Below, in pieces: positions 1 to 64,000 of a stretch of DNA of 64,000 nucleotides. How positions within the stretch are numbered: position 1 is the stretch's first letter; the number at the start of each line of letters is the position of its first letter. This DNA comes from Chaetoderma sp. LZ-2023a (taxonomy: Eukaryota; Mollusca; Caudofoveata; Chaetodermatida; Chaetodermatidae). The notes below the pieces were generated by a model. It searched no databases and was not told the origin of the DNA. It saw only the letters and a program-made list of their open reading frames with translations. The stretch covers positions 58,387,295-58,451,294 of the forward strand of contig CM067370.1 in the NCBI GenBank assembly GCA_034401795.1, read 5' to 3'. Both the position numbers and the translations under genes were made by a program.

Positions 1-120
1 TTCTTGAGAAGAAGTCATTTAAAGGAAAAGTTGACGGATAGACGGACGGACGACGGACACAGAACGGACGGTCGCCACGACATAAGTTCACTTGGCATTT
101 CAAGCCAGGTGAGCTAATAA
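1..120 (+). mobile_element. pearl/HINE-like element, 3' end
   Basis: Begins inside the element (TTCTTGAGAAGAAGTCATTT), then an ACGGACGG-type microsatellite, GGTCGCCA, and a terminal hairpin built from AAGTTCACTTGGC and GCCAGGTGAGCT, ending TAATAA. The same tail closes the copies ending at 17475, 21400, 30373 and 49523. The 5' part is outside the window. Confidence 0.7.
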
Positions 121-565
121 TAAATGTGTTAATTATCAACAAAATGATAAAAATTAATCATAACAATCTAAGGATATTAACACAATTAATGATATTTGTT
201 AATTTATATTTTACATTGAATATTACTGTACACATAAGTAAACCATTTTTCCCCTCCTGACACCCCCCCCCCCCCAACACATACACACCCCATCACCACC
301 AACCAAACCTAAACTCCCTCCCCTACAACCGCCACGTAACTACCACCATCCCCCCCAACCCCCGGCATTCCAACAACCACTCTCTCCCTTCCCACCCCAT
401 TTTTCCTACACCACCCCCCCAATCAATATCATAACAGAATCGTAAACACAAGAGCACAGGATCTATGCAATTCAACAGATTACTTGAAACAATCATATTA
501 AATATATAAGAATAAATCTTGTGTTATCACATTAATTATGTCTACCTCTCCTTATTCCATTTCTG
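121..565. other. no gene; C-rich low-complexity tract at 243-425
   Basis: AT-rich spacer around a ~180-bp stretch that is almost free of G on the plus strand (long C runs and CCACC/ACACC motifs). No coding signal or repeat family recognised. Confidence 0.5.
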
Positions 566-1334
566 TGTTACCGCACGCCTCCAACCCACCATAGGGTTTT
601 TAGGCCAAAACAAAATGGCCGCCATGACAGCTAAGCCCTCTGATGAGCTCAAACAAAGAGCGAAACTTTATAAAGTCTGAATCTTAAACATTATCCTCCA
701 AACTAACAATGATTTGGCCTAATTGGAGAATATTAATTTGACAAAACGCCGGCCATCTTGACGGTTCCAGAGCCGCCAATAAGAACCGGCTCTGGAGCCG
801 ACAATCAACAGCTCTGCATTGCCATGCCAATCTCAACCAATCAGAACAGAGATATCCATTAGTATGACTAATTTGACCAATCAAACTCTACCAACAAAAT
901 ATAAAGGACCGTTTCCCAATGGTTCAGGCGAGAGGAGGCAGTAACGAGCAGAGTTGTGAAACCGACAATCCCAGGATCTCTTATCCGTTCGGCCAACTGA
1001 CAATCGCTAGAAACATAGACAATCTCATTCACTCCTTGTCGCCTCTCTCCACCCAGGAGTATAAATGGGTACTAGTGTAAAACTGAGGAAGTTACCAATA
1101 ATAGACTGAAATAAAACCAGCTTAGAATGGCGTGAATGGGACCTGGAATCAGGGACTCAATATACGCCAACCAAACCAATAACTTTTCGGTTGAGGCTAT
1201 TCAGACTCTGACTACAACACATAGCAGACGTCAACCACATCTTTTTTGAGAGCCAATCACCACCTACGTATTTATTAATATCTATATTATTTAACAGCCA
1301 TGATGGTGGCCCTGTTAACCTAACTCGGGTAACA
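566..1334 (+). mobile_element. candidate solo LTR or LTR-like promoter unit
   Basis: The unit is bounded by short inverted ends TGTTACC (566) and GGTAACA (1334). Inside, in order, are two YY1-like motifs (AAAATGGCCGCCAT at 612-625 and GGCCATCTTG at 751-760), two CCAAT boxes (836-844, 875-884), TATAAA at 900-905 and AATAAA at 1110-1115. That order resembles an LTR with promoter and poly(A) signal. No target duplication was found, and no internal region belonging to it is visible, so the assignment is tentative. A hammerhead-like motif lies in its 5' part. Confidence 0.3.
632..686 (+). ncRNA. hammerhead-ribozyme-like motif
   Basis: CTGATGA (640-646) is followed by a 4-bp stem II GCTC/GAGC (647-650, 658-661) with a 7-nt loop. 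Next come GAAA (662-665), a stem III palindrome formed from ACTTTATAAAGT (665-676), and the cleavage-site C at 677. All invariant core positions of the hammerhead consensus are present. Stem I is weak: only an outer TAAG/CTTA (632-635/683-686) pairs, with a CCCT/TGAAT internal loop. Animal hammerheads occur in Penelope-like elements and small retrozymes. This copy sits in an LTR-like unit. Confidence 0.45.
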
Positions 1335-1344
1335 CCGGTAATTC

Positions 1345-2123
1345 TAGATTTTGTTGGTGAATGTCCAAGAATAATAGCATAGTCATTGTGGCCGGAATTG
1401 CTCTCATAATTTTCTATTATCGTGCTTTTAATGTTTCAGTTGTATGGTGTTTGTGTGATAATCTGTGTGCGTGTCTTCGTCAGTGCAGTTCCAGAGTTTT
1501 ATGGCTTGTGTTGATGTTTTGTTTCTGGATGTTTCTGTGTGGCAGTATTGTGTAAGTAAGCTATATTTGGCTTTAGTGTTGTAAGAGTGTGTTTCTGTGT
1601 TGTGTGTAACGAGATCTGATAGAGGGGCTGCAAAATTGGCATTATGGAAGTCTCTTAGGTTGGAATAAAGTTGCAGTTTGCCAATGTCTTTCAGTTTTAT
1701 TAATTTCTCGGCTTTGAAAATGTTTTGGCCCTTTGCTGCTTGGGAGAATAACTTAATGTCTTTCTTTTGCAGTGATTCTAACTTTGTTAGTTTTGTTTGA
1801 TGTGCATTCGTCCAAATAGTATTACAGTATGTGATATGTGGTAGTATTAGTGTGCTGTAGAGGGTTTTTCTTAAATTAGTTGGTGGGTAGGATTTAAGTC
1901 TATGCATGATACCAATGCTCTTTGCTATCTTGGATGTAATAGTTCCTATGTGCTTCTCCCATGTGAGATGCTTGTCTAAATATACACCTAAAAACTTAGC
2001 AGATTGGGCCTCATGTATCGCCTGGTTTTCTATATAAATCTTTAGATCAGTATTTTTTGCACTAGTAAATAATATGTAATATGTTTTTAGACGTTTAGTG
2101 ATAGTTTATTCACATTAAACCAT
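1345..2123 (-). mobile_element. LINE 3' fragment, end of reverse-transcriptase ORF
   Basis: An open stretch at 1428-1907 reads LRKTLYSTLILPHITYC followed by LESLQKKDIKLFSQAAKG, and upstream sequence to 2123 reads FLGVYLDKHLTWEKHI. This is the post-catalytic part of a Jockey-superfamily (CR1/L2-like) non-LTR reverse transcriptase. It is the same family as the LINE at 61865-64000, with which it aligns across most of its length. The 5' part, including the polymerase motifs, is missing. Confidence 0.85.
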
Positions 2124-2480
2124 CGCAGCTAAATTGTAGGAGTTGCTTTGATAAGAAATGATTGGTAATGCAGTTTATGTATCGGATTTAAGATATTTAA
2201 AGGGTGATAACTCTGTAATGAACAATTTTTGGGCCGCGAAAAAGCACATGCACAATGACTAGATTTAACACATTTCAAAAGAATTGTAATTAAACTAAAC
2301 TGTAAGAGGAGTTGCGTTGAGAAGATGGTTACAGACGGATGTACGGACGGACAGACGGATGGATGGACTGACATGTTGATCACTATATCCCCACCACCCC
2401 CATCCCCGTCTTCCAGAGCAAGCCAGGAGGGGGGGGGGGGGGGGGGGGGGGGAAATACGGACAGCAGTTTGCTTTCTAAT
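2124..2480. repeat. pearl-like 3' remnant with microsatellite and 24-bp G run
   Basis: GATGGTTACAGACGG followed by ACGGACGG/GATGG repeats (2320-2375) looks like the microsatellite and 3' tail of a pearl-like element. It is followed by a homopolymer G run at 2429-2452. No gene. Confidence 0.4.
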
Positions 2481-3990
2481 TGACAGGTCAAATCCTAGCC
2501 CACTAAGCATATGCCATCCGCCATATTGATGACAGTTATGATTGTGTAGGAAATTATATCCCAATACAGAAGGAGCTTCCACTTCTGCAACTGTAATTAT
2601 TTGATCAAGTGTAGCATTAATAGGGTCATTGTCAAATTGAATAGGTATGCTCACCCGACCCAGAACTGTTACCATCCATCATCTTCCCTCCTAATTTGAT
2701 TACCAATTGGTGTCAATGCAGGATGACAATTGCAGGGAATGGAAAGATATTTTGTAGGATGTATGACTGTCATAGGTGAACCAGTATCGATTAAGAAATC
2801 TACATTTATTCCACACATAGTAGTTCTTATACACAGTCCATCATTAGATGGTTCATTGGGCCAGTCTTGGAAATTCCCAACTTGAGCCTGACCTTCGGAC
2901 CCAGCTACTGCCAACTTTCAAAGCTCCTAGCACACGATTCTCAATTGCTAACATTCTTTTCCAAAGATATGTAATCTGTCCAAAAATATGGGCCATTTTC
3001 TGAACCATTATATGCCTTTCATACTCCACCCATAGACCATTTCTAAGTGGGTTTCTGCACTTAGACTTCCAATGACCAGATATTCCACAATTATAACATT
3101 TTCCTGGTCCTTTTCCTTGACCAGTGGCCATATTGCATTTAAGTTATTTTTCTTAAATTGGTTGTCTATTTTATTCTGCATTGTTTTCATATTTTCCATC
3201 CTAGCGAAATGTCCCGCTACATCCTGTGGTAGTTTCTGAATTGTCTGTTTCAAATGCTAACGCAACATTCATCGGTTTATTGCATTGTATTCTGACACCA
3301 CATTTGTAAACTACACATCTTTTGTGACTATTCTGGAAAGTTTTGTATTCAAAGGCTTCTTCCACTGAGGTGGCTTTACCTTGGACTGACCATTCCATGT
3401 CAGAATTATTAAGTGCATCAATAAAACTATCCCTGGCTAACGTGTCTGTAGTGGCAATGCATGCATTTGCAAAGGCCTTCCTGACCAATTTCTTTTTAAT
3501 GTTTGAGCCAGTTCTGGCAATGTCTCTTCTCATTGACGCAATCAACCCTTTAACTGCGCCGGATGCATCTCTGCCTGATTATCGTGTTCAAACCTGGCTG
3601 TTAAAGAAGTTACTAATATGGCATAGTCCCTACGACGACATAGTTCTGTGTCACTGAGTACTTCTTGTGCTTGTCGTCGTAAACTGGTCGCTAATTCCAG
3701 TGCCCTAATATGGTCATTCCAACCATTGATTTCTGCCACCATTTCGAAGTGGACAAGATAATCTCACCAGTCTGTCTGACCTTCGCTGTTAAAGAAGTTA
3801 CTAATGCATCATAATCCCTATGATGACATAGTTCCATGTTACTAAGCATGCCTTGTCCACTTAAACTGGTGGCTAATTCGAGTGCTTTACTATGGTCATT
3901 CCAACAATTTATTTCTGCCACCATTTCGAAGTGGACAGGATAATCTCACCAGCCTGTCAGGCCATCAAGTGGCAGGTGTTTTAAGTTTTC
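2481..3990 (-). mobile_element. LTR-retrotransposon fossil (Ty3/gypsy-like), gag and protease region
   Basis: Broken minus-strand remnant. Its parts are a gag-like region (about 3200-3990, with a segment present twice in tandem), a CCHC zinc knuckle (CYNCGISGHWKSKC near 3060-3110), and a retropepsin-like domain with DFLIDTGSPMTVIHP (near 2775-2825) continuing to about 2500. No reverse transcriptase, integrase or terminal repeats were recognised. It carries several breaks and looks old. Confidence 0.75.
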
Positions 3991-4180
3991 CCCTACCATC
4001 ATTGTTTGCCACCAGCTGACACTTACATGAATCCTCTAATGACAGCAGGCATCAACAAGCCTCTAATGTCAGGAATGGGCTGCATATATTTATGGTTCAT
4101 TTTAGTGTTATTACGTTGTTATTAACAATTATACATTGGCTATGTTATGATTCTGAAGTATAACTATTACAGATGGGTTC
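3991..4180. other. spacer and 3' tail of the CR1-like LINE
   Basis: AT-rich sequence between the gag fossil and the last LINE codons. The 4080-4180 part is probably LINE 3' UTR. No other signal. Confidence 0.4.
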
Positions 4181-4245
4181 TCAATCGTAGTTATAGCACA
4201 ATGGATGGCTTTTCCATAGCTTATTTAGTCTAGATTTGAAGGAAT

Positions 4246-6851
4246 TCACTGAGGGGCACTGATAACAGATTCAGGTAGTTTATTCCATTGATCAGTACAG
4301 CGCAATGGGAAAGAAAACTTTCGTATATTGAGCCTTGGTCTTATTTTCTTAATTTTTAGGCTGTGACCTCGAATTATGCTATTTGTGTCTTGACGCTCAA
4401 TAAGGTCTGCAGTAACTTTATCATATTTATTGCTAAGAATTTTATATAACTCGATCATTTCACTACGCAATCTTCTAAATGCTAATGTTGGTAATTTGAA
4501 CTTTTGGAGGCGTACATGATATGTTAGATTACGCATACCAAGAACAAGTTTGGCTGCTCGTCTTTGGACATTTTCGATTGCATTTATGTTCTTTTTCAGA
4601 TATGGAGCCCAAACCACATTAGTGTATTCAATATGCGGCATAACAAGAGATTTGTAGAGATGTTTAAAGTTTTCTTTATCTAGACATAATAGTCAAATGT
4701 TCTCCTAATCAGTCCCATTATTTGGTTAGACTTGCTTATTTTTCTGTTTATATGTTCATCGAAGCACAGTTTATCATCTATTATGACACCTATATCCTTT
4801 TCACTAGACGAATGGGCTAGAGTATGGTTAATAGATTCCATTGTATAAGTGTGTGGAGATGTTTTTCTTGTTGATATCCGCATAAGAGTTAATATCATTT
4901 TGCAGGGTGTCGCAATCTTTTGGGTTGAAGATTGATCTAAAGAGTTTAGTGTCATCTGCAAATAAAAAGATCTCAGACCCACTACTGATTACATCGGGAA
5001 AATCATTAATGTAAATTATAAACAGTAGTGGCCCTAAAACCGAGCTCTATGGTATACCACTTGTTACGTCTGTTGGTTTAGATATGATTCCATTTATAAC
5101 TACTTGTTGTTGCCTTCCAGTTAAAAAGGATTGGATCCAGCTTAACAAATTACCTTCTATGCCGTATGCAGTTAGTTTTTTAATTAGACGTTTATGTGGA
5201 ACCTTATCAAATGCTTTAATGAAGATGCAGTAAATCACATCAATCATACCCCAACCCCCACCCACCCCCCACCCCAACCCCTTGTCCAGAGTCAGTAGCC
5301 ATTTTTCAAGAACAGTCAAAAGTTGGAGCACCGTTGTTATTGTTATTGTTAATACTGTTATTCTGATACCATATTATTAATCCTAAGGTGTTCCATGATC
5401 GTGTCTTTGATAATAGATTTTACAAACAACAGATGTTAAGCTAATTGGACGGTAATTGTCTGGTTTGGTTTTTATCTCCTTTTTTGAAAATTGGTGTAGT
5501 TTGCATTTAACCATGTTCCCAGGCTTAGTGATTTATTAAAAAGAATTGATAATGGCAGACTTAGTTCATGGCTTAGTTCCTAAAGGAATCTTGGATGGAG
5601 TTTATCAGGCCTGGGGGGGGGGACTTAGAAGTGTTGAGATTCACAAGTTTTTTTCTTACATTTTTTTTTTGTAAATGCCACTTCCATATCATACTCAATG
5701 CCACTAGGTATTTGCAGATCTGGAATACCTGATCTGACTTTGGTCTTGGATTGCACATAGCTCCAAAACCCTTTGGGTTATTTTTCACTGATATAGAAAT
5801 ATTTTTCTCATATTGTTTCAGAGCTTTTCTCGTTTCTCTTCGAACCTGGTTTCTTGTTTTACAATATTCATCATATATATTAGGTTACCGCCTGTATCAA
5901 TATATTTTTTCCATAGTCGCTTCTTTCTGTTTATTTTGGTTCTTGTAGTTTGGTCAAGAGGATATTTGTGCCTTTTGTTTTTTATTGTTCTTTCAGGAAT
6001 AAATTTATTTTCTGTTTCTTGATACATTCCAATTATGGTCTGCCACATATCATTAATATCATTTATTTCTTTCAGGTGTGTGTTCCAGCCTATATTTAAG
6101 AAATTGATTATAGCTTCATAATCTGCTTTATCATAACAGACCCTTGTTTTACTTGTAGTAGTAAATTCGCCATTTAAGCGAATCTCCATCTGTATAGTGG
6201 AATGGTCACTTTTTCCAAGTGGCGCATTTGTATGAATATTATCCACCAGGACGGGTGTCATTAGTAAATACTAAATCCAATATTGTTGGCTTGTCGGACC
6301 CACGCTCTCTAGTAGGCATTGAAATTAGCTGTTGTAAGAAGCAGTCTCTTACACTCAATAAACTTAAACATAAAGTCTAGGCTAGAGCTAGAGGTGTTGT
6401 ATGTGTTTGGTAACCAATTAATATGTGGCATATTAAAGTCAACTAAGCGAGTGAAGGTTATTGGTGTGTATTTCCTTTAAAATATGACAGAGTTCATTAT
6501 TGTTTTGGTTATTAGAGTTTGGGCTTCTATAAAACACTCCAAAAAGCAGTGTTTCATGTTTACATCGTATGTTGCATAAGATGCATTCTTCGAACATATT
6601 TTGGTTAATGTTTAATAGTTTATAAGATAGTCTTTTATGTACAGTAGGATACCTCTTCCTATTGTAGTAGTATTTTTTTCTTTAATGTTGTAGCCATCTA
6701 GATTGTAGTCTGCTATACTAGGTTGAGATATGTAGTTTTTGGGCTTGGCTTCAACTATAGCTATGATATCTGGTGGGTCATCTTGTATTAGGTGCAGAAG
6801 TTCGGTTTTCTTCTCACGTGTAAAGACATCAGCATTTGTATAGAGGATCAT
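4246..6851 (-). pseudogene. LINE ORF2: APE endonuclease plus reverse transcriptase
   Basis: Endonuclease marks, from the N-terminus: ILYTNADVFTREKKTELLHL, DIIAIVEAKPKN, a DFNMPHINW block in the 6262-6611 gap, and LGKSDHSTI near 6210. Linker: KKLVNLNTSKSP near 5620. RT marks: FIKAFDKVPHKRLIKKL (5170-5220), then the polymerase box FLFADDTKLFR near 4940-4975 with both Asp residues kept. After these come VMPHIEYTNVVWAPYLKKNI (4570-4640) and the C-terminus DQWNKLPESVISAP. Several frame changes separate these parts. C- and G-rich runs at 5250-5280 and 5612-5620 have expanded inside the coding region. Confidence 0.85.
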
Positions 6852-7085
6852 AATCTCATTAATTGACCTGAGATTGTGTCAGACCTTGGCCATGTTCATT
6901 ATTTACACATTCGTCTGAATGTAAAGTGAAACGGTTTCTAGTGGACATAGAGAAACAACTTTACTTAAGGATACAATCATCGGGAACATTACTAGTATTT
7001 AAAACATTCCATTTAAATAAAAGAATCCACATTAGCACAAAGTGACTTATCAAAGCAAAAGTTAGTACAATTGGGATGTTCTGGT

Positions 7086-7980
7086 CTATTTAGTGTCAGG
7101 TAAATTACTATGTACGCCATTAAATCTATTTATAGTTGCTGGATTATTAGTTACTGTAGTTTGGAAATTGTGAAAGTACTGGGTTGGTCTGTACTGTGAT
7201 TGGTTGTAAGTTGGAGCCTGATTGGCCCAAGAGCTCTTTGGGTTGTAGTTCTGGTGACTCCTCCCATTGTGAAAATATGGATTCATAAAATGATTGTCTA
7301 CATTCTGTAGTATAGGGGCCATGTACGCAGTTTGTGATGTTATAAGAATCGAGCTTAAATAGTTTGTAATGTTTTCTGACAAAACATTGTGTTCCATTGA
7401 CATTTGGATGAATGCGGTCATGCAATAGCTCTGTGTAAACTGTTCCACTAGGGTCATTGAAGAGCTGGGAATTGTCTATGAATATTGCATTTTATGCTTC
7501 TGACAGTTTAAACAGCATGCTGTTAAATTCCAATGTTAGACTATTTTCATGTGCATTCAGAGGTCTAGGTAGTAGCGAGGAAACAAATATTTGTATGTGT
7601 GGTGAGATAGCACGGATGCTATGCAGCAGCACTGTGTAGTCTTTTACAATTTCATGTGAATTATTCATCATGATGTCATTACTTCCGACGTGGATAATGA
7701 TTGCGTCGTGACTGCTTGCAGAAAGATAACTGTCTATGTGGTCGTGTCTGTCACAGTCATTGATACCAAATCCACAATTATATGGGATGGAATGAATAGG
7801 AGCGATTTGATGGTATGACTGGTTCCCCACAACCACCATTAGACTCGGCTTAGAAGCGTCATTGACACCTGTCCATAGGTGATAACTCCACCTCGCCTCA
7901 TCTATCATATACCCAGGAGGTGTTATGTCAGCCATGCTGGTGACATGTCCTGAATTGAGTTTCCCTATCCCTATGTTCAA
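7086..7980 (-). pseudogene. LINE ORF1 with SGNH-hydrolase (esterase) domain
   Basis: The first stretch (7980-7492) contains SLMVVVGNQSYHQIAP at the block-I position, where active enzymes have GDS, and AIIIHVGSNDIM at block III (GxND). An in-frame TAA follows. The same frame then continues with LLHDRIHPNVNGTQ, a block-V DxxHP motif. A frame change leads to an Asn/Gln/Tyr-rich C-terminus (7457-7086) ending NLPDTK. The catalytic Ser appears to be lost (GNQ), while the Asp and His are kept. Family: CR1 ORF1 esterase, thought to help membrane or RNP handling. This copy is non-functional. Confidence 0.8.
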
Positions 7981-7985
7981 GTCAA

Positions 7986-9375
7986 ATTGTCAATTCAAAT
8001 TTCTTTATTTAGCATTTATATTTGGCGTTATATCTTTATAATAGTAATCCATTTGAAGGCGGATGTAAGGACATCAAAAGTTCAGCATTTATTTCAGAAA
8101 TCATTTCATAGTCAGTATGATTCTATCCAGAAATATCACTATCATTAATTTCTTATTTGTTCACTTAACACAAACTGTTTAGCTTCCCTGACCGTGTCCA
8201 GATTAGCTCACAATTTTTTCAGTGCTTTATTTTTGTCAATCTCATGTCTACTATTTGAAATGTCTGGCAGTGATCATGAATGTCAGAAGCCTGCTCTTTC
8301 CTTTCGAGGTCAAGAGATGCATCCTGCAGAAATCATTTTAATCAGTTAATGAGAGATTTATACAAGATATAAGAGACTGAGTTACTTCTTTGGTATTAGA
8401 GAAAAGTCATCCGACCACTGCCACCAAATGTAGTGTGGATGGTTTGGGTCTTATGGTAGTGTATAATATGCGGGTGAGAATTGTAATTGATCTAATAGTA
8501 TTACAAGCATCCATAATTCAGACGTTAGCCCGAATAGGCCATTAAAATTTTGTCGCCAAAGTTAGTATTCGCTAAATGGATGCAACTTGCAATACAGATG
8601 AATAGAAACACTGTTAATTGATGATGATGACTGTATTCTCTCACATAGAGGAGCAAGTTAATCGAACATGGCGGGACCTCTGTACCTAGCAAACGAACTA
8701 ACATGTTAACGATCAATAATCAGTAATAATAAATAAGTAACCCACAAAAGACCGACCTTGGTCGTTTGTGTTGTTTTGCTTGCTTATTGATCATTTGTCA
8801 GTCGTCTTGGTCGCTTTTGTCTTTGGTCATTTCTGATCAGCTGTCGATGATGTGACCAGCTTTAAGTACACGCATAATCCAATGCGCTACTAAATCCAAG
8901 CTACGAGTTAAGGATGTATCATAAATGGATGTTCTCCATAAGGCTTCTATTTTGTTAAACCAAGCGTGGCCATGAATAGACAGCACTGTTAAATCAGAGT
9001 ACTTTCTTCTGTGTTCTCATTATTACCAACAGATTTTACTTACAGCATCATCCAATTACACCAGTCTTTTGCTAATGCAAAGTTTCTTTACTAGGTGTTG
9101 CACAAAATGTATTTCCTTCCAAAAAAGCAAAACAGTAACAATTTTAAACTGTGATATAAATTTTATTATATATAATCTTTTTAAGTCGCGTTACACAGTT
9201 AGTATGTGACAGTGATCAATGTTTTATAAATAAAGCACTTAAATCAATTGCAATTAATACCAGGGATAGATGAATATATTATAAGAAAAGGAATGACAGC
9301 AATATAATAGTGTTACGAATGCTACCTACCCTGCATACGAAAAGCTAATGTATAATTAGCATGTACAACTTTTAA
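7986..9375. other. no gene recognised
   Basis: AT-rich sequence. TTCAAATTTCTTTATTTAGC at 7996 could be the reversed tail of another LINE. GGTCGTTTGTG-like direct repeats occur at 8755-8830. No open frame with family features. Confidence 0.4.
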
Positions 9376-9595
9376 CCATTTAACAGCCAACCTGTCCAAA
9401 AACAGCTTCTGCAGAGGTCTTGAGAAATGTCCATTTGCAGACCAAGAGCTTATTTTTGGAAATTTATGACTGGAGTGACTGTCTTGAGCCAGTCACTAGT
9501 GGTAAATTTTAAAAAACAGCCTTCTCTTGGTCGGCAAATAGACATTTTCTACGAGAAAATTAAGATTTTCTTGAACAAATTTGAAGGTTAAAGGG
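9376..9595. mobile_element. palindromic piggyBac-type MITE, copy 1
   Basis: Flanked by TTAA on both sides (9372-9375, 9596-9599). Ends are CCATTTAA and TTAAAGGG. The body is a near-complete inverted repeat: the TCCATTTGCAGACCAAGAG arm returns as CTCTTGGTCGGCAAATAGAC, meeting at GACTGTCTTGAGCCAGTC. TTAA target and CCC/GGG ends are the piggyBac signature. No coding capacity. Confidence 0.75.
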
Positions 9596-9896
9596 TTAAT
9601 CTCTCTTAAACTATTTGTTTGAAATTTAACCATGTAGCCTCCTTATGGGTAACACATGCTTTATTTAATAGAGCCCTTAAAATCTGTAATATCAGTGAAC
9701 TCCTTTCAGAAATACGGTTGTTTTGATGTCAGTATTGGCTAGAGTTACCACCCTTAGATCATGTAATAATTCAATGGTTAGCAAAACATTTCCATGACTA
9801 GAATCTCAGTCAGAATGCTAGTTAGAAAATTCTCTCTCGTGTAATATATGATGATTTTATCATATGAATTAGAAAACAGTCAAGTACGCTGCTTAT

Positions 9897-10088
9897 CCAT
9901 TTAACACTCAAGTCAGCCAAAAACGGCTTCTGCAGTCATCTTCGAAAACCCCCATTTGCAAATCCAGAGGACTATTTTTTTTAAATTTATCACTGGAATG
10001 AGTGGCTTGATAACTGAACTTATAAATATTCAAAAATATTCTCTGGGTCTGCAAATGAGCATTTTCAGTGAGAAAATTAGTTAAAGGG
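9897..10088. mobile_element. palindromic piggyBac-type MITE, copy 2
   Basis: Same family as the 9376 copy: CCATTTAACACTCAAG start, TTAAAGGG end, TTAA at 10089-10092 and a decayed TTAT at 9893-9896. The arms meet near TGGCTTGATAACTGAAC. Confidence 0.7.
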
Positions 10089-10344
10089 TTAAAAGCATGG
10101 CACCAATGATATTTAATACAAATTAATAATGAAATATATTTTCTCCACAACTAATCGTCGCATACACACAATGGCATAGTTAGTCTCGCCATGAAATATC
10201 GCGTGACTATCGAAACAGACATGGGGAGGGGGCATGTCTGCCTGTCTGTCTATAACTCGTGTTCTACTGAAGGGATCTTGACTTGGGTAGAACATTGCCC
10301 TTGCGATCCTGAAGAACTGTATTAATTTTGTTTGAATGACAAGA

Positions 10345-10545
10345 GCTGCAATGGTATGCAGAAATGTCTATTTGCATGCCAAGAGAAGACTATTTTTTTA
10401 ATGTATCACTGGAATGCCTGGCTCGAACATCGAGCCAGTATTCCACTGATACATTTTCAAAAATAATCTCGGCATGCAAATGGACATATATTTCCTGAGC
10501 AAAATGTCTATTTTCGTGACCGATCTCGTTAAAGAGGAATTAAAA
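10345..10545. mobile_element. palindromic piggyBac-type MITE, copy 3 (diverged ends)
   Basis: ATGTCTATTTGCATGCCAAG and its inverse CGGCATGCAAATGGACATA frame a hairpin centred on TGGCTCGAACATCGAGCCAG. The right end, TTAAAGAGGAATTAA, is a degraded TTAAAGGG plus TTAA. Confidence 0.6.
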
Positions 10546-11426
10546 GATAGGTCATGCAATATTTTATGAAGAATAAATTATTAACGGTTATTCGATTATT
10601 TAATTTTTAATCCTATAAATTCACAATTTAAAAAAACAATCATGATTTTCCATTTAATCACATAATCACGCAAACCTAGGTTGGAGATCCTTCTGAGTTA
10701 GAGATGGTTTGGCTTGAAGAAGCGCTACATTAACTGTTATCACACTGATGTTAATAAATTAATTGTTACACAGTTAGAATAACGACTGGTGTAGATTTTG
10801 TAAATTTAACACCGGTTATTTTATGAAAGGAAATTGAAATTAGGAATTTGACATTCAAAATCTTAGTAATAATTAGTTTGCATACAAATGCATACTATTG
10901 TTCTAATTACCGATCATTCCGTATTCTTATTTTTCTGCACAATGTTTGCTCACCGAATCTCGACCTACATCTTTGTCTCTGATGTGAAACTTGCCAGACT
11001 TGTAGTACATCTAGTTTCATATCTGTATGCGATGTCTTCCTGTGATCAGTATATATTGGCTTATTGAGTGTAGAGATAAATATGAATATACAAAGCACCA
11101 TATACATTTCATGCTTATTATTAAACATTACATCAGTAATATTTTAGTGCTAACATGTGCAAAGAGAGACAACTCTAATCGATATATAGCTAGCTATGGA
11201 AAGGGAAAATGTATGTTTGAAGCCTTTCCATTGGTATGACTCATTGCTTAAAGACAGTGATATAGGGGGAAAGGATTCAAAAATACATTTTCCTTGTTTG
11301 CAAATGTTTGTGTTTTAATTTTATAATCAGAAGTTACTCGCATCAGCATGTGTGAACACTAAGGGTGTAATGAGTGAATATGAGACGCTTTAATTTTAAT
11401 GATACATCTTATTCCTTGTTCATTAC
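10546..11426. other. 3' flank of ARPC3, no second gene seen
   Basis: AT-rich sequence downstream of the ARPC3 stop on the minus strand. It should contain the 3' UTR. Apart from the ATTAAA motifs near 11389-11400 nothing is recognised. Confidence 0.4.
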
Positions 11427-11489
11427 TCATTGTCCTGGTGCAGTCAGACTCTTGTCCATAAACTTCCTCTTTACAAAACACATCCACCA
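11427..11489 (-). CDS. ARPC3: ARPC3 exon 7 with stop codon
   Basis: 63 bp; acceptor TTTTCTTGTAG. Encodes [20 protein letters not shown] and TGA, the usual C-terminus of ARPC3. Two overlapping ATTAAA motifs lie 27-38 nt after the stop (minus strand, 11400-11389). They are possible variant poly(A) signals. I found no canonical AATAAA close by. Confidence 0.95.
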   Translation of the reverse strand, partial: WWMCFVKRKFMDKSLTAPGQ

Positions 11490-14400
11490 CTACAAGAAAA
11501 AGCAGAACAATTATGATGAGAAAGATGTTTGTCGAGTTTGTTTGTTTTTCTACTGATGTGTTGGTGTCATAAAATAAAGATTGAATAAGTTACGATATAA
11601 TATAAGGAAATAATGCCTATAGAAACAATTTGACCAGATTTGGTATAAATCGATTAAAAGATGATGAAATGGCTGCTTGAATAATTTACTATTGGCTCCA
11701 ATGGCAAATTGACCGTTGACCTATATTATCCAGAAACTAGGTCAGACTGATCTACCGTAAATCGCTTATTAGTAATCGCGGCTTCTAATAGGACAAGGGC
11801 TGTAAATTCTGTAAATCCAAATCTGAGAAAGGGGGGCTATTTCTATTAGGTATATTTCAGGAAAAGATTGAAATCGTTTCACTAAAATTGAACACAATTT
11901 CACGGCACAAATTGATACCATAGTACCACTATGCTTAATGTATACATTATACCCATCACTGTGGGAGTGAAATAATTAAATTGGACCGTCTAAATATTGC
12001 TTATTTGTAATTTAATAGACATCCTTTTTTTCATCATAATTTTGACATAAGATGTTGTCAAAAAAAATATATAAATCATGTGATGAATCCACTACTGGTA
12101 TAGGTCAAGCTTAGGTCGTGACTCATGCATTACTCGAGTAGCGCGAAAACACTAATATTCGTACCTGGATAGATACTTGTGCAATGCACATAAATAGGTT
12201 AGTCTTGAGTACCTACCCGAGTAGCTACAAGAATGACGGCTTAAACTCACCAAGTATCAATACTAAGAGCAAGTACTCGGTAGAATCGTCTCCGATTTAC
12301 AGACCTAATATACTGGACTGGGGAACTCGGAAATTACTATATACATATAGTAATCATTACGTGACGGTAACTGAGGCATACACATCTGAGTGGATTACCT
12401 CTGCATAATGGGTACCCATTTGATAACAGTTTTCATTGAGTTTTTTATATAAGGAAGTGCTTCTATTAGATACATTTACTGTTTTAAGAAAGCTAAAAAA
12501 AAAAAGTATTAAAAACTGCTAAGAAATTAAAAATTAAAAATTGTGCCAATGAAGTAAAATTCTCCATTGGTTCTTTACAGAAAACTTCTTGTTCTTAGAG
12601 GCATAACTTTGGTTTGTGACAATGAATCAGCTTCATTTTAGCAACACAGATATTAGATGTCAATATAATCATTGTTACAATGCCTGATTTAAATCCATTC
12701 AGAAATAAAGAAACATGACAGACCGACAGATGTTGAATCATGGGTCATCTCTATATCTGACCTAAAACCTATAAAACATTCTTCTAATTGTTGATGGACA
12801 CAAAGTGGTGGACAAATAAAGTTTAAGCCATGTAAAAATATAGACAAAATTTATTTGCAATATGATATGATGGAGACTGGATGAAATGATGGTATCTATA
12901 AAGTTTATTGAGATCGGGTCAGCCCTTGAGGAAATGTTCATCGAAAAACTTTAACATTCTTCTAAATCTTGGGATACGCTACACTGTTCCATTGTTTGAA
13001 TCACCTAAATGCTTGACAATCTCCCTCCCTCTCTCATGCGTGTGCATGCACAGTAATCATTTCTCCACTTCAACTACAAGTGCATCTCTCACCTTGCTTG
13101 GTTTATCTGTGACAGGGTCGAAGATTTTTTCACACAGCCGCAGCCCAGTTTCCTGGCGCAATTGCTGGAGGTATGCACGCATTGTGTCTATGAGAGTAAA
13201 AACAGAACATAACAAAAGCAATCAGAGATTGCAAACCATCACCCTCCCATTGTTTTTTTCACCATGTAAAAGTTGTTCAGATTTTCTGGACGTTTTCAGA
13301 TTTTGCAGATTTTTTTCTGATCATGCACAATGTTGTGGAATCCTAGTCTACCATAACACACCTTTCTTGTGTTAAACTTTGAACCAATTTGGACCAGTAG
13401 TTTCCGAGATATGCATAAGTCCAGAATTTGATCCGATTCAGATCCACGGTATTTATCTGGATAACGGACCAATTGTTGTTAATATTGTGAGTCAAATAGG
13501 CTAAGTAGATATTGAGACACAGCTCCGGTCACAGACAGACAGATAGACAGAAAAGAATGCATGATATTATTGCGGGGGTAATGATATTAGAGTTATCCTG
13601 AAGAGCTGAAGTACTAAGGTTAGGAAAATATTTGAAAATATCAGTTACGGTCGTCTTCTTCCGACTAGGCCTGTTCGGTTAATTGATATTTCATCGATAG
13701 TCGATTATGTTTCCTGGCGATTATATAACCTAGTGTAAAATGAAATAATCGAAAAAATCGATTTAATTGAGCAGAAACGATTACCGTTAAAATTTGACTA
13801 AAGGATGCAGTTTTTTTGTCACATTATATGTTCTAGGAAAGAGGTGCGTCCTATAATTGAGTAGTCTTTGAGCACATTTTTTTTGTCAACTTTCGTAATA
13901 AAAATTAGCGATACCACGGAAATTCAACGGTACAAATTCTTGCCACCTTACGATTATGTTTAATGTATACCTCAAAACATCAGCGCGGAAGCGAAATTAT
14001 TAAATTGGAGCACCTAAATATTGTGTATCCATTACTAAATATCATTTATTACATCAAAATTAATCCTGAATTTGACATAAAATGGTGTCCAGAAAAGATA
14101 TAAATCACGTGATTTGGCTCCAAATCGCAAAAGATTGTTTTTAATTAGAGCGAGTACTCGGATAAAATATTCTGGACTCGGAACTCTGAATACTATATTT
14201 TATCATTGCGCGATAGGAACTAAGTATTGTAAATCATGACTCCCGCGAATATGGGCGGATCATGCCAAAACAAAATCATGACATTTCGGCTATAAGTACC
14301 ACATCTTTTGGAAAAAAAAATTGTGTGTGGGTTCAAAACTCTTCGAGATTTGGATCATGACTCCCGCGAATATGGGTGGATCATGCCAAAACAAAATCAT

Positions 14401-17400
14401 GACACTTCGGCTATATGTAACACATCTTCTTGAAAAAAAATTGTGAGTGTAGGTTCAAAACTCTTCCAGATCTGTCCCGGACAAGAAAATTTTGATGAAT
14501 TTTAAGCTTTCAAGGGAGATAACTCTAGCGAATACGGGAGGATTTTGCCGAATCGAAATCATGACACTGTCTATAGGTAATATATCTGCTGAAAAAATTT
14601 TTTGAGTGTAGGTTCAACTCTTCGAGATCTGCTCCGGACAAGAATCAGACGGATGGACGGATGCATGGACGCACAGACGGACGGCGAGCGCCATCGCATA
14701 ATATGACCCCGCTTTGCGCGGGCGTATAAAAATCGGCCAAAATGGCCGATCGGCGTCCTTTGACCAAACTTGGATCCCTATGCCCTAAGGATGCTTCTTG
14801 CCAAATGTAATTGAAATCGACCCAATCATTCTCGAGAATACACAAAAACATACGACCACCTCCTCCCTGGTATTATGTCGGTCAAAGGTTTGCTAATGTA
14901 ATTCTATATAGGCTTCGTAATGGTTGTAGTAATTTAAATCGGAATCCACAAATCACTATCTCCTCCACTGCCCTCTTTTTAATGACCAAAGAGTCTCTCG
15001 CCAAAATCAGCTTGTCATAAACAATATCTCTATTGCCACACTGACAGCTAATCAACTTCTATACGGCATTAACAATGTCGACTTGGAAAAGAATATTACT
15101 ATATGTAATGCTGTATGTCAATATATAGTCAATAACAACCGCTTGAAGTAACATCCTATTTGTTAAATTCGCAACCATAAGTGCTAAATGCAAACAGCCC
15201 AACATGTAAAGCATGGTGAACACAGCACTAAGCGCTCCTCACCACCTTACTTTTCTCACTCTTGTCAGATTCCTAATTTATACACTGTTTCTCATATTCC
15301 CCTCTCCTCTCTTTTTGTCCGCCTTTCCCTAACTCCACCGCTGTTAATTCTTTTTATCTTGTTTGGCAATAAAATGTGTTGGGCATGATAAATCATTGCA
15401 CGGTGTAAAAAACCTGTCTAATATTTCCCCTATGAAAGCGGCACTATATTCGTAGTGCAAATAGGTAAGGGCTGATAACTGGTGGTTGACGTCATATCAG
15501 TTTCATTTTCGCAACACAGATATTTGATGCTGACATTAACATTGTGACCAAGTTTGGAATTAATCCACCCAGAAATAATATCACGTGCTGCCATTGTTGA
15601 GGATGAATGGACAGATGGATGGATGGACAGGCGGATGACAGACTGGGGGTCATTGCTATGCGTCAGATGCCTGACAAGCCAGTTGAGTTAATAAAACCAA
15701 TTTCAGCTTCAAAATCCATCAAATAAAAAATCCAATATCGCTGCCAAACACACATTTTGATTGGTCCACAGTGGCCATGTTTTTTATCTATCCACTTCCC
15801 ATAAACAAAATTTAATGGCCCTTAGTCCATAATTATATTCCCCAAATTTAGTCCCGATCTGTTCAACGGTTCTGCAGAAGTTGTTTTTGCGAAAACTAGG
15901 TCATCCAAGATGGCTGCAGTCCGTTGGCCAATCAAGTTCCTTTAAACAAACTTGGTTTAGCTCTTGCCCTATATGATATTTCATGAGTTTTGAATTGATC
16001 CACCAAGCGGGTTCGGAGATTTTTAGAGGTTTCTAAAAATTGTCCAAAATCCAAGATGGCTACCGGCCGAATTGGCTGATCGACTTCCTTTGAACAAACT
16101 TAGATCTCTATTCCCCAACGATGCTTCCTGCCAAATATAATTGAAATTGGCCCAGTGGCTCTTAAGAAGTTGTTTAAAGATAAAGTTGAAGGACGGACGG
16201 ATGACGGGCAGATGATGGATGGTCGCCATGGCATAAGCTCAATTGGCCATGTGAGCCAACAAGAGGCCCAAGGGTCTGTATCGCTCACCTGGACCACAGG
16301 CATCTAAACTAGAATGGTCATTAACAATAAGTAAAACTCTAATGAGTTGAGCAGACTTGTAACAAGAAAACAGAGGCCATGTTTCTTTATGTATCAACTT
16401 CTTTTAAACAAACTTTAATGGCCCTTAGTCATCAATATCATATAAATTTCGGCCCAATCCATTCAGTGGCTCCGGAGACGAAGTTGCTTTCATGAAAACC
16501 AGGCCATCCAAGATGGCCACACAACCATTTGGCAAATCAAGTTCCCTTGAGTAAACTTGGTTCAGCTCGTGCCCTAAATGATATTTTATGACTTTTGAAT
16601 CAATCGCTCAGTTTCGGCGAAGATTTTTAGACATTTCTAAAAATCAGCCAAAATCCAAGATGGCCACTGGACAAATTGGCTTCGTTTGAACAAACTTGAA
16701 TCTCTACAACCTAAGGATGCTTCCTGCCAAATATAATTGAAATTGGCCCAGTAGTTCTAGAAGACATTTTAAATTTCCCATTGCTTTAGTGTGGGTGTCT
16801 TTGGCAGGAAAATGATCCAAGATGGCTGCAAAATCGTTTATCCGACAGTTTCGAAAATTGCAAATTTGAGATCAGAATACCCAAAAACACATAAAACCAA
16901 TTTCATCCTCAAAATCCATCAAATAAAAAAATCCAATATGGCCACCAAACATGCTGTATTTTGATAGGCCAACTGCTGCCATGTTTTTTTACGTATCAAC
17001 TTTCCTTGAAAAAACTTTAATGACCCTTAGTCCCTAATCATATCTGCCAAATTTGGCCCAATCCCTTCAGCGGTTCTGGAGAAGTCGTTTTCGCTAAAAC
17101 TAGATCAACCAAAATGGCCGCCGAACCATTTGACCAATCAAGTTCGCTTGAACTAACTTGGTTCAGCTCTTGCCCTAGATCATATTTCATGGCATTTGCT
17201 TCAATCCACCAAGCGGTTTCAGAGATTTTTAGACATTTCTTAAAATCGGCCGAAATCCAAGATGGCCACCGGCAAAATTGGCTGACCGGCTTCCTTTGAC
17301 CAAACTTGGATCCCTATGCCCTAATGATACCTCCTGCCAAATATAATTAAAATCAGCCCAGTGGTTCTTGAGAAGTTGTTTAAAGAAAAAAATTGATGGC

Positions 17401-20400
17401 CGGATGGATGGCGGACAGAAGCCGGACGGTCGCTATGGCATAAGCTCAATTGGCCATTCTGGCCAGGTCAGCTAATAATGTAACAAGAATAAGAAAGTAT
17501 TGATCACGCTGGATGCAAAATCCAATATAGCCACCTTGAAGATTGATTTATAAGCAACAATACTACTACGCTGTGAATGGATGATTTAAATCTTTAGATA
17601 TCCGTAGAGTATTGTATAGGGAAAATGTCTTAAAATGGCATCCCTGTGACCACTGTAAGGGCTAATTATTAAGCTATAATATAAAGTATAAACAAAGAAT
17701 TAAAAATTCTAAGAATCTAATATTATAATTCTTCATACAGGGACAGGCCTGGTTTTTACAAATTATTAGCCAATAGATTAGCTAACTACCATTTTTATTA
17801 TCCAAATCTTATGTATTTTAGCCAATGTTTTCCTAAGTCTACAATCCATCACCACCAGGTAAGACTTTCAACGGAACACTACATACAAGATACAAGACTA
17901 TGTTGAATATTTTGAAACAAATTTTACTGGCAACATTCAGTCAAATTAGTTTCAAATTATGCAACAGCTGGCCTATATGAGTGCTTTTGATCCGAGATAT
18001 TAATATTCCAGGGTTTATTTGTTCACAATAAAAACATAATATAAGTACTAGTTACACAAATATGTATCTTAAGATTTTCTTCAAAGTTAAATTAATGATT
18101 CTCTACTTAGAAATTCTGTAAAATAATTCGATTTTAATCATTAGCCAAATAATATTTAGCCAACCCTGATTTCTATTAGCCAGATCTTAATTTTACTAGT
18201 ATTTGGCTAATTGGCGAATGGGTAGGTCGGCCTCTGCATTAACAGCCATTATATGCTAACAATAATGAGCAACAGATACCCCGCACAAGCTACATATTAT
18301 TAACATACCATCCTCCTGCCTGTCCTTAGCCTTAGCATACATGGCATTCAAGGGGAATCCCCTTTCACCAGGAATCGGGAATTGTGATATTGCTAATGTG
18401 TGCATTTCTTTCTGGCCATTGTTCTTAGAAGAACACTGAAACAAAGAGTTCAGATAAAAAGATATAAACCATATATTTCACTCAGAAGATCAGGTTTAGA
18501 ATATGCTGCTATGGTGTGGGAAGCTGAAAACTAATCTATTGCTAACTTTCAGATATGTTTCCATTCCAAAACTATAACTCTGGATCTGCTGAATATTTTG
18601 AAACTAGGATGGATCAGCTGACATCTCAGCTAACCCACCAACACTTTTAGTCAAATTGTTTTCACAATATTCAGCAGGTCCAGATTTATTGCCCATTGCA
18701 ATCATTGCCTGGTCAAGCCGACCAAAACTGGCCTCTGTATGTATGATTACTGTATTCTGCGACTGCATTATTAGAAACCTCCTAGAGCTGCAATCAGTCC
18801 TTCTTCGCTTTTGCCCACTGTGTCTTGTTCTCAGCCGAAATCCTTAGCTTCCTCAGGTCCATTCTTGACTTGAGCGTACCGAGTCCTGCTTTCTTGATGT
18901 CACCACGTAGCGTGCTAAGCAGATTTATGCAATGACATCCTCTTGTATTTGTTGGCTCCGAGTAGGGCAAATTCCAAGGCTCTCTGTACTGGTGTGTCTA
19001 CTGGCATCTTAGCACATGGCCAAACATGGACCATCATCTGGCCTTTACAAGGGTATTAAGGAATGACCATTTGCAAACCAAGATAAGACTATTTTTGAAA
19101 ATTTATCACTGGAATGCCTGGTTAGATAATCGAGCCAGTCATTCTAGAGACAAACTTTCGAAGTCTTCTCTTGACCTACAAATCGATATTGAGAAAGCAA
19201 GGCTGTCAATAATCTTGATCAGTGTTGACCATTAAAGGGTTAATATATTATGCATAAAAACAACAAATGTTAAATAATACTAACAATATCAAACGAGTTA
19301 ACACATAGAAAAGTAAGTAGATTCCTAGAATTAGCTAACAGGTCTTCATTTTGAAACCAATGTTTAAGATGTTGCCGGCAAAGAACCCAACACTGATTTC
19401 AGTGTCCGTTCTGGGCTTGATCGAACCCTGAACCTCAATTTCCATAAAACTGTACAAGTAAATTGTTCAATATTTTGAAACTAATATGCCTATGGTAGCA
19501 ACAACGTTCAGTCAAATTAGTTTCAAATATTCAACAGAATATTTATTAAATAGTAAAGACATGCAATTCAAACAATTTGACGAACTTAGATACGTCATTC
19601 ATGATGTAATTGATTGTGATGTCAACCTGCATGTAACGTAATTTTCATTATGACATCATATATTTGACTGACAGATTGGATTCCTCTATTAAAAGTGGAT
19701 ACAGCTTTAACAAGAGGTCTAAGGGGCCAAAGTCTTCCGAGGTTCACGTCAATCTGCCAAGTGGTTTCAGAGATTTTCAGAAGTTTCTAAAAATCAGCCA
19801 AATCCAAGATGGCCACTGGGCAAATTGGCCAATCGGGATTCGTTTGAACAGACTCACATCTCTATAGCCTCAGGATACTTCCTGCCCATTATACTTGAAA
19901 TGGGCAAAGTGGTTCTCATGACGAATACGTCTTAAATATCTTATTGCTTTAGTATGGGACTTTTTGGCAGGAAAAAGATCCAAGATGGCCACCAAACCGT
20001 TTATCCAACAGTTTCAAAAATGGCATATATAAAATCAGAATACCCAAAAACATGTATGTAAAACCAATTTCGGCCTCAAAATCCTCAAATAAAATAATCC
20101 AATATGGCCGCCACACACTACATTTTCATTGGCCCACGGCGGACATGTTCTTCGACGGATCAACTTCCCTTGAACAAACTTTAATGGCCCTTAGTCCCTA
20201 ATCATATCTTGCTTGAGAAGGAGAAGTTGTTTTCGGGAAAATTAGGTCATCCAAGGCGGCCGTCGAACCATTTGGTCAACCAAGTCCTCTTGAACAAACT
20301 TGGCTTACCTCTCTCTAGATGATGTTTCATGAGTTTTGAATCGATTCCCCAAGCGGTTTCAGAGAAGATTCTTAAAGATGTTTCCTAAAACGGCCGAAAT

Positions 20401-23400
20401 CCAAGATGGCCACCACGCCAAATGGCCAATGGGGTTCATTTGAACAAACTTGGATCCCTATGCCCTAAGGATGATTCCGTGAAATTTAAATTAAATCAGC
20501 CTAGTAGTCCTGGAGAAGACATTTAAAATTTTTCCTATTTGCTTTAGTATGGGAGCATTTGGCAGGAAAATAATATAGATGGTCACCAAACTGTTTATCT
20601 GATAGTTTCGAAAATGGCTCATTTGAGCTCAGAATACCCAAAAACATATATAAAACCAATTTCAACCTCAAAATCCATTAAATAAAAAAATCCAACATGG
20701 CCACCAAGCACGCTTCATCTTGATTGGTCCATGGCGGCCATGTTTTTTTATGGATCAGCTTCCCTCGAATAAACTTTAATGGTCCTTAGTCTCTAATCAT
20801 ATTTTCCAAAATTTCAGTCTGATCCCTTCAGCGGTTCTGAAGAAGTAATTTTCGGTAAAAACTAGGTCATTCAAGATGGCCACTGAACCATCTGGTCAAT
20901 CAAGTCCTCTTGAACAAACTTGGCTTACCTCGTTCCCTAGATGATGTTTCATGAGCTCTGAATCGATTCCCCAAGCGGCTCCAGAGAAGGTTTTTAAAGA
21001 CGTTTCCTAAAGTCGTCCGAAATCCAAGATGGCCGGCGGCGGCCAAATTGGCCGGTCGGCTTCATTTGAACAAACGATCACATTCATTTGAACAAACTTG
21101 GATCCCTATGCTCTAAGGATACTTCCTACCAAATATAATTGAAATTGTCCCAGTGGTTCTTGAGAAGTCGTTTAAAATAAAAGTTGATGGACGACGGATG
21201 GAAGGATGGTCACACGACGGACAGTCACCATGACATAAGCTCACTTGGTCTTTCAGGCCAGGTGAACTAATAATTGAAATGGTCCAAGCGGTTCTTGAGA
21301 AGTCATTTAAAAAGAAAGTTGATGGATGGATGATGGACAGATGACGGACGATTGCCATGGCATAATCTAACTTGGCCTTTCAGGCCAGGTGAGCTAATAA
21401 AATAGCAAGACGACCGAGGGGCTAGTATCACTCAACACTCAACAGGAACATAAAATATTTGAGCAATTTGGATATAAATACAAATATTTCTGTATGAAAC
21501 ATGGAAATCTAAGTTTCAAATATGAAATGTTATATAAGTTAAACCTGTCAATAAAGGACACTCTGGGGCAAAGCCCTTACAGACACAGGGGTTGAAAGTG
21601 ACAGTAGCCCGCTTGCCTACTGAGTTCACTATAAATTAACAAGGGCTAGTACAATTTGTAACTGACCTACCTGGTTGGCTAGTAACAAAGTGGTACTTCA
21701 ACCCATAATGGTCATGGCAGCCAAAAATTGCATCTGCAGCGATCTTTAGAATAGTCTATTTTCAGTCAAAGTCAATTTTTGATAATTTACCTCTTGAATA
21801 ACAGACTCGATAATCTAGCCAGGCACTCCAGTTGTAAATTTTCTAAAATAGTCTTCTCTTGGTCCGCAAAGGGACATTTTCTCTGAGTCACTATTTCAGT
21901 CCATTCAAATTCTGGTGTGCTAGAAATAAACTGAGTTTCAATTAAACGCGTGAAATATTTAGGTCATGGGATCACTAAGTGCATTGACATATTTAGCGCA
22001 TAAACGCATGATTCAGCAACTCCTCCGAATGAAGTCTAGTTGACAGCAGACATGGGACAATTACATTGTGAATGTAATTTTGTGAATGTAATTAATTACA
22101 ATTACAATTACTTTGCAAAGTAATTAATTACAATCACAATTACTTTTTACCAATATGTGTGTATGAATTGGTTTCTAAGCAATGGTAAGTGTGTGAATGT
22201 GCCTGTGCATGCTGAATAAATACACAAAGAATTTTATGTAGTCATATTTTACTTTGAAATAAACCAACATCTTTATTTTTAATCAACGCACACATACATA
22301 CTAGCAAAATGGTACCAGCAGTGGTTTTGATAAATGTCCATTTGCAGACCAAGAGAAGGCTATGTTTGAAAATTCATCAAGTCTAGAATGACTCGATAAC
22401 AGAGCCAGTCATTGCAGCTGTAATTTTCAAAAATAGTCCTCTCTTGGTATGCAAATGGATATATTCTGTGAGAAAATAATCTGTCTCAGGTCTGCATGTA
22501 CTCTTTCATTAGCCCTTAACCTGTATCAACGATGTCAAAATTTTTAAATTTCAAATTAAATTAAAAGATGAACTGTTGTTCATTTTTCAACAAATTTGGT
22601 GGAACACGTTGCTGTCATAGTCTCATAGACAGCAATATCGTCCACGAATCTTGTAGAAGAATCTACACCAGTTTCCTTGCTATCGATATAATAAAAGATA
22701 GAATATTGACCCTGAAGAGGCCATTAAATGGCTGGTATGTAGTCAATCTATACCCTAGCAAATCTGGCTTGAGAAGTGGTCTTGAGCAGTCCATTTGGAG
22801 GGTAAGAAGACTATTTTCTTAAATTTACCACTGGAATGACTGGCTCCCTACACAAGCCACTCATTCCAGCGTTGACTTTAAAAAAATAGTCTTCTCTTGG
22901 CCTGCATACGGACAATCACTGAGCAGAAGATTTTCAATTGACAAGTCTTGAGCTTTAAAGAATTAATGTACTGCACCCTATAGAAAATAGACCAGGAGGT
23001 ATTCCTGTTCAAGGAGAAAATTCTCTACGATGGCTGACATATTCAGCTTAATATTTAAAAAATAAACTGATTGAGAGCTCTTGGTACCTACATGTATGCA
23101 ACCAGTGACATTTAGTTAAGCTATTTTCAAAATATTCAACCGAATAATTCTTACAATGTGAACAGAATTTGTAATATCTCATCTGTATAGTTGAAAGGGT
23201 GTCTACAAAACAATCAATTAAGTAAATCTACTTTATTATAGCATTACTGTAGCATACCTGTACGCATAGCAAGAGTAGCACCCATGGGCTGGAACGACTT
23301 TACTGAAAAACCCTGATTAGATAATGCAGCCATGTTAATTGCTTCTTCCAAAACGCGTGATACAGTATCACTGGAAATAGCTTTAAAAGGCTTATTCAAT

Positions 23401-26400
23401 GTCAGAAACAACAGATTTAAGTCTGTAGGACGTCTCATACTCGTGTGCGAAACATATATATGTAAACATGAAACTGGATCCATAGATGGATCTTATTGTT
23501 TGCTGGAATATTAACTTCGAAACCAGTCCTGGATGTATCGTTCTTTATCCCGAAAAAAGTAATAGTTAATGAATTATCTGGTTTGAAATCTACATTGTCA
23601 AACGATAAAGTTATGCTATCAATTGACAGATTTTGTTTATTTAGAATCACACATTTTGGAGCCAAATCTGATGGGTGTGTCATACACACAAGCACTAGTA
23701 ACGTTATTGCTTTAAGGCGCAGGCGTTTTATAGGCAACACATCATTGGTGTCCCATGCACTAAACAACCGAACAAATGCCTCTATTGGCATCGGCTTCGA
23801 TTGTTTTGTAGGTTGGCTGGTACCAGATTTTGTTAAGCCCACAATGAGGCGCTTAATGTCTGCATTACGCATTGGAGAATGTTTACCTCATCTTTCGTAA
23901 AGACATGATATTGATGCCGCTGACGATTTAAGAATTGATTCAGGTCTTTGTGATTTTGACGCAATATGACAAAGAAAATCTGCTACAATATTATGATTTG
24001 TTTCATCTTTAAAATCAACATTTCTATCAACACAATACGAAATATAACTAGCCATGTGTCTATTATATGTATAAGAGTAGATTGAGCCCAACTTAATATG
24101 ACCGATTTTGTGGCTCTATGAGACCAACCAAAACGTTCTAATCTTTTCTCCCAGAAACTTTCCAAGCATATATCTTCTACTACTTGTTTTTAGAGGTATT
24201 GTCCTGTTTGACAATGGAAGCGAAATTGGTAAATCTATTGACATTTTCTTTAGTTTTTGAAACCACACTTGTCCCTCCCACCAATATCTATGATTGCAGC
24301 CACAGCCTCCCCCCCCCACCCCCCCCCCCCCCCCCCCCCCTGTTCCTCGACAGTCTCGAGTACACGTGGAAGGAGAGCAAATGGCGCATTTACATAATTG
24401 TTCAAGGTAGCCCAATCTGTTTGAGCTAATGCGTCGACTCCTGACATTCCAGGATCTCAGTATTGACTGTTGTACAGAGGCAACTGAGTTGTTACCAACG
24501 AAGTGAACCTGTCTATGTGGTGGGACCCCAAATTCTGTCCATATCTGAAAACAGTTTGGGGTGTAGCTACCATTCCTAAGTTGATGCAAGGCGTGAAAGT
24601 TGGTCGGCTTTCCAATTTTGTTCCCCTGAAAAATAGCTTGCCACCAAGGTGCAGTTCATTTTCATCGCATCTACGTGTATGGCCCATGCCACAAGGTCTA
24701 ACTCGAGGGATGACCCTTCCATACTGTTTATGAAAGCTACTGTTGTGATATTGTCTGACAATATTTGGACCGTTTTGCTTGCAAGAAATAGTTTTAAGGA
24801 CTTCAGTCCCAGTAACACGGCAAACAGTTCTCGGTAATTTGAATGTTTGTATGCTAGTCTGTGATTCCAGAAGCCTTGTGCTTCTTGTCCTGGAATCCAT
24901 GCACCCCACGCGATACTGGATGCATCTGTAACCATTTGAATATCTATCTGATTTCCGGATAAAACAATGCCGTTCCATTTTGAAAGAGAATCAACCCACC
25001 AGTTCAAGTCTATTCTGGAAGATTCATCAATAATTAACGTGTCCCATCAATGTCTTTTAGTATTGACCAAACGATACAAATTTCTTAGTACTAATTTAGC
25101 GGCCAAAATACATTTGTACATCGATACACATTGACCCGCTATCCATACTAAACCTCTAGCTGATATAGCACCCTTATTTAATGCACGTTTAAACGGAAAA
25201 TGCGTTGCTGGGGTATCTTAATAACCGTCTGAACCGCTGAAGTATCAATTAAATACCCAATAAACTCTTTACAGTGATCCGGTTCCAAAGACGATTTATG
25301 AAAATTAATTGTCCAGCCTAAAGTAGCTAAGACATCAAGTAAGTATTTCGTGTGCAATTAAATTTTACTTTCGACTGAAAACAATATAAAATCATCTACA
25401 TAGAGGACAATCCCAAGTCCATTCGCTTTAAAGAATGTAACAATAGGTCGCAAGATTTTTGTGAAAATATATGGGCTACAGTTATGTCCAAATGGCAACA
25501 CAGCCCATCTATAGTAAACAGACATATAATTAAAGCCTAAAAGTGTTCTGTGCTCTATATGTATAGGAACACGATGAAACCTGTTTTTAAGATCAGCAGT
25601 AATCATAGTCTTTTGGTTGTACAAAATTAATTACAGTGTCTATATCATCATATTTAAAGCTGGGTGGACTACAGAAATTATTGACATGTCGCAAGTTGCA
25701 AACTAACCCGAGTTCTCCAGATTTCTTTGGCACACATGAAATCATAGATACGCAAATCGTTTCTTTACTGCATAGTTCAATATGTCCATTTATCACCAGA
25801 TTAACAATTTCTTTATGTAAAAAGTGAATCTCTTTACTTGAAAACTTATTATTATCCTCCTCAAAACTATTAATGTTACCAATTACGGGGAATTTTACCC
25901 CTTGTTGAATCCAATCGATTACTTTATCTGACGCATTTATAGTTTTCCATATGTCAAGCTTAGCACAGAGGATTTTTCAATATCATTAAATGAACGACCA
26001 ACAACGAAATATAGAAAAATTTGTTCCAAAATATCATATTATTATATACTACAAACTTGTCTGTGTGCTAAGGGATGTTTTAATCCTCCTGATCTCTCAT
26101 CGGCCCCGGGTATTGCGGCCGAAATCTTGGTATGTTAGTATTTCTCGTGCTATGGAATACATCCCGAGAACCGCGACCACGATAATTTCCAGAAAATCTA
26201 TGATTGTAATTAGGCCGTACATTTTGTGGTTGTTGTGGTCTACCTATACTCGATAACTCAACCGTGATTCGAACATTTTTCAAACTCTGAGAGTCAAATC
26301 CAGAATTATGATGTTGTGGTGACCTAAATAATTGTGCCGTAGACGCGTCAAAACGACTTTTCATTAGCAATGCCGCGAACTTGTCCTGTAAATACCGAAT

Positions 26401-29400
26401 GTTCGCGGTTAACAGTTATTAATGGGTGGACATCAACATTTTCACTCTCATCAAACTTGCTTATAACTTTTATAGCCATTTCCACATACCGCCCGCAGTT
26501 CATAATAACATTCAATGTTTGCTGATCTTCTTTCTTTATTCCTCACCGGGTGTCATCTAGTTTTAGCGATGGCGGTAAAAGCACTTTGTTCACAGATGAT
26601 TTAATAATATTAAATTGTTCGTGAATCTCACCAAATTCGTCGACACCAGCTGTGCCCATATTAAAGTCAGAGACAGGGCCGAGTGCGCCTGCTTGGGCGC
26701 CGAAATCCAATGGATTTTAACGATGTTCCTGGTCTGGCAATTTGTTACAATCAGCGACTAGCCTCCCGTCGCTGAACACGTGGTGTGACCTACTTCTATT
26801 TTTGGTTATTTCTAAGCATTCTATGCTGTGGTTATCAACTTTAACTCATTTCTAACTTCACTGACACTACTATCAACTAATTCGACTCTTTCACTTGACT
26901 TTTTAACTTTATTGTCTTCTGTCGACATTCTGACCCCTTCTTGTGAAAGTGCACATAGAAAGAATGATATTAATGCGCACTACACTTAGTGCGCATACGT
27001 CATAAAATAGTTCGCATAACTACGAATAAAATCAACAAAAGACTTTTGTGAATGGATAAAATCACACCTCTGAGGGGATTACTGACCCCTATCAATAATA
27101 CTCATCCCTAGTGGTAATGTAAATATAGGCATACTAAGTTAGTATTACTATGTGAACTAAGTTCCTTAGAATAATTTGTTTGCATGTTGATTTATGTTAA
27201 ACAGCTACAATTTCTCACTTATTTTCAAAATATTGTGCATTCCTGAAATTTAGAGTTAAAGATATTAGGCTGATCTAGAAAAACACAGGCCATGAGGATA
27301 TCAAAGTTTTGTAGGCATCTTAAAAGCATGTTTATAAAGGACACCATGTGTCATAATACACAGGTGTCGTAATTGTCATTTAAGAATTAAACCTTTCAAT
27401 GAGACATCTGAAAAATCTGGTTTACTATTTTGATATCAATTTGACTCAAAGCTGTTGCTGTTTAAGGCACCTTTGATTGCTAATTACGCCTTTGACTTCA
27501 AAAAACAAATACCATAAATCACATGTACATTCTTAATAAATATGTGTTTAATATTTTGAAACTAATTTGACTAGAGCAGTAAGGCAACTTCCACTCAAAT
27601 AAATTTTACGTAACCATTTGAACCTGAAAGAGCAAATATGAAAAAGCACATACATTCTCCCAATTATCCTGTTTAATATTTTGATGTGCTTGCTGTATGA
27701 CACAGTTGTTGCCTTAGATAGCAACTGCTTCCAGTCAAATGTGTCATGCAGCAAGCACTTCCAGTCAAATTAATGTTAATAAGCCTTTGAGTTTGAGCCC
27801 AAAGAATAAATAAAAAAAATCACATGTGCATTTTTAACAAATATTATTATTTTGAAAATAATTTGACTCGAGCAGGAAGGCAGCAACAACTTCCTTTCAA
27901 TTTAATGTAAAGAAAATTATTTTAGTAGGTATGATATGTGATTTGTTATACATTGTGTACCTTCCTAATGCAGTGGGGTTTACTGTGAAGAATTAAGAAG
28001 AGATATTAATTTATAGTGTCAGCATCAAACAGACCTTCAATTTTTGTATGTAATTGATAAAGTAATTGAAATTGCCAATTACAAATTACTTTATCAATTA
28101 CATACAAAAAAATTCAAGTGTATTTAATTACAATTCAATTACAATTACTTTTTTAGCAACTCAATTACAATCAATTACTTGAAAAATTTAATTAAATTAC
28201 AGCCAATTACAATTACAAATTACAATTACCCCATGTCTGGTTGACAGTAATTACAACTCTCTAACCAATGAGAAAGAAAGGTCAAACGCCCTGAACTCTC
28301 CCTGATCTGGATACGCCCATGCTTGGTTCATGAGAATATTAATGTTCCTGCTTTTCTGAATGAAGATTTTCAAGTCAGACAACAGTGCCATATTATCAAA
28401 TAAATTATTACGCTCTTGAGTGCTCCCTATTCAAGCTATGATTGGCAAAGTATATGCATGTGTAGACAATTAAACAAAATAGATGCACAAATTCAAGTTT
28501 CAACTTTTGTCCAGACCCACCTATTTGGAAAAATATTACAATGTTTGCTTCTTAATTCAGCTTCAACCACACAGACCCTATATTAGTGAAACCACCGAGG
28601 TGACCAAATTATCTTCCATTAAATGAGCTGGTACTTAAAGGAAAGGATCAGGGAACTAACATATGCTCTTGAATGACAGCGCTATATAATAATCAACCTA
28701 CAGCCACCAGTAAATAAGAGACCCAAGGGCCTATGGCGCTCACCTGGAACATTGGCATTTAAACCATTTGCATTTAAATAGACATGATGGGTGATTTTTG
28801 GAAAATCCAAGATGGCTATCAGAAAAAATTGACCAATCAAGATTCTCGCTTAATATGTTGAAACCTGCCATCATAGGATCACTCCACCCAGGTTTTGTTG
28901 AAATTGGGCTATTGATTGAAGGAGTACTTTTTAAATGGTTCCGGAAAACTTTCCGAAAATCAGAGATGGCTGCCAAAACATTGACCTATCAAAATTCTGA
29001 ATAGAATTTCTAGAGGATACGACAATAGGATCTTTCCAGCCAAATTTGGTTGAAATTGCTCAAGAAATTAATGAGGAGTAGCATTTTATACAAATTCCCA
29101 TTTTTCGGAAAATCCAAGATGGCCACCAGAAAAATTGACCAATCAAAATTCTGTATACACGTTCTGAAAGCTATCAGCCTAGTATCCCTCCAGCAAATTC
29201 TGGTTGAAATTGCTCAAGCAGTTAATGAGTAGCGTTTTAAACGATTTCTCGCCATTTTTCGGAAAATTCAGGATGGCCGCTGAAAAATGCACCAATCAAA
29301 ATTCTGTATAAAAGGTCTGAAGCATACTACACTAGGGTTCTTCCATCGGAGTTTGATTGAAATTGGCCCAGTGGTTATCGAGAAGTAGGCTTTAAGTGAT

Positions 29401-32400
29401 CTCCAGAAATTTTCAGAAAATCCAAGATGGTCGCCGGCCAAATTGGCCAATCAGCTCAGTTTGACCAAACTTGGATCCATATGCCCTAAGGATGCTTCCT
29501 GCCAAATATAATTGAAATCAGCTCAGTGGTTCTCGAGAAGACATTTAAAATTTCCCAACTTTAGTACATGTATGGAAGTATTGGGTGGGAAAACAATCCA
29601 AGAAAGCTGCCAAACCATTTATCCGACAGTTTCCAAAGTGGCAAATTTCAAATCAGCATACCCAAAAACATATATAAAACTTTCAGCTCCAAAATCCATC
29701 AAATGTATGGGAGTATTGGGTGGGAAAACAACCCAAGAAGGCTGCCAAACCATTTATCCGACAGTTTCCAAAGTGGCAAATTTCAAATCAGCATACCCAA
29801 AAAACTATATAAAACTTTCAGCTTCAAAATCCATCAAATAAAAAAATCCAAAATGGCCACCAAACACGCTACATTTTGATTGGTCCAGGGCGGCCATGTT
29901 TTTTTGTACTTATCAACTTCCCTTGAACTAGTTTTAATGGCCCTTAGGCCCTAATCATCTGCCAAATTTTGGCCCGATCCCTTCAGCGGTTCTGGAGAAG
30001 TCATTTTTGGGAAAACTAGATCATCCAAGATGGCCGACAAACTATTTGGCCAATCAAGTTTTCTTGAACAACCTTGGTTCAGCTCGGGCCCTAAATAATA
30101 TTTCATGAGTTTTGAATCAATCCCCAAGTAGTTTTGGAGACTTTAAAAGAAGTTTTCTAAAATCTTCTAAAATCCATGACGGCCACTGGCCAAATTGGTC
30201 GATCAGTTTCGGTTGAACACACTTCGATTCCTAAGGATGCTTCCTACCAAATATAAGTGAAATCATCCCTGCGGTTCTCGAGAAGTCGTTTAAAGAAAAG
30301 GTTGACGGACAACGGACACACGACGGATGGTCGCCACAATATAAGCTCACTTGGCCTCAGGCCAGGTGAGCTAAAAACAGAAAGAAATCAGAATAATTTG
30401 AAACCAGAAATGTGGTTGCAATGTAACCACAGAACTCGACTTTACGACTTTGCAATGAACTATGAAGCTTGATTTTAAACATAAAATAACTAAGGCCTTA
30501 TCAACGAGAGGCCCAAGGGCCCATAACGCTAACCTGGACCATTTACATTTAAATACCAGTAGATATGATGGCCACCAAAGAAATTGACCAATCAAAATTC
30601 TCCGTTAATATGTTGAAGCCTACCGCCAGAGGATCATTCCACCCAAGTTTCATTGAAATTGGCCCAATAATTAAGGGGTAGCATTTTAAATGGTTCTGGA
30701 AAGTTTTCCAAAAATCCAAATGGCCACCAAAAATTTACCAACCAAAATTCTGAATATATGTTCTAGAGCCTACTACTATAGAATCCTTCCAGCCAAATTT
30801 GGATAAAATCCACCACGCGGTTATTTCGACAATTTCCGATAAATTTTTCATAAGATTTATGATTTTCCACCCAGAAATTTACCCATTAAAATTCTGAATA
30901 GATGTTCTGGAGCCTACCGTGATAGGGTCTGTCTAGCCAACTACATGAACTAGGGTTTAAATCTTTCAAGCTGTTAATTATGAGTAGCGTTTAATCAATT
31001 TCTGGTAAATTTTTCATTAAAAAAAGCTTGACCGATCAAAATTCTGTATATATGTTCTGAAGCATATCCCCATAAGGTTCTTCCAGCCAAAGCAGGTTTA
31101 AATTTGCCGAGCAGTTAATGAGGAGTAGCATATTGACAATTTGCGGTAAATTTTTCATAAAATCTAAGGTTTTCACCAAAAAACTTGACCAATCAAAATT
31201 CTGTATATATTTTCTGAAGCATAGCCCCATAAGGTCATTCCAGCCAAAGTAAGTTGAAATCTGCCAAGTGGTTAATTAGAAGTAGCTTATTGACTATTTG
31301 TGGTAAATTTTTCATAAAATCTCAGGTTTTCACCAAAAAACTTAACCAATCAAAATTCTGTATATGATTTCTAAAGCATAGCCCCATAAGGTCATTCCAG
31401 CCAAAGTAAGTTGAAATCTGCCAAGTGGTTAATAAGGAATAGAGTTTTGACAATTTCTGCCAAATCTTTCATAAAATCAAAGATTTTCACACAAATTAGC
31501 TGACCAATCAAAATTCTGTATAGCTCTTCTGAAACAGAAAGCATTAGGGTCCTTCCAGTGAAGTTAGGTTGAAATTCACCAAGTGTTTAATGAGTAGTGT
31601 TTTGACAAATTCCGGTAAATTTGTAATAAAATGTGATTTTAAACCAAAAAATTTACCAATCAAAATTCTGTATACACATTCTGAAGCCTATGCCCATAGG
31701 GTCCATGCAGGCAAATTAGGTTGAAAACCGCCACACGGATAATGAGAAGCATTTTTAAACAAAGGTTGACAGATGGATGACGGATGACAGATGGTCGTCA
31801 TGCATCTCAGTGACCTTGACCGTTGACATTTGACCAAAACATCATTGTGTGATGTTGTGTTATTGTAAGGAGGCATGTGTCCAAGTTTGGGTTCACTATG
31901 ATTAACCAAACCCGAGATATAAACAGTAAAGTTGAGCTAAACGGAAAAATAACCTTGAAAAATAGCCTCTGACATTTTGACACCAAGGTCATCATGGAAT
32001 GTCGTATCAATATAAGGAAACATGTGCCCCAGTTTGGGTCCAGTATGATTAACCAAACCCGAAATATAAACAGAAAGGTTGAGCTAAACACAAATTGGAC
32101 AACAATGTCACAGCCGCCGTGCAGAATATCACAATAGCTCGTTTTACTTCATAAAGTCGACTAAAAAGCAGCTAAATACCATTTATGTCACTGTTGAGAC
32201 AACAAATTAGTGACAGAGCTGGACCTATGCGCTCTGGTGAATGCTGAGCGAATAAATAATACCCGCTACAGCCGGTCATATAAGCTGTTATATTTGCATT
32301 AAGCCACTGCGTCCTACGGGTAAAATATTGTCTAGTTTTAAAACATTTGACTGAAATTTGGTGAAAACCTTAGACAGGGTCTACATTCAGTCACACAAAT

Positions 32401-35400
32401 TTCAAAATATTCAGTAGGCATCACCTACCTTGGAAACCAGCAGTGTATTCTGAAATCATTTTGACAGAAACTTGTTGCTTCCACCAGAAAAAGTGACTCA
32501 AATATAACGTTTTAAAAGGTCAATAGTGAATTAGCAGTAGTGAGTTAATCGCTCTACATCGGCGCCTATTTATACCACTTACAAAACTATATTCAGGTGT
32601 GCCTTCATTATATTCAGGTAGGCCTATGCGTTATACCTGCACATGCAGTTGACACACGACAGAGTGCGAAGCACCAACGAAGTTACTAATTGTCTCCAAG
32701 TTGAGCATTCCTAGATTTAGTAAATGATTTTTCTCAAATAATCCCGATTCATTTCCATTTTTTACCGATGGTAGTTTATTTAATATTGTATGAAATTACC
32801 AATAAACATCATTTGTTATTTCCCTTTTCCCTTCTTTTAAGTGTCAGTGGATTTAGTAATTAACTAGTATGCACAGTCGATGGCAGGCCATCGCAAATCC
32901 CCACACTGACATTCTTCCACCCCACCCCTCATCCTGGGAGCGGAACCTAATGTAAACATTATCTCACAATCCACAATCATATGAATAACTACCATATCAA
33001 ATTTGGTTGAATTCCACCAAATTAATTTCATGCAAGATTGCCGGTTGAGCAGATGGATTGACGATTAGAATTTCTTAATTTTTTTTCAAAATGCATGGGA
33101 ATAATAACTGACTTTGTCGTAAATGTCAAGCGTTACTGTATTCATATGAATTCTGTCAGTGACTCACCCGTTGTAGCTTTTTTAAACATTCACTGATATA
33201 CAGTGTGATATATATCAACGTTCTATCAGCTTCACTCTGTAATGACAAACATGCAATATACAGAATATAGTGACAATAAGATATACTTGCATCAGTCGAT
33301 AATTTGGAGAATTTCTATCACTGATTTAATTTTGAGAAAAATATTGCTGAAAATTGTTGCTCTCTATATAACAATAACAGCTTTCAACAGTATAGTTCTT
33401 AAAATAAACATCAATCTAGGTTCCATAAGTACATGCATTTACTGTGATGTTAGATCGACTTGAAGAATGTATTCAAGACACATATGAAGCATTGGTTTGC
33501 ATTAGCATATGTATTTAATGGTTACTTAATGTGTAGGCACTAAGGAAATCCCTTATCATCTCATTCTGACCAAATCAACTTCAAAATGCGTGGCAAACCA
33601 AGGTAAGGATCCATTTCTAACTAGGCGCTGATCATTTCCAGCTAAACTCCACCCACTTTGTACATATTTAAAACCTGAATTCAGTGAATTTCCAAGAGAA
33701 TAATTTAAATTAAAAAAAAATAAATTCACGGGTTAAAGGTTTAAGAAGATAATGGATGAATCCAGTTTTAGCTATGCTCCACCCATTCCTAGCTAAGCTC
33801 CGCCCACGCTTCTCCCGTGTTTGGATTGCTCGAACCATAAACTCCATGAATCTCTATTTCCAGAAAACTATACAGGTAAGTTGTTGAATATTTTGAAACT
33901 AATTTCCCTATGGCAACAACAGTATTCAAAATATTCAACAGAATGGTTATTTAGTAAAGATATGAAAAATCGAACAACTTGACAGACTATTAAGCATTTA
34001 TGTCGGACTTAATTATGTCATTCATGACATAAGTGACTATGACATCCGCCTACATGTGACATAGTTGATTATGACGTCATATACATCGTAATTGATCGAT
34101 ACATTGGATTCATCTTTTATGCCAATTACAGTTTTGAAAGTGAAATGCAGAAACACCAGGATCCAATGGTTAAGCATACCTTGATTTCATAATTCCGAAA
34201 GAATACATTTGCTTTAAAATAATAAATTGCTTCATCTATGATGTCATTGTCGCTAGCTGTAAAAGACAAAAATAAATAAGTATATATATATATATATATA
34301 TGGCTTGGTATTTGCCCATGGAGCACTCAGTTAACCCTTTAACACTCATATCAGCCAAAAACGTAGTCAGCACTGCTCTTGAAAAATTTCCATTTGCAGA
34401 CCAAGACTATTTTTGAAAATTTACCACCGGAATGACTGATTCATTACTCAAGCCAGTCAAATGTTCCAACAGTAAATTTTCAAAAACATGCTTCTCTTGG
34501 TCTGCAAATGGACGTTTTCTTGTACAAATTCGAGGGATAAAGGGTTAATAGCCAATCAGATTATTAGACAATAAACATAACCAATCATAGGCATTCATAG
34601 CCACCCTACTTTGTCATTACAAGAGCTTACATGGAAACTGATGGATAATATCAAAGATATTTTACTCAATCAGAATTAAAGAAAATATCTGATTTCTCTT
34701 TTTGACGTGTGGGATAATACTTACAATAATATTGGGACAGATATGGGACAAGACATTGACAAATTGTGCATTTTGTGATAAAAGCCTCAATTGGCACAGA
34801 TGAGGACAGTTACATACCATATTTATCCTAATTTAACTGCCCCTCCCACCTATAACATCCCCTTATTTAATAGAAATAACAGTGAAAACAAGAATTCAGC
34901 AGAATTAAATGTCTCGCCTGACTCCTCTTTGTCGATAAACACCAGCGCTCAGATTAAGTCCATTAGATAAAATAAATAAGATTCTTAGTTGGTGTAGTAT
35001 AACAAGATACATGTAACTAATGTTTACCCTGTACCAAGTTCATCTTTGACCTTGACATTTCCCAGTATATAAAACGGTAAAATACTAAATGACGATAGTG
35101 TAGATACGACTTTGTTGCCTACTATCAGCAATCATGTGCCCAAGATTAGTTCCAGTATGATAAATCTATAATGAAATATTATATTAATAAAATAATAAAC
35201 ACAATATATTAATGTGGACAGGTCGACTAACAAAAATCTAATATATAATAATAAAGTTTATTTGCCTGCAGTTATGTCCACAGGCTCATCAGATTGTGTC
35301 AAGATGGACTGTGTATCTGGTACACACTGGCCACTAAGTCTACATCAAGGTCCGCTGTCTCTTCCTTGTTTGATGGTGACATGCTGGTCATTTGCTTCAT

Positions 35401-37686
35401 TTTTTTTTGCTTCTGCTTGCGGTTGCAAATAATCTAAGTTATGTTGGCAGCGAGGTTTTTTTTATACTGTTCTGAGAGTGACATAGTGCATATGGCAATT
35501 CTTTCTGTTTGGAAGTTCTATTACCACTTGGTTTAGTGTATCACCTTGTGACCTGTGGACTGCCAATCTTAAGGGAAATTGTTTTCTGATAATTTTAACA
35601 CTCTTCTATCATCCTACAGTAAATTCTCGACTTATCTTCTTCAAGGGTGTTAAAAGTGGAGATCTTGATTTATACATCTGCCTGCACTCTGAGCGTAATT
35701 CACATCCCACATCAGCATCACCAAATTTTATCCATATTATATCTACATCATTAGGTCGAGTATGGTAAATGTTCTCAACAGTGCCTCCAGCTCCATTAAC
35801 TAAGCCATCATTGACATCAAGATTAAGTGTTAGTTCGCATCGGAGCCCTACAGCCACTGGACATGTTTTACTTAATCCCATTTCTATCTCCTTTGCCTTT
35901 TCTCTTACTTGATCCTTCACTTCAAGTGATATATCTCCAATGACAATATCACTACATTGAATGATAGATTTATCATTTTCTAAATTGTGGAACAGTGAAT
36001 TGTTGTGGTTAATGTTGAAATAACAGAGTTCTGTATCAAGGTCACAGTGACCTTGACCTTTGACCTTGTGACCTCAACATCATCAGGCTGATTCCTAACA
36101 TTATAGGTAACCATGTTTCCAAGTTTAGTTGCAATAGGCTTAACCAATCCTGAAATATAAGTTGAAGATTGATACCTGTCCCGCTTCGCAGGCGAGACAA
36201 AAACCAATGCGTGTTAACATGTCACCGGCACAAAACCAGAAGATTTTCAAGATGACGACACTTGTAAATTCTCGTGGTATTGCATATTTTCAGTAATGTA
36301 GATATAAATCAGATTTTCAACTGGATTATATTTTCAGTATAACGAAATATGCGCTATCCGAATGATATAATTATTAAACAATTGTGTCACTAGGCCTATA
36401 TAGGGGACAATTTGTGTACCATTAAACACAATGGAAAGCATCTAACTGTTAGATCTATTGACTAAAAGGGTAAATTATCTCCGCAGTAAGCCTACAGAAC
36501 TTTATAGAGCCTTGAGAAAGCATGCTGTTTTATAGTCATCAGTATTTCATCAAATAAATTTGGAATAGCGGTATGCCAGAATGTGCACAAAACGGGTTGC
36601 TATACACATATTTTAGCTTGAGAGAATGCTAGAGTGATAACTTTCACTAAAAGTTTTACAACGATATTTTCTGCAAGTTCGAACCTAGAAGAAAATGCGC
36701 TAGAATGATAACAAAGGTCTTCTACACAACTTCATTTACTTTTTATGACAAGAAAATGTTTAGAATGAATGAATGACATTCGTTCTCAACATATTCTTGA
36801 GTTGTAATATCGATATCTGTCAGTAAAAGCAAACAAAGTTGTGTAGATAGACCTGGGTTATCATGGGGTGATTTGTGCTAGGGTCGAACTTGCGGAAAAT
36901 ATTGTTGTAAAACTTTCAGTAAAAGTTATCACTCCAATGTTTTCTCAGACTACAATACATGATATTTTGACAGATTATGTCATTATTTGATGAAATGCTG
37001 ATGACTATAAAATAACTCGCCTTTTCATGGCTCTGTAGCATTTTGTACTACAGAGATAGAGAATTTATGCTTTTAGGCAATCAATGTAACAGATAGATGC
37101 TTCATATTAAGCATAATGACAAGTCATAAAATGTCGCCTATATTTCCTACATAAGTCTAGTGACATTCTTTAAAAAAGGAACTCGGTCGATAATCTAACT
37201 TATATCCATCAGTGTAGAACGAAAGGAATGAGTGTGTCAAGAACAAAATCTCTTCTTCGCTGAAAATAGTTCGAGATTTTTCTCATTGTTAACGCGCAAA
37301 ATGTTAACTTATATCTAAAATTTAAGTATATTTTTTTCCTATTTAAACTGCCCACTCATGTAAGTGATACCCGCACGGCAGTTAAATTAGGATAGAAATG
37401 ATTTTAAACATATATAGTGCCAATGTAAAAACTTTCTCATAGAATGGTTACACTAATTTCAGCATCAACTATGTGTGGGCATGACACATTGGTAAATAAT
37501 AGAATATCTGCCATAGCCTTTTTATTTATCATATAAGCTGCTTGTACTGAGACAAATAATCAGACTTGGGGTCAATTACAAATATAATTGCAATTTGTTG
37601 TGAATATTGAAAATAGCTTGACTGCCATTTGCCAAATCAAAAGTATCTTTCAGTCAAATTATTGTCAAACTATTCACAAGAATACC

Positions 37687-37734
<48 letters not shown>

Positions 37735-39555
37735 GCAAGTATATGTATCCTAAACATATACCAATATTTAACTTTGGAACCAAAATTAATGTGCTACACT
37801 GAACTTGACAATAGTGAACATCCTTAAAAACATTTTGTTTTAAAGGATGGGACAACGCAAGTGCCAGATGTTATTGGATATGAGCATTGCAAAATAATAA
37901 AACTACTACCACCAGTAATGAACAAGAAATGATCGGGAATGAAACATGCAAAATGGTGTTCAGTAGCAATTTAAATTAATTAAATCAATCTAATTATTAT
38001 GCGAACATTTCTAAATGTTGGTACGCACAGAAATAAACAAAATGCAAGATGGATAAATGTACGGAAAAAATTTGAAATTCATCGTCACTATGATGAAGAC
38101 TGGATGCGGTGCAGACCGGTATAGAAAAAAGCTGTAAAGTTTGGATCAGCACTTGATGGATTAAATATCCATTGAAAAACCATTAACATTTAGACTAAGT
38201 CTTGGTGCACACCGGACACCCTTTGGATACTTATGTCGATCCATCCTCTGATTCGTGTAAGACTCGACAAAAATTCACCAATTGAATGTTTTAGTACTGG
38301 TTCTAATAAGGAAACTAGAATCTTAGTGATGCACTGCTTCAATGAATCAAGCCAGCAACACGGTACACCCTTAGCTACTTTTCCATGTAATGTTGATTGA
38401 ACCATGAATGGTTACATGAAGCCTTTAGCTTAAAGTTTGATGACCATAGGTGGAAGAGGTTTGAGAAGACAGACTGAACAACAAAGTATTTGATGTTTGA
38501 TGAACTGTGAAAAGTTACTCAGTGACCTACTTTTGATACATGAAACAACTTTAGCTATAATTTGGTTAGTGTTTATAAAAAAACTTTCCAAACTACAGTC
38601 TAGACTACTGAATGGATCAAAACATGTTTGGTGTTTAGTAGCCTGTATCATCAGCTTGATGCAGATGTCTACAAAAATCTACCTGATTCACCCAATCACT
38701 TATGTGATACCATTATTTACATGATACAATCAAGCACACTCTAAAATCTATATAAGGGTTATTTCTAAAAAGGCCAGTTTTATGGACTCCCAAAACCATG
38801 TAAACAATACATTTGACCATCCATAGAAAGACCACTTGTCTATAAAGGCCACATTTGTCCGGTCCCAGTTATCCAATGGCATCGTATTTAAGATTATGGT
38901 GATGTTCAATTCTAGGTGTTTAGAATATGACGGTTATCATACAGTATCCAATTGTTAAATGTTAGATTAATGTATGTATATACCAATAGGCAAAGATTTA
39001 TACTTGTAGTCATCACTACTGTTTGTTAATCTATGTTAGATGTACATAGTCAAGTAACTATGAAGATATACATGTAATTTTTCTAAAGGTGAAGTCTTCA
39101 GTAATATATCTAACCAGTTCCTGAATATTTAACCATTTAATGGCTAAATTTGGTAAAAAATATTTGCTTATTGACTGCCCATTTGCAAGACAGGAGAAGC
39201 CCTTTTTGAGAATTTACCACTGGAATGACTGGCCCGGCTATCAAGCTGGTCAATCCAGTGGTAAATTTTCAAAAATACTCTTCTCTTGGCCTGCAAATGG
39301 ACATTCCTTAAAAACCACTGAAGAGGTCAGTTTTTGGCCAGCACTTGTCTAGATGAAATGGTTAGTCACAATATATGGATGTACTGATCATGTTCTTCCA
39401 AGGCCAATATTACACCAACACAAGATTGTCAACTCTGTTTGAACAGACATTAACTTACTGTCACGTGGCGCCGGTCCTTTAAACTGCGATCTGAGAGGCA
39501 ATATTGCCATCTTGCACACAGATTGTGGCGAAGTGACAAACTGTGAATGGTATGC
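11427..39555 (-). CDS. ARPC3: ARPC3, Arp2/3 complex subunit 3 (p21-Arc), exons 2-7
   Basis: Six exons at 39459-39555, 34180-34256, 33168-33236, 18309-18435, 13093-13187 and 11427-11489, each bounded by AG/GT, add up to 528 bp including TGA. They give 175 residues, or 177 with the Met-Pro expected from exon 1, against 178 in human ARPC3 as I remember it. Recognisable blocks are [79 protein letters not shown], and a C-terminus beginning [10 protein letters not shown] and ending APGQ. ARPC3 is a structural subunit of the cytoplasmic Arp2/3 complex, which nucleates branched actin filaments. Intron phases in order are 1, 0, 0, 1, 0. Introns 2-6 are about 5.2, 0.94, 14.7, 5.1 and 1.6 kb and consist mostly of transposable elements. 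No break was seen in the coding exons, so the gene looks intact. Confidence 0.95.
11490..13092. repeat. ARPC3 intron 6: dispersed repeat, partly shared with 13668-14245
   Basis: 11750-12415 contains TGGGAGTGAAATAATTAAAT, TTTTGACATAAGATGTTGTC and GAGTACTCGG-type motifs. Variants of these recur at 13990-14215 and, reversed, at 55800-56300, so this is a dispersed family of unknown class. The 12590-12740 part (AACACAGATATTAGATGTCA) resembles 15500-15620. No gene besides ARPC3. Confidence 0.45.
13093..13187 (-). CDS. ARPC3: ARPC3 exon 6
   Basis: 95 bp, phase 1 in and phase 0 out; acceptor TACTCTCATAG, donor GTGAGA. Encodes (D)[17 protein letters not shown] then [14 protein letters not shown], nearly identical to the vertebrate segment. 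Confidence 0.95.
13188..13667. other. ARPC3 intron 5, exon-proximal part
   Basis: Polypyrimidine-rich sequence next to the exon-6 acceptor, then AT-rich DNA with a GACAGACAGATAGACAG tract near 13530. No gene or clear repeat boundary. Confidence 0.4.
13668..14245. repeat. dispersed repeat, second copy of the 11750-12415 family
   Basis: Starts TAGGCCTGTTCGGTTAATTG with AATCGATT/ATCGAT-rich subterminal sequence, which suggests a hAT-like end. It shares GAAATTATTAAATTGGA, TTGACATAAAATGGTGTC and GAGTACTCGG with the other copies. The right end runs into a tandem array. Confidence 0.4.
14246..14731 (+). mobile_element. pearl/HINE-like element with a different tandem core
   Basis: Three direct units begin ATCATGACTCCCGCGAATAT, the same with GGGTGG, and AACTCTAGCGAATACGGGAG (about 14240, 14354, 14518). 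After them come a GACGGATGGACGGATG microsatellite (14648-14685), GCGCCATCGCATAA, and a terminal hairpin CCCGCTTTGCGCGGG (14709-14723). Architecture matches the 154-bp family, but the core is unrelated. Confidence 0.6.
14878..15390 (+). mobile_element. 5'-truncated LINE, C-terminal tail and 3' UTR
   Basis: Plus-strand pieces [13 protein letters not shown] and [19 protein letters not shown] then [15 protein letters not shown], ending in TAA at 15149-15151, are the C-terminal motif of many CR1/L2-like LINE ORF2 proteins. The expected Cys-rich segment between them is disrupted. AATAAA lies at 15369-15374. Confidence 0.6.
15400..15699. repeat. repeat tail with GGATGGATGGAC microsatellite
   Basis: TTTCGCAACACAGATATTTG (15510) resembles 12630. 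It is followed by a GACAGATGGATGGATGGACA tract and CTGACAAGCCAGTTGAGTTA, the usual microsatellite plus 3' tail of pearl-like elements. Confidence 0.4.
15700..17475 (+). mobile_element. pearl/HINE-like arrays (two copies), ATGGC-CCAAT core
   Basis: A 5'-truncated copy ends near 16260 with its GGACGGACGG microsatellite. A second starts at ACAAGAGGCCCAAGGGTCTG with GCTCACCTGG near 16290 and ends at GGCCAGGTCAGCTAATAA (17475). Inside are repeated units with TCCAAGATGGCC or similar, a nearby CCAATCA box and CCAAATATAATTGAAATTGG. No coding capacity. Confidence 0.7.
17476..18308. other. ARPC3 intron 5, no gene; small palindrome at 17905-17972
   Basis: AT-rich. ATGTTGAATATTTTGAAAC and its reverse GTTTCAAATTATGCAACA form a small inverted repeat of the family best seen at 55170-55257. 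Confidence 0.45.
18309..18435 (-). CDS. ARPC3: ARPC3 exon 5
   Basis: 127 bp, phase 0 in and phase 1 out; acceptor TTTGTTTCAG, donor GTATGT. Encodes [38 protein letters not shown] and RQED, aligning with the central part of ARPC3. It is separated from exon 4 by a 14.7-kb intron that holds the hAT element with its nested DIRS and three pearl-like arrays. Confidence 0.94.
18436..18739. other. ARPC3 intron 4 start; small palindrome at 18580-18682
   Basis: Upstream side of exon 5. CTGCTGAATATTTTGAAACT pairs with AGTCAAATTGTTTTCACAAT and ATTCAGCAG. No gene. Confidence 0.4.
18740..19020 (-). mobile_element. LINE fragment, C-terminal region (tentative)
   Basis: Minus-strand pieces [39 protein letters not shown] and [18 protein letters not shown] look like the tail of a non-LTR retrotransposon protein seen in invertebrates. 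Interrupted; no catalytic motifs. Confidence 0.35.
19040..19239. mobile_element. palindromic piggyBac-type MITE, copy 4
   Basis: GACCATTTGCAAACCAAGAT returns inverted as CTCTTGACCTACAAATCGAT. The right end ATTAAAGGG is followed by TTAA (19240-19243). The left end is degraded. Confidence 0.6.
19425..19700. repeat. dispersed ~280-bp repeat, copy 1
   Basis: Shares with 33830-34140 the order: AATTTCCATAAAACTGTACA, a small palindrome (GTTCAATATTTTGAAACTAA), GTCATTCATGATGTAATTGA, ATGACATCATAT and TTGGATTC. Class unknown. Confidence 0.5.
19705..21400 (+). mobile_element. pearl/HINE-like array, ATGGC-CCAAT core, two tandem 3' ends
   Basis: A chain of degenerate units with CCAAGATGGCC (for example 19805, 19980, 20400, 20875, 21025), ending in a microsatellite and the CTTTCAGGCCAGGTGAACT hairpin at 21250. 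A second, partial unit with its own tail ends at GCCAGGTGAGCTAATAA (21400). The doubled end suggests one copy inserted at, or slipped against, another. Confidence 0.65.
21401..22046. mobile_element. spacer with degraded piggyBac-type MITE (21702-21890)
   Basis: CCCATAATGGTCATGGCAGCC at 21702 and the inverted arms CTCGATAATCTAGCCAGG and TAGTCTTCTCTTGGTCCGCA identify the palindromic family. Ends are eroded. 22039-22046 (GTTGACAG) is the left target duplication of the hAT element that follows. Confidence 0.5.
22308..22490. mobile_element. piggyBac-type palindrome inside hAT copy 1
   Basis: AATGTCCATTTGCAGACCAA and its inverse TCTTGGTATGCAAATGGATA. The same palindrome occurs at the matching place of hAT copy 2 (47753-47896), so it entered the family before the copies separated. 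Confidence 0.6.
22730..22970. mobile_element. second piggyBac-type palindrome inside hAT copy 1
   Basis: TTACCACTGGAATGACTGGC and GAGTGGCTTGTG form the arms around a short centre, with AATAGTCTTCTCTTGGCCTG on the right. It matches 46920-47160 in hAT copy 2. Confidence 0.6.
23214..27026 (-). mobile_element. DIRS-type (tyrosine-recombinase) retrotransposon fossil inside hAT copy 1
   Basis: Minus-strand element, broken at several places. Its parts, in order, are a gag-like Arg/Gly/Asn-rich region (about 26080-26990), a reverse transcriptase (about 25358-25830) with a YVDD catalytic box, an RNase H (24576-25007), and a tyrosine recombinase (23244-24091) in place of an integrase. RT, RNase H and a tyrosine recombinase in this order define the DIRS group. 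The insertion limits come from comparison with hAT copy 2, where GTTGAAAGGGTGTC and CTTTTGTGAATGGATAAAAT are nearly adjacent. It is younger than the hAT copy it lies in. Confidence 0.85.
28248..28724. other. ARPC3 intron 4, no gene seen
   Basis: AT-rich spacer between the hAT element and the next pearl-like array. Nothing recognised. Confidence 0.4.
28725..30373 (+). mobile_element. pearl/HINE-like element, best example of the ~154-bp core
   Basis: 5' end AAGAGACCCAAGGGCCT with CGCTCACCTGG. Five successive units follow with the GATGG motif at 28811, 28965, 29118, 29272 and 29426, spacing 153-154 bp, and then more diverged units to 30181. Each unit has CCAAGATGG(C/T), about 20-25 bp later ACCAATCA, then AAATT(T/C)TGGTTGAAATTG. 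The 3' part has GACGGACAACGGACACACGA and the hairpin CTCACTTGGCCT/AGGCCAGGTGAG ending near 30373. CTCACCTGG near the 5' end and CCAGGTGAG near the 3' end are inverted subterminal repeats. Layout fits pearl elements and HINEs, which are non-autonomous. Confidence 0.75.
29571..29840 (+). repeat. exact-looking 135-bp tandem duplication inside the pearl-like core
   Basis: The segment TATGGAAGTATTGGGTGGGA through CTCCAAAATCCATCAAA repeats at 29706 with very few differences (period 135 bp). The short plus-strand open frames here come only from this duplication and are not genes. Confidence 0.8.
30374..30502. other. short spacer between two pearl-like copies
   Basis: No feature recognised. Confidence 0.4.
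30503..31800 (+). mobile_element. pearl/HINE-like element, second core subtype
   Basis: Starts CAACGAGAGGCCCAAGGGCC. The AATTC of the repeated CAATCAAAATTCTG box falls at 30596, 30746, 30890, 31040, 31197, 31354, 31512 and 31664, spacings 144-158 bp. After the first two units the ATGGC motif is replaced by TTTTCACC(A/C)AAAAA. It ends in GACAGATGGATGACGGATGA and GGTCGTCATGCATC near 31800, without the usual terminal hairpin. Confidence 0.65.
31801..32100 (+). repeat. two tandem ~150-bp units with AGGTCA/TGACCT half-sites
   Basis: Units begin near 31808 (GTGACCTTGACCGTTGACAT) and 31955 (AACCTTGAAAAATAGCC). Both continue with ATGTGTCCAAGTTTGGGTTC or a close form, then ATGATTAACCAAACCCGA and AAAGTTGAGCTAAAC. 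Variants occur at 35035-35175 and 36030-36180. Confidence 0.6.
32101..33167. other. ARPC3 intron 4, no other gene recognised
   Basis: AT-rich. A small palindrome of the TTTGAAACTA/TAGTTTCAAA type is barely recognisable at 32340-32420. The last ~20 nt hold the exon-4 donor. Confidence 0.4.
33168..33236 (-). CDS. ARPC3: ARPC3 exon 4
   Basis: 69 bp, exactly 23 codons in phase 0; acceptor CATTACAG, donor GTGAGT. Encodes [18 protein letters not shown] then KKLQR, matching the human segment [18 protein letters not shown] then KKLQK. Its short neighbouring intron (0.94 kb to exon 3) is the least TE-loaded in the gene. Confidence 0.95.
33237..33829. other. ARPC3 intron 3, no element recognised
   Basis: Short AT-rich intron segment between exon 4 and a dispersed repeat. 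It has TTCTAGCTAAGCTCCGCCCA-like direct repeats near 33635-33810. No gene. Confidence 0.4.
33830..34140. repeat. dispersed ~280-bp repeat, copy 2, next to ARPC3 exon 3
   Basis: Matches 19425-19700 in the same order of motifs, including the small palindrome GTTGAATATTTTGAAACTAA and the self-complementary TTATGACGTCATA. It ends about 40 nt from the exon-3 donor. Confidence 0.5.
34180..34256 (-). CDS. ARPC3: ARPC3 exon 3
   Basis: 77 bp; acceptor GTCTTTTACAG, donor GTATGC. Encodes (T)[19 protein letters not shown] then RNYEIK, the most conserved segment of the family. A (TA)n tract lies about 25 nt upstream of the acceptor. A dispersed repeat ends about 40 nt downstream of the donor. Confidence 0.95.
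34279..34303. repeat. (TA)n microsatellite
   Basis: About 12 TA units, 25 nt upstream of the exon-3 acceptor on the minus strand, in the branch-point/polypyrimidine area. Length change here might affect splicing. Confidence 0.9.
34335..34544. mobile_element. palindromic piggyBac-type MITE, copy with intact ends
   Basis: Exact TTAA on both sides (34331-34334, 34545-34548), ends CCCTTTAACACTCATA and GGATAAAGGG. Arms TCCATTTGCAGACCAAGA and CTTGGTCTGCAAATGGAC meet at a short centre. 210 bp, non-coding. It lies in ARPC3 intron 2. Confidence 0.85.
35440..35960 (-). pseudogene. PIF1-type helicase fragment, probably from a Helitron
   Basis: Minus-strand [17 protein letters not shown] and [14 protein letters not shown] (35650-35860), then [20 protein letters not shown] and HYVTLRTV (35480-35590), are the C-terminal motifs of PIF1-family helicases as found in Helitron RepHel proteins. 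The two blocks are separated by in-frame stops; the ATPase N-terminal motifs and the Rep nuclease are missing. It could be a coding relative of the Helentron-like repeats in this window. Confidence 0.65.
36039..36074. promoter_or_regulatory. cluster of five nuclear-receptor half-sites
   Basis: AGGTCACAGTGACCT (36039-36053) is a perfect palindrome of the oestrogen-response-element type (two AGGTCA half-sites, 3-bp spacer). TGACCT follows directly at 36054-36059, then after one T at 36061-36066 (a DR1), and again at 36069-36074. It lies in a dispersed repeat within ARPC3 intron 2. Whether any receptor binds is unknown. Confidence 0.5.
36385..37172. repeat. ~790-bp imperfect palindrome (foldback)
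   Basis: Left-arm blocks return inverted: GTCACTAGGCCTATAT with ATTTCCTACATAAGTCTAGTGAC; TTATAGTCATCAGTATTTCA with TGAAATGCTGATGACTATAA; GTGATAACTTTCACTAAAAG with CTTTCAGTAAAAGTTATCAC; CTTCTACACAACTT with AAGTTGTGTAGA. The centre is near 36780. Could form a cruciform in DNA or a long hairpin in the ARPC3 pre-mRNA. Confidence 0.8.
37600..37731. repeat. small palindrome followed by (TG)n
   Basis: GTTGTGAATATTGAAAATAG and ATTATTGTCAAACTATTCAC form the palindrome. A (TG)n of about 21 units follows at 37689-37731. Confidence 0.8.
37732..39128. other. ARPC3 intron 2, no gene recognised
   Basis: AT-rich. No frame with family features. Nothing else assigned. Confidence 0.4.
39133..39361. mobile_element. 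palindromic piggyBac-type MITE
   Basis: TTAA at 39129-39132 and TTAG at 39362-39365 flank it, with ends CCATTTAATGGC and GATGAAATGG. The arms TACCACTGGAATGACTGG / CCAGTGGTAAATTTTCAAAA meet near GCTATCAAGC. It ends about 100 bp from exon 2. Confidence 0.75.
39459..39555 (-). CDS. ARPC3: ARPC3 exon 2
   Basis: 97 bp; acceptor TTTTTCAG at 39556 and above, donor GTAAGT below 39459. Encodes [11 protein letters not shown] then [19 protein letters not shown] and the first base of the next codon. This matches the conserved N-terminal block of ARPC3. It begins in phase 0 right after the expected Met-Pro and ends in phase 1. Confidence 0.93.
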
Positions 39556-39599
39556 CTGAAAAATAAAAGGTACTGTTGCTACTTGCAATAGATTTATAG

Positions 39600-39995
39600 A
39601 TTTAAAAGTTATAAACTAAACATTGATTTCATTAGTACATCATGGTGTCTTCGAATTGAGGTGAAAGGCACAGTTCTCAGTTCTCTCTTGAAGGCTTCCA
39701 TAGTTGATGCATTGACTATGGCACAGACATATTCTCGGAAGATGGACAGCACATGTTCAGCTGTAGCCTCGTCTATATCTGGGAGCCTAAACGGGAACAC
39801 TTCCTGTATGGCCTTGCGTGCCTGTACAGTGGGGAGTGTCATGCCACCAGCTGCTATGAAAGATGATAGGAGGCATCGAGCATGAAATCCCAGCAGCAGG
39901 TAAGGAGGTAGAACAGAGGGCTTGTGTCTATGCTGGAGATGTCTAGTACATCAAGTATCCCTATGATGCAAGCACGAGTATCCATGTCTATTACA
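39600..39995 (-). pseudogene. unidentified protein-coding fragment
   Basis: 39842-39609 is open and reads MTLPTVQARKAIQEVFPFRL, PDIDEATAEHVLSIFREYV, CAIVNASTMEAFKRELRTV and further. Upstream in the same frame is GFHARCLLSSFIAAGG. Another frame (39995-39870) reads RACIIGILDVLDISSIDTSP then LFYLLTCCWDF. Balanced composition and amphipathic helices suggest a real former protein with one frame change. I do not recognise the family. It is cut at 39996 by a CAGG...TTCGTAC element end. It could be a gene or transposon remnant in ARPC3 intron 1. Confidence 0.45.
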
Positions 39996-40290
39996 GGCTT
40001 CGTACACCGTTCCGTGTTTGAAATTCCATGACTTTTTCATGACTTTTCCTGACCAAAATTAACAAATTCCATGACCTCCAAGAACTAATCTCTAGGAGGT
40101 TTGCATTTATGACGTAGCTACATAGCTTACAATCTGAGTTATTCTGCAAAACTTGTGAATATTGTGTCAAAGCATTGTTTTAATAAGCTGTTGCTGTAAT
40201 TTCTATTGCATAATTGTGACACCAGAAATTTATGTGAATTATATATTTTTTTCTTTTATTTTGTATGATTACAATTTTCAATGACTGACG
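39996..40290 (+). mobile_element. truncated copy of the CAGGGTTCGTAC-end family
   Basis: CAGGCTTCGTACACCG then GAAATTCCATGACTTTTTCA and CTGACCAAAATTAACAAATT match the complete copies at 53439 and 54536. The right end is missing. Confidence 0.7.
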
Positions 40291-40299
40291 GTTGAGAGT

Positions 40300-40865
40300 A
40301 ATGACCATCTGTCATATGAACTCCCCCCTCCTTCTGGGTAAGGAGGAGCGATGACCTCAATGTCAGGGAGGCTGCCCCATTGGTCAATGGGAAAGGTATC
40401 ATTGGTCAATGGGGCAGCCATCCCTGACATTATTAGCCCAGCAGATGGCATTTACCATGGGCGATTGTCACAGTAAAAGATTGGATGAGGAAATGCAAGA
40501 AAATTAGTGTCATTGACATTATTGACCAATGGGGCAGTCACCCCTGACATTATTGACCCAGCAGATGACATTTACCAGCGAGTCAATGGTAACAGTAAAA
40601 TATGTGGATGAACAAATGCAGGAATAGTGGTGTCATTGGCATTATTTACCAATGTGAAAAGTACCATTGATCAATGGGGCAGCCATCACAGACACTATTG
40701 ATCAATAGTTCAATTGTCAGAACACTGACATTTACCAAAGGGGCAATGGTGAGCTCACAGTAACAAATTTGGATAGGTAAATGCAAGAATATTGGCATGA
40801 TTGACCAACAAGACGAGTACAATTAATCAATGGGGCAGCCATCCTGACACTATTGCCATCTGATT
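40300..40865. repeat. tandem ~120-135-bp repeat with CAATGGGGCAGCC motif
   Basis: About four units, each with (G/A)ACCAATGGGGCAG(C/T)CA, CTGACATTATTGACCCAGCA and GACATTTACCA. At 40367-40428 GGCTGCCCCATTG and CAATGGGGCAGCC form an inverted pair. Non-coding. Confidence 0.7.
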
Positions 40866-42660
40866 GAACTGTACTAAAGGAACATTTCTGACAAATCTGT
40901 TTTAGTCCATTACCAATTTACGAAATGTCACACGGATTATTTTCCCCATAGGGTTTAATACTAAAAATACTTTAAAGAGCCCGAGTTATGGCCCTTATAA
41001 GTCCTGGTTACTTCATATTCATAAGGTGAATAGATATTGCCTGAAGGAACATATCTGCTATATTTGTTTTTAATCCATCAACAATTGACAAAACAAATTT
41101 ATTTTAACCAAAGGGTTCAATAGTTTCAATGAACCAGAGTTATGGCCCTTGTTTAAGGGTGCAGCCTCTTTATATTAATAGTCCAAATAGATGTTTGACT
41201 GAAGAAACATATCGGCTAAATTTGATTTTAATCCATCAGCAATTAACAAAACAAATGGATTTTCAACATAGGTTTCAATAGTTTAAGACCTAATGAATCA
41301 TAGCTATGGCCAGCCATTGTTTAAAAATGAATACTCTTTATATCCATAGTTCAAATACACTGAAGCAACATATCTGCTAAATTTGATTTTAATCTATAAA
41401 CAATTGGCGAAAACATATTTTCCCCATATGGCTCAATACTTAAAAACACTTCAATGAACCTAAGTTATGGGCCTTGTTTAAGGGTGTGGTCACTTCATCT
41501 TCATAGCTCCAATAGACGTTATCTAAAGGAACATATTTCCTCAATTTAGTTGTAATCCCTCAACAAATGACGAAAAGTGCCACAAAAGTATTTTCCCAAT
41601 AGGCTTCAATACCTTGAAAATATAGCAAGGGCCATAACTCTGCTAGTTGTGGGCGGGGCCACTTCATCTTCATAGCCTTGATAGATATTGCCTAAAGAAA
41701 CATATCTGCCAGATTTGGTTTTAATCTATCAACAAATGGCAAAACGTGCCACAACTAGATGACATAAATCAAATAATTCCCCCTGCAACGGCAGCCATGT
41801 TCGTGGGATGACATAATCCCACTGATTTGGATAGACATATGGATGGATACACAGACAAATGGGAGCTAAAATCCAAAACTTACACGGATGGACAGAAATT
41901 CAGAGACAAATGTATAGATGGACAGGCTGACTGACCCACAAAATAATGTACATTTCCCTAGTACCATAGCCAATATTCCCATGAAGTTTCGTCACAATAC
42001 TCCAAGCAAAAATAAAGTTATTGAATGAAAACCTAAAATTTGCATGGATGAATGGACACAAATTCATAGACAAAGGGATGGATGTACGGAGGGATGGGCT
42101 GACTCACCCACAAAATAATATACATTTCCCTAGTACCATAGCCGATGTTCCCATGAAGTTTCCTCACAATACTCCAAGCAAAGATAAAGTTATTGTACGA
42201 AAACCCAAAGTTTGCATGGATGGACGGACACAAATTCAGAGACAAAGGAATGGGGGCATTTCCCTAGTACCCTACTACCATAGCCAACCTTCTCATGAAG
42301 TTTCGTCACAATACTCCAAGCAAAGATAAAGTTGTTGAACGAAAACCCAAAATTTGCACGGATGGACGGACGCACACAAATTCAGAGACAAAGGGATGGA
42401 TGGATGGAGGGACGGGCTAACTGACCCTCAAACTAAGGTGCATTAGCCTACTACCATAGCCAACCTTCCCATGAAGTGCTGTCACAATATTCCAAGCAAA
42501 AGTAGCTATCGAAAGAAAACCTGTGTGTGTGACGGACGCACTCATGGACGGATGCACGCACAGACGGAAGTGAAAACATAATGGGGGATAATTATTGACA
42601 GACGACAGACAGATCACGATTGTATAAGCTCACTTAGCTACAAATTATATATACTAATAA
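40866..42660 (+). mobile_element. pearl/HINE-like element, third core type
   Basis: First array: units starting (G/C)AACAT(A/T)TCTG at 40877, 41043, 41207, 41366, 41528 and 41696 (159-168 bp apart), with ATGGCCCTT and CTTCATAGC(T/C) boxes. Second array: units with TCCCTAGTACCATAGCC and CACAATACTCCAAGCAAA near 41960, 42130, 42280 and 42450. It ends with ACGGACGCAC-type microsatellite, CGATTGTATAAGCTCACTTA and GCTAC near 42637. Confidence 0.6.
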
Positions 42661-43765
42661 TATACCGGGCCACTTATATTACAGCAAAAATACTGAAAAT
42701 GTCCAAATTTATTTATATCTCAGAGGTAATGCATCTTTAAATGTGCTGTTTGGAGACAGCGAGAAAACATATCTACACTATATACACCTGTTAATTTTTT
42801 CAGAATCGATAAGGCGAGAAAGTTGGTGGTGTCACGGAGACAATGGTCGGTAAAACGTGACTCACAGTGCCACCGACATATTGCCATGCACTGGGACCCC
42901 ATTGAACAGGGCGGTGGAAGCCACTACACTATGGACACTGAGCCTTAGCCATGTCAACTTGTTTACCAGTGCCGGATTTGTGGCAAAATTGGATGCATTC
43001 CACAATCCACCTTGAAATGGTATCTTTGGATGCCCGGCCACAGGGTATAATATATGACAACCATAACGAACTTGGGTCCATCCGCTATTCCTGGGTACGT
43101 TGTTTGTACCAGATTAATGTGTGGACTGGACACCACGCTTTTGAAGTTGGATCATATCTCGTCAAACCTGGTAAAATAATGGGTTGACCCGGGCATTTCA
43201 GTGACTGATTTTTAGCCATGAAATTAAGCCTAAGGCCTTAAAAATAGTTTTAAGTGTCAACAATTTCACTGAAATGGAACTTAGTGGTTCAAATGGTTTA
43301 TCAGCTAGCACTAGAGATAAACTCTGAGACAGAATCGCTGGTGGATTTCTCGGTCGTAGATTACCTATGTCTTTAATTAAAGCATTTAAACTACTTACTT
43401 TGTCACTTCCCCTATTGGACAAGCAAGGGATAACTGACATAAATGCTGATTTATATCCAGCAATAGAATTAGGCTTAAGGCTGTTGGTATCACACAGGCA
43501 GACATGGGGTAATTGCAATTGGCCGTAATTTAATTACATTTTTCAAGTAATTGATTGTAATTGTAATTGAGTAGCTAAAATGTAATTGCAATTGAATTGT
43601 AATTCATTACATTTGAAAATTTTGTAACTGGTAATTTCAATTACTTTACCAATTACATACAAAAATTGTATGTATCTTTTATACTGACACCATAAATTAA
43701 TCTCTTCTTAATTCTTCACAGCAACCACAATGCATTATTAAGGTACACAAGTATAACAAATCATA

Positions 43766-44142
43766 TTGGCTGTATTCGACTGGGATTTTTCCGTAGAGTA
43801 AATTTACTCGTGCAGTTGCCAAAATGTTCTGTATGAAAACGTACCAGTTGAATACAAAACCCTAGCAGTATGGAAACAAACCAACTAAATCTCCTAAATT
43901 TTACTATCTTGAAAATAAAATCCACCTTTCAGCACTGTTTTCAGACATAGCGAATACTGAATAACAGTAAAACTCAGCATTTTCAAATTTTGCATCACGT
44001 GACAGACTTCACGAAACATTCCACATGTTTTGGCTCTGACTTGTTACATGCTCTATTTTTCCCCGAGAAATATCAGTCGAATAAAATATGTGCTCTATAG
44101 AGCCAATTTACTCTAACTTTTCGCCCAAGTGAATACAGCCAA
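43766..44142. mobile_element. 377-bp MITE with TTGGCTGTATTC ends, TA target
   Basis: Ends TTGGCTGTATTCGACTGGGA and CCCAAGTGAATACAGCCAA are inverted. TA flanks both sides. hAT copy 1 has the uninterrupted form (ATATGTGATTTGTTATAC region, 27935-27955), an empty site. Subterminal AGTAAATTTACTC and CAATTTACTCT are also inverted. Confidence 0.7.
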
Positions 44143-44497
44143 TATTATTACTATTAGGTTTTTTTTACATTAATTTGACAGGAAGTTGTTGCTGCCATAC
44201 TGCTTCCAGTCAAATTAATTCCAAAATATTAAACAGGATATTTGAGAAAATGTATGTGCCTTTTCATATTTTCTCTGTCAGGTTCAAGTGGCTACAAGTA
44301 ACATTAATTTGAGTGGAAGCTGTTGTTGCCTTAATGCTCCAGTCAGATTAGTTTCAAAATATTAAACAGAAATATTTGTTTAAAATGTATATGTGATTTT
44401 TTGGTATATGTTCTTTGAGCTCAAATGCATATATGTACATGTATTAACATTAATTTGACTGGAAGTATTTGCTGCCTTACTCTGTTGTTGCCTTATG

Positions 44498-45961
44498 CAG
44501 ACCTGCCAACCCCTACGGATTGTCCGTAGTTTGTACGGAAATAGCGTCCAAACTACGCATGCGAGTTGCAGGTTGCGAGTGAAAATATGGAAATTAAAAA
44601 TTGTGCAATTACGGTAATACGGACAAGGTGGTAAAATTACGAATTTCTGTTTGTGAGGCTATAAAGACGGCGACCGCTTATCAAAACACGTCGGCTTCCA
44701 TTATGTCAAGATGTTTTAATTGCTCAATCTAGCTGACATTTGAGAACAGCCCATAGAGTTAAAATGGCAGTAGAGAGCTTATGCTCATACCTTTATTTCG
44801 GCATATTATATACATGTAGCCTCCAAAACGGACCCAATTCTCTTTTGACAATTGGAAGAGCATTTGAGTAGAGGCAAATTGATAGATTTTTATGAGAAAT
44901 GAAAAGGTATTGGCTATATTAATCGGACACTACCTATTGGCTATATTAATCACAACTACGTAATAGAATTAGCATACACGCTCTATGGCTATTCTATATC
45001 TATGAAACAGCCTGCCAAGATTCTCTAATCTTGTTAATCAGCATTTTAAGCCTTATTACATCGTTGGATTAATAGAATGCGAAAGTTACCACTATGCAAG
45101 AATCCTGGAAGTTTGTTTGTTTATGATGGCTACAGATATGCAATTCAACTATATAAATATACCGATGTGAATCGGAAATCATTCATTCAAAGCGTGAGAA
45201 AATCAAAATAATTTATTTTTTATTTTAATATAATATGTCTTTAACGAAATATTGTAACATGAATTTCCTGGTAATATATATTTCCATGATCGCGGTATGA
45301 GATTTTGTGCACAGTGGATTTCAGTCTTTGTTTTCTGATTTTGGTATCTAAATATGGAAAATAATCACCAAACTTTGTGGAAGCGCTCAGCGCAACCTGA
45401 TAATGCTGCAATGCCAATAAAAAAAGTTCAAAAGACATGTGTATGCACGAGACATGTACATATGCACATTGTAAAAAAACACACAAATTCTATCAAAAAA
45501 TGTAATGGTAAATTAACTCACACAATACTAGATGTCTATATTTACATTTTACCACAGGAATGACTGGCTCGATAACAGTCAATTGTTGAACCCTTTAATG
45601 ACTAAATTTCTTCGAAAAATTAAAACAATTACTTATTGAATTTCCATTTGCAGGCCAAGAGAAGACTATTTTTGAAAATTTACCACTGTAATGACTGGCT
45701 CGGTTGCCAAGCCAGTCATTTCAGTGGTAAAATTTCAAAAATAGTCTTCTCTTGGCCTACAAATGGACATTACGCAAACCTACTACAGAGGCCGGTTTTG
45801 TCACGAAAGGGTTAAAATCATGTTTGCTTCTTTTTCAATCACTACTGAAAGGTTCCTCAAACTACTGAAAATCCCCTACTGAAAGAGTGTGTGAAACTAC
45901 TGAAAATCATGGTTTTTCACCTGAAACTACTGATTGCTTGAACTGGGGGTTGGCAGCTCTG
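44498..45961. mobile_element. hAT-like element with CAGACCTGCCAACC ends
   Basis: Ends CAGACCTGCCAACCCC and GGGGTTGGCAGCTCTG, target duplication (G)CCTTATG on both sides (44490-44497 and 45961-45968). The matching place in hAT copy 1 is empty. A fragment of the same family is at 54072-54186. It holds a piggyBac-type palindrome. No transposase frame. Confidence 0.75.
45591..45811. mobile_element. palindromic piggyBac-type MITE nested in the 44498 element
   Basis: Ends CCCTTTAATGAC and GTCACGAAAGGG; TTAA at 45812-45815 and a changed TGAA at 45587-45590. Perfect-looking arms AAGAGAAGACTATTTTTGAA / TTCAAAAATAGTCTTCTCTT. A partial second arm lies just before it (45545-45580). Confidence 0.8.
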
Positions 45962-46767
45962 CCTTATGCAGCAACTGCTCCCAGTCAAATTAGTTTCAAA
46001 ATATTAAACAGGATATTTATTAAAATGCATGTGCTTTTTCATATTTGTTCTTTCAAATTAAGTAGAATTTTATTTTAAATTATGAATCTCATTTTGCATA
46101 CAAGTACATGCAAATACGGAAACAACTGTCAAGAAAGCTATTGAAATTTGAACATAATTTTGCTGGAAATCAAAGGTGCCTTAGACAGCAATAGCTTTCA
46201 GTAAAATTGCTATCAAAATAGTAAGCCAAATTTTTCAGTGATCTCATTAAAAAGTTTAATTCCTAAATGACAATTATGACACCTGTCTATAAAGGACTGT
46301 TTGTCTATAGTCCCAATGGTGTCCTTTATAAACATGCTTAAATGTATTTTTTTAAATGCCATGTCCAGTGTTTTTCTATTGAGCCCAGTATGCTGACCTC
46401 CTAACCCTTTTAACTCTAAATTTCAGGAAAGTACACTGACATTTCTGATGAGAGTTACACAATATTTTGAAAATAAGTTACGGTGGAAATTGTAGCTGTT
46501 TAACGCATCACATTCCTGCAGTCCAATTATTTTAAAGAACTTAGTTCATATTGTTAGCAATACTAACTTAGTATGCCTATATGTAATTCACCACTGGAAA
46601 GAGTTATTGTTATGGTTAACTCCACCAGTGGTCATCGATCTGCTGGAAGGTGTGATTTTATCCATTCACAAAAGTCTTGATGATTTTATTTAAGGTCTCC
46701 AAGACACCCTTTCAACTATACAGATCTGAGATATTACAAATTCAACCTACAATGTAAGAATTATTAA

Positions 46768-46845
46768 GTTGAATATTTTGAAAATAACTGAACTAATTGC
46801 GGGTGGCAACAGCTTCCAATCAAGTTATTTTCAAAATATTAAACT
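46768..46845. repeat. small palindrome of the TTTTGAAA family in hAT copy 2
   Basis: AGTTGAATATTTTGAAAATA pairs with TTATTTTCAAAATATTAAAC. Further members in this hAT copy lie near 44160-44240, 44270-44380 and 46440-46530. Confidence 0.6.
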
Positions 46846-46919
46846 CAATATTTCAAACATTCTAAAGAATTTTCTCCCTGTTAATGGTTAATACCTCATG
46901 GACTGTTCTATGGAGTGTA

Positions 46920-47160
46920 TTAATTCTTTAAAGCCCAATATTTGTCAAGAAAATTTAAGATCGGTTCAAGGATTGTTCATATATATGCAAGGCAAGAGAA
47001 GACAGTTTTTTTTAATTCAACACTGGAATGACTGGCTTGGTTAGTGAACCAGTCATTCTAGTAGTAAATTTAAGAAAATAGCCTTTTCTTCCTTTGTAAA
47101 TTTGCTCAAGACCACAGCTCAAGCCATTTTCACAGGCTTGGCCATTTAACCCTTCTCTGG
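46920..47160. mobile_element. piggyBac-type palindrome in hAT copy 2
   Basis: ACACTGGAATGACTGGCTTG and GAACCAGTCATTCTAGTAGT are the inner arms; TTAACCC near the right end. It matches 22730-22970 of hAT copy 1. Confidence 0.6.
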
Positions 47161-47364
47161 TGTCAATATTCTATCTTTCACTGTGTCGATAGCAAAGAAA
47201 TTGGTGTACATTTTTCAATAAATTTGGTGAAAGATGTTGCTGTCTATGAAACAGTTCATCTTTTAACCTAATTGGAAAATGTAAAATTTTGACATCAGGG
47301 TGGTAAAGGTTAAGGATTAATGAAAGAATATATGCAGACCTGAGACAGATCATTTTCTCATAGG

Positions 47365-47752
47365 CAGGGTTCATACGGGTCATGGAAATCCTGGAAAGTC
47401 ATGGAATTTAACAATTTTAATTTCAGGTCTGGTAAGTCATGGAAAATCAGCATCTTTTATCATAGGTCACAGAAAAGTCATGGAAAATGGTAATCATGCA
47501 AAACAAGAAATTTTTTGCCATAAATTTCTGCCATAGTCTCTATACAATAAAAATTATGACAACAGCTTATCAAACAAGGGTTGGTGTGGTTGTTGCAAGA
47601 CACAATTTTCAGACATTTTGCAGAATAACTTGGAATCATAATTTATGGAGCTACAAATCTCCTTGATATTAATTCGTGTAAGCCCTGGAATTTGTTAATT
47701 TTGGTTATGAAAAGTCATGGAATTTCAAATACACAATTGTGTACGAACCCTG
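47365..47752 (-). mobile_element. CAGGGTTCGTAC-end element, reversed copy, 6-bp target duplication
   Basis: CAGGGTTCATACGGGTCATG at the left and ATTGTGTACGAACCCTG at the right. CATAGG occurs on both sides (47359-47364, 47753-47758). 388 bp, non-coding. It interrupts a piggyBac-type palindrome whose remaining arm is at 47753-47896, so it is younger than that MITE. Confidence 0.85.
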
Positions 47753-47896
47753 CATAGGACCTATTTATTTGCAAAATATACCACTGGAGTGTCTCAGACT
47801 GGTTGTTATCGAGTTAGTCATTCCGGTCTTTGTAAATTTTCAAAAATAGTCTTCTATAGGTCAGCAAATGGATTTGCCGACTTGAGCATTAAAGGG
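47753..47896. mobile_element. piggyBac-type palindrome, remaining part
   Basis: TATACCACTGGAGTGTCTCA and AGTCATTCCGGTCTTTGTAA, right end TTAAAGGG plus TTAA (47897-47900). It corresponds to 22308-22490 in hAT copy 1. Confidence 0.6.
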
Positions 47897-47904
47897 TTAA
47901 TATA

Positions 47905-49523
47905 ACAAGAGGCCCAAGGGCCTGTGGCGCTCACCTGGACCATTGGCATTTAAACCATTTGCTTTTAAATACACATGGATGATTTTCAGAAAATCCAAGA
48001 TGGCAACCAAAAAATTGACCAATCAAGACTCGTTTAATATGTTGAAGCCTACCGTCATAGGATCATTCCATCCAACTTTTGTTGAAATCGGGTTATTGCT
48101 TGAAGGAGTACCCTTTTTAAATGGTTCCGGAAAACTGTCAGAAAATCAGAGATTGCTGCCAAAACATTGACCTATCGAAATTCAAAATATACTTTCTAGA
48201 GGCTATGACAATAGGATCCTTCGAGCCAAAATTGGTTGAAATTGCCCAAGCGATTAATGAGGAGTAGCATCTTATATGAATTCCCATTTAGCGGAAAAGC
48301 CAAGTGGCCAACATAAAAAACAAGCTGTCAAAATTCTGTATATAAGTTCTGAAGCATACGGGCCTAGGGTTTCTTCCAGCTGAGTTTGGTTGAAATCGGC
48401 TAAGCGGTTAATGAGGAGTAGCCTCATTAACTGATTTCCGATAAATGGGCCTAGGGTTCTTCCAGCTGAGTTTGGTTGAAATCGGCCAAGCGGTTAATGA
48501 GGAGTAGCCGTTTAACTGATTTCCCAAAATATTCAGAAAATCCAAAATGGTCAGCAGAAAAATTGAGCAATAAAAATTCTATATGCAACTTCTAAAGCCT
48601 ACTGTCCTAGGCTCGTTCCAGCCAGTCTGGTTGAAATCGCTCAAGTAGTTAATGAGTAGACGATGTTCAGCCATTTTTTGGAAAATTCAAGATGGCCACC
48701 GAATAAATTGACCAATCAAAATTCTATATAAAACCTCTGAAGCATAGCACTTTAGCGTTTTTCCAGCCGAGCATGCTTGAACTCGTTAAAGAGGCATCCT
48801 TTCAACTGATTTCCCAAAATTTCCAGAAAATCCAAGATGGCCGCCAGAAAAATGCACCGATCAAAATTCTGTATACAAGTTCTGAAATCTACCAGCTTAT
48901 TATCCTTCCAGCCAAGTCTACTTGAAATTACTCAAGCAGTTAATGAGGAGTAACGTTTTAAACAATTTCCCGCCATATTTCAGAAAATCCAAGAGGATTG
49001 CCGGAAAAATCGACCAATCAAAATTCTGTGTATATGTTCAGAGGCATACTAGGATAACATTCTTCCATTCAAGTTTGATTGAAATTGGCCCTGTGGTTAT
49101 CGAGGAGTAGGCTTTTAAGTGATTTCCGGAAATTTTCAGAAAATCCAAAATGGTCAGCAGAAAAATTGACCAATCAAAATTCTGTATAAAACTTTTGAAA
49201 GCTACCAGCCTAGTATACTTCTAGCCAAGTCTGGTTGAAATTGCTCAAACAGTTAATGGGAGTAGCGTTTTAAAGGAATTCCCGCCATTTTTTGAAAAAT
49301 TCAAGATGACCACCGAAAAAATTGACCAATCAAAATTCTGTAGAGAAGTTCTGAAGGATTCTATGCTAGGGACCTTCCAGCCAAATTATGTTGATATCTG
49401 CCTAGCGGTTAATGAGGAGTAGCGTTTTAAGCACAAGTTGACGGATGGACAGACGGATGCCGGACGACGGATGGTCGCCATGCCATAAGCTCACTTGACT
49501 ATTCTGGCCAGGTCAGCTAATAA
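47905..49523 (+). mobile_element. pearl/HINE-like element inside hAT copy 2, ATGGC-CCAAT core
   Basis: Complete layout: ACAAGAGGCCCAAGGGCCTG, CGCTCACCTGG, units with the ATGGC-type motif at about 47999, 48151, 48304, 48546, 48691, 48836, 48995, 49149 and 49305 (mostly 145-157 bp apart), a microsatellite near 49440-49470, and the tail TTCTGGCCAGGTCAGCTAATAA. A 62-bp segment (GGGCCTAGGGTTCTTCCAGC onward) is duplicated at about 48360 and 48447. Confidence 0.75.
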
Positions 49524-49822
49524 CTATATAATTCGTCTTTTGTTACACTAGTGCGCTAAACTACATATATGATTAAAAATAAATATAACTGAATAAAATT
49601 CTTTGCTTATTTACTCAGGACACACAGGCACACTCACACACTTGCCATTGCTTAGAAACCAAATCACACATATATTGGTAAAAAGTAATTGTAATTAATT
49701 ACTTTGCAAAGTAATTGTAATTAATTACATTCACAAAATGGAGTAATTGTAATTTAATTGAATGTTTTGCAAAGTATTGTAATTGTATTTATTACTTTGG
49801 CAATGTAATTGCCCCATGCACG
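49524..49822. repeat. terminal AATTAC-rich region of hAT copy 2
   Basis: Repeated GTAATTGTAATTAATTAC-type motifs, the inverse of 22060-22150. It also has CACTCACACACTTGCCATTG, which matches 22165-22200 reversed. Confidence 0.75.
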
Positions 49823-50737
49823 CATACAAGTGGCAGAGGAAATTGGCTAAGGTACTACCTGAATAGATGCTTCGATTAGATTAATACACCTTGTTTAGCA
49901 CCATTCTGCAAATCTGTTGATTTTATAATTATATGCTCTGGAGGTTGACCCCCCTTCTGGCTTTTGCCATGAAAATGGCTGCTTGCCCAGAAAAGCCCTC
50001 CTTAATTGTGGATTCCTTGACAGCATCCACACAGTTAATTGGAACATTGACGGATTGTTGTGAAGGGCCCCTTGCCCTGGAAGATAATATTGTACATCAG
50101 AGGCAGAGGAACTGGATTGCACACCAGAAGGTCCAGCAGATCCCCATATACCATGATCGGCTTGGCCAATTCGGGGCGATCAGAAGCACATGGCACACCT
50201 CTTGTCTGATTTCCTGAAGAATTTTTGGAATTAGGATTGCTGACGGGTATGCGTATGCATACATTCCTTGATCCCTCCCAGCTAATAGCCAGTGCATCTG
50301 TTGCGATAGCGCTCGGATCTGAAACGTACATTGTCATCTTTGCATTCTTCTTCGTTGCGAATAAATATATATGTTGGGTTTGCCCCAGTGGTTGAACAGA
50401 CGGTCTACCACACATTGATTTAGTTGCCATGGCAATACACTCATCCTTCGGCTCAATGAGTCTGCTAACAGATTTAACCTTCCCGGAATATGAACTGATT
50501 TCAAGGTGATCACATGATCTAGACACCAGCAAAGCAGTTTCCATGTCCTCATACAGACTGGACGACTTCGTTCCAGCGTGGCGGTTTATCTAAGTCACTA
50601 CTGTTGAATTGTCTGATCGAACCAGAACCTTCTTGCACTGTCTATTCTCTAAGAAATGTTCCAGGCCTAGGATTACTGCTCATAATTCCAGCAAGTTGAT
50701 ATGGTCTTGTGACTGATCCAGATTCCAAAGCAAGCGG

Positions 50738-53160
50738 TTGACTCAGGACCGCTTAGTCTCGATGGATGTCAGTCGGATACGACCCCAAATGGATAATAGG
50801 TCCGCCATCGCTACTGTCTTTGGTCCCTATCTGGACTCAAAATCCAAGAGATCCAGATCAACGGTTGTGTATCGAGGAGGAAATAAAATCCCTCATGCAA
50901 AAAGGAGCAGTTCAACCAGCACAAAATTGGCCGGGCTTGTACTCAACCATGTTTCTAGTACCAGAAAGCACTGGAGGGTGGAGACCATTTCTCAACCTCA
51001 AGCCATTGAACAAGTTCATAGACACACCAACTTTCAAGATGGAAACAATCAGAACGGTGTTGGCGAAAGGAATATGGACAATGTCAATAGATCTGAAGGA
51101 TGCTTATTTATACATCCCCATGGCGAGAAGTTTTTGTCGGTTCCTGAGATTCGCATTTCAGGGCTGCCAGTGGGAATTCAAAGTTCTTCCCTTTGGAATT
51201 TTGATAGCTCCTCGGGTCTTCACCACAGTGGTCCTTGCTACTACAGCATACCTCTGCAGGACAAACGCCAGTCCACACATAGCAGTCCACACCTACATAG
51301 ATGACTGGCTGCTAAAAGCACACAATCGGGAAATTCAATGAACAAATCTGGATAGTTTTAAAAACTCTCACACATCTAGGCTGGATAATCAACTTTCAGA
51401 AATCAGAGCTGACTCCATCCCAGAAGTTAGAGATACTCATCTCAGTCATACAGTCAGTGTGCAACCAGGGCTTCACGGTATTAGAAAAATGAATACTGGT
51501 ATTGATATCAATTTCTATACCGGCATAACTTTAATATCGGTATTGCGACTGGCAAAATAGAGTGAGGTTTGGGTAGTATGATAACTTATTCAAAGTATAT
51601 CAGTGCTCCTGAAATAGTTGCTGAACTTTACAAATTTCCACAATAAAACCAAGAAATTACATGAATCCTGATATTAAATGACCATCTCCCAAATATACTT
51701 GCCTAATGAGACTGTGAACAGCTAAACCTGTTGATATTTGACTGACAAAGATCAATGTTATGAGTCAAAAACCTTGGATAATCACTGTAAACCTACGTTT
51801 TACTAATTTTCCGGACAATGTGTATTTATATACGCCAGAATAATAAATAAGCATTCCACGCAGACCTGTGCTAAATAGGATGAATTTGCAATTGGACAAA
51901 AACACCAGGAATCGTAGAAATCGTCGCGCAGGCGTAAAACGTAGCCATTATACCACTTGCTAAATAGACCAGCATATATGCTGTGAATACATAGTCCTAC
52001 GCTGGCTCCCGTTATATAGTAGCTTGTATCGATCGATATCTGGCAACACGCCAACATATGAAGGGAATAGATCAAGCAGGGATTGAGAAATTTTTCTCGT
52101 ACCGTTTGGCGGTCACTACAAAGTTGTACAATTCTACAAAATCTCTATCTAACCAGGCTGTAGAAATTGAAAATATTGACACAAAATATTCGTTTGAAAT
52201 TCTGATTTTGTAGCAAACAACAGGCTGAAATTATAAAATGTTAGCGCAAGAAGATATATATTAGACATTTTTAACCATCCCATGTCCTATGAGGTTAATT
52301 AAAATAAGTTTTATTCTATTTTTTGCGAGAAGTGCATTCTTATAAGTAGCCAATTTCGTGGCAGTAATCGTTAATTTATCAATTTCTATAGCCGCCAAAC
52401 AACATTTTGACAGATCCAGATAAATAAGAAAATGTTAAAGTGTGTTCCTTAAATACAGGTAAAATATCATTCTCCTATACGAAGAGCAGTCGCTTATCTG
52501 ATTAAACAGATATACTATTGAATTTTGCTAATGGAAAGCAGATTATCTGCCTAGTAAACAGAATGTCATACCGGTTTTATGTTATATCTCAATATTTCCG
52601 TATCAGCAAAATCATATCGGTATGACTAATGGTATGGCCATAATACCGGTATTTGATATAATATCGGTATATCGTAAAGCCCTATGTGCAACAGTCGCTA
52701 TGTGCTGGCACGGGTTTACTTGAGAATGCTGGGGTTGATTGTTTCTCTGGAACCAGTCATTTCACAGGCGGCCTATCCAGTTATTTCTCATGACACAGTT
52801 GACCCAGAGTTCAGGACACGAAAGGTGTCAGTGTTGGAACCTCTTATTAACCACCTCCGATGATGGATGAAAAGAGAAAATCTCCTGGCGGGGATGATGC
52901 TCACCGCTCCCTATCCTCAAATAATGATGTACATGGATGCATCAATGGAGGGAAGAGGACCTTGCCTGGAAGAAGCTACAGTAGCACGCCACTCTTGCTT
53001 GTGGAAGGCCAAGCGACCTCCCACAGGTCCAGCTAGGGAGAAAAAGACCAGGACCTGACATAGGCAGTAGACTAGACGGGCACCATGTCATGCAGTCCAA
53101 AGCCAGGTTTATTTCATGGCTCTTTGGACCGAGACGGCTTGGCATGATAAAGAAGCAGTT
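50738..53160 (+). mobile_element. DIRS-type fossil fragment, reverse-transcriptase part, plus strand
   Basis: Broken. 50766-51341 carries a reverse transcriptase with a YIDD-type catalytic box, and 52693-53060 an RNase H-like start. It is split by a hAT-type insertion. It abuts the minus-strand DIRS part that ends at 50735, so two fragments lie head to head, or one element was rearranged; the sequence alone does not decide. Confidence 0.75.
51466..52684. mobile_element. non-autonomous hAT element with perfect 8-bp target duplication
   Basis: Ends CAGGGCTTCACGGTAT and ATATCGTAAAGCCCTA, flanked by TGTGCAAC on both sides (51458-51465, 52685-52692). Subterminal regions are rich in ATACCGGTAT/AATATCGGTA. 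1219 bp without an open transposase frame. The exact duplication suggests a fairly recent insertion. Confidence 0.85.
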
Positions 53161-53438
53161 ACTATCCTTTGTAACATCTGAGAAACATGCGAGAGAGCTG
53201 TAATAGCCGCTCTCAAGCTCTTTTCTGCATCGCGCAACGTGGTATTAGAACTACACGGTGCTCCCGTGTCAGCAAGGGAGCCTGGCCGCGTGACTTCACC
53301 TAGCGCAGCACGGATGAACACGCTCAGCTGATGCACAACACTGTACTGCTGTTCCTGGCCAGCCACAATGCGACAACGCCTTGTCACCTGGGGGGGGGGG
53401 GGGGAGAATTAATGGATGGCATAACAACGATATGCTCT

Positions 53439-53830
53439 CAGGGTTCGTACACCTTTCTATGTGTGAAATTCCATGACTTTTCATGACCAAAATTAACAAA
53501 TTCCATGACTTTTCCATGACCAAAATTAACAAATTCCATGACTTCCAGAGATTAATGTCTAGTAGATTTGTGTTTATCATGTAACTACATAAATTACAAT
53601 CTATGTTGTTCTGCAAATGTCTGAATATTGCCTCTTGCAACAACCATTCCAAAGCCTTGTTTTGGTATATACTTTCCATAATTTTTATTGTATAGTGATG
53701 GCGGTAATTTATGCCAACATATTTTCTTTATTTTTCATGATTACCATTTTCCATGACTTTTCCATGATTTTCCAGGCCTGGAATTTAAATTTTCAAATTC
53801 CATGACTTTCCATGACCAGTACGAACCCTG
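53439..53830 (+). mobile_element. CAGGGTTCGTAC-end element, complete, 6-bp target duplication
   Basis: CAGGGTTCGTACACCTTTCT to CCAGTACGAACCCTG, flanked by TGCTCT on both sides (53433-53438, 53831-53836). Interior has repeated AAATTCCATGACTTTTCATG and inverse forms. 392 bp, non-coding. A 6-bp duplication with CAG...CTG ends would fit the hAT subgroup with 6-bp targets. Confidence 0.85.
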
Positions 53831-54071
53831 TGCTCTGCTAGTGACAGAGATGACATGGCAGTCATCGTCGGATTTCCCACCAACCATATGCGCTGGTCCC
53901 GCTGGAAAGCCGACGGTTCCACGTTGAGCTCTGGTCTAACACCTACCAACCTTTGGCAGGCATTAGACCAGTCCTCGTCAGTGGCCACATGCGAGTGCTC
54001 GACTAAGCATGGGCCTTCATCGTCCTCAGCAGCACACACAAGAGGAGCGATGGATACCCCAGGCAAGCCAG

Positions 54072-54186
54072 TATTACGTAATTGCAAAATTTTGTATTTC
54101 CGTATTTTCACTCACTGCCCATACATGCGTAGTTTGGATGCTATTTCCGTACAAACTACGGACAATCCAAAGGGGTTGGCAGGTCT
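54072..54186. mobile_element. end fragment of the CAGACCTGCCAACC hAT-like family
   Basis: CGTACAAACTACGGACAATC and GGGGTTGGCAGGTCT repeat, reversed, the left end of the element at 44498. Confidence 0.7.
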
Positions 54187-54383
54187 AATGCGGGCCAGCA
54201 AGGATCGGCATGGTCTGAGCCATAGCTAAACCAAGAGCCGGAGCCATGGCGTCATGGGGGGTATATTGCACAACACCATAGTCTGGGCCTACTGTTGCAA
54301 ACCCATCGGCAAGCCGTAGAATGAGGTACGGGCGGCCATCAGCTCCAACCCAGGAAACCCTCTGGCCTGTGAACACTACTCCT

Positions 54384-54480
54384 GTGGGAGTAGTTCAGGG
54401 TTTGTATACCTTGCAGGATTTGAAGTTCCATGACTTTTCCATGACTAAACTTAACAAATTCCATGACCTCCAAGAATCAA
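54384..54480 (+). mobile_element. truncated CAGGGTTCGTAC-end element
   Basis: TTCAGGGTTTGTATACCTTG, then ATGACTTTTCCATGACTAAA and CCATGACCTCCAAGAATCAA. Only the left third is present. The next full copy begins 56 bp further on. Confidence 0.65.
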
Positions 54481-54535
54481 TATCTCAGAACCAGAAGACT
54501 TTTAAATATTATTGGAATGGTATATTTGTAGGGCT

Positions 54536-54926
54536 CAGGGTTCGTACAACTTTCTATGTGTGAAATTCCATGACTTTTCATGACCAAAATTAACAAATTC
54601 CATGACTTCCAGAGATTAATATCTAGTAGATTTGTGTTTATGATGTAGCTACATAAATTATGATCTATGTTGTTCTGCAAATGTCTGAATATTCCGTCCT
54701 GCAACAACCGAGACAAAGCCTTATTTTGGTATGCTCTTGCATAATTTGTATTGTATATGGGTGATGGGGGTAATTTATGCCTACATATTTCTTTTATTTT
54801 TCTTGATTATCATTTTCCATGACTTTTCCATGACCTATGATGAAAAATGCTGATTTTCCATGACTTTCCAGGCCTGGAATTTAAATTTTCAAATTCCATG
54901 ACTTTCCAGGACCAGTACGAACCCTG
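54536..54926 (+). mobile_element. CAGGGTTCGTAC-end element, complete, 6-bp target duplication
   Basis: Same ends and interior as the 53439 copy, flanked by AGGGCT (54530-54535, 54927-54932). 391 bp. Confidence 0.85.
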
Positions 54927-54932
54927 AGGGCT

Positions 54933-55799
54933 ATTATCCCTATAATATACATATCAAATTATTTTTTAAATACTTTAAAACCAATTTGACTGCAAATTAT
55001 TGCAGCCTAATGCAGCAAGAACCTCCACATAAATGAATTTAAATTATTTTGAATCTAATTTCACTGTGTGCATTAATATATAACAAATCCAACATTATAT
55101 AGGAAGATTTAAAGATTAACTATTTCAAGAACAAATCCCTGAAGAACTACATTTTGTAATACTTATTCTGTTGATATTTTGAAATTAATTTGACGGGAAG
55201 CTGTTGCTGCCTAAGCCAGCAATGGCTTCCAGTCAAATTAGTTTCAAAATATTCAACTGACAACAGTTTTCTTGTATGGTTGCCTTGAAAAAGAGATATC
55301 TGGAATTCAATGGTGAAAGGGTTAAGAGCACTAGCTATCATCATCATCATGGCATCATATGCACAACTGTAACTAGACAAAGAGCATAATATGTATATAA
55401 ACCTATCAAATCAAAATATTTTAAAACCGTATTGCAATATAACCAATATTGGGGGATATATTGTCTGTAATAATTGTATTTTATGTAATATTTGTAAATC
55501 TTACATGTATCATGCTTAAATGAAGAAATAAAACTCAAACTGACAAGTCATTGTATTGTCTATGTCCAAGCAACATAAAATGACCCAAAACAATGTAAGA
55601 AATAATATGAGGTTAGTTTCCTTCTTAAGTTGGACGGCCAAATTAAAGCTCTTTTGTGATTGGAGGCATACCACTGAATTTTATCTCAGACTGGAAGGAG
55701 ATCTCCCAAATAAAAACAGGTTGTGCAACCTCGCAAATGCCAATATCACAAATTAATAATAAATATGTACAGAATATCATGTTTTTAAAACAATTTGAG
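54933..55799. repeat. spacer with small palindromes; best copy 55170-55257
   Basis: GTTGATATTTTGAAATTAAT...GGAAGCTGTTGCTGCC pairs with GCAATGGCTTCCAGTCAAAT...TTTCAAAATATTCAAC, an 88-bp near-perfect hairpin. Related inverted pairs are at 17905, 18580, 19464, 33874, 37600, 46768 and 54965. No gene. Confidence 0.7.
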
Positions 55800-56380
55800 C
55801 AATAAATTCACTATTACCTAATCAGTCGCATTCGGCAGTATATTTACTGGCGAGATTTTTCTTCACTTGGTCGATTTCATCCCGGCCGACTTGGTTAGAT
55901 TACATTCTTCCGAGTATTAATCAGCCTCCGCTATACGGCGAGTTTACACCATCACTCTCATAGCTACCCGAAGCTCTCCTCCTATTTATGTGGATTGCGC
56001 AAGTCTCTACTTGGATACTTACATTAGCGTCTTCGTGCTACACGCATAGCGAGCTAAACTTGTCCTATAGCAGAAGCTAATACATCACGTCATTTCTATT
56101 TTTTCGTGACAACATTTTATGTCAAAATTTGGATTAATTTTGATTAAATAAACAATGTAAATTAAAGTATACACAATATTTAGGCGGTCCCAATTAATAA
56201 TTTCACTCCCGTGATGATGGATATAAGGTATACATTAAACTCGTAAGATGGTAAGAATTTCTAGCGTGAGAAATTCAAAATGCTTTCTATTTTCGAGCTA
56301 TTTTTGTATAATTTTTTTCAATTTTTTCTTGAAATATCCATAATATGACTTTTATGCCATCAGATTTTTTTCTAAGCGGG
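55800..56380. repeat. dispersed repeat, third copy of the 11750/13668 family (reversed)
   Basis: GACAACATTTTATGTCAAAA, GGTCCCAATTAATAATTTCA and CCGAGTATTAATCAGCC match the other copies. Part of a CAGGGTTC-type interior follows at 56390-56500. Confidence 0.4.
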
Positions 56381-56389
56381 ATTTTCATT

Positions 56390-56503
56390 TTCCATTACTT
56401 TTCCATGACTCTGACCAAAATTAAAATTTTCCATGACTTTTCCAGGCCTGGAATTTAGATTGTCAAATTCCATGACTTTCCAGGATTTCCATGCGAACCG
56501 TAG
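56390..56503 (+). mobile_element. truncated CAGGGTTCGTAC-end element, right part
   Basis: TTTTCCATGACTCTGACCAA, TCCAGGCCTGGAATTTAGAT and ATGACTTTCCAGGATTTCCA. The last bases GCGAACC are a changed end. Confidence 0.6.
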
Positions 56504-57000
56504 TAGTTCCATGGAAAGGTCTGCCCATGCTCCCTGTGAGGGGTCCACATTCGTCCATTCCCATGGCCACGATCTCATCGGCTGACCCCAGTAGATAGTC
56601 CTCGTCTTCCTGGCCAGAAAGATTAGACTCCGGATTAGCAAAGAATGCTAACCCAGACTGGCCAGGAAAGGTAGCATAAGAGGATATGCTACCGCAAGTG
56701 GGAGGCTGCTCCATGGAATCCGTAAAGCTGGAACTGGAGGCAATCACTCTCGCTCCTGGATCTACCGGCGAAGCATGCCTCAAGCCGGGATCAACTACCA
56801 GAGCCACCTCTGAATCTGAAGCGAAAACTGGTAAATCAGATTCAGAGGTGGGGACAATCTACAAATTACCTGGTCTAGGGAGCATGTCACGAAGCAACTC
56901 TGGTACCAGGTCCTTAATTGTCTTTTTCATCTCCCCATCATCTCAAGATGGCCTTCCTCTTACCCTTTCCACTCTCGCATTCTTTCGTGATATGCCTCTC

Positions 57001-57489
57001 CTTCCCATTCGCCTGCAATTTAAGAGTCTAAAGATAAGTCGACAACCCCCACCCCCGTCTTTAAAAACATCGCATTTAAGAATGGGACCACACGTATTGC
57101 TTCTAGTGCAGATGTGGGTGGGTAAACTTAAGCTTGAGGAATCTTCCACAAGAGACACAACCAGACAATTCATGAAAGGCCATAAAACGAAGCCAATGAT
57201 TCTTTCAGTCATTAGTGAAGTAAAAAAATAATTGAACAGGGAAGCAACAAACTTTAAAACTTGGTTTCGACTGGTCATGAAAGCTTCTAAAGAATTATTT
57301 CTTATGCTTGATCAGTTGGATCGAAATCCGAATGTCAGTACAGTATTTTGCGCCTGCTTTTATACTCTCGAGCCGGTTAGAGTTGCTCCTTGGTGTAACT
57401 GGGACGAGTAAAAATCTGGTTATGTGTAACCGGAAATTCATGCTTGTAACCGGAAATGTTGATTTTGTAACCGGATTTAACATCTATAC
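57001..57489. other. no gene recognised; possible 5' region of the Penelope-like element
   Basis: Contains three spaced GTAACCGGAAAT/GTAACCGGATTT direct repeats (57425-57480). Nothing else assigned. Confidence 0.35.
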
Positions 57490-58788
57490 GTGCCACCATC
57501 TGATGACCCCACCTTCCAAAAGGAGTGGGAAAAGCACATCAAGGAATCCAGTCTACACTTGACTGGACATTTATTAGATTTACTATGAACTCGTGCAACC
57601 ACGCTCACTGACCGAGTTAAACGAGTGAAGGCAGGATTCAAAGCCGCAGCTGAAACCAGTGACATAGTACTTGAGGCAGAGAGAGCAGTCCAATCCACCA
57701 TATTGAAAACTAGGGACAGGTCAACCAGCCCGCACAAGCGCCGACAAATTGAAGGAGCAGTCCAACCTAAACAGAGGACTCAGAAGAGAAGGCCGGAGAA
57801 GTTCAACAAAAACGAGTTCCGCAACATACAGGACAAGGCACATAAGAACGACAAGAACTTTGACACCTTAAACAAAGTTCTAAATCTGCTGAAACAGTCT
57901 GAACGCTAACTGTCATGAACTACATTCAGACAGACAGCAATCAAGACTGTAATTTTTTAAACTATAAAAATAAAAATTATGTCAATAAAACAAAACAAAC
58001 AAAAAACTTGCGAAAGAGAGCTCTCTGAGATCTGCTTTGTTAAAAACCTGTCCGAGAAAGAACTGTCAGGACCTTGTACATGTACTATTAGGGCAGGGAT
58101 TCAGTCCCACAGTAATCGAACCAAACATGGGCAGATTACACTCTGACCGTAATAAATTCTTCAGGAGGCTACGCCTCAAACTACATTTCGAACACCCTCC
58201 CTTCCCATGGGGCAATGATGAAAGCAATGTATCAGTGACGGAAACACCGCCACCTGTCTCCACATTCACAGAAAATCTAATTAGAAAATTCAAACCTCGT
58301 AGCCAATGGACACCACCACCTGCCAATGACCATGTTTTAGACACCTTTATCGAAAAAGTCAAACATGATCTGAATAAAGTAAAACACAGGCGAAATTTCA
58401 GATGCAACATCTCCCAGGCTAATAGAAAACTTACTCAAATATTAGCAATCGATAAATCCATTGTGATTAAGAAAGCCGACAAAGGACAGGCTACAGTCAT
58501 ACTAAACTCTTATGACTATAACGCTGAAGCCCTAAAACAACTCAAAGACACACGCTACTACGAATTGGTGACAGAAAATCTGACCACCTAACATGCTGAA
58601 AGGGTAGAGACAGCCATCACTGGACTGGTTCTGAGAGGGGAGATAACTGATGACACTGCTAATGGCCTAAGAGTAGATAACCCACACACATCTCTTACCA
58701 AAAATACACAAAAATACTACACCCACACCGGGCAGACCAATTATTAGCAGTAATGGTTGTCCTACTGAATACATCAGTAGCTTTATAG

Positions 58789-59970
58789 ATGAGCATCTCA
58801 AAGTTCATCTCCAAGACATTCCATCATACTGACTTCATCAATAAACTAGAAACTTTCGGTAAATTACAGCAACACGCTATTCTAGTCACCATGGACGTTA
58901 CATCACTATATACAAACATCCCACACAATGAGGGACTAAAAGCCGCCGCACAACATATCAGAGAATTTGGTATGCCTGGCGACCTTACACCAAGGTCACT
59001 CTTGGAACTGCTATCCATTGTATTAAGATGTAATAATTTTGAATTCAATGACAAACAATACCTACAAACGGGTGGGACAGCTATGGGCACTAAAGTGGCA
59101 CCAACTTATGCTATCATCTTCATGGTCCAACTGGAGAAAAGGCTTCTGCTTCATTCTCTCCATAGACTGGCCCTCTATCTCCGATACATCGACGACATAT
59201 TCATGATCTGGACATCTGGCCAACAAAAACTTGATGAATTCATCCACTACATGAATACATCTCATCATTCCATCAAATTTACAGCAGAGCAGTCCACAAC
59301 TAAGGTCAGCTTTCTGGACACATACGTATACATTGATACTGATCGCTCACTATGCTTCGATTTACAATGTAAACCGACAGACACACACGGCTACCTACAT
59401 TACCAATCAGCACACCCGCAGTCCACTAAAAACTCCAGCCCATATGGACAATTTCTTAGATTACGCAGAATCTGCAGCAAGGAATTAGATTTCCACAAAC
59501 ACGCCCATGAACTCATTGGTTACTATCAAAGGAGAGACTACCCTCCCGATCTTCTTCTAAACAGCTATCAGAAAACATGCGCACGTTCAAGGCTCGATCT
59601 ACTAATACCCAAAGTCAAAAACACAGAGATAAACACACGTATCCCATGCATAATGGACTTTCACACTCAAAGCCATAAACCTAGCAAAATCATCAAAAAG
59701 TACTGGGAACTACTAGATAGTAGTCCCAAATGTAGAAGCACATTCCCAACTCCACCAATGTTTGGCTACAGAAAGAATCCAACTTTCAGAGACACACTTG
59801 TCACCGCCAAATTTGAGTTTCCCGCCAAATCAGGCCTCGAAGAAAAAACTTTCCAAAACCCAATTTATCCATGCACAAGAAAAAATTTCTTCCGCAAGAA
59901 TATGGACAATAAACGTGAATTCACTAGCACACACTCTGGTCTAAAATACAGATGTAAGGTCAAAACATAA
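58789..59970 (+). pseudogene. Penelope-like reverse transcriptase, 393-codon open stretch
   Basis: Longest open frame in the window. It contains DVTSLYTNIPHNEGL (RT motif 3), GGTAMGTKVAPTYA (motif 4), YLRYIDDIFMIW (catalytic motif 5), and VSFLDTYVYI with LQCKPTDTHGYLHYQSAHP (motifs 6-7), all typical of Penelope-like RT. The thumb region and a linker with QNPIYPCTRKNFF follow. The start of the stretch is not a natural start codon context. The protein N-terminus lies upstream in other frames. Confidence 0.9.
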
Positions 59971-60289
59971 TGCGATACACGCAATGTTATTTACCTACTC
60001 ACATGCACACATTGTCACAAACAGTAAATGGGGGAAACAAAACGTGAGTTCCACGTACGAGTGAAAGAACATTTAAGGGATATTAAAAAATACAAAGACA
60101 CCCCCCGTTGCAAAACATTTTAATTTACCCAATCATACTGGACAAAATGTGTCCTATAAAATTATACAAGTTCTCCCTCACGATCCTGAGGACATTGATA
60201 AAACTCATATCAGGAAAGAACAAGAGAAGTACTGGATGCACCAACTGCACACATTGGACCCCATAGGGATTAATCCTGCAGATTGGTGA
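59970..60289 (+). pseudogene. GIY-YIG endonuclease domain of the Penelope-like element
   Basis: NVIYLLTCTHC, then GETKREFHVRVKEHLRDIKK, KHFNLPNHTGQNVSYKIIQV and QEKYWMHQLHTLDPIGINP. The second half of GIY-YIG (normally YVGET) is altered by an in-frame stop, and one frame change follows. CxxC next to the nuclease is usual in this group. Confidence 0.8.
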
Positions 60290-61500
60290 TTCCAAAATCT
60301 GAGTTGTTCCTTTAAACTTTAAAACTTGATAAGGATAGTAGCTTAGAATAAATCAGCCGGGACATAATACATTGTTAATAATAAACAAAGGGGTGATTAT
60401 GATGTCATATCTCCAAAGGAGAAAATCAGTATTTGACCCATCATCCAGGTGTAAGACGAATTGGATTCAACACTCATGAACATAATATCATTAGTGATAA
60501 ATAAATTAACTACCTATGCACAACCATCAGAGAAAACAAAAGAAAAAATTTTGGCAGACATTTTGTAAAAGTTTCAAAAACATTAGTGTGCCATTCTTCG
60601 TAACTCTAGAATACCTGAACCTTTAGCATAGGCATACTACCATCTCAGACCCTCTTGAGTAGACCACCATTTCACCAAGCCTCTCCACCATAATACTATT
60701 GGGACCACGGGGCAGAGTGAGAAGCTCTACTCCTTATGGGAGCGTCAAGCCACTCTGGGCATAGATTTAAGAACACAAAGTAAGGGAACAATGGTGGAGA
60801 GAATTATATCACAACTGTGTACCATATTCATAACAGGAACGTGTGGAAACAAAAACAAAATTTGATTAGAAATCTAAGGCGCCAAAATAATATTTTACCA
60901 GTTTAAAAGGTGCGAATCTTGTCTAAATTGCATCACGGAAACACATAACAATACGCATTAACAGCAAAATTTAGACAAAAATATAATTGAATGCAGCAGA
61001 TGGCTTGGTCCCGATGTGGCCTCTGGCAATTTCGCTTGTTCAGATAACATTCAATCACTAAATTATAATCAAGCATTGAGCAACAGAAAACACAAAAATT
61101 AGCGTCAAAATAAAGTTGCATGTGATTTGGCCAATAAACTCGAAAAAGGAAGCGATAGCCTGTGCATGGGTGAGGCTGGGGCTGGCAACTGACTCCCTGC
61201 TCGGAAACACCACCCAACTTTTTTAATCTGAGCTTTATTGAGTGAATGGCGATATTTAGAAATATCACAATCAGTGTTACTGTGTTAGGGAGTTAAGTAT
61301 ACTCTTGACGTGAAATGGCCTGTTGGTGATAACCAAAGGCGGAGATTACGGTAGATTGCTGGCGAGAGTAGGCAGCTCCTCTAACAATCTCCTCATTTAT
61401 GCTCCTCCACCACGGTGACCACCCGGTCCACTCCCCCAAAGTTAGATTACTGGATCCGCACCTGGGCTTCTTTACCTGACAGAATGAAAACATTCAGATC
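60290..61500. other. no gene recognised; probable 3' tail of the Penelope-like element
   Basis: Intermediate-AT sequence. Near 60660-60790 ACCACCATTTCACCAAGCC and a CTCCACCATAATACT / AATGGTGGAGAG inverted pair. No frame with family features. Confidence 0.35.
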
Positions 61501-61775
61501 AGGTATGCAGATTTCAAAGAAACCAGTTTGATTTCCATATGATGTATGTGCCTTGAAAAATGCGGAAACCGAAAAACGTTTCCCCATAATTACTGTAAGT
61601 GACAGAGGTAAGCACAAAATTAAGACACCACGAAAACAGGTAACGACATGGATATGTAAAAAATAAATTCTCACTGGCATTGTAGATATAGGTGTTGGAT
61701 AGCTTAAACCAGAATGGCACTGAGGCGCCGGATTTATCTTCTATCTGCGAAACAACGATAATAATTACAAATATA
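61500..61775 (-). other. possible pair of unidentified host exons
   Basis: 61675-61750 on the minus strand lies between TTTCGCAG and GTGAGAAT and reads IEDKSGASVPFWFKLSNTYI then YNA. 61500-61610 lies between CACTTACAG and GTAAAGAA and is open in the joined phase (FSVSAFFKAHTSYGNQTGFF, EICIPDLNVFILS). The splice-like borders and composition hint at exons of an unknown gene. This competes with the use of 61675-61680 as ARPC3 exon 1. Confidence 0.25.
61675..61680 (-). CDS. ARPC3: candidate ARPC3 exon 1 (Met-Pro) with donor site
   Basis: Exon 2 opens in phase 0 with Ala-Tyr-His, so the missing start exon should read ATG CCN followed by GT. On the minus strand, ATGCCA sits at 61680-61675, followed by GTGAGAAT, a good donor. 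The phase fits (M-P-A-Y-H). This would make intron 1 about 22 kb. A match this short is expected about once by chance in such a span, so it is only a candidate; exon 1 may lie outside the window. Confidence 0.25.
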
Positions 61776-62198
61776 AGAAATAAATACGAAATAAGGAAGT
61801 GATAATCTTTCTTTTCTTGTGTAGTAATTCCCGTATACAGGCGACGACTGTTACATTGGTCAAGTTCGACTTCAAGATTCAAGACTCAAGATTATTTATT
61901 TTCGTATTTAGTCGTCAGTATTAGAGATTACAACAGGCAGTCCACCAAAAGTAAGCTTATGAAGTAGTGGACCCTAATATATAAACATTAATTGCACAAT
62001 ATATTATGACATTTATAATAGGATGTAACATAAACAAACATATATTACGTGCTACTATATGAACAATAGGTACATACATGTAGGATACAACAGTAAAACA
62101 GGGTAATTACATTCATGAACATAAAGTGATGGAGGGTAGGAGAGGGAGGGAGGGGGTTGGGGTGGGGTGGGGCTGGGGGTGGGGGCGGTGAGCTCATC

Positions 62199-62281
<83 letters not shown>
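62199..62281. repeat. (TTA)n microsatellite, about 27 units
   Basis: Uninterrupted TTA repeats within the LINE 3' region; probably expanded from the LINE tail. The poly-Tyr frame through it is not a gene. Confidence 0.95.
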
Positions 62282-62282
<1 letters not shown>

Positions 62283-62628
62283 TCCTATATAGTTTTACAT
62301 TTGATGTTCTGTTCCGGTGAACATGTGCCTTGGATAGTTAGACTGCAGCACAGCTCATAATAGGATTAATAATGCTAAAAGAAGTTGGCATGCCTCCAGG
62401 TCAAGACAGTAAGTTAACATGTTAATTAGTGAGAAGTGCTCTGCTGAGCACTCAGAGCACAATCGGATTGGAAGGCACCGCCACTTTGGGAAGCAATGTC
62501 TTCCATCACCGTGACCAGAATGCCCAACAGGACACCTCAGCTCACTTCGGAAGCATGCCAAGTTGTTCCAGAGCTGTGCTGTGTAATGGCCATGGTGGGG
62601 TGGTTAGTGGTGTGGTTTCTAGTAGTTG

Positions 62629-63693
62629 TCAATAATTATGTTTTTGATGAATTTTTGGATGATTTTCTGTATCTGTATTATTCCATAGTTGTTTTGCTTG
62701 GTAGGATGGTGTTCGTGTAGCTTCCTCTGTTCGGTGGTATGTGACATGTAGGTTGGAACTTATTCTTGTGTTGTGCATATGTATGTCTGCATTTATTGAA
62801 AAAGGATTGGATAGAGATGAGGGTAGGTTGCCATTGTGGTAGTCCTTAAGAATTGCATATAATTGAACCCTTCCAATGTCTTCAAGTTTTAGGATTTTGT
62901 TATTTTTGAAGGTGTCTTGTCCCCCTGCTGTTTGCAAAAATAGTTTGATAGATTGCTTTTGTAGTGATTTTAGGTTTTTTAAGTTTATTTTGATATGTAT
63001 TGCTCCAGACAGCATAGCAGTAGGTTATGTGTGGAAGCATCAATGTGTTATACAGAGTTTTTAAGATATGAGATGGAAAATATGACTTGAGTCTGCGCAT
63101 GATACCGATATTCCTTGCTACCTTGGATGTAATTATCTCTATGTGTTTTCCCCAGATTAAATGTTTGTCCAAATAGACTCCTAGGAATTTAACATACTCG
63201 GCCTCCTCTATTTCTTGATTGTCTATGTTAAGTTTTGGGAGAGCAGCTTCTTCAGGTTGGCTAGACCTTGTAAATAGTATAAAGTTTGTTTTGTTAACAT
63301 TTAGAGACGAGGTATTCATTTTGAACCAATTTATAATTTTTTCCATTTCATTATTTACATTTTTATATAGAGTATTTATATCCTTATGTCTACCAACGAC
63401 ATTGGTATTATCTGCAAATAGTATTAATGAAAGTTGGTTAGTAGCATTGGGTAAACATTCATGCATAGTAAGAAAAGCAGGGGTCCAAGGATTGAACCCT
63501 GAGGTACACCGCAGACTAATTTCTTGTTTCCTGAAATAGCACCATTAAATTGAACACATTGAATCCTGTCAGTCAAATAATTTTGAATCCAATCCAAAGC
63601 GATGACTCTTATACCGCAATGTGATAATTTTTTCAGTAAGATTTCATAGTCAATAGTGTTGAATGCTTTAGAAAGATCCAGGAACACCCCCAA
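62629..63693 (-). pseudogene. LINE reverse transcriptase with FADN instead of FADD
   Basis: Three overlapping open stretches (63693-63424, 63466-62900, 63015-62629) cover RT motifs from SKAFNTIDYEILLKKL and GVPQGSILGPLLF through the catalytic box to the C-terminus. The catalytic box reads LFADNTN: the second Asp that binds metal in this family is Asn. Combined with the frame changes, this copy is inactive. Confidence 0.8.
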
Positions 63694-64000
63694 GTGTATG
63701 TTCTTTATTTTCCAAGGACACAGATTTTTTTTCTATCATATCCACAATGGCAAGCATAGTAGAGTGTTTTTTCTCTGAAACCATACTGAGATTTGTAGAT
63801 AATTGAATATCTATTTAGATAATTAACAATTCTGTTGTAATATAATCGCTCCAGGAGTTTCGAAAAAAGTGGAAGTACTGAGACTTGTCTGTAGTTAGTA
63901 AAATCAGATGGATCTTTAGCTTTATAAATAGGTGTTACTCGTGCTATTTTTAGTCGTGATGGGAATATACCTTGTGAGAGTGAGAGATTGCAGATGTGAT

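Follow-up and report, generated by a model that had tools for sequence, protein, structure and literature searches.

The 64,000-nucleotide stretch of DNA analysed here (referred to below as the window) contains on its plus strand, at positions 640-677, every conserved nucleotide of the hammerhead core in type I order (CTGATGA GCTC AAACAAA GAGC GAAA CTTTATAAAG TC). The core nucleotides C3 to A9 correspond to CTGATGA (640-646) and are followed by stem II (647-661), in which GCTC (647-650) and GAGC (658-661) form four base pairs around the 7-nt loop AAACAAA. Then come GAAA (662-665), corresponding to G12 to A15.1, the palindrome CTTTATAAAG (666-675), which makes up a stem III of 3-4 bp, and T676 and C677, corresponding to U16.1 and C17; an intact hammerhead would be cut after 677. 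The cleavage triplet is GUC. The letters agree at every position with the core definition published in PMC3088659 (C3 U4 G5 A6 N7 G8 A9, G12 A13 A14 A15.1, U16.1 H17); furthermore, N10.1-N11.1 at the base of stem II is a G-C pair, and A665 and U676 provide the A15.1-U16.1 pair. The hammerhead-typical U7, G10.1-C11.1 and C15.2-G16.2 are present as well. An earlier reading of this DNA made without database searches (the sequence-only reading) had listed CTGATGA, a 4-bp stem II with a 7-nt loop, GAAA, a self-complementary stem III and the cleavage-site C, and all of them are indeed found at this site.

Stem I is absent. Its expected arms are the strand preceding the core (632-639, TAAGCCCT) and the strand beyond the cut site (678-685, TGAATCTT). 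AAGCCCT (633-639), at the position of the 5' strand, is unpaired with 678-684 as a helix: the core-adjacent pair 1.1-2.1 is a U-U mispair (U639/U678), and in the register of the stem there are pairs at 1.2, 1.5 (G-U) and 1.7, with 1.3, 1.4, 1.6 and 1.8 unpaired. This gives pairing at three of the eight positions of 678-685, none of it contiguous with the core. The sequence-only reading had called stem I weak, which is correct for the poor pairing but too mild for a stem with a mispair beside the core; its limits, 632-686, match by eye a helix of 4 bp (UAAG/CUUA) that follows an internal loop of 4x5. In the hammerhead curation described in PMC3088659, hits mispaired next to the core were rejected, and by published criteria the sequence at 640-677 is not a hammerhead ribozyme. 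A working ribozyme at this position is not supported, given this mispair and the lack of an Rfam match at the gathering cut-offs.

How often such a motif arises by chance was estimated for a loose version that called for the core and UH, four or more base pairs in stem II, three or more in stem III and short loops, with stem I left free. When the window was shuffled 14,564 times with its dinucleotides preserved, 55 of the shuffles contained it (0.0038 per window), and a first-order simulation gave 679 such motifs in 23.04 Gb, again 0.0038 per 64-kb window, both strands included. The sequence-only reading, with its estimate of "well below one in a thousand", thus overstated the rarity of the motif that it listed, for which about 0.004 per window is expected. 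When U7, G10.1-C11.1 and C15.2-G16.2 were added, no motif was left in the 23.04 Gb simulated, with criteria that were chosen after the site had been seen. These figures bear on the main rival explanation, namely that core, stem II and stem III came together by accident in an unrelated sequence that has no function, which we regard as rather unlikely. The expectation of about 0.004 gains weight in its favour if many windows were screened, and PMC3088659 points out that a large database will contain accidental matches to the consensus; the rarity of the hammerhead-typical pairs speaks against it, even if they were added afterwards.

A search of the window with Rfam gave no match at the gathering cut-offs. 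With open thresholds, Hammerhead_HH9 (RF02275) aligned to 640-677 with 24.8 bits, as compared with a cut-off of 52. The E-value was 0.00064 in 501 bases and 0.082 in 64 kb; because these values count 4227 families, E for HH9 alone in 64 kb is about 2e-5. By bit score, the match was tenth of the 15 in the 64-kb list, under microRNA-model matches to inverted repeats. The covariance-model check proposed in the sequence-only reading thus gave nothing at the cut-offs and a sub-threshold HH9 alignment at 640-677. Note that the gathering cut-off is not decisive, because complete hammerhead sites fail it, too. In 18 of 159 listed loci, 13 matches to hammerhead-clan families were obtained at E up to 0.3, and two of the 13 reached the cut-off (L077, 40 for a cut-off of 34; L068, 38 for 37), while six loci with a complete site according to our classifier (L002, L082, L089, L094, L109, L112) had no hammerhead row at all.

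We also built a model, R1, from 28 viral type I sites (two of the first 30 were misaligned and dropped). With filters off, its best hit in the window was 632-685 with 25.8 bits (E 3.9e-5, a rough value), and the next one had 12.6 bits; this gap of 13 bits argues against chance. R1 is partly circular, however, since its members were fetched by a pattern taken from the 640-677 core. Applied to 32 further loci chosen from the 159 listed, it gave 26 hits of at least 34 bits. Two complete type I sites scored about as the window does or lower (L089, 25.9 bits; L005, 23.4 bits), type III sites reached 11-26 bits, and sites without full stems 12.5 (L007), 16.0 (L046), 17.0 (L004), 17.4 (L087) and 24.7 bits (L072). 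The last of these is an unconvincing hammerhead (stems of 6 and 1 bp) that comes close to the window, a point in favour of chance. It follows from the scores of the natural sites that 25.8 bits alone cannot separate a relic from a lucky match. The model scores do show a hammerhead resemblance of 640-677 that extends beyond the core letters.

As a control, patterns derived from the core were sought in viral contigs (2 loci; with looser arms, at least 120 loci) and in prokaryote genomes (37 loci). Counting each site in which all 4 of 4 stem II positions pair, and identical contexts once, gave 178 sites among the matches listed (2 viral, 43 prokaryote and 133 from the looser-arm viral set). The count leaves out sites whose stem II does not pair (among the first 80 looser-arm viral loci there were 6, of which 2 had both stems) and the prokaryote locus L035, which yielded no row. 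The classifier allowed G-U pairs and took the better of the type I and type III layouts. Both other stems had at least 3 bp in 162 of the 178 sites among the matches listed (2, 40 and 120 in the three sets), and in 11 (0, 1 and 10) the shorter stem had 2 bp; the remaining five are L004, L007, L072, L087 and L129. The core together with a paired stem II is therefore a strong sign of a hammerhead, and for the same reason a site without stem I stands out. In the window, the best layout had 1 bp in each stem. Stem I of less than 2 bp was seen in three of the 178 sites among the matches listed (L004, L007, L087), and it is these three that the window resembles; at least L004 and L007 look like chance, as the rival explanation would have it. 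The site at 640-677 thus looks like a member of a small chance-like class, with the reservation that the control is viral and prokaryotic and decayed animal copies may differ. Among the prokaryote sites (L003-L039), 37 of 43 can be laid out as type III hammerheads in which neither stem is shorter than 3 bp; many of the prokaryote type III sites belong to Patescibacteria and resemble one another in the loop of stem I, and there are contigs with two or three of them.

On balance, we consider it somewhat probable that 640-677 is a hammerhead-derived relic that is inactive as it stands, an assessment in which the rate of stem-I-less relics had to be guessed; chance comes next as the main rival. 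Descent is favoured by the presence of the whole core together with both stem II and stem III, by the R1 and HH9 values given above and by the natural-site control, where 162 of the 178 listed sites with core and paired stem II were complete hammerheads. Type I hammerhead repeats are abundant in some invertebrates, with about 5000 copies in a mussel according to PMC7229834. The relic is preferred over chance because the hammerhead-typical pairs make chance rare and hammerhead repeats are common in some invertebrates. Counted on the other side are the lack of a second copy or a target-site repeat in the window, and the three of 178 listed natural sites without a 2-bp stem I, at least two of which (L004 and L007) are chance-like. 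In its stability, the fold of 594-735 is unremarkable (z -0.78; matched by 46 of 200 shuffles), and an ordinary fold, together with the missing stem I and the absence of a gathering-level Rfam match, is also what chance would produce.

On the relic reading, a type I hammerhead would have kept its ribozyme side (core, stems II and III and the GUC site) and lost the pairing of stem I. We infer a junction adjoining the core, such as truncation or rearrangement would leave in the copy of a short retroelement; scattered point mutation fits less well, since neither the core nor stems II and III show any change. The RNA of an intact copy would form a three-way junction and cleave itself after C677; the copy at 640-677 would be unable to hold the strand beyond the cut site in the active centre and would thus be inactive in cis.

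A possible partner for the 5' strand of stem I lies upstream. AGGGTTT (593-599, plus strand) can form 7 bp with 633-639 in the stem I register, and the helix A593GGGTTT599/A633AGCCCT639, which also occurs in the predicted fold, begins exactly at 1.1-2.1; with 677 joined to 593, it would provide the strand that stem I lacks. The core is further enclosed by an inverted repeat with 12 of 13 positions matching (left arm 600-612, right arm 710-722, plus strand); of 1200 random positions 20 have one as good, and of 600 mononucleotide shuffles none. The segment 593-677 (85 nt) might represent a single monomer released by hammerhead cleavage and copied into DNA, with a cut site at either end, which we hold to be very improbable. 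In a circle or tandem of 593-677 the hammerhead would be complete, with the 7-bp stem I 593-599/633-639, and the linear DNA copy would not cut in cis. The exact start of the helix at 1.1-2.1 is suggestive, as only 0.57% of 6000 random 60-nt stretches do as well for the 633-639 arm, and the circle is predicted to hold all three stems at -11.6 kcal/mol, as compared with -13.9 kcal/mol for the best fold. However, the helix was noticed afterwards, for the same arm 7 bp are reached in 1.2% of cases at 100 nt and in 6.1% at 400 nt, and 7 bp within 60 nt occur at 6.0% of random window positions and at 4 of the 94 natural type I sites listed. Moreover, no flanking repeat of at least 4 nt was found around 593-677, the window holds no tandem or second copy, the inverted repeat 600-612/710-722 crosses the supposed end, and 85 nt is less than the 150-450 bp of the animal repeats described in PMC7229834. 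If the proposal were true, 593-677 would be smaller than those hammerhead repeats and would indicate that cut monomers are copied back into DNA; a cut-to-cut copy would bear on whether hammerhead cleavage products template retrotransposition. A type III layout using 593-599/633-639 as stem I was also considered by eye and rejected, as it needs U16.1 at A591 and has no stem III.

The missing strand might also come from elsewhere, so that 640-677 would be a working hammerhead with an unusual stem I, completed by a remote, permuted or trans strand or by dimerization via the palindromic stem III. There are precedents, as newt and viroid hammerheads act as dimers (PMC6155905), for which the palindrome CTTTATAAAG would be suited, and permuted hammerheads, including non-circular permutations, are described in PMC10085705. 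In the dimers described in PMC6155905, however, helix III is lengthened and stem I is not replaced, and a plus strand search found segments fitting both arms at 15466, 60781 and 62157, the nearest being about 14.8 kb off. This makes a working ribozyme of this kind highly improbable. A scan of the window for other hammerheads found none on either strand; it tolerated one core mismatch and called for 12 or more pairs in total, with a minimum of 4 bp in stem I, 3 bp in stem II and, in stem III, 1 bp for type I or 3 bp for type III. The scan for the loose motif, in which stem I is left free, gave the site at 640 and one poor site at 46445. One lookalike, a CTGATGA at 57500 near the start of a reverse transcriptase-bearing element (CTGATGACCCCAC...GTGGGAAAAG, 57500-57545, plus strand), was discarded: it reads by eye as protein in one frame, its stem II does not start at the core, and it failed the scans.

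The sequence-only reading had placed the core beside an LTR-like promoter, in the 5' part of an LTR-like unit, a position reminiscent of retrozymes and Penelope LTRs. Putative promoter-like boxes are present on the plus strand at 837-907 (CCAATCAGA, 837-845; CCAATCAAA, 877-885; AAAATATAAAGG, 896-907). CCAAT-like and TATA-like boxes are thus there, but the LTR is not supported. An 18-nt inverted repeat, TTGACGGTTCCAGAGCCG/CGGCTCTGGAGCCGACAA, lies at 758-804 between the core and these boxes. In LTR retrozymes the hammerhead lies in paired LTRs accompanied by a PBS and a PPT. The second copy of 401-1400 that paired LTRs would require was not found within the window, where the closest match elsewhere is 20 nt long (E 0.19); a solo LTR would be compatible with this. 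An open search for LTR ends (TG..CA with a 4-6-nt flanking repeat) gave one unconvincing pair, 625..1296, with a repeat of 4 nt, and for an element ending at 677 the only target-site repeat was one 7-mer, TCTTAAA, at 682 and 1869.

Far downstream, an ORF at 58789-59970 (plus strand; element 57500-60300) encodes a reverse transcriptase with a profile match to RVT_1 (E 4.4e-10), which we take to be Penelope-like from its motifs; at 60000-60300 no family match was obtained and a GIY-YIG domain was not confirmed. It is the nearest ORF of this kind, about 58 kb away from the core. Plus strand ORFs of at least 90 aa are lacking before 3328, and no PLE ORF lies beside 640-677. The PLE hammerhead studied in PMC11167929 straddles the pLTR-ORF junction, and in the window no site was found at such a junction, nor did any pass the scan that asks for 4 bp or more in stem I and allows one core mismatch. 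Animal type I hammerhead repeats, as described in PMC7229834, have no LTRs and occur in tandem with a length of 150-450 bp; a tandem array over 594-735 is absent from the window, and so are ribozyme-bearing tandem repeats of about 150-450 bp. Hence, although the boxes and the distant reverse transcriptase ORF could be cited for it, a hammerhead belonging to an LTR-like retrozyme or a Penelope pLTR is the least probable of the readings considered, and the link to an LTR-like unit is not supported, given the LTR-less animal repeats, the want of a second LTR copy in the window and the distance to the candidate Penelope-like enzyme.

The window as a whole is repeat-rich and contains several pieces of reverse transcriptase genes, with further RVT_1 pieces at 25358-25630 (minus strand) and 50757-51341 (plus strand). 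Repeat motifs suggest that the host is a mollusc. Diverged, mutually related tandem repeats with a period near 154-157 bp are found at 28794-31733 and 48360-49430. A near-perfect hairpin with 65-nt arms (92% complementary, 3 nt apart) is present at 45639-45771, and a related element recurs in the window. The long inverted repeats at 28044-28107 and 55173-55255, which had sub-cut-off scores with microRNA models, look like small transposon hairpins. A (TAT)n microsatellite (27.7 copies, 100% matches) is located at 62199-62281.

If 640-677 is a relic, it would be a footprint of hammerhead retroelements in the host genome, where intact relatives may exist; alone, it changes little, and the natural-site control with viral and prokaryote contigs is of wider use than the site itself. 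The fetched viral and prokaryote hammerheads of types I and III share the core with the window and, except for the looser-arm viral set, the stem II arms as well; in 162 of the 178 listed, unlike in the window, neither of the other two stems is shorter than 3 bp. The core and stem II arms of HH9 likewise align to 640-677, but the alignment covers only positions 19-54 of the 77 in the model and leaves stem I unmatched. PLE minimal hammerheads have the same type I core (PMC11167929, PMC6155905); these minimal forms are said in PMC6155905 to lack helix III, whereas in 640-677 stem III pairs and stem I does not. The type I hammerheads of animal non-LTR retrozymes described in PMC7229834 differ from 640-677 in their paired stem I and their tandem repeats of 150-450 bp, and they share with it the order of the elements, the core, a short stem III and a GC content below 50%. 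The sequence at 640-677 is thus probably one more hammerhead-like remnant, standing outside the family of working hammerheads.
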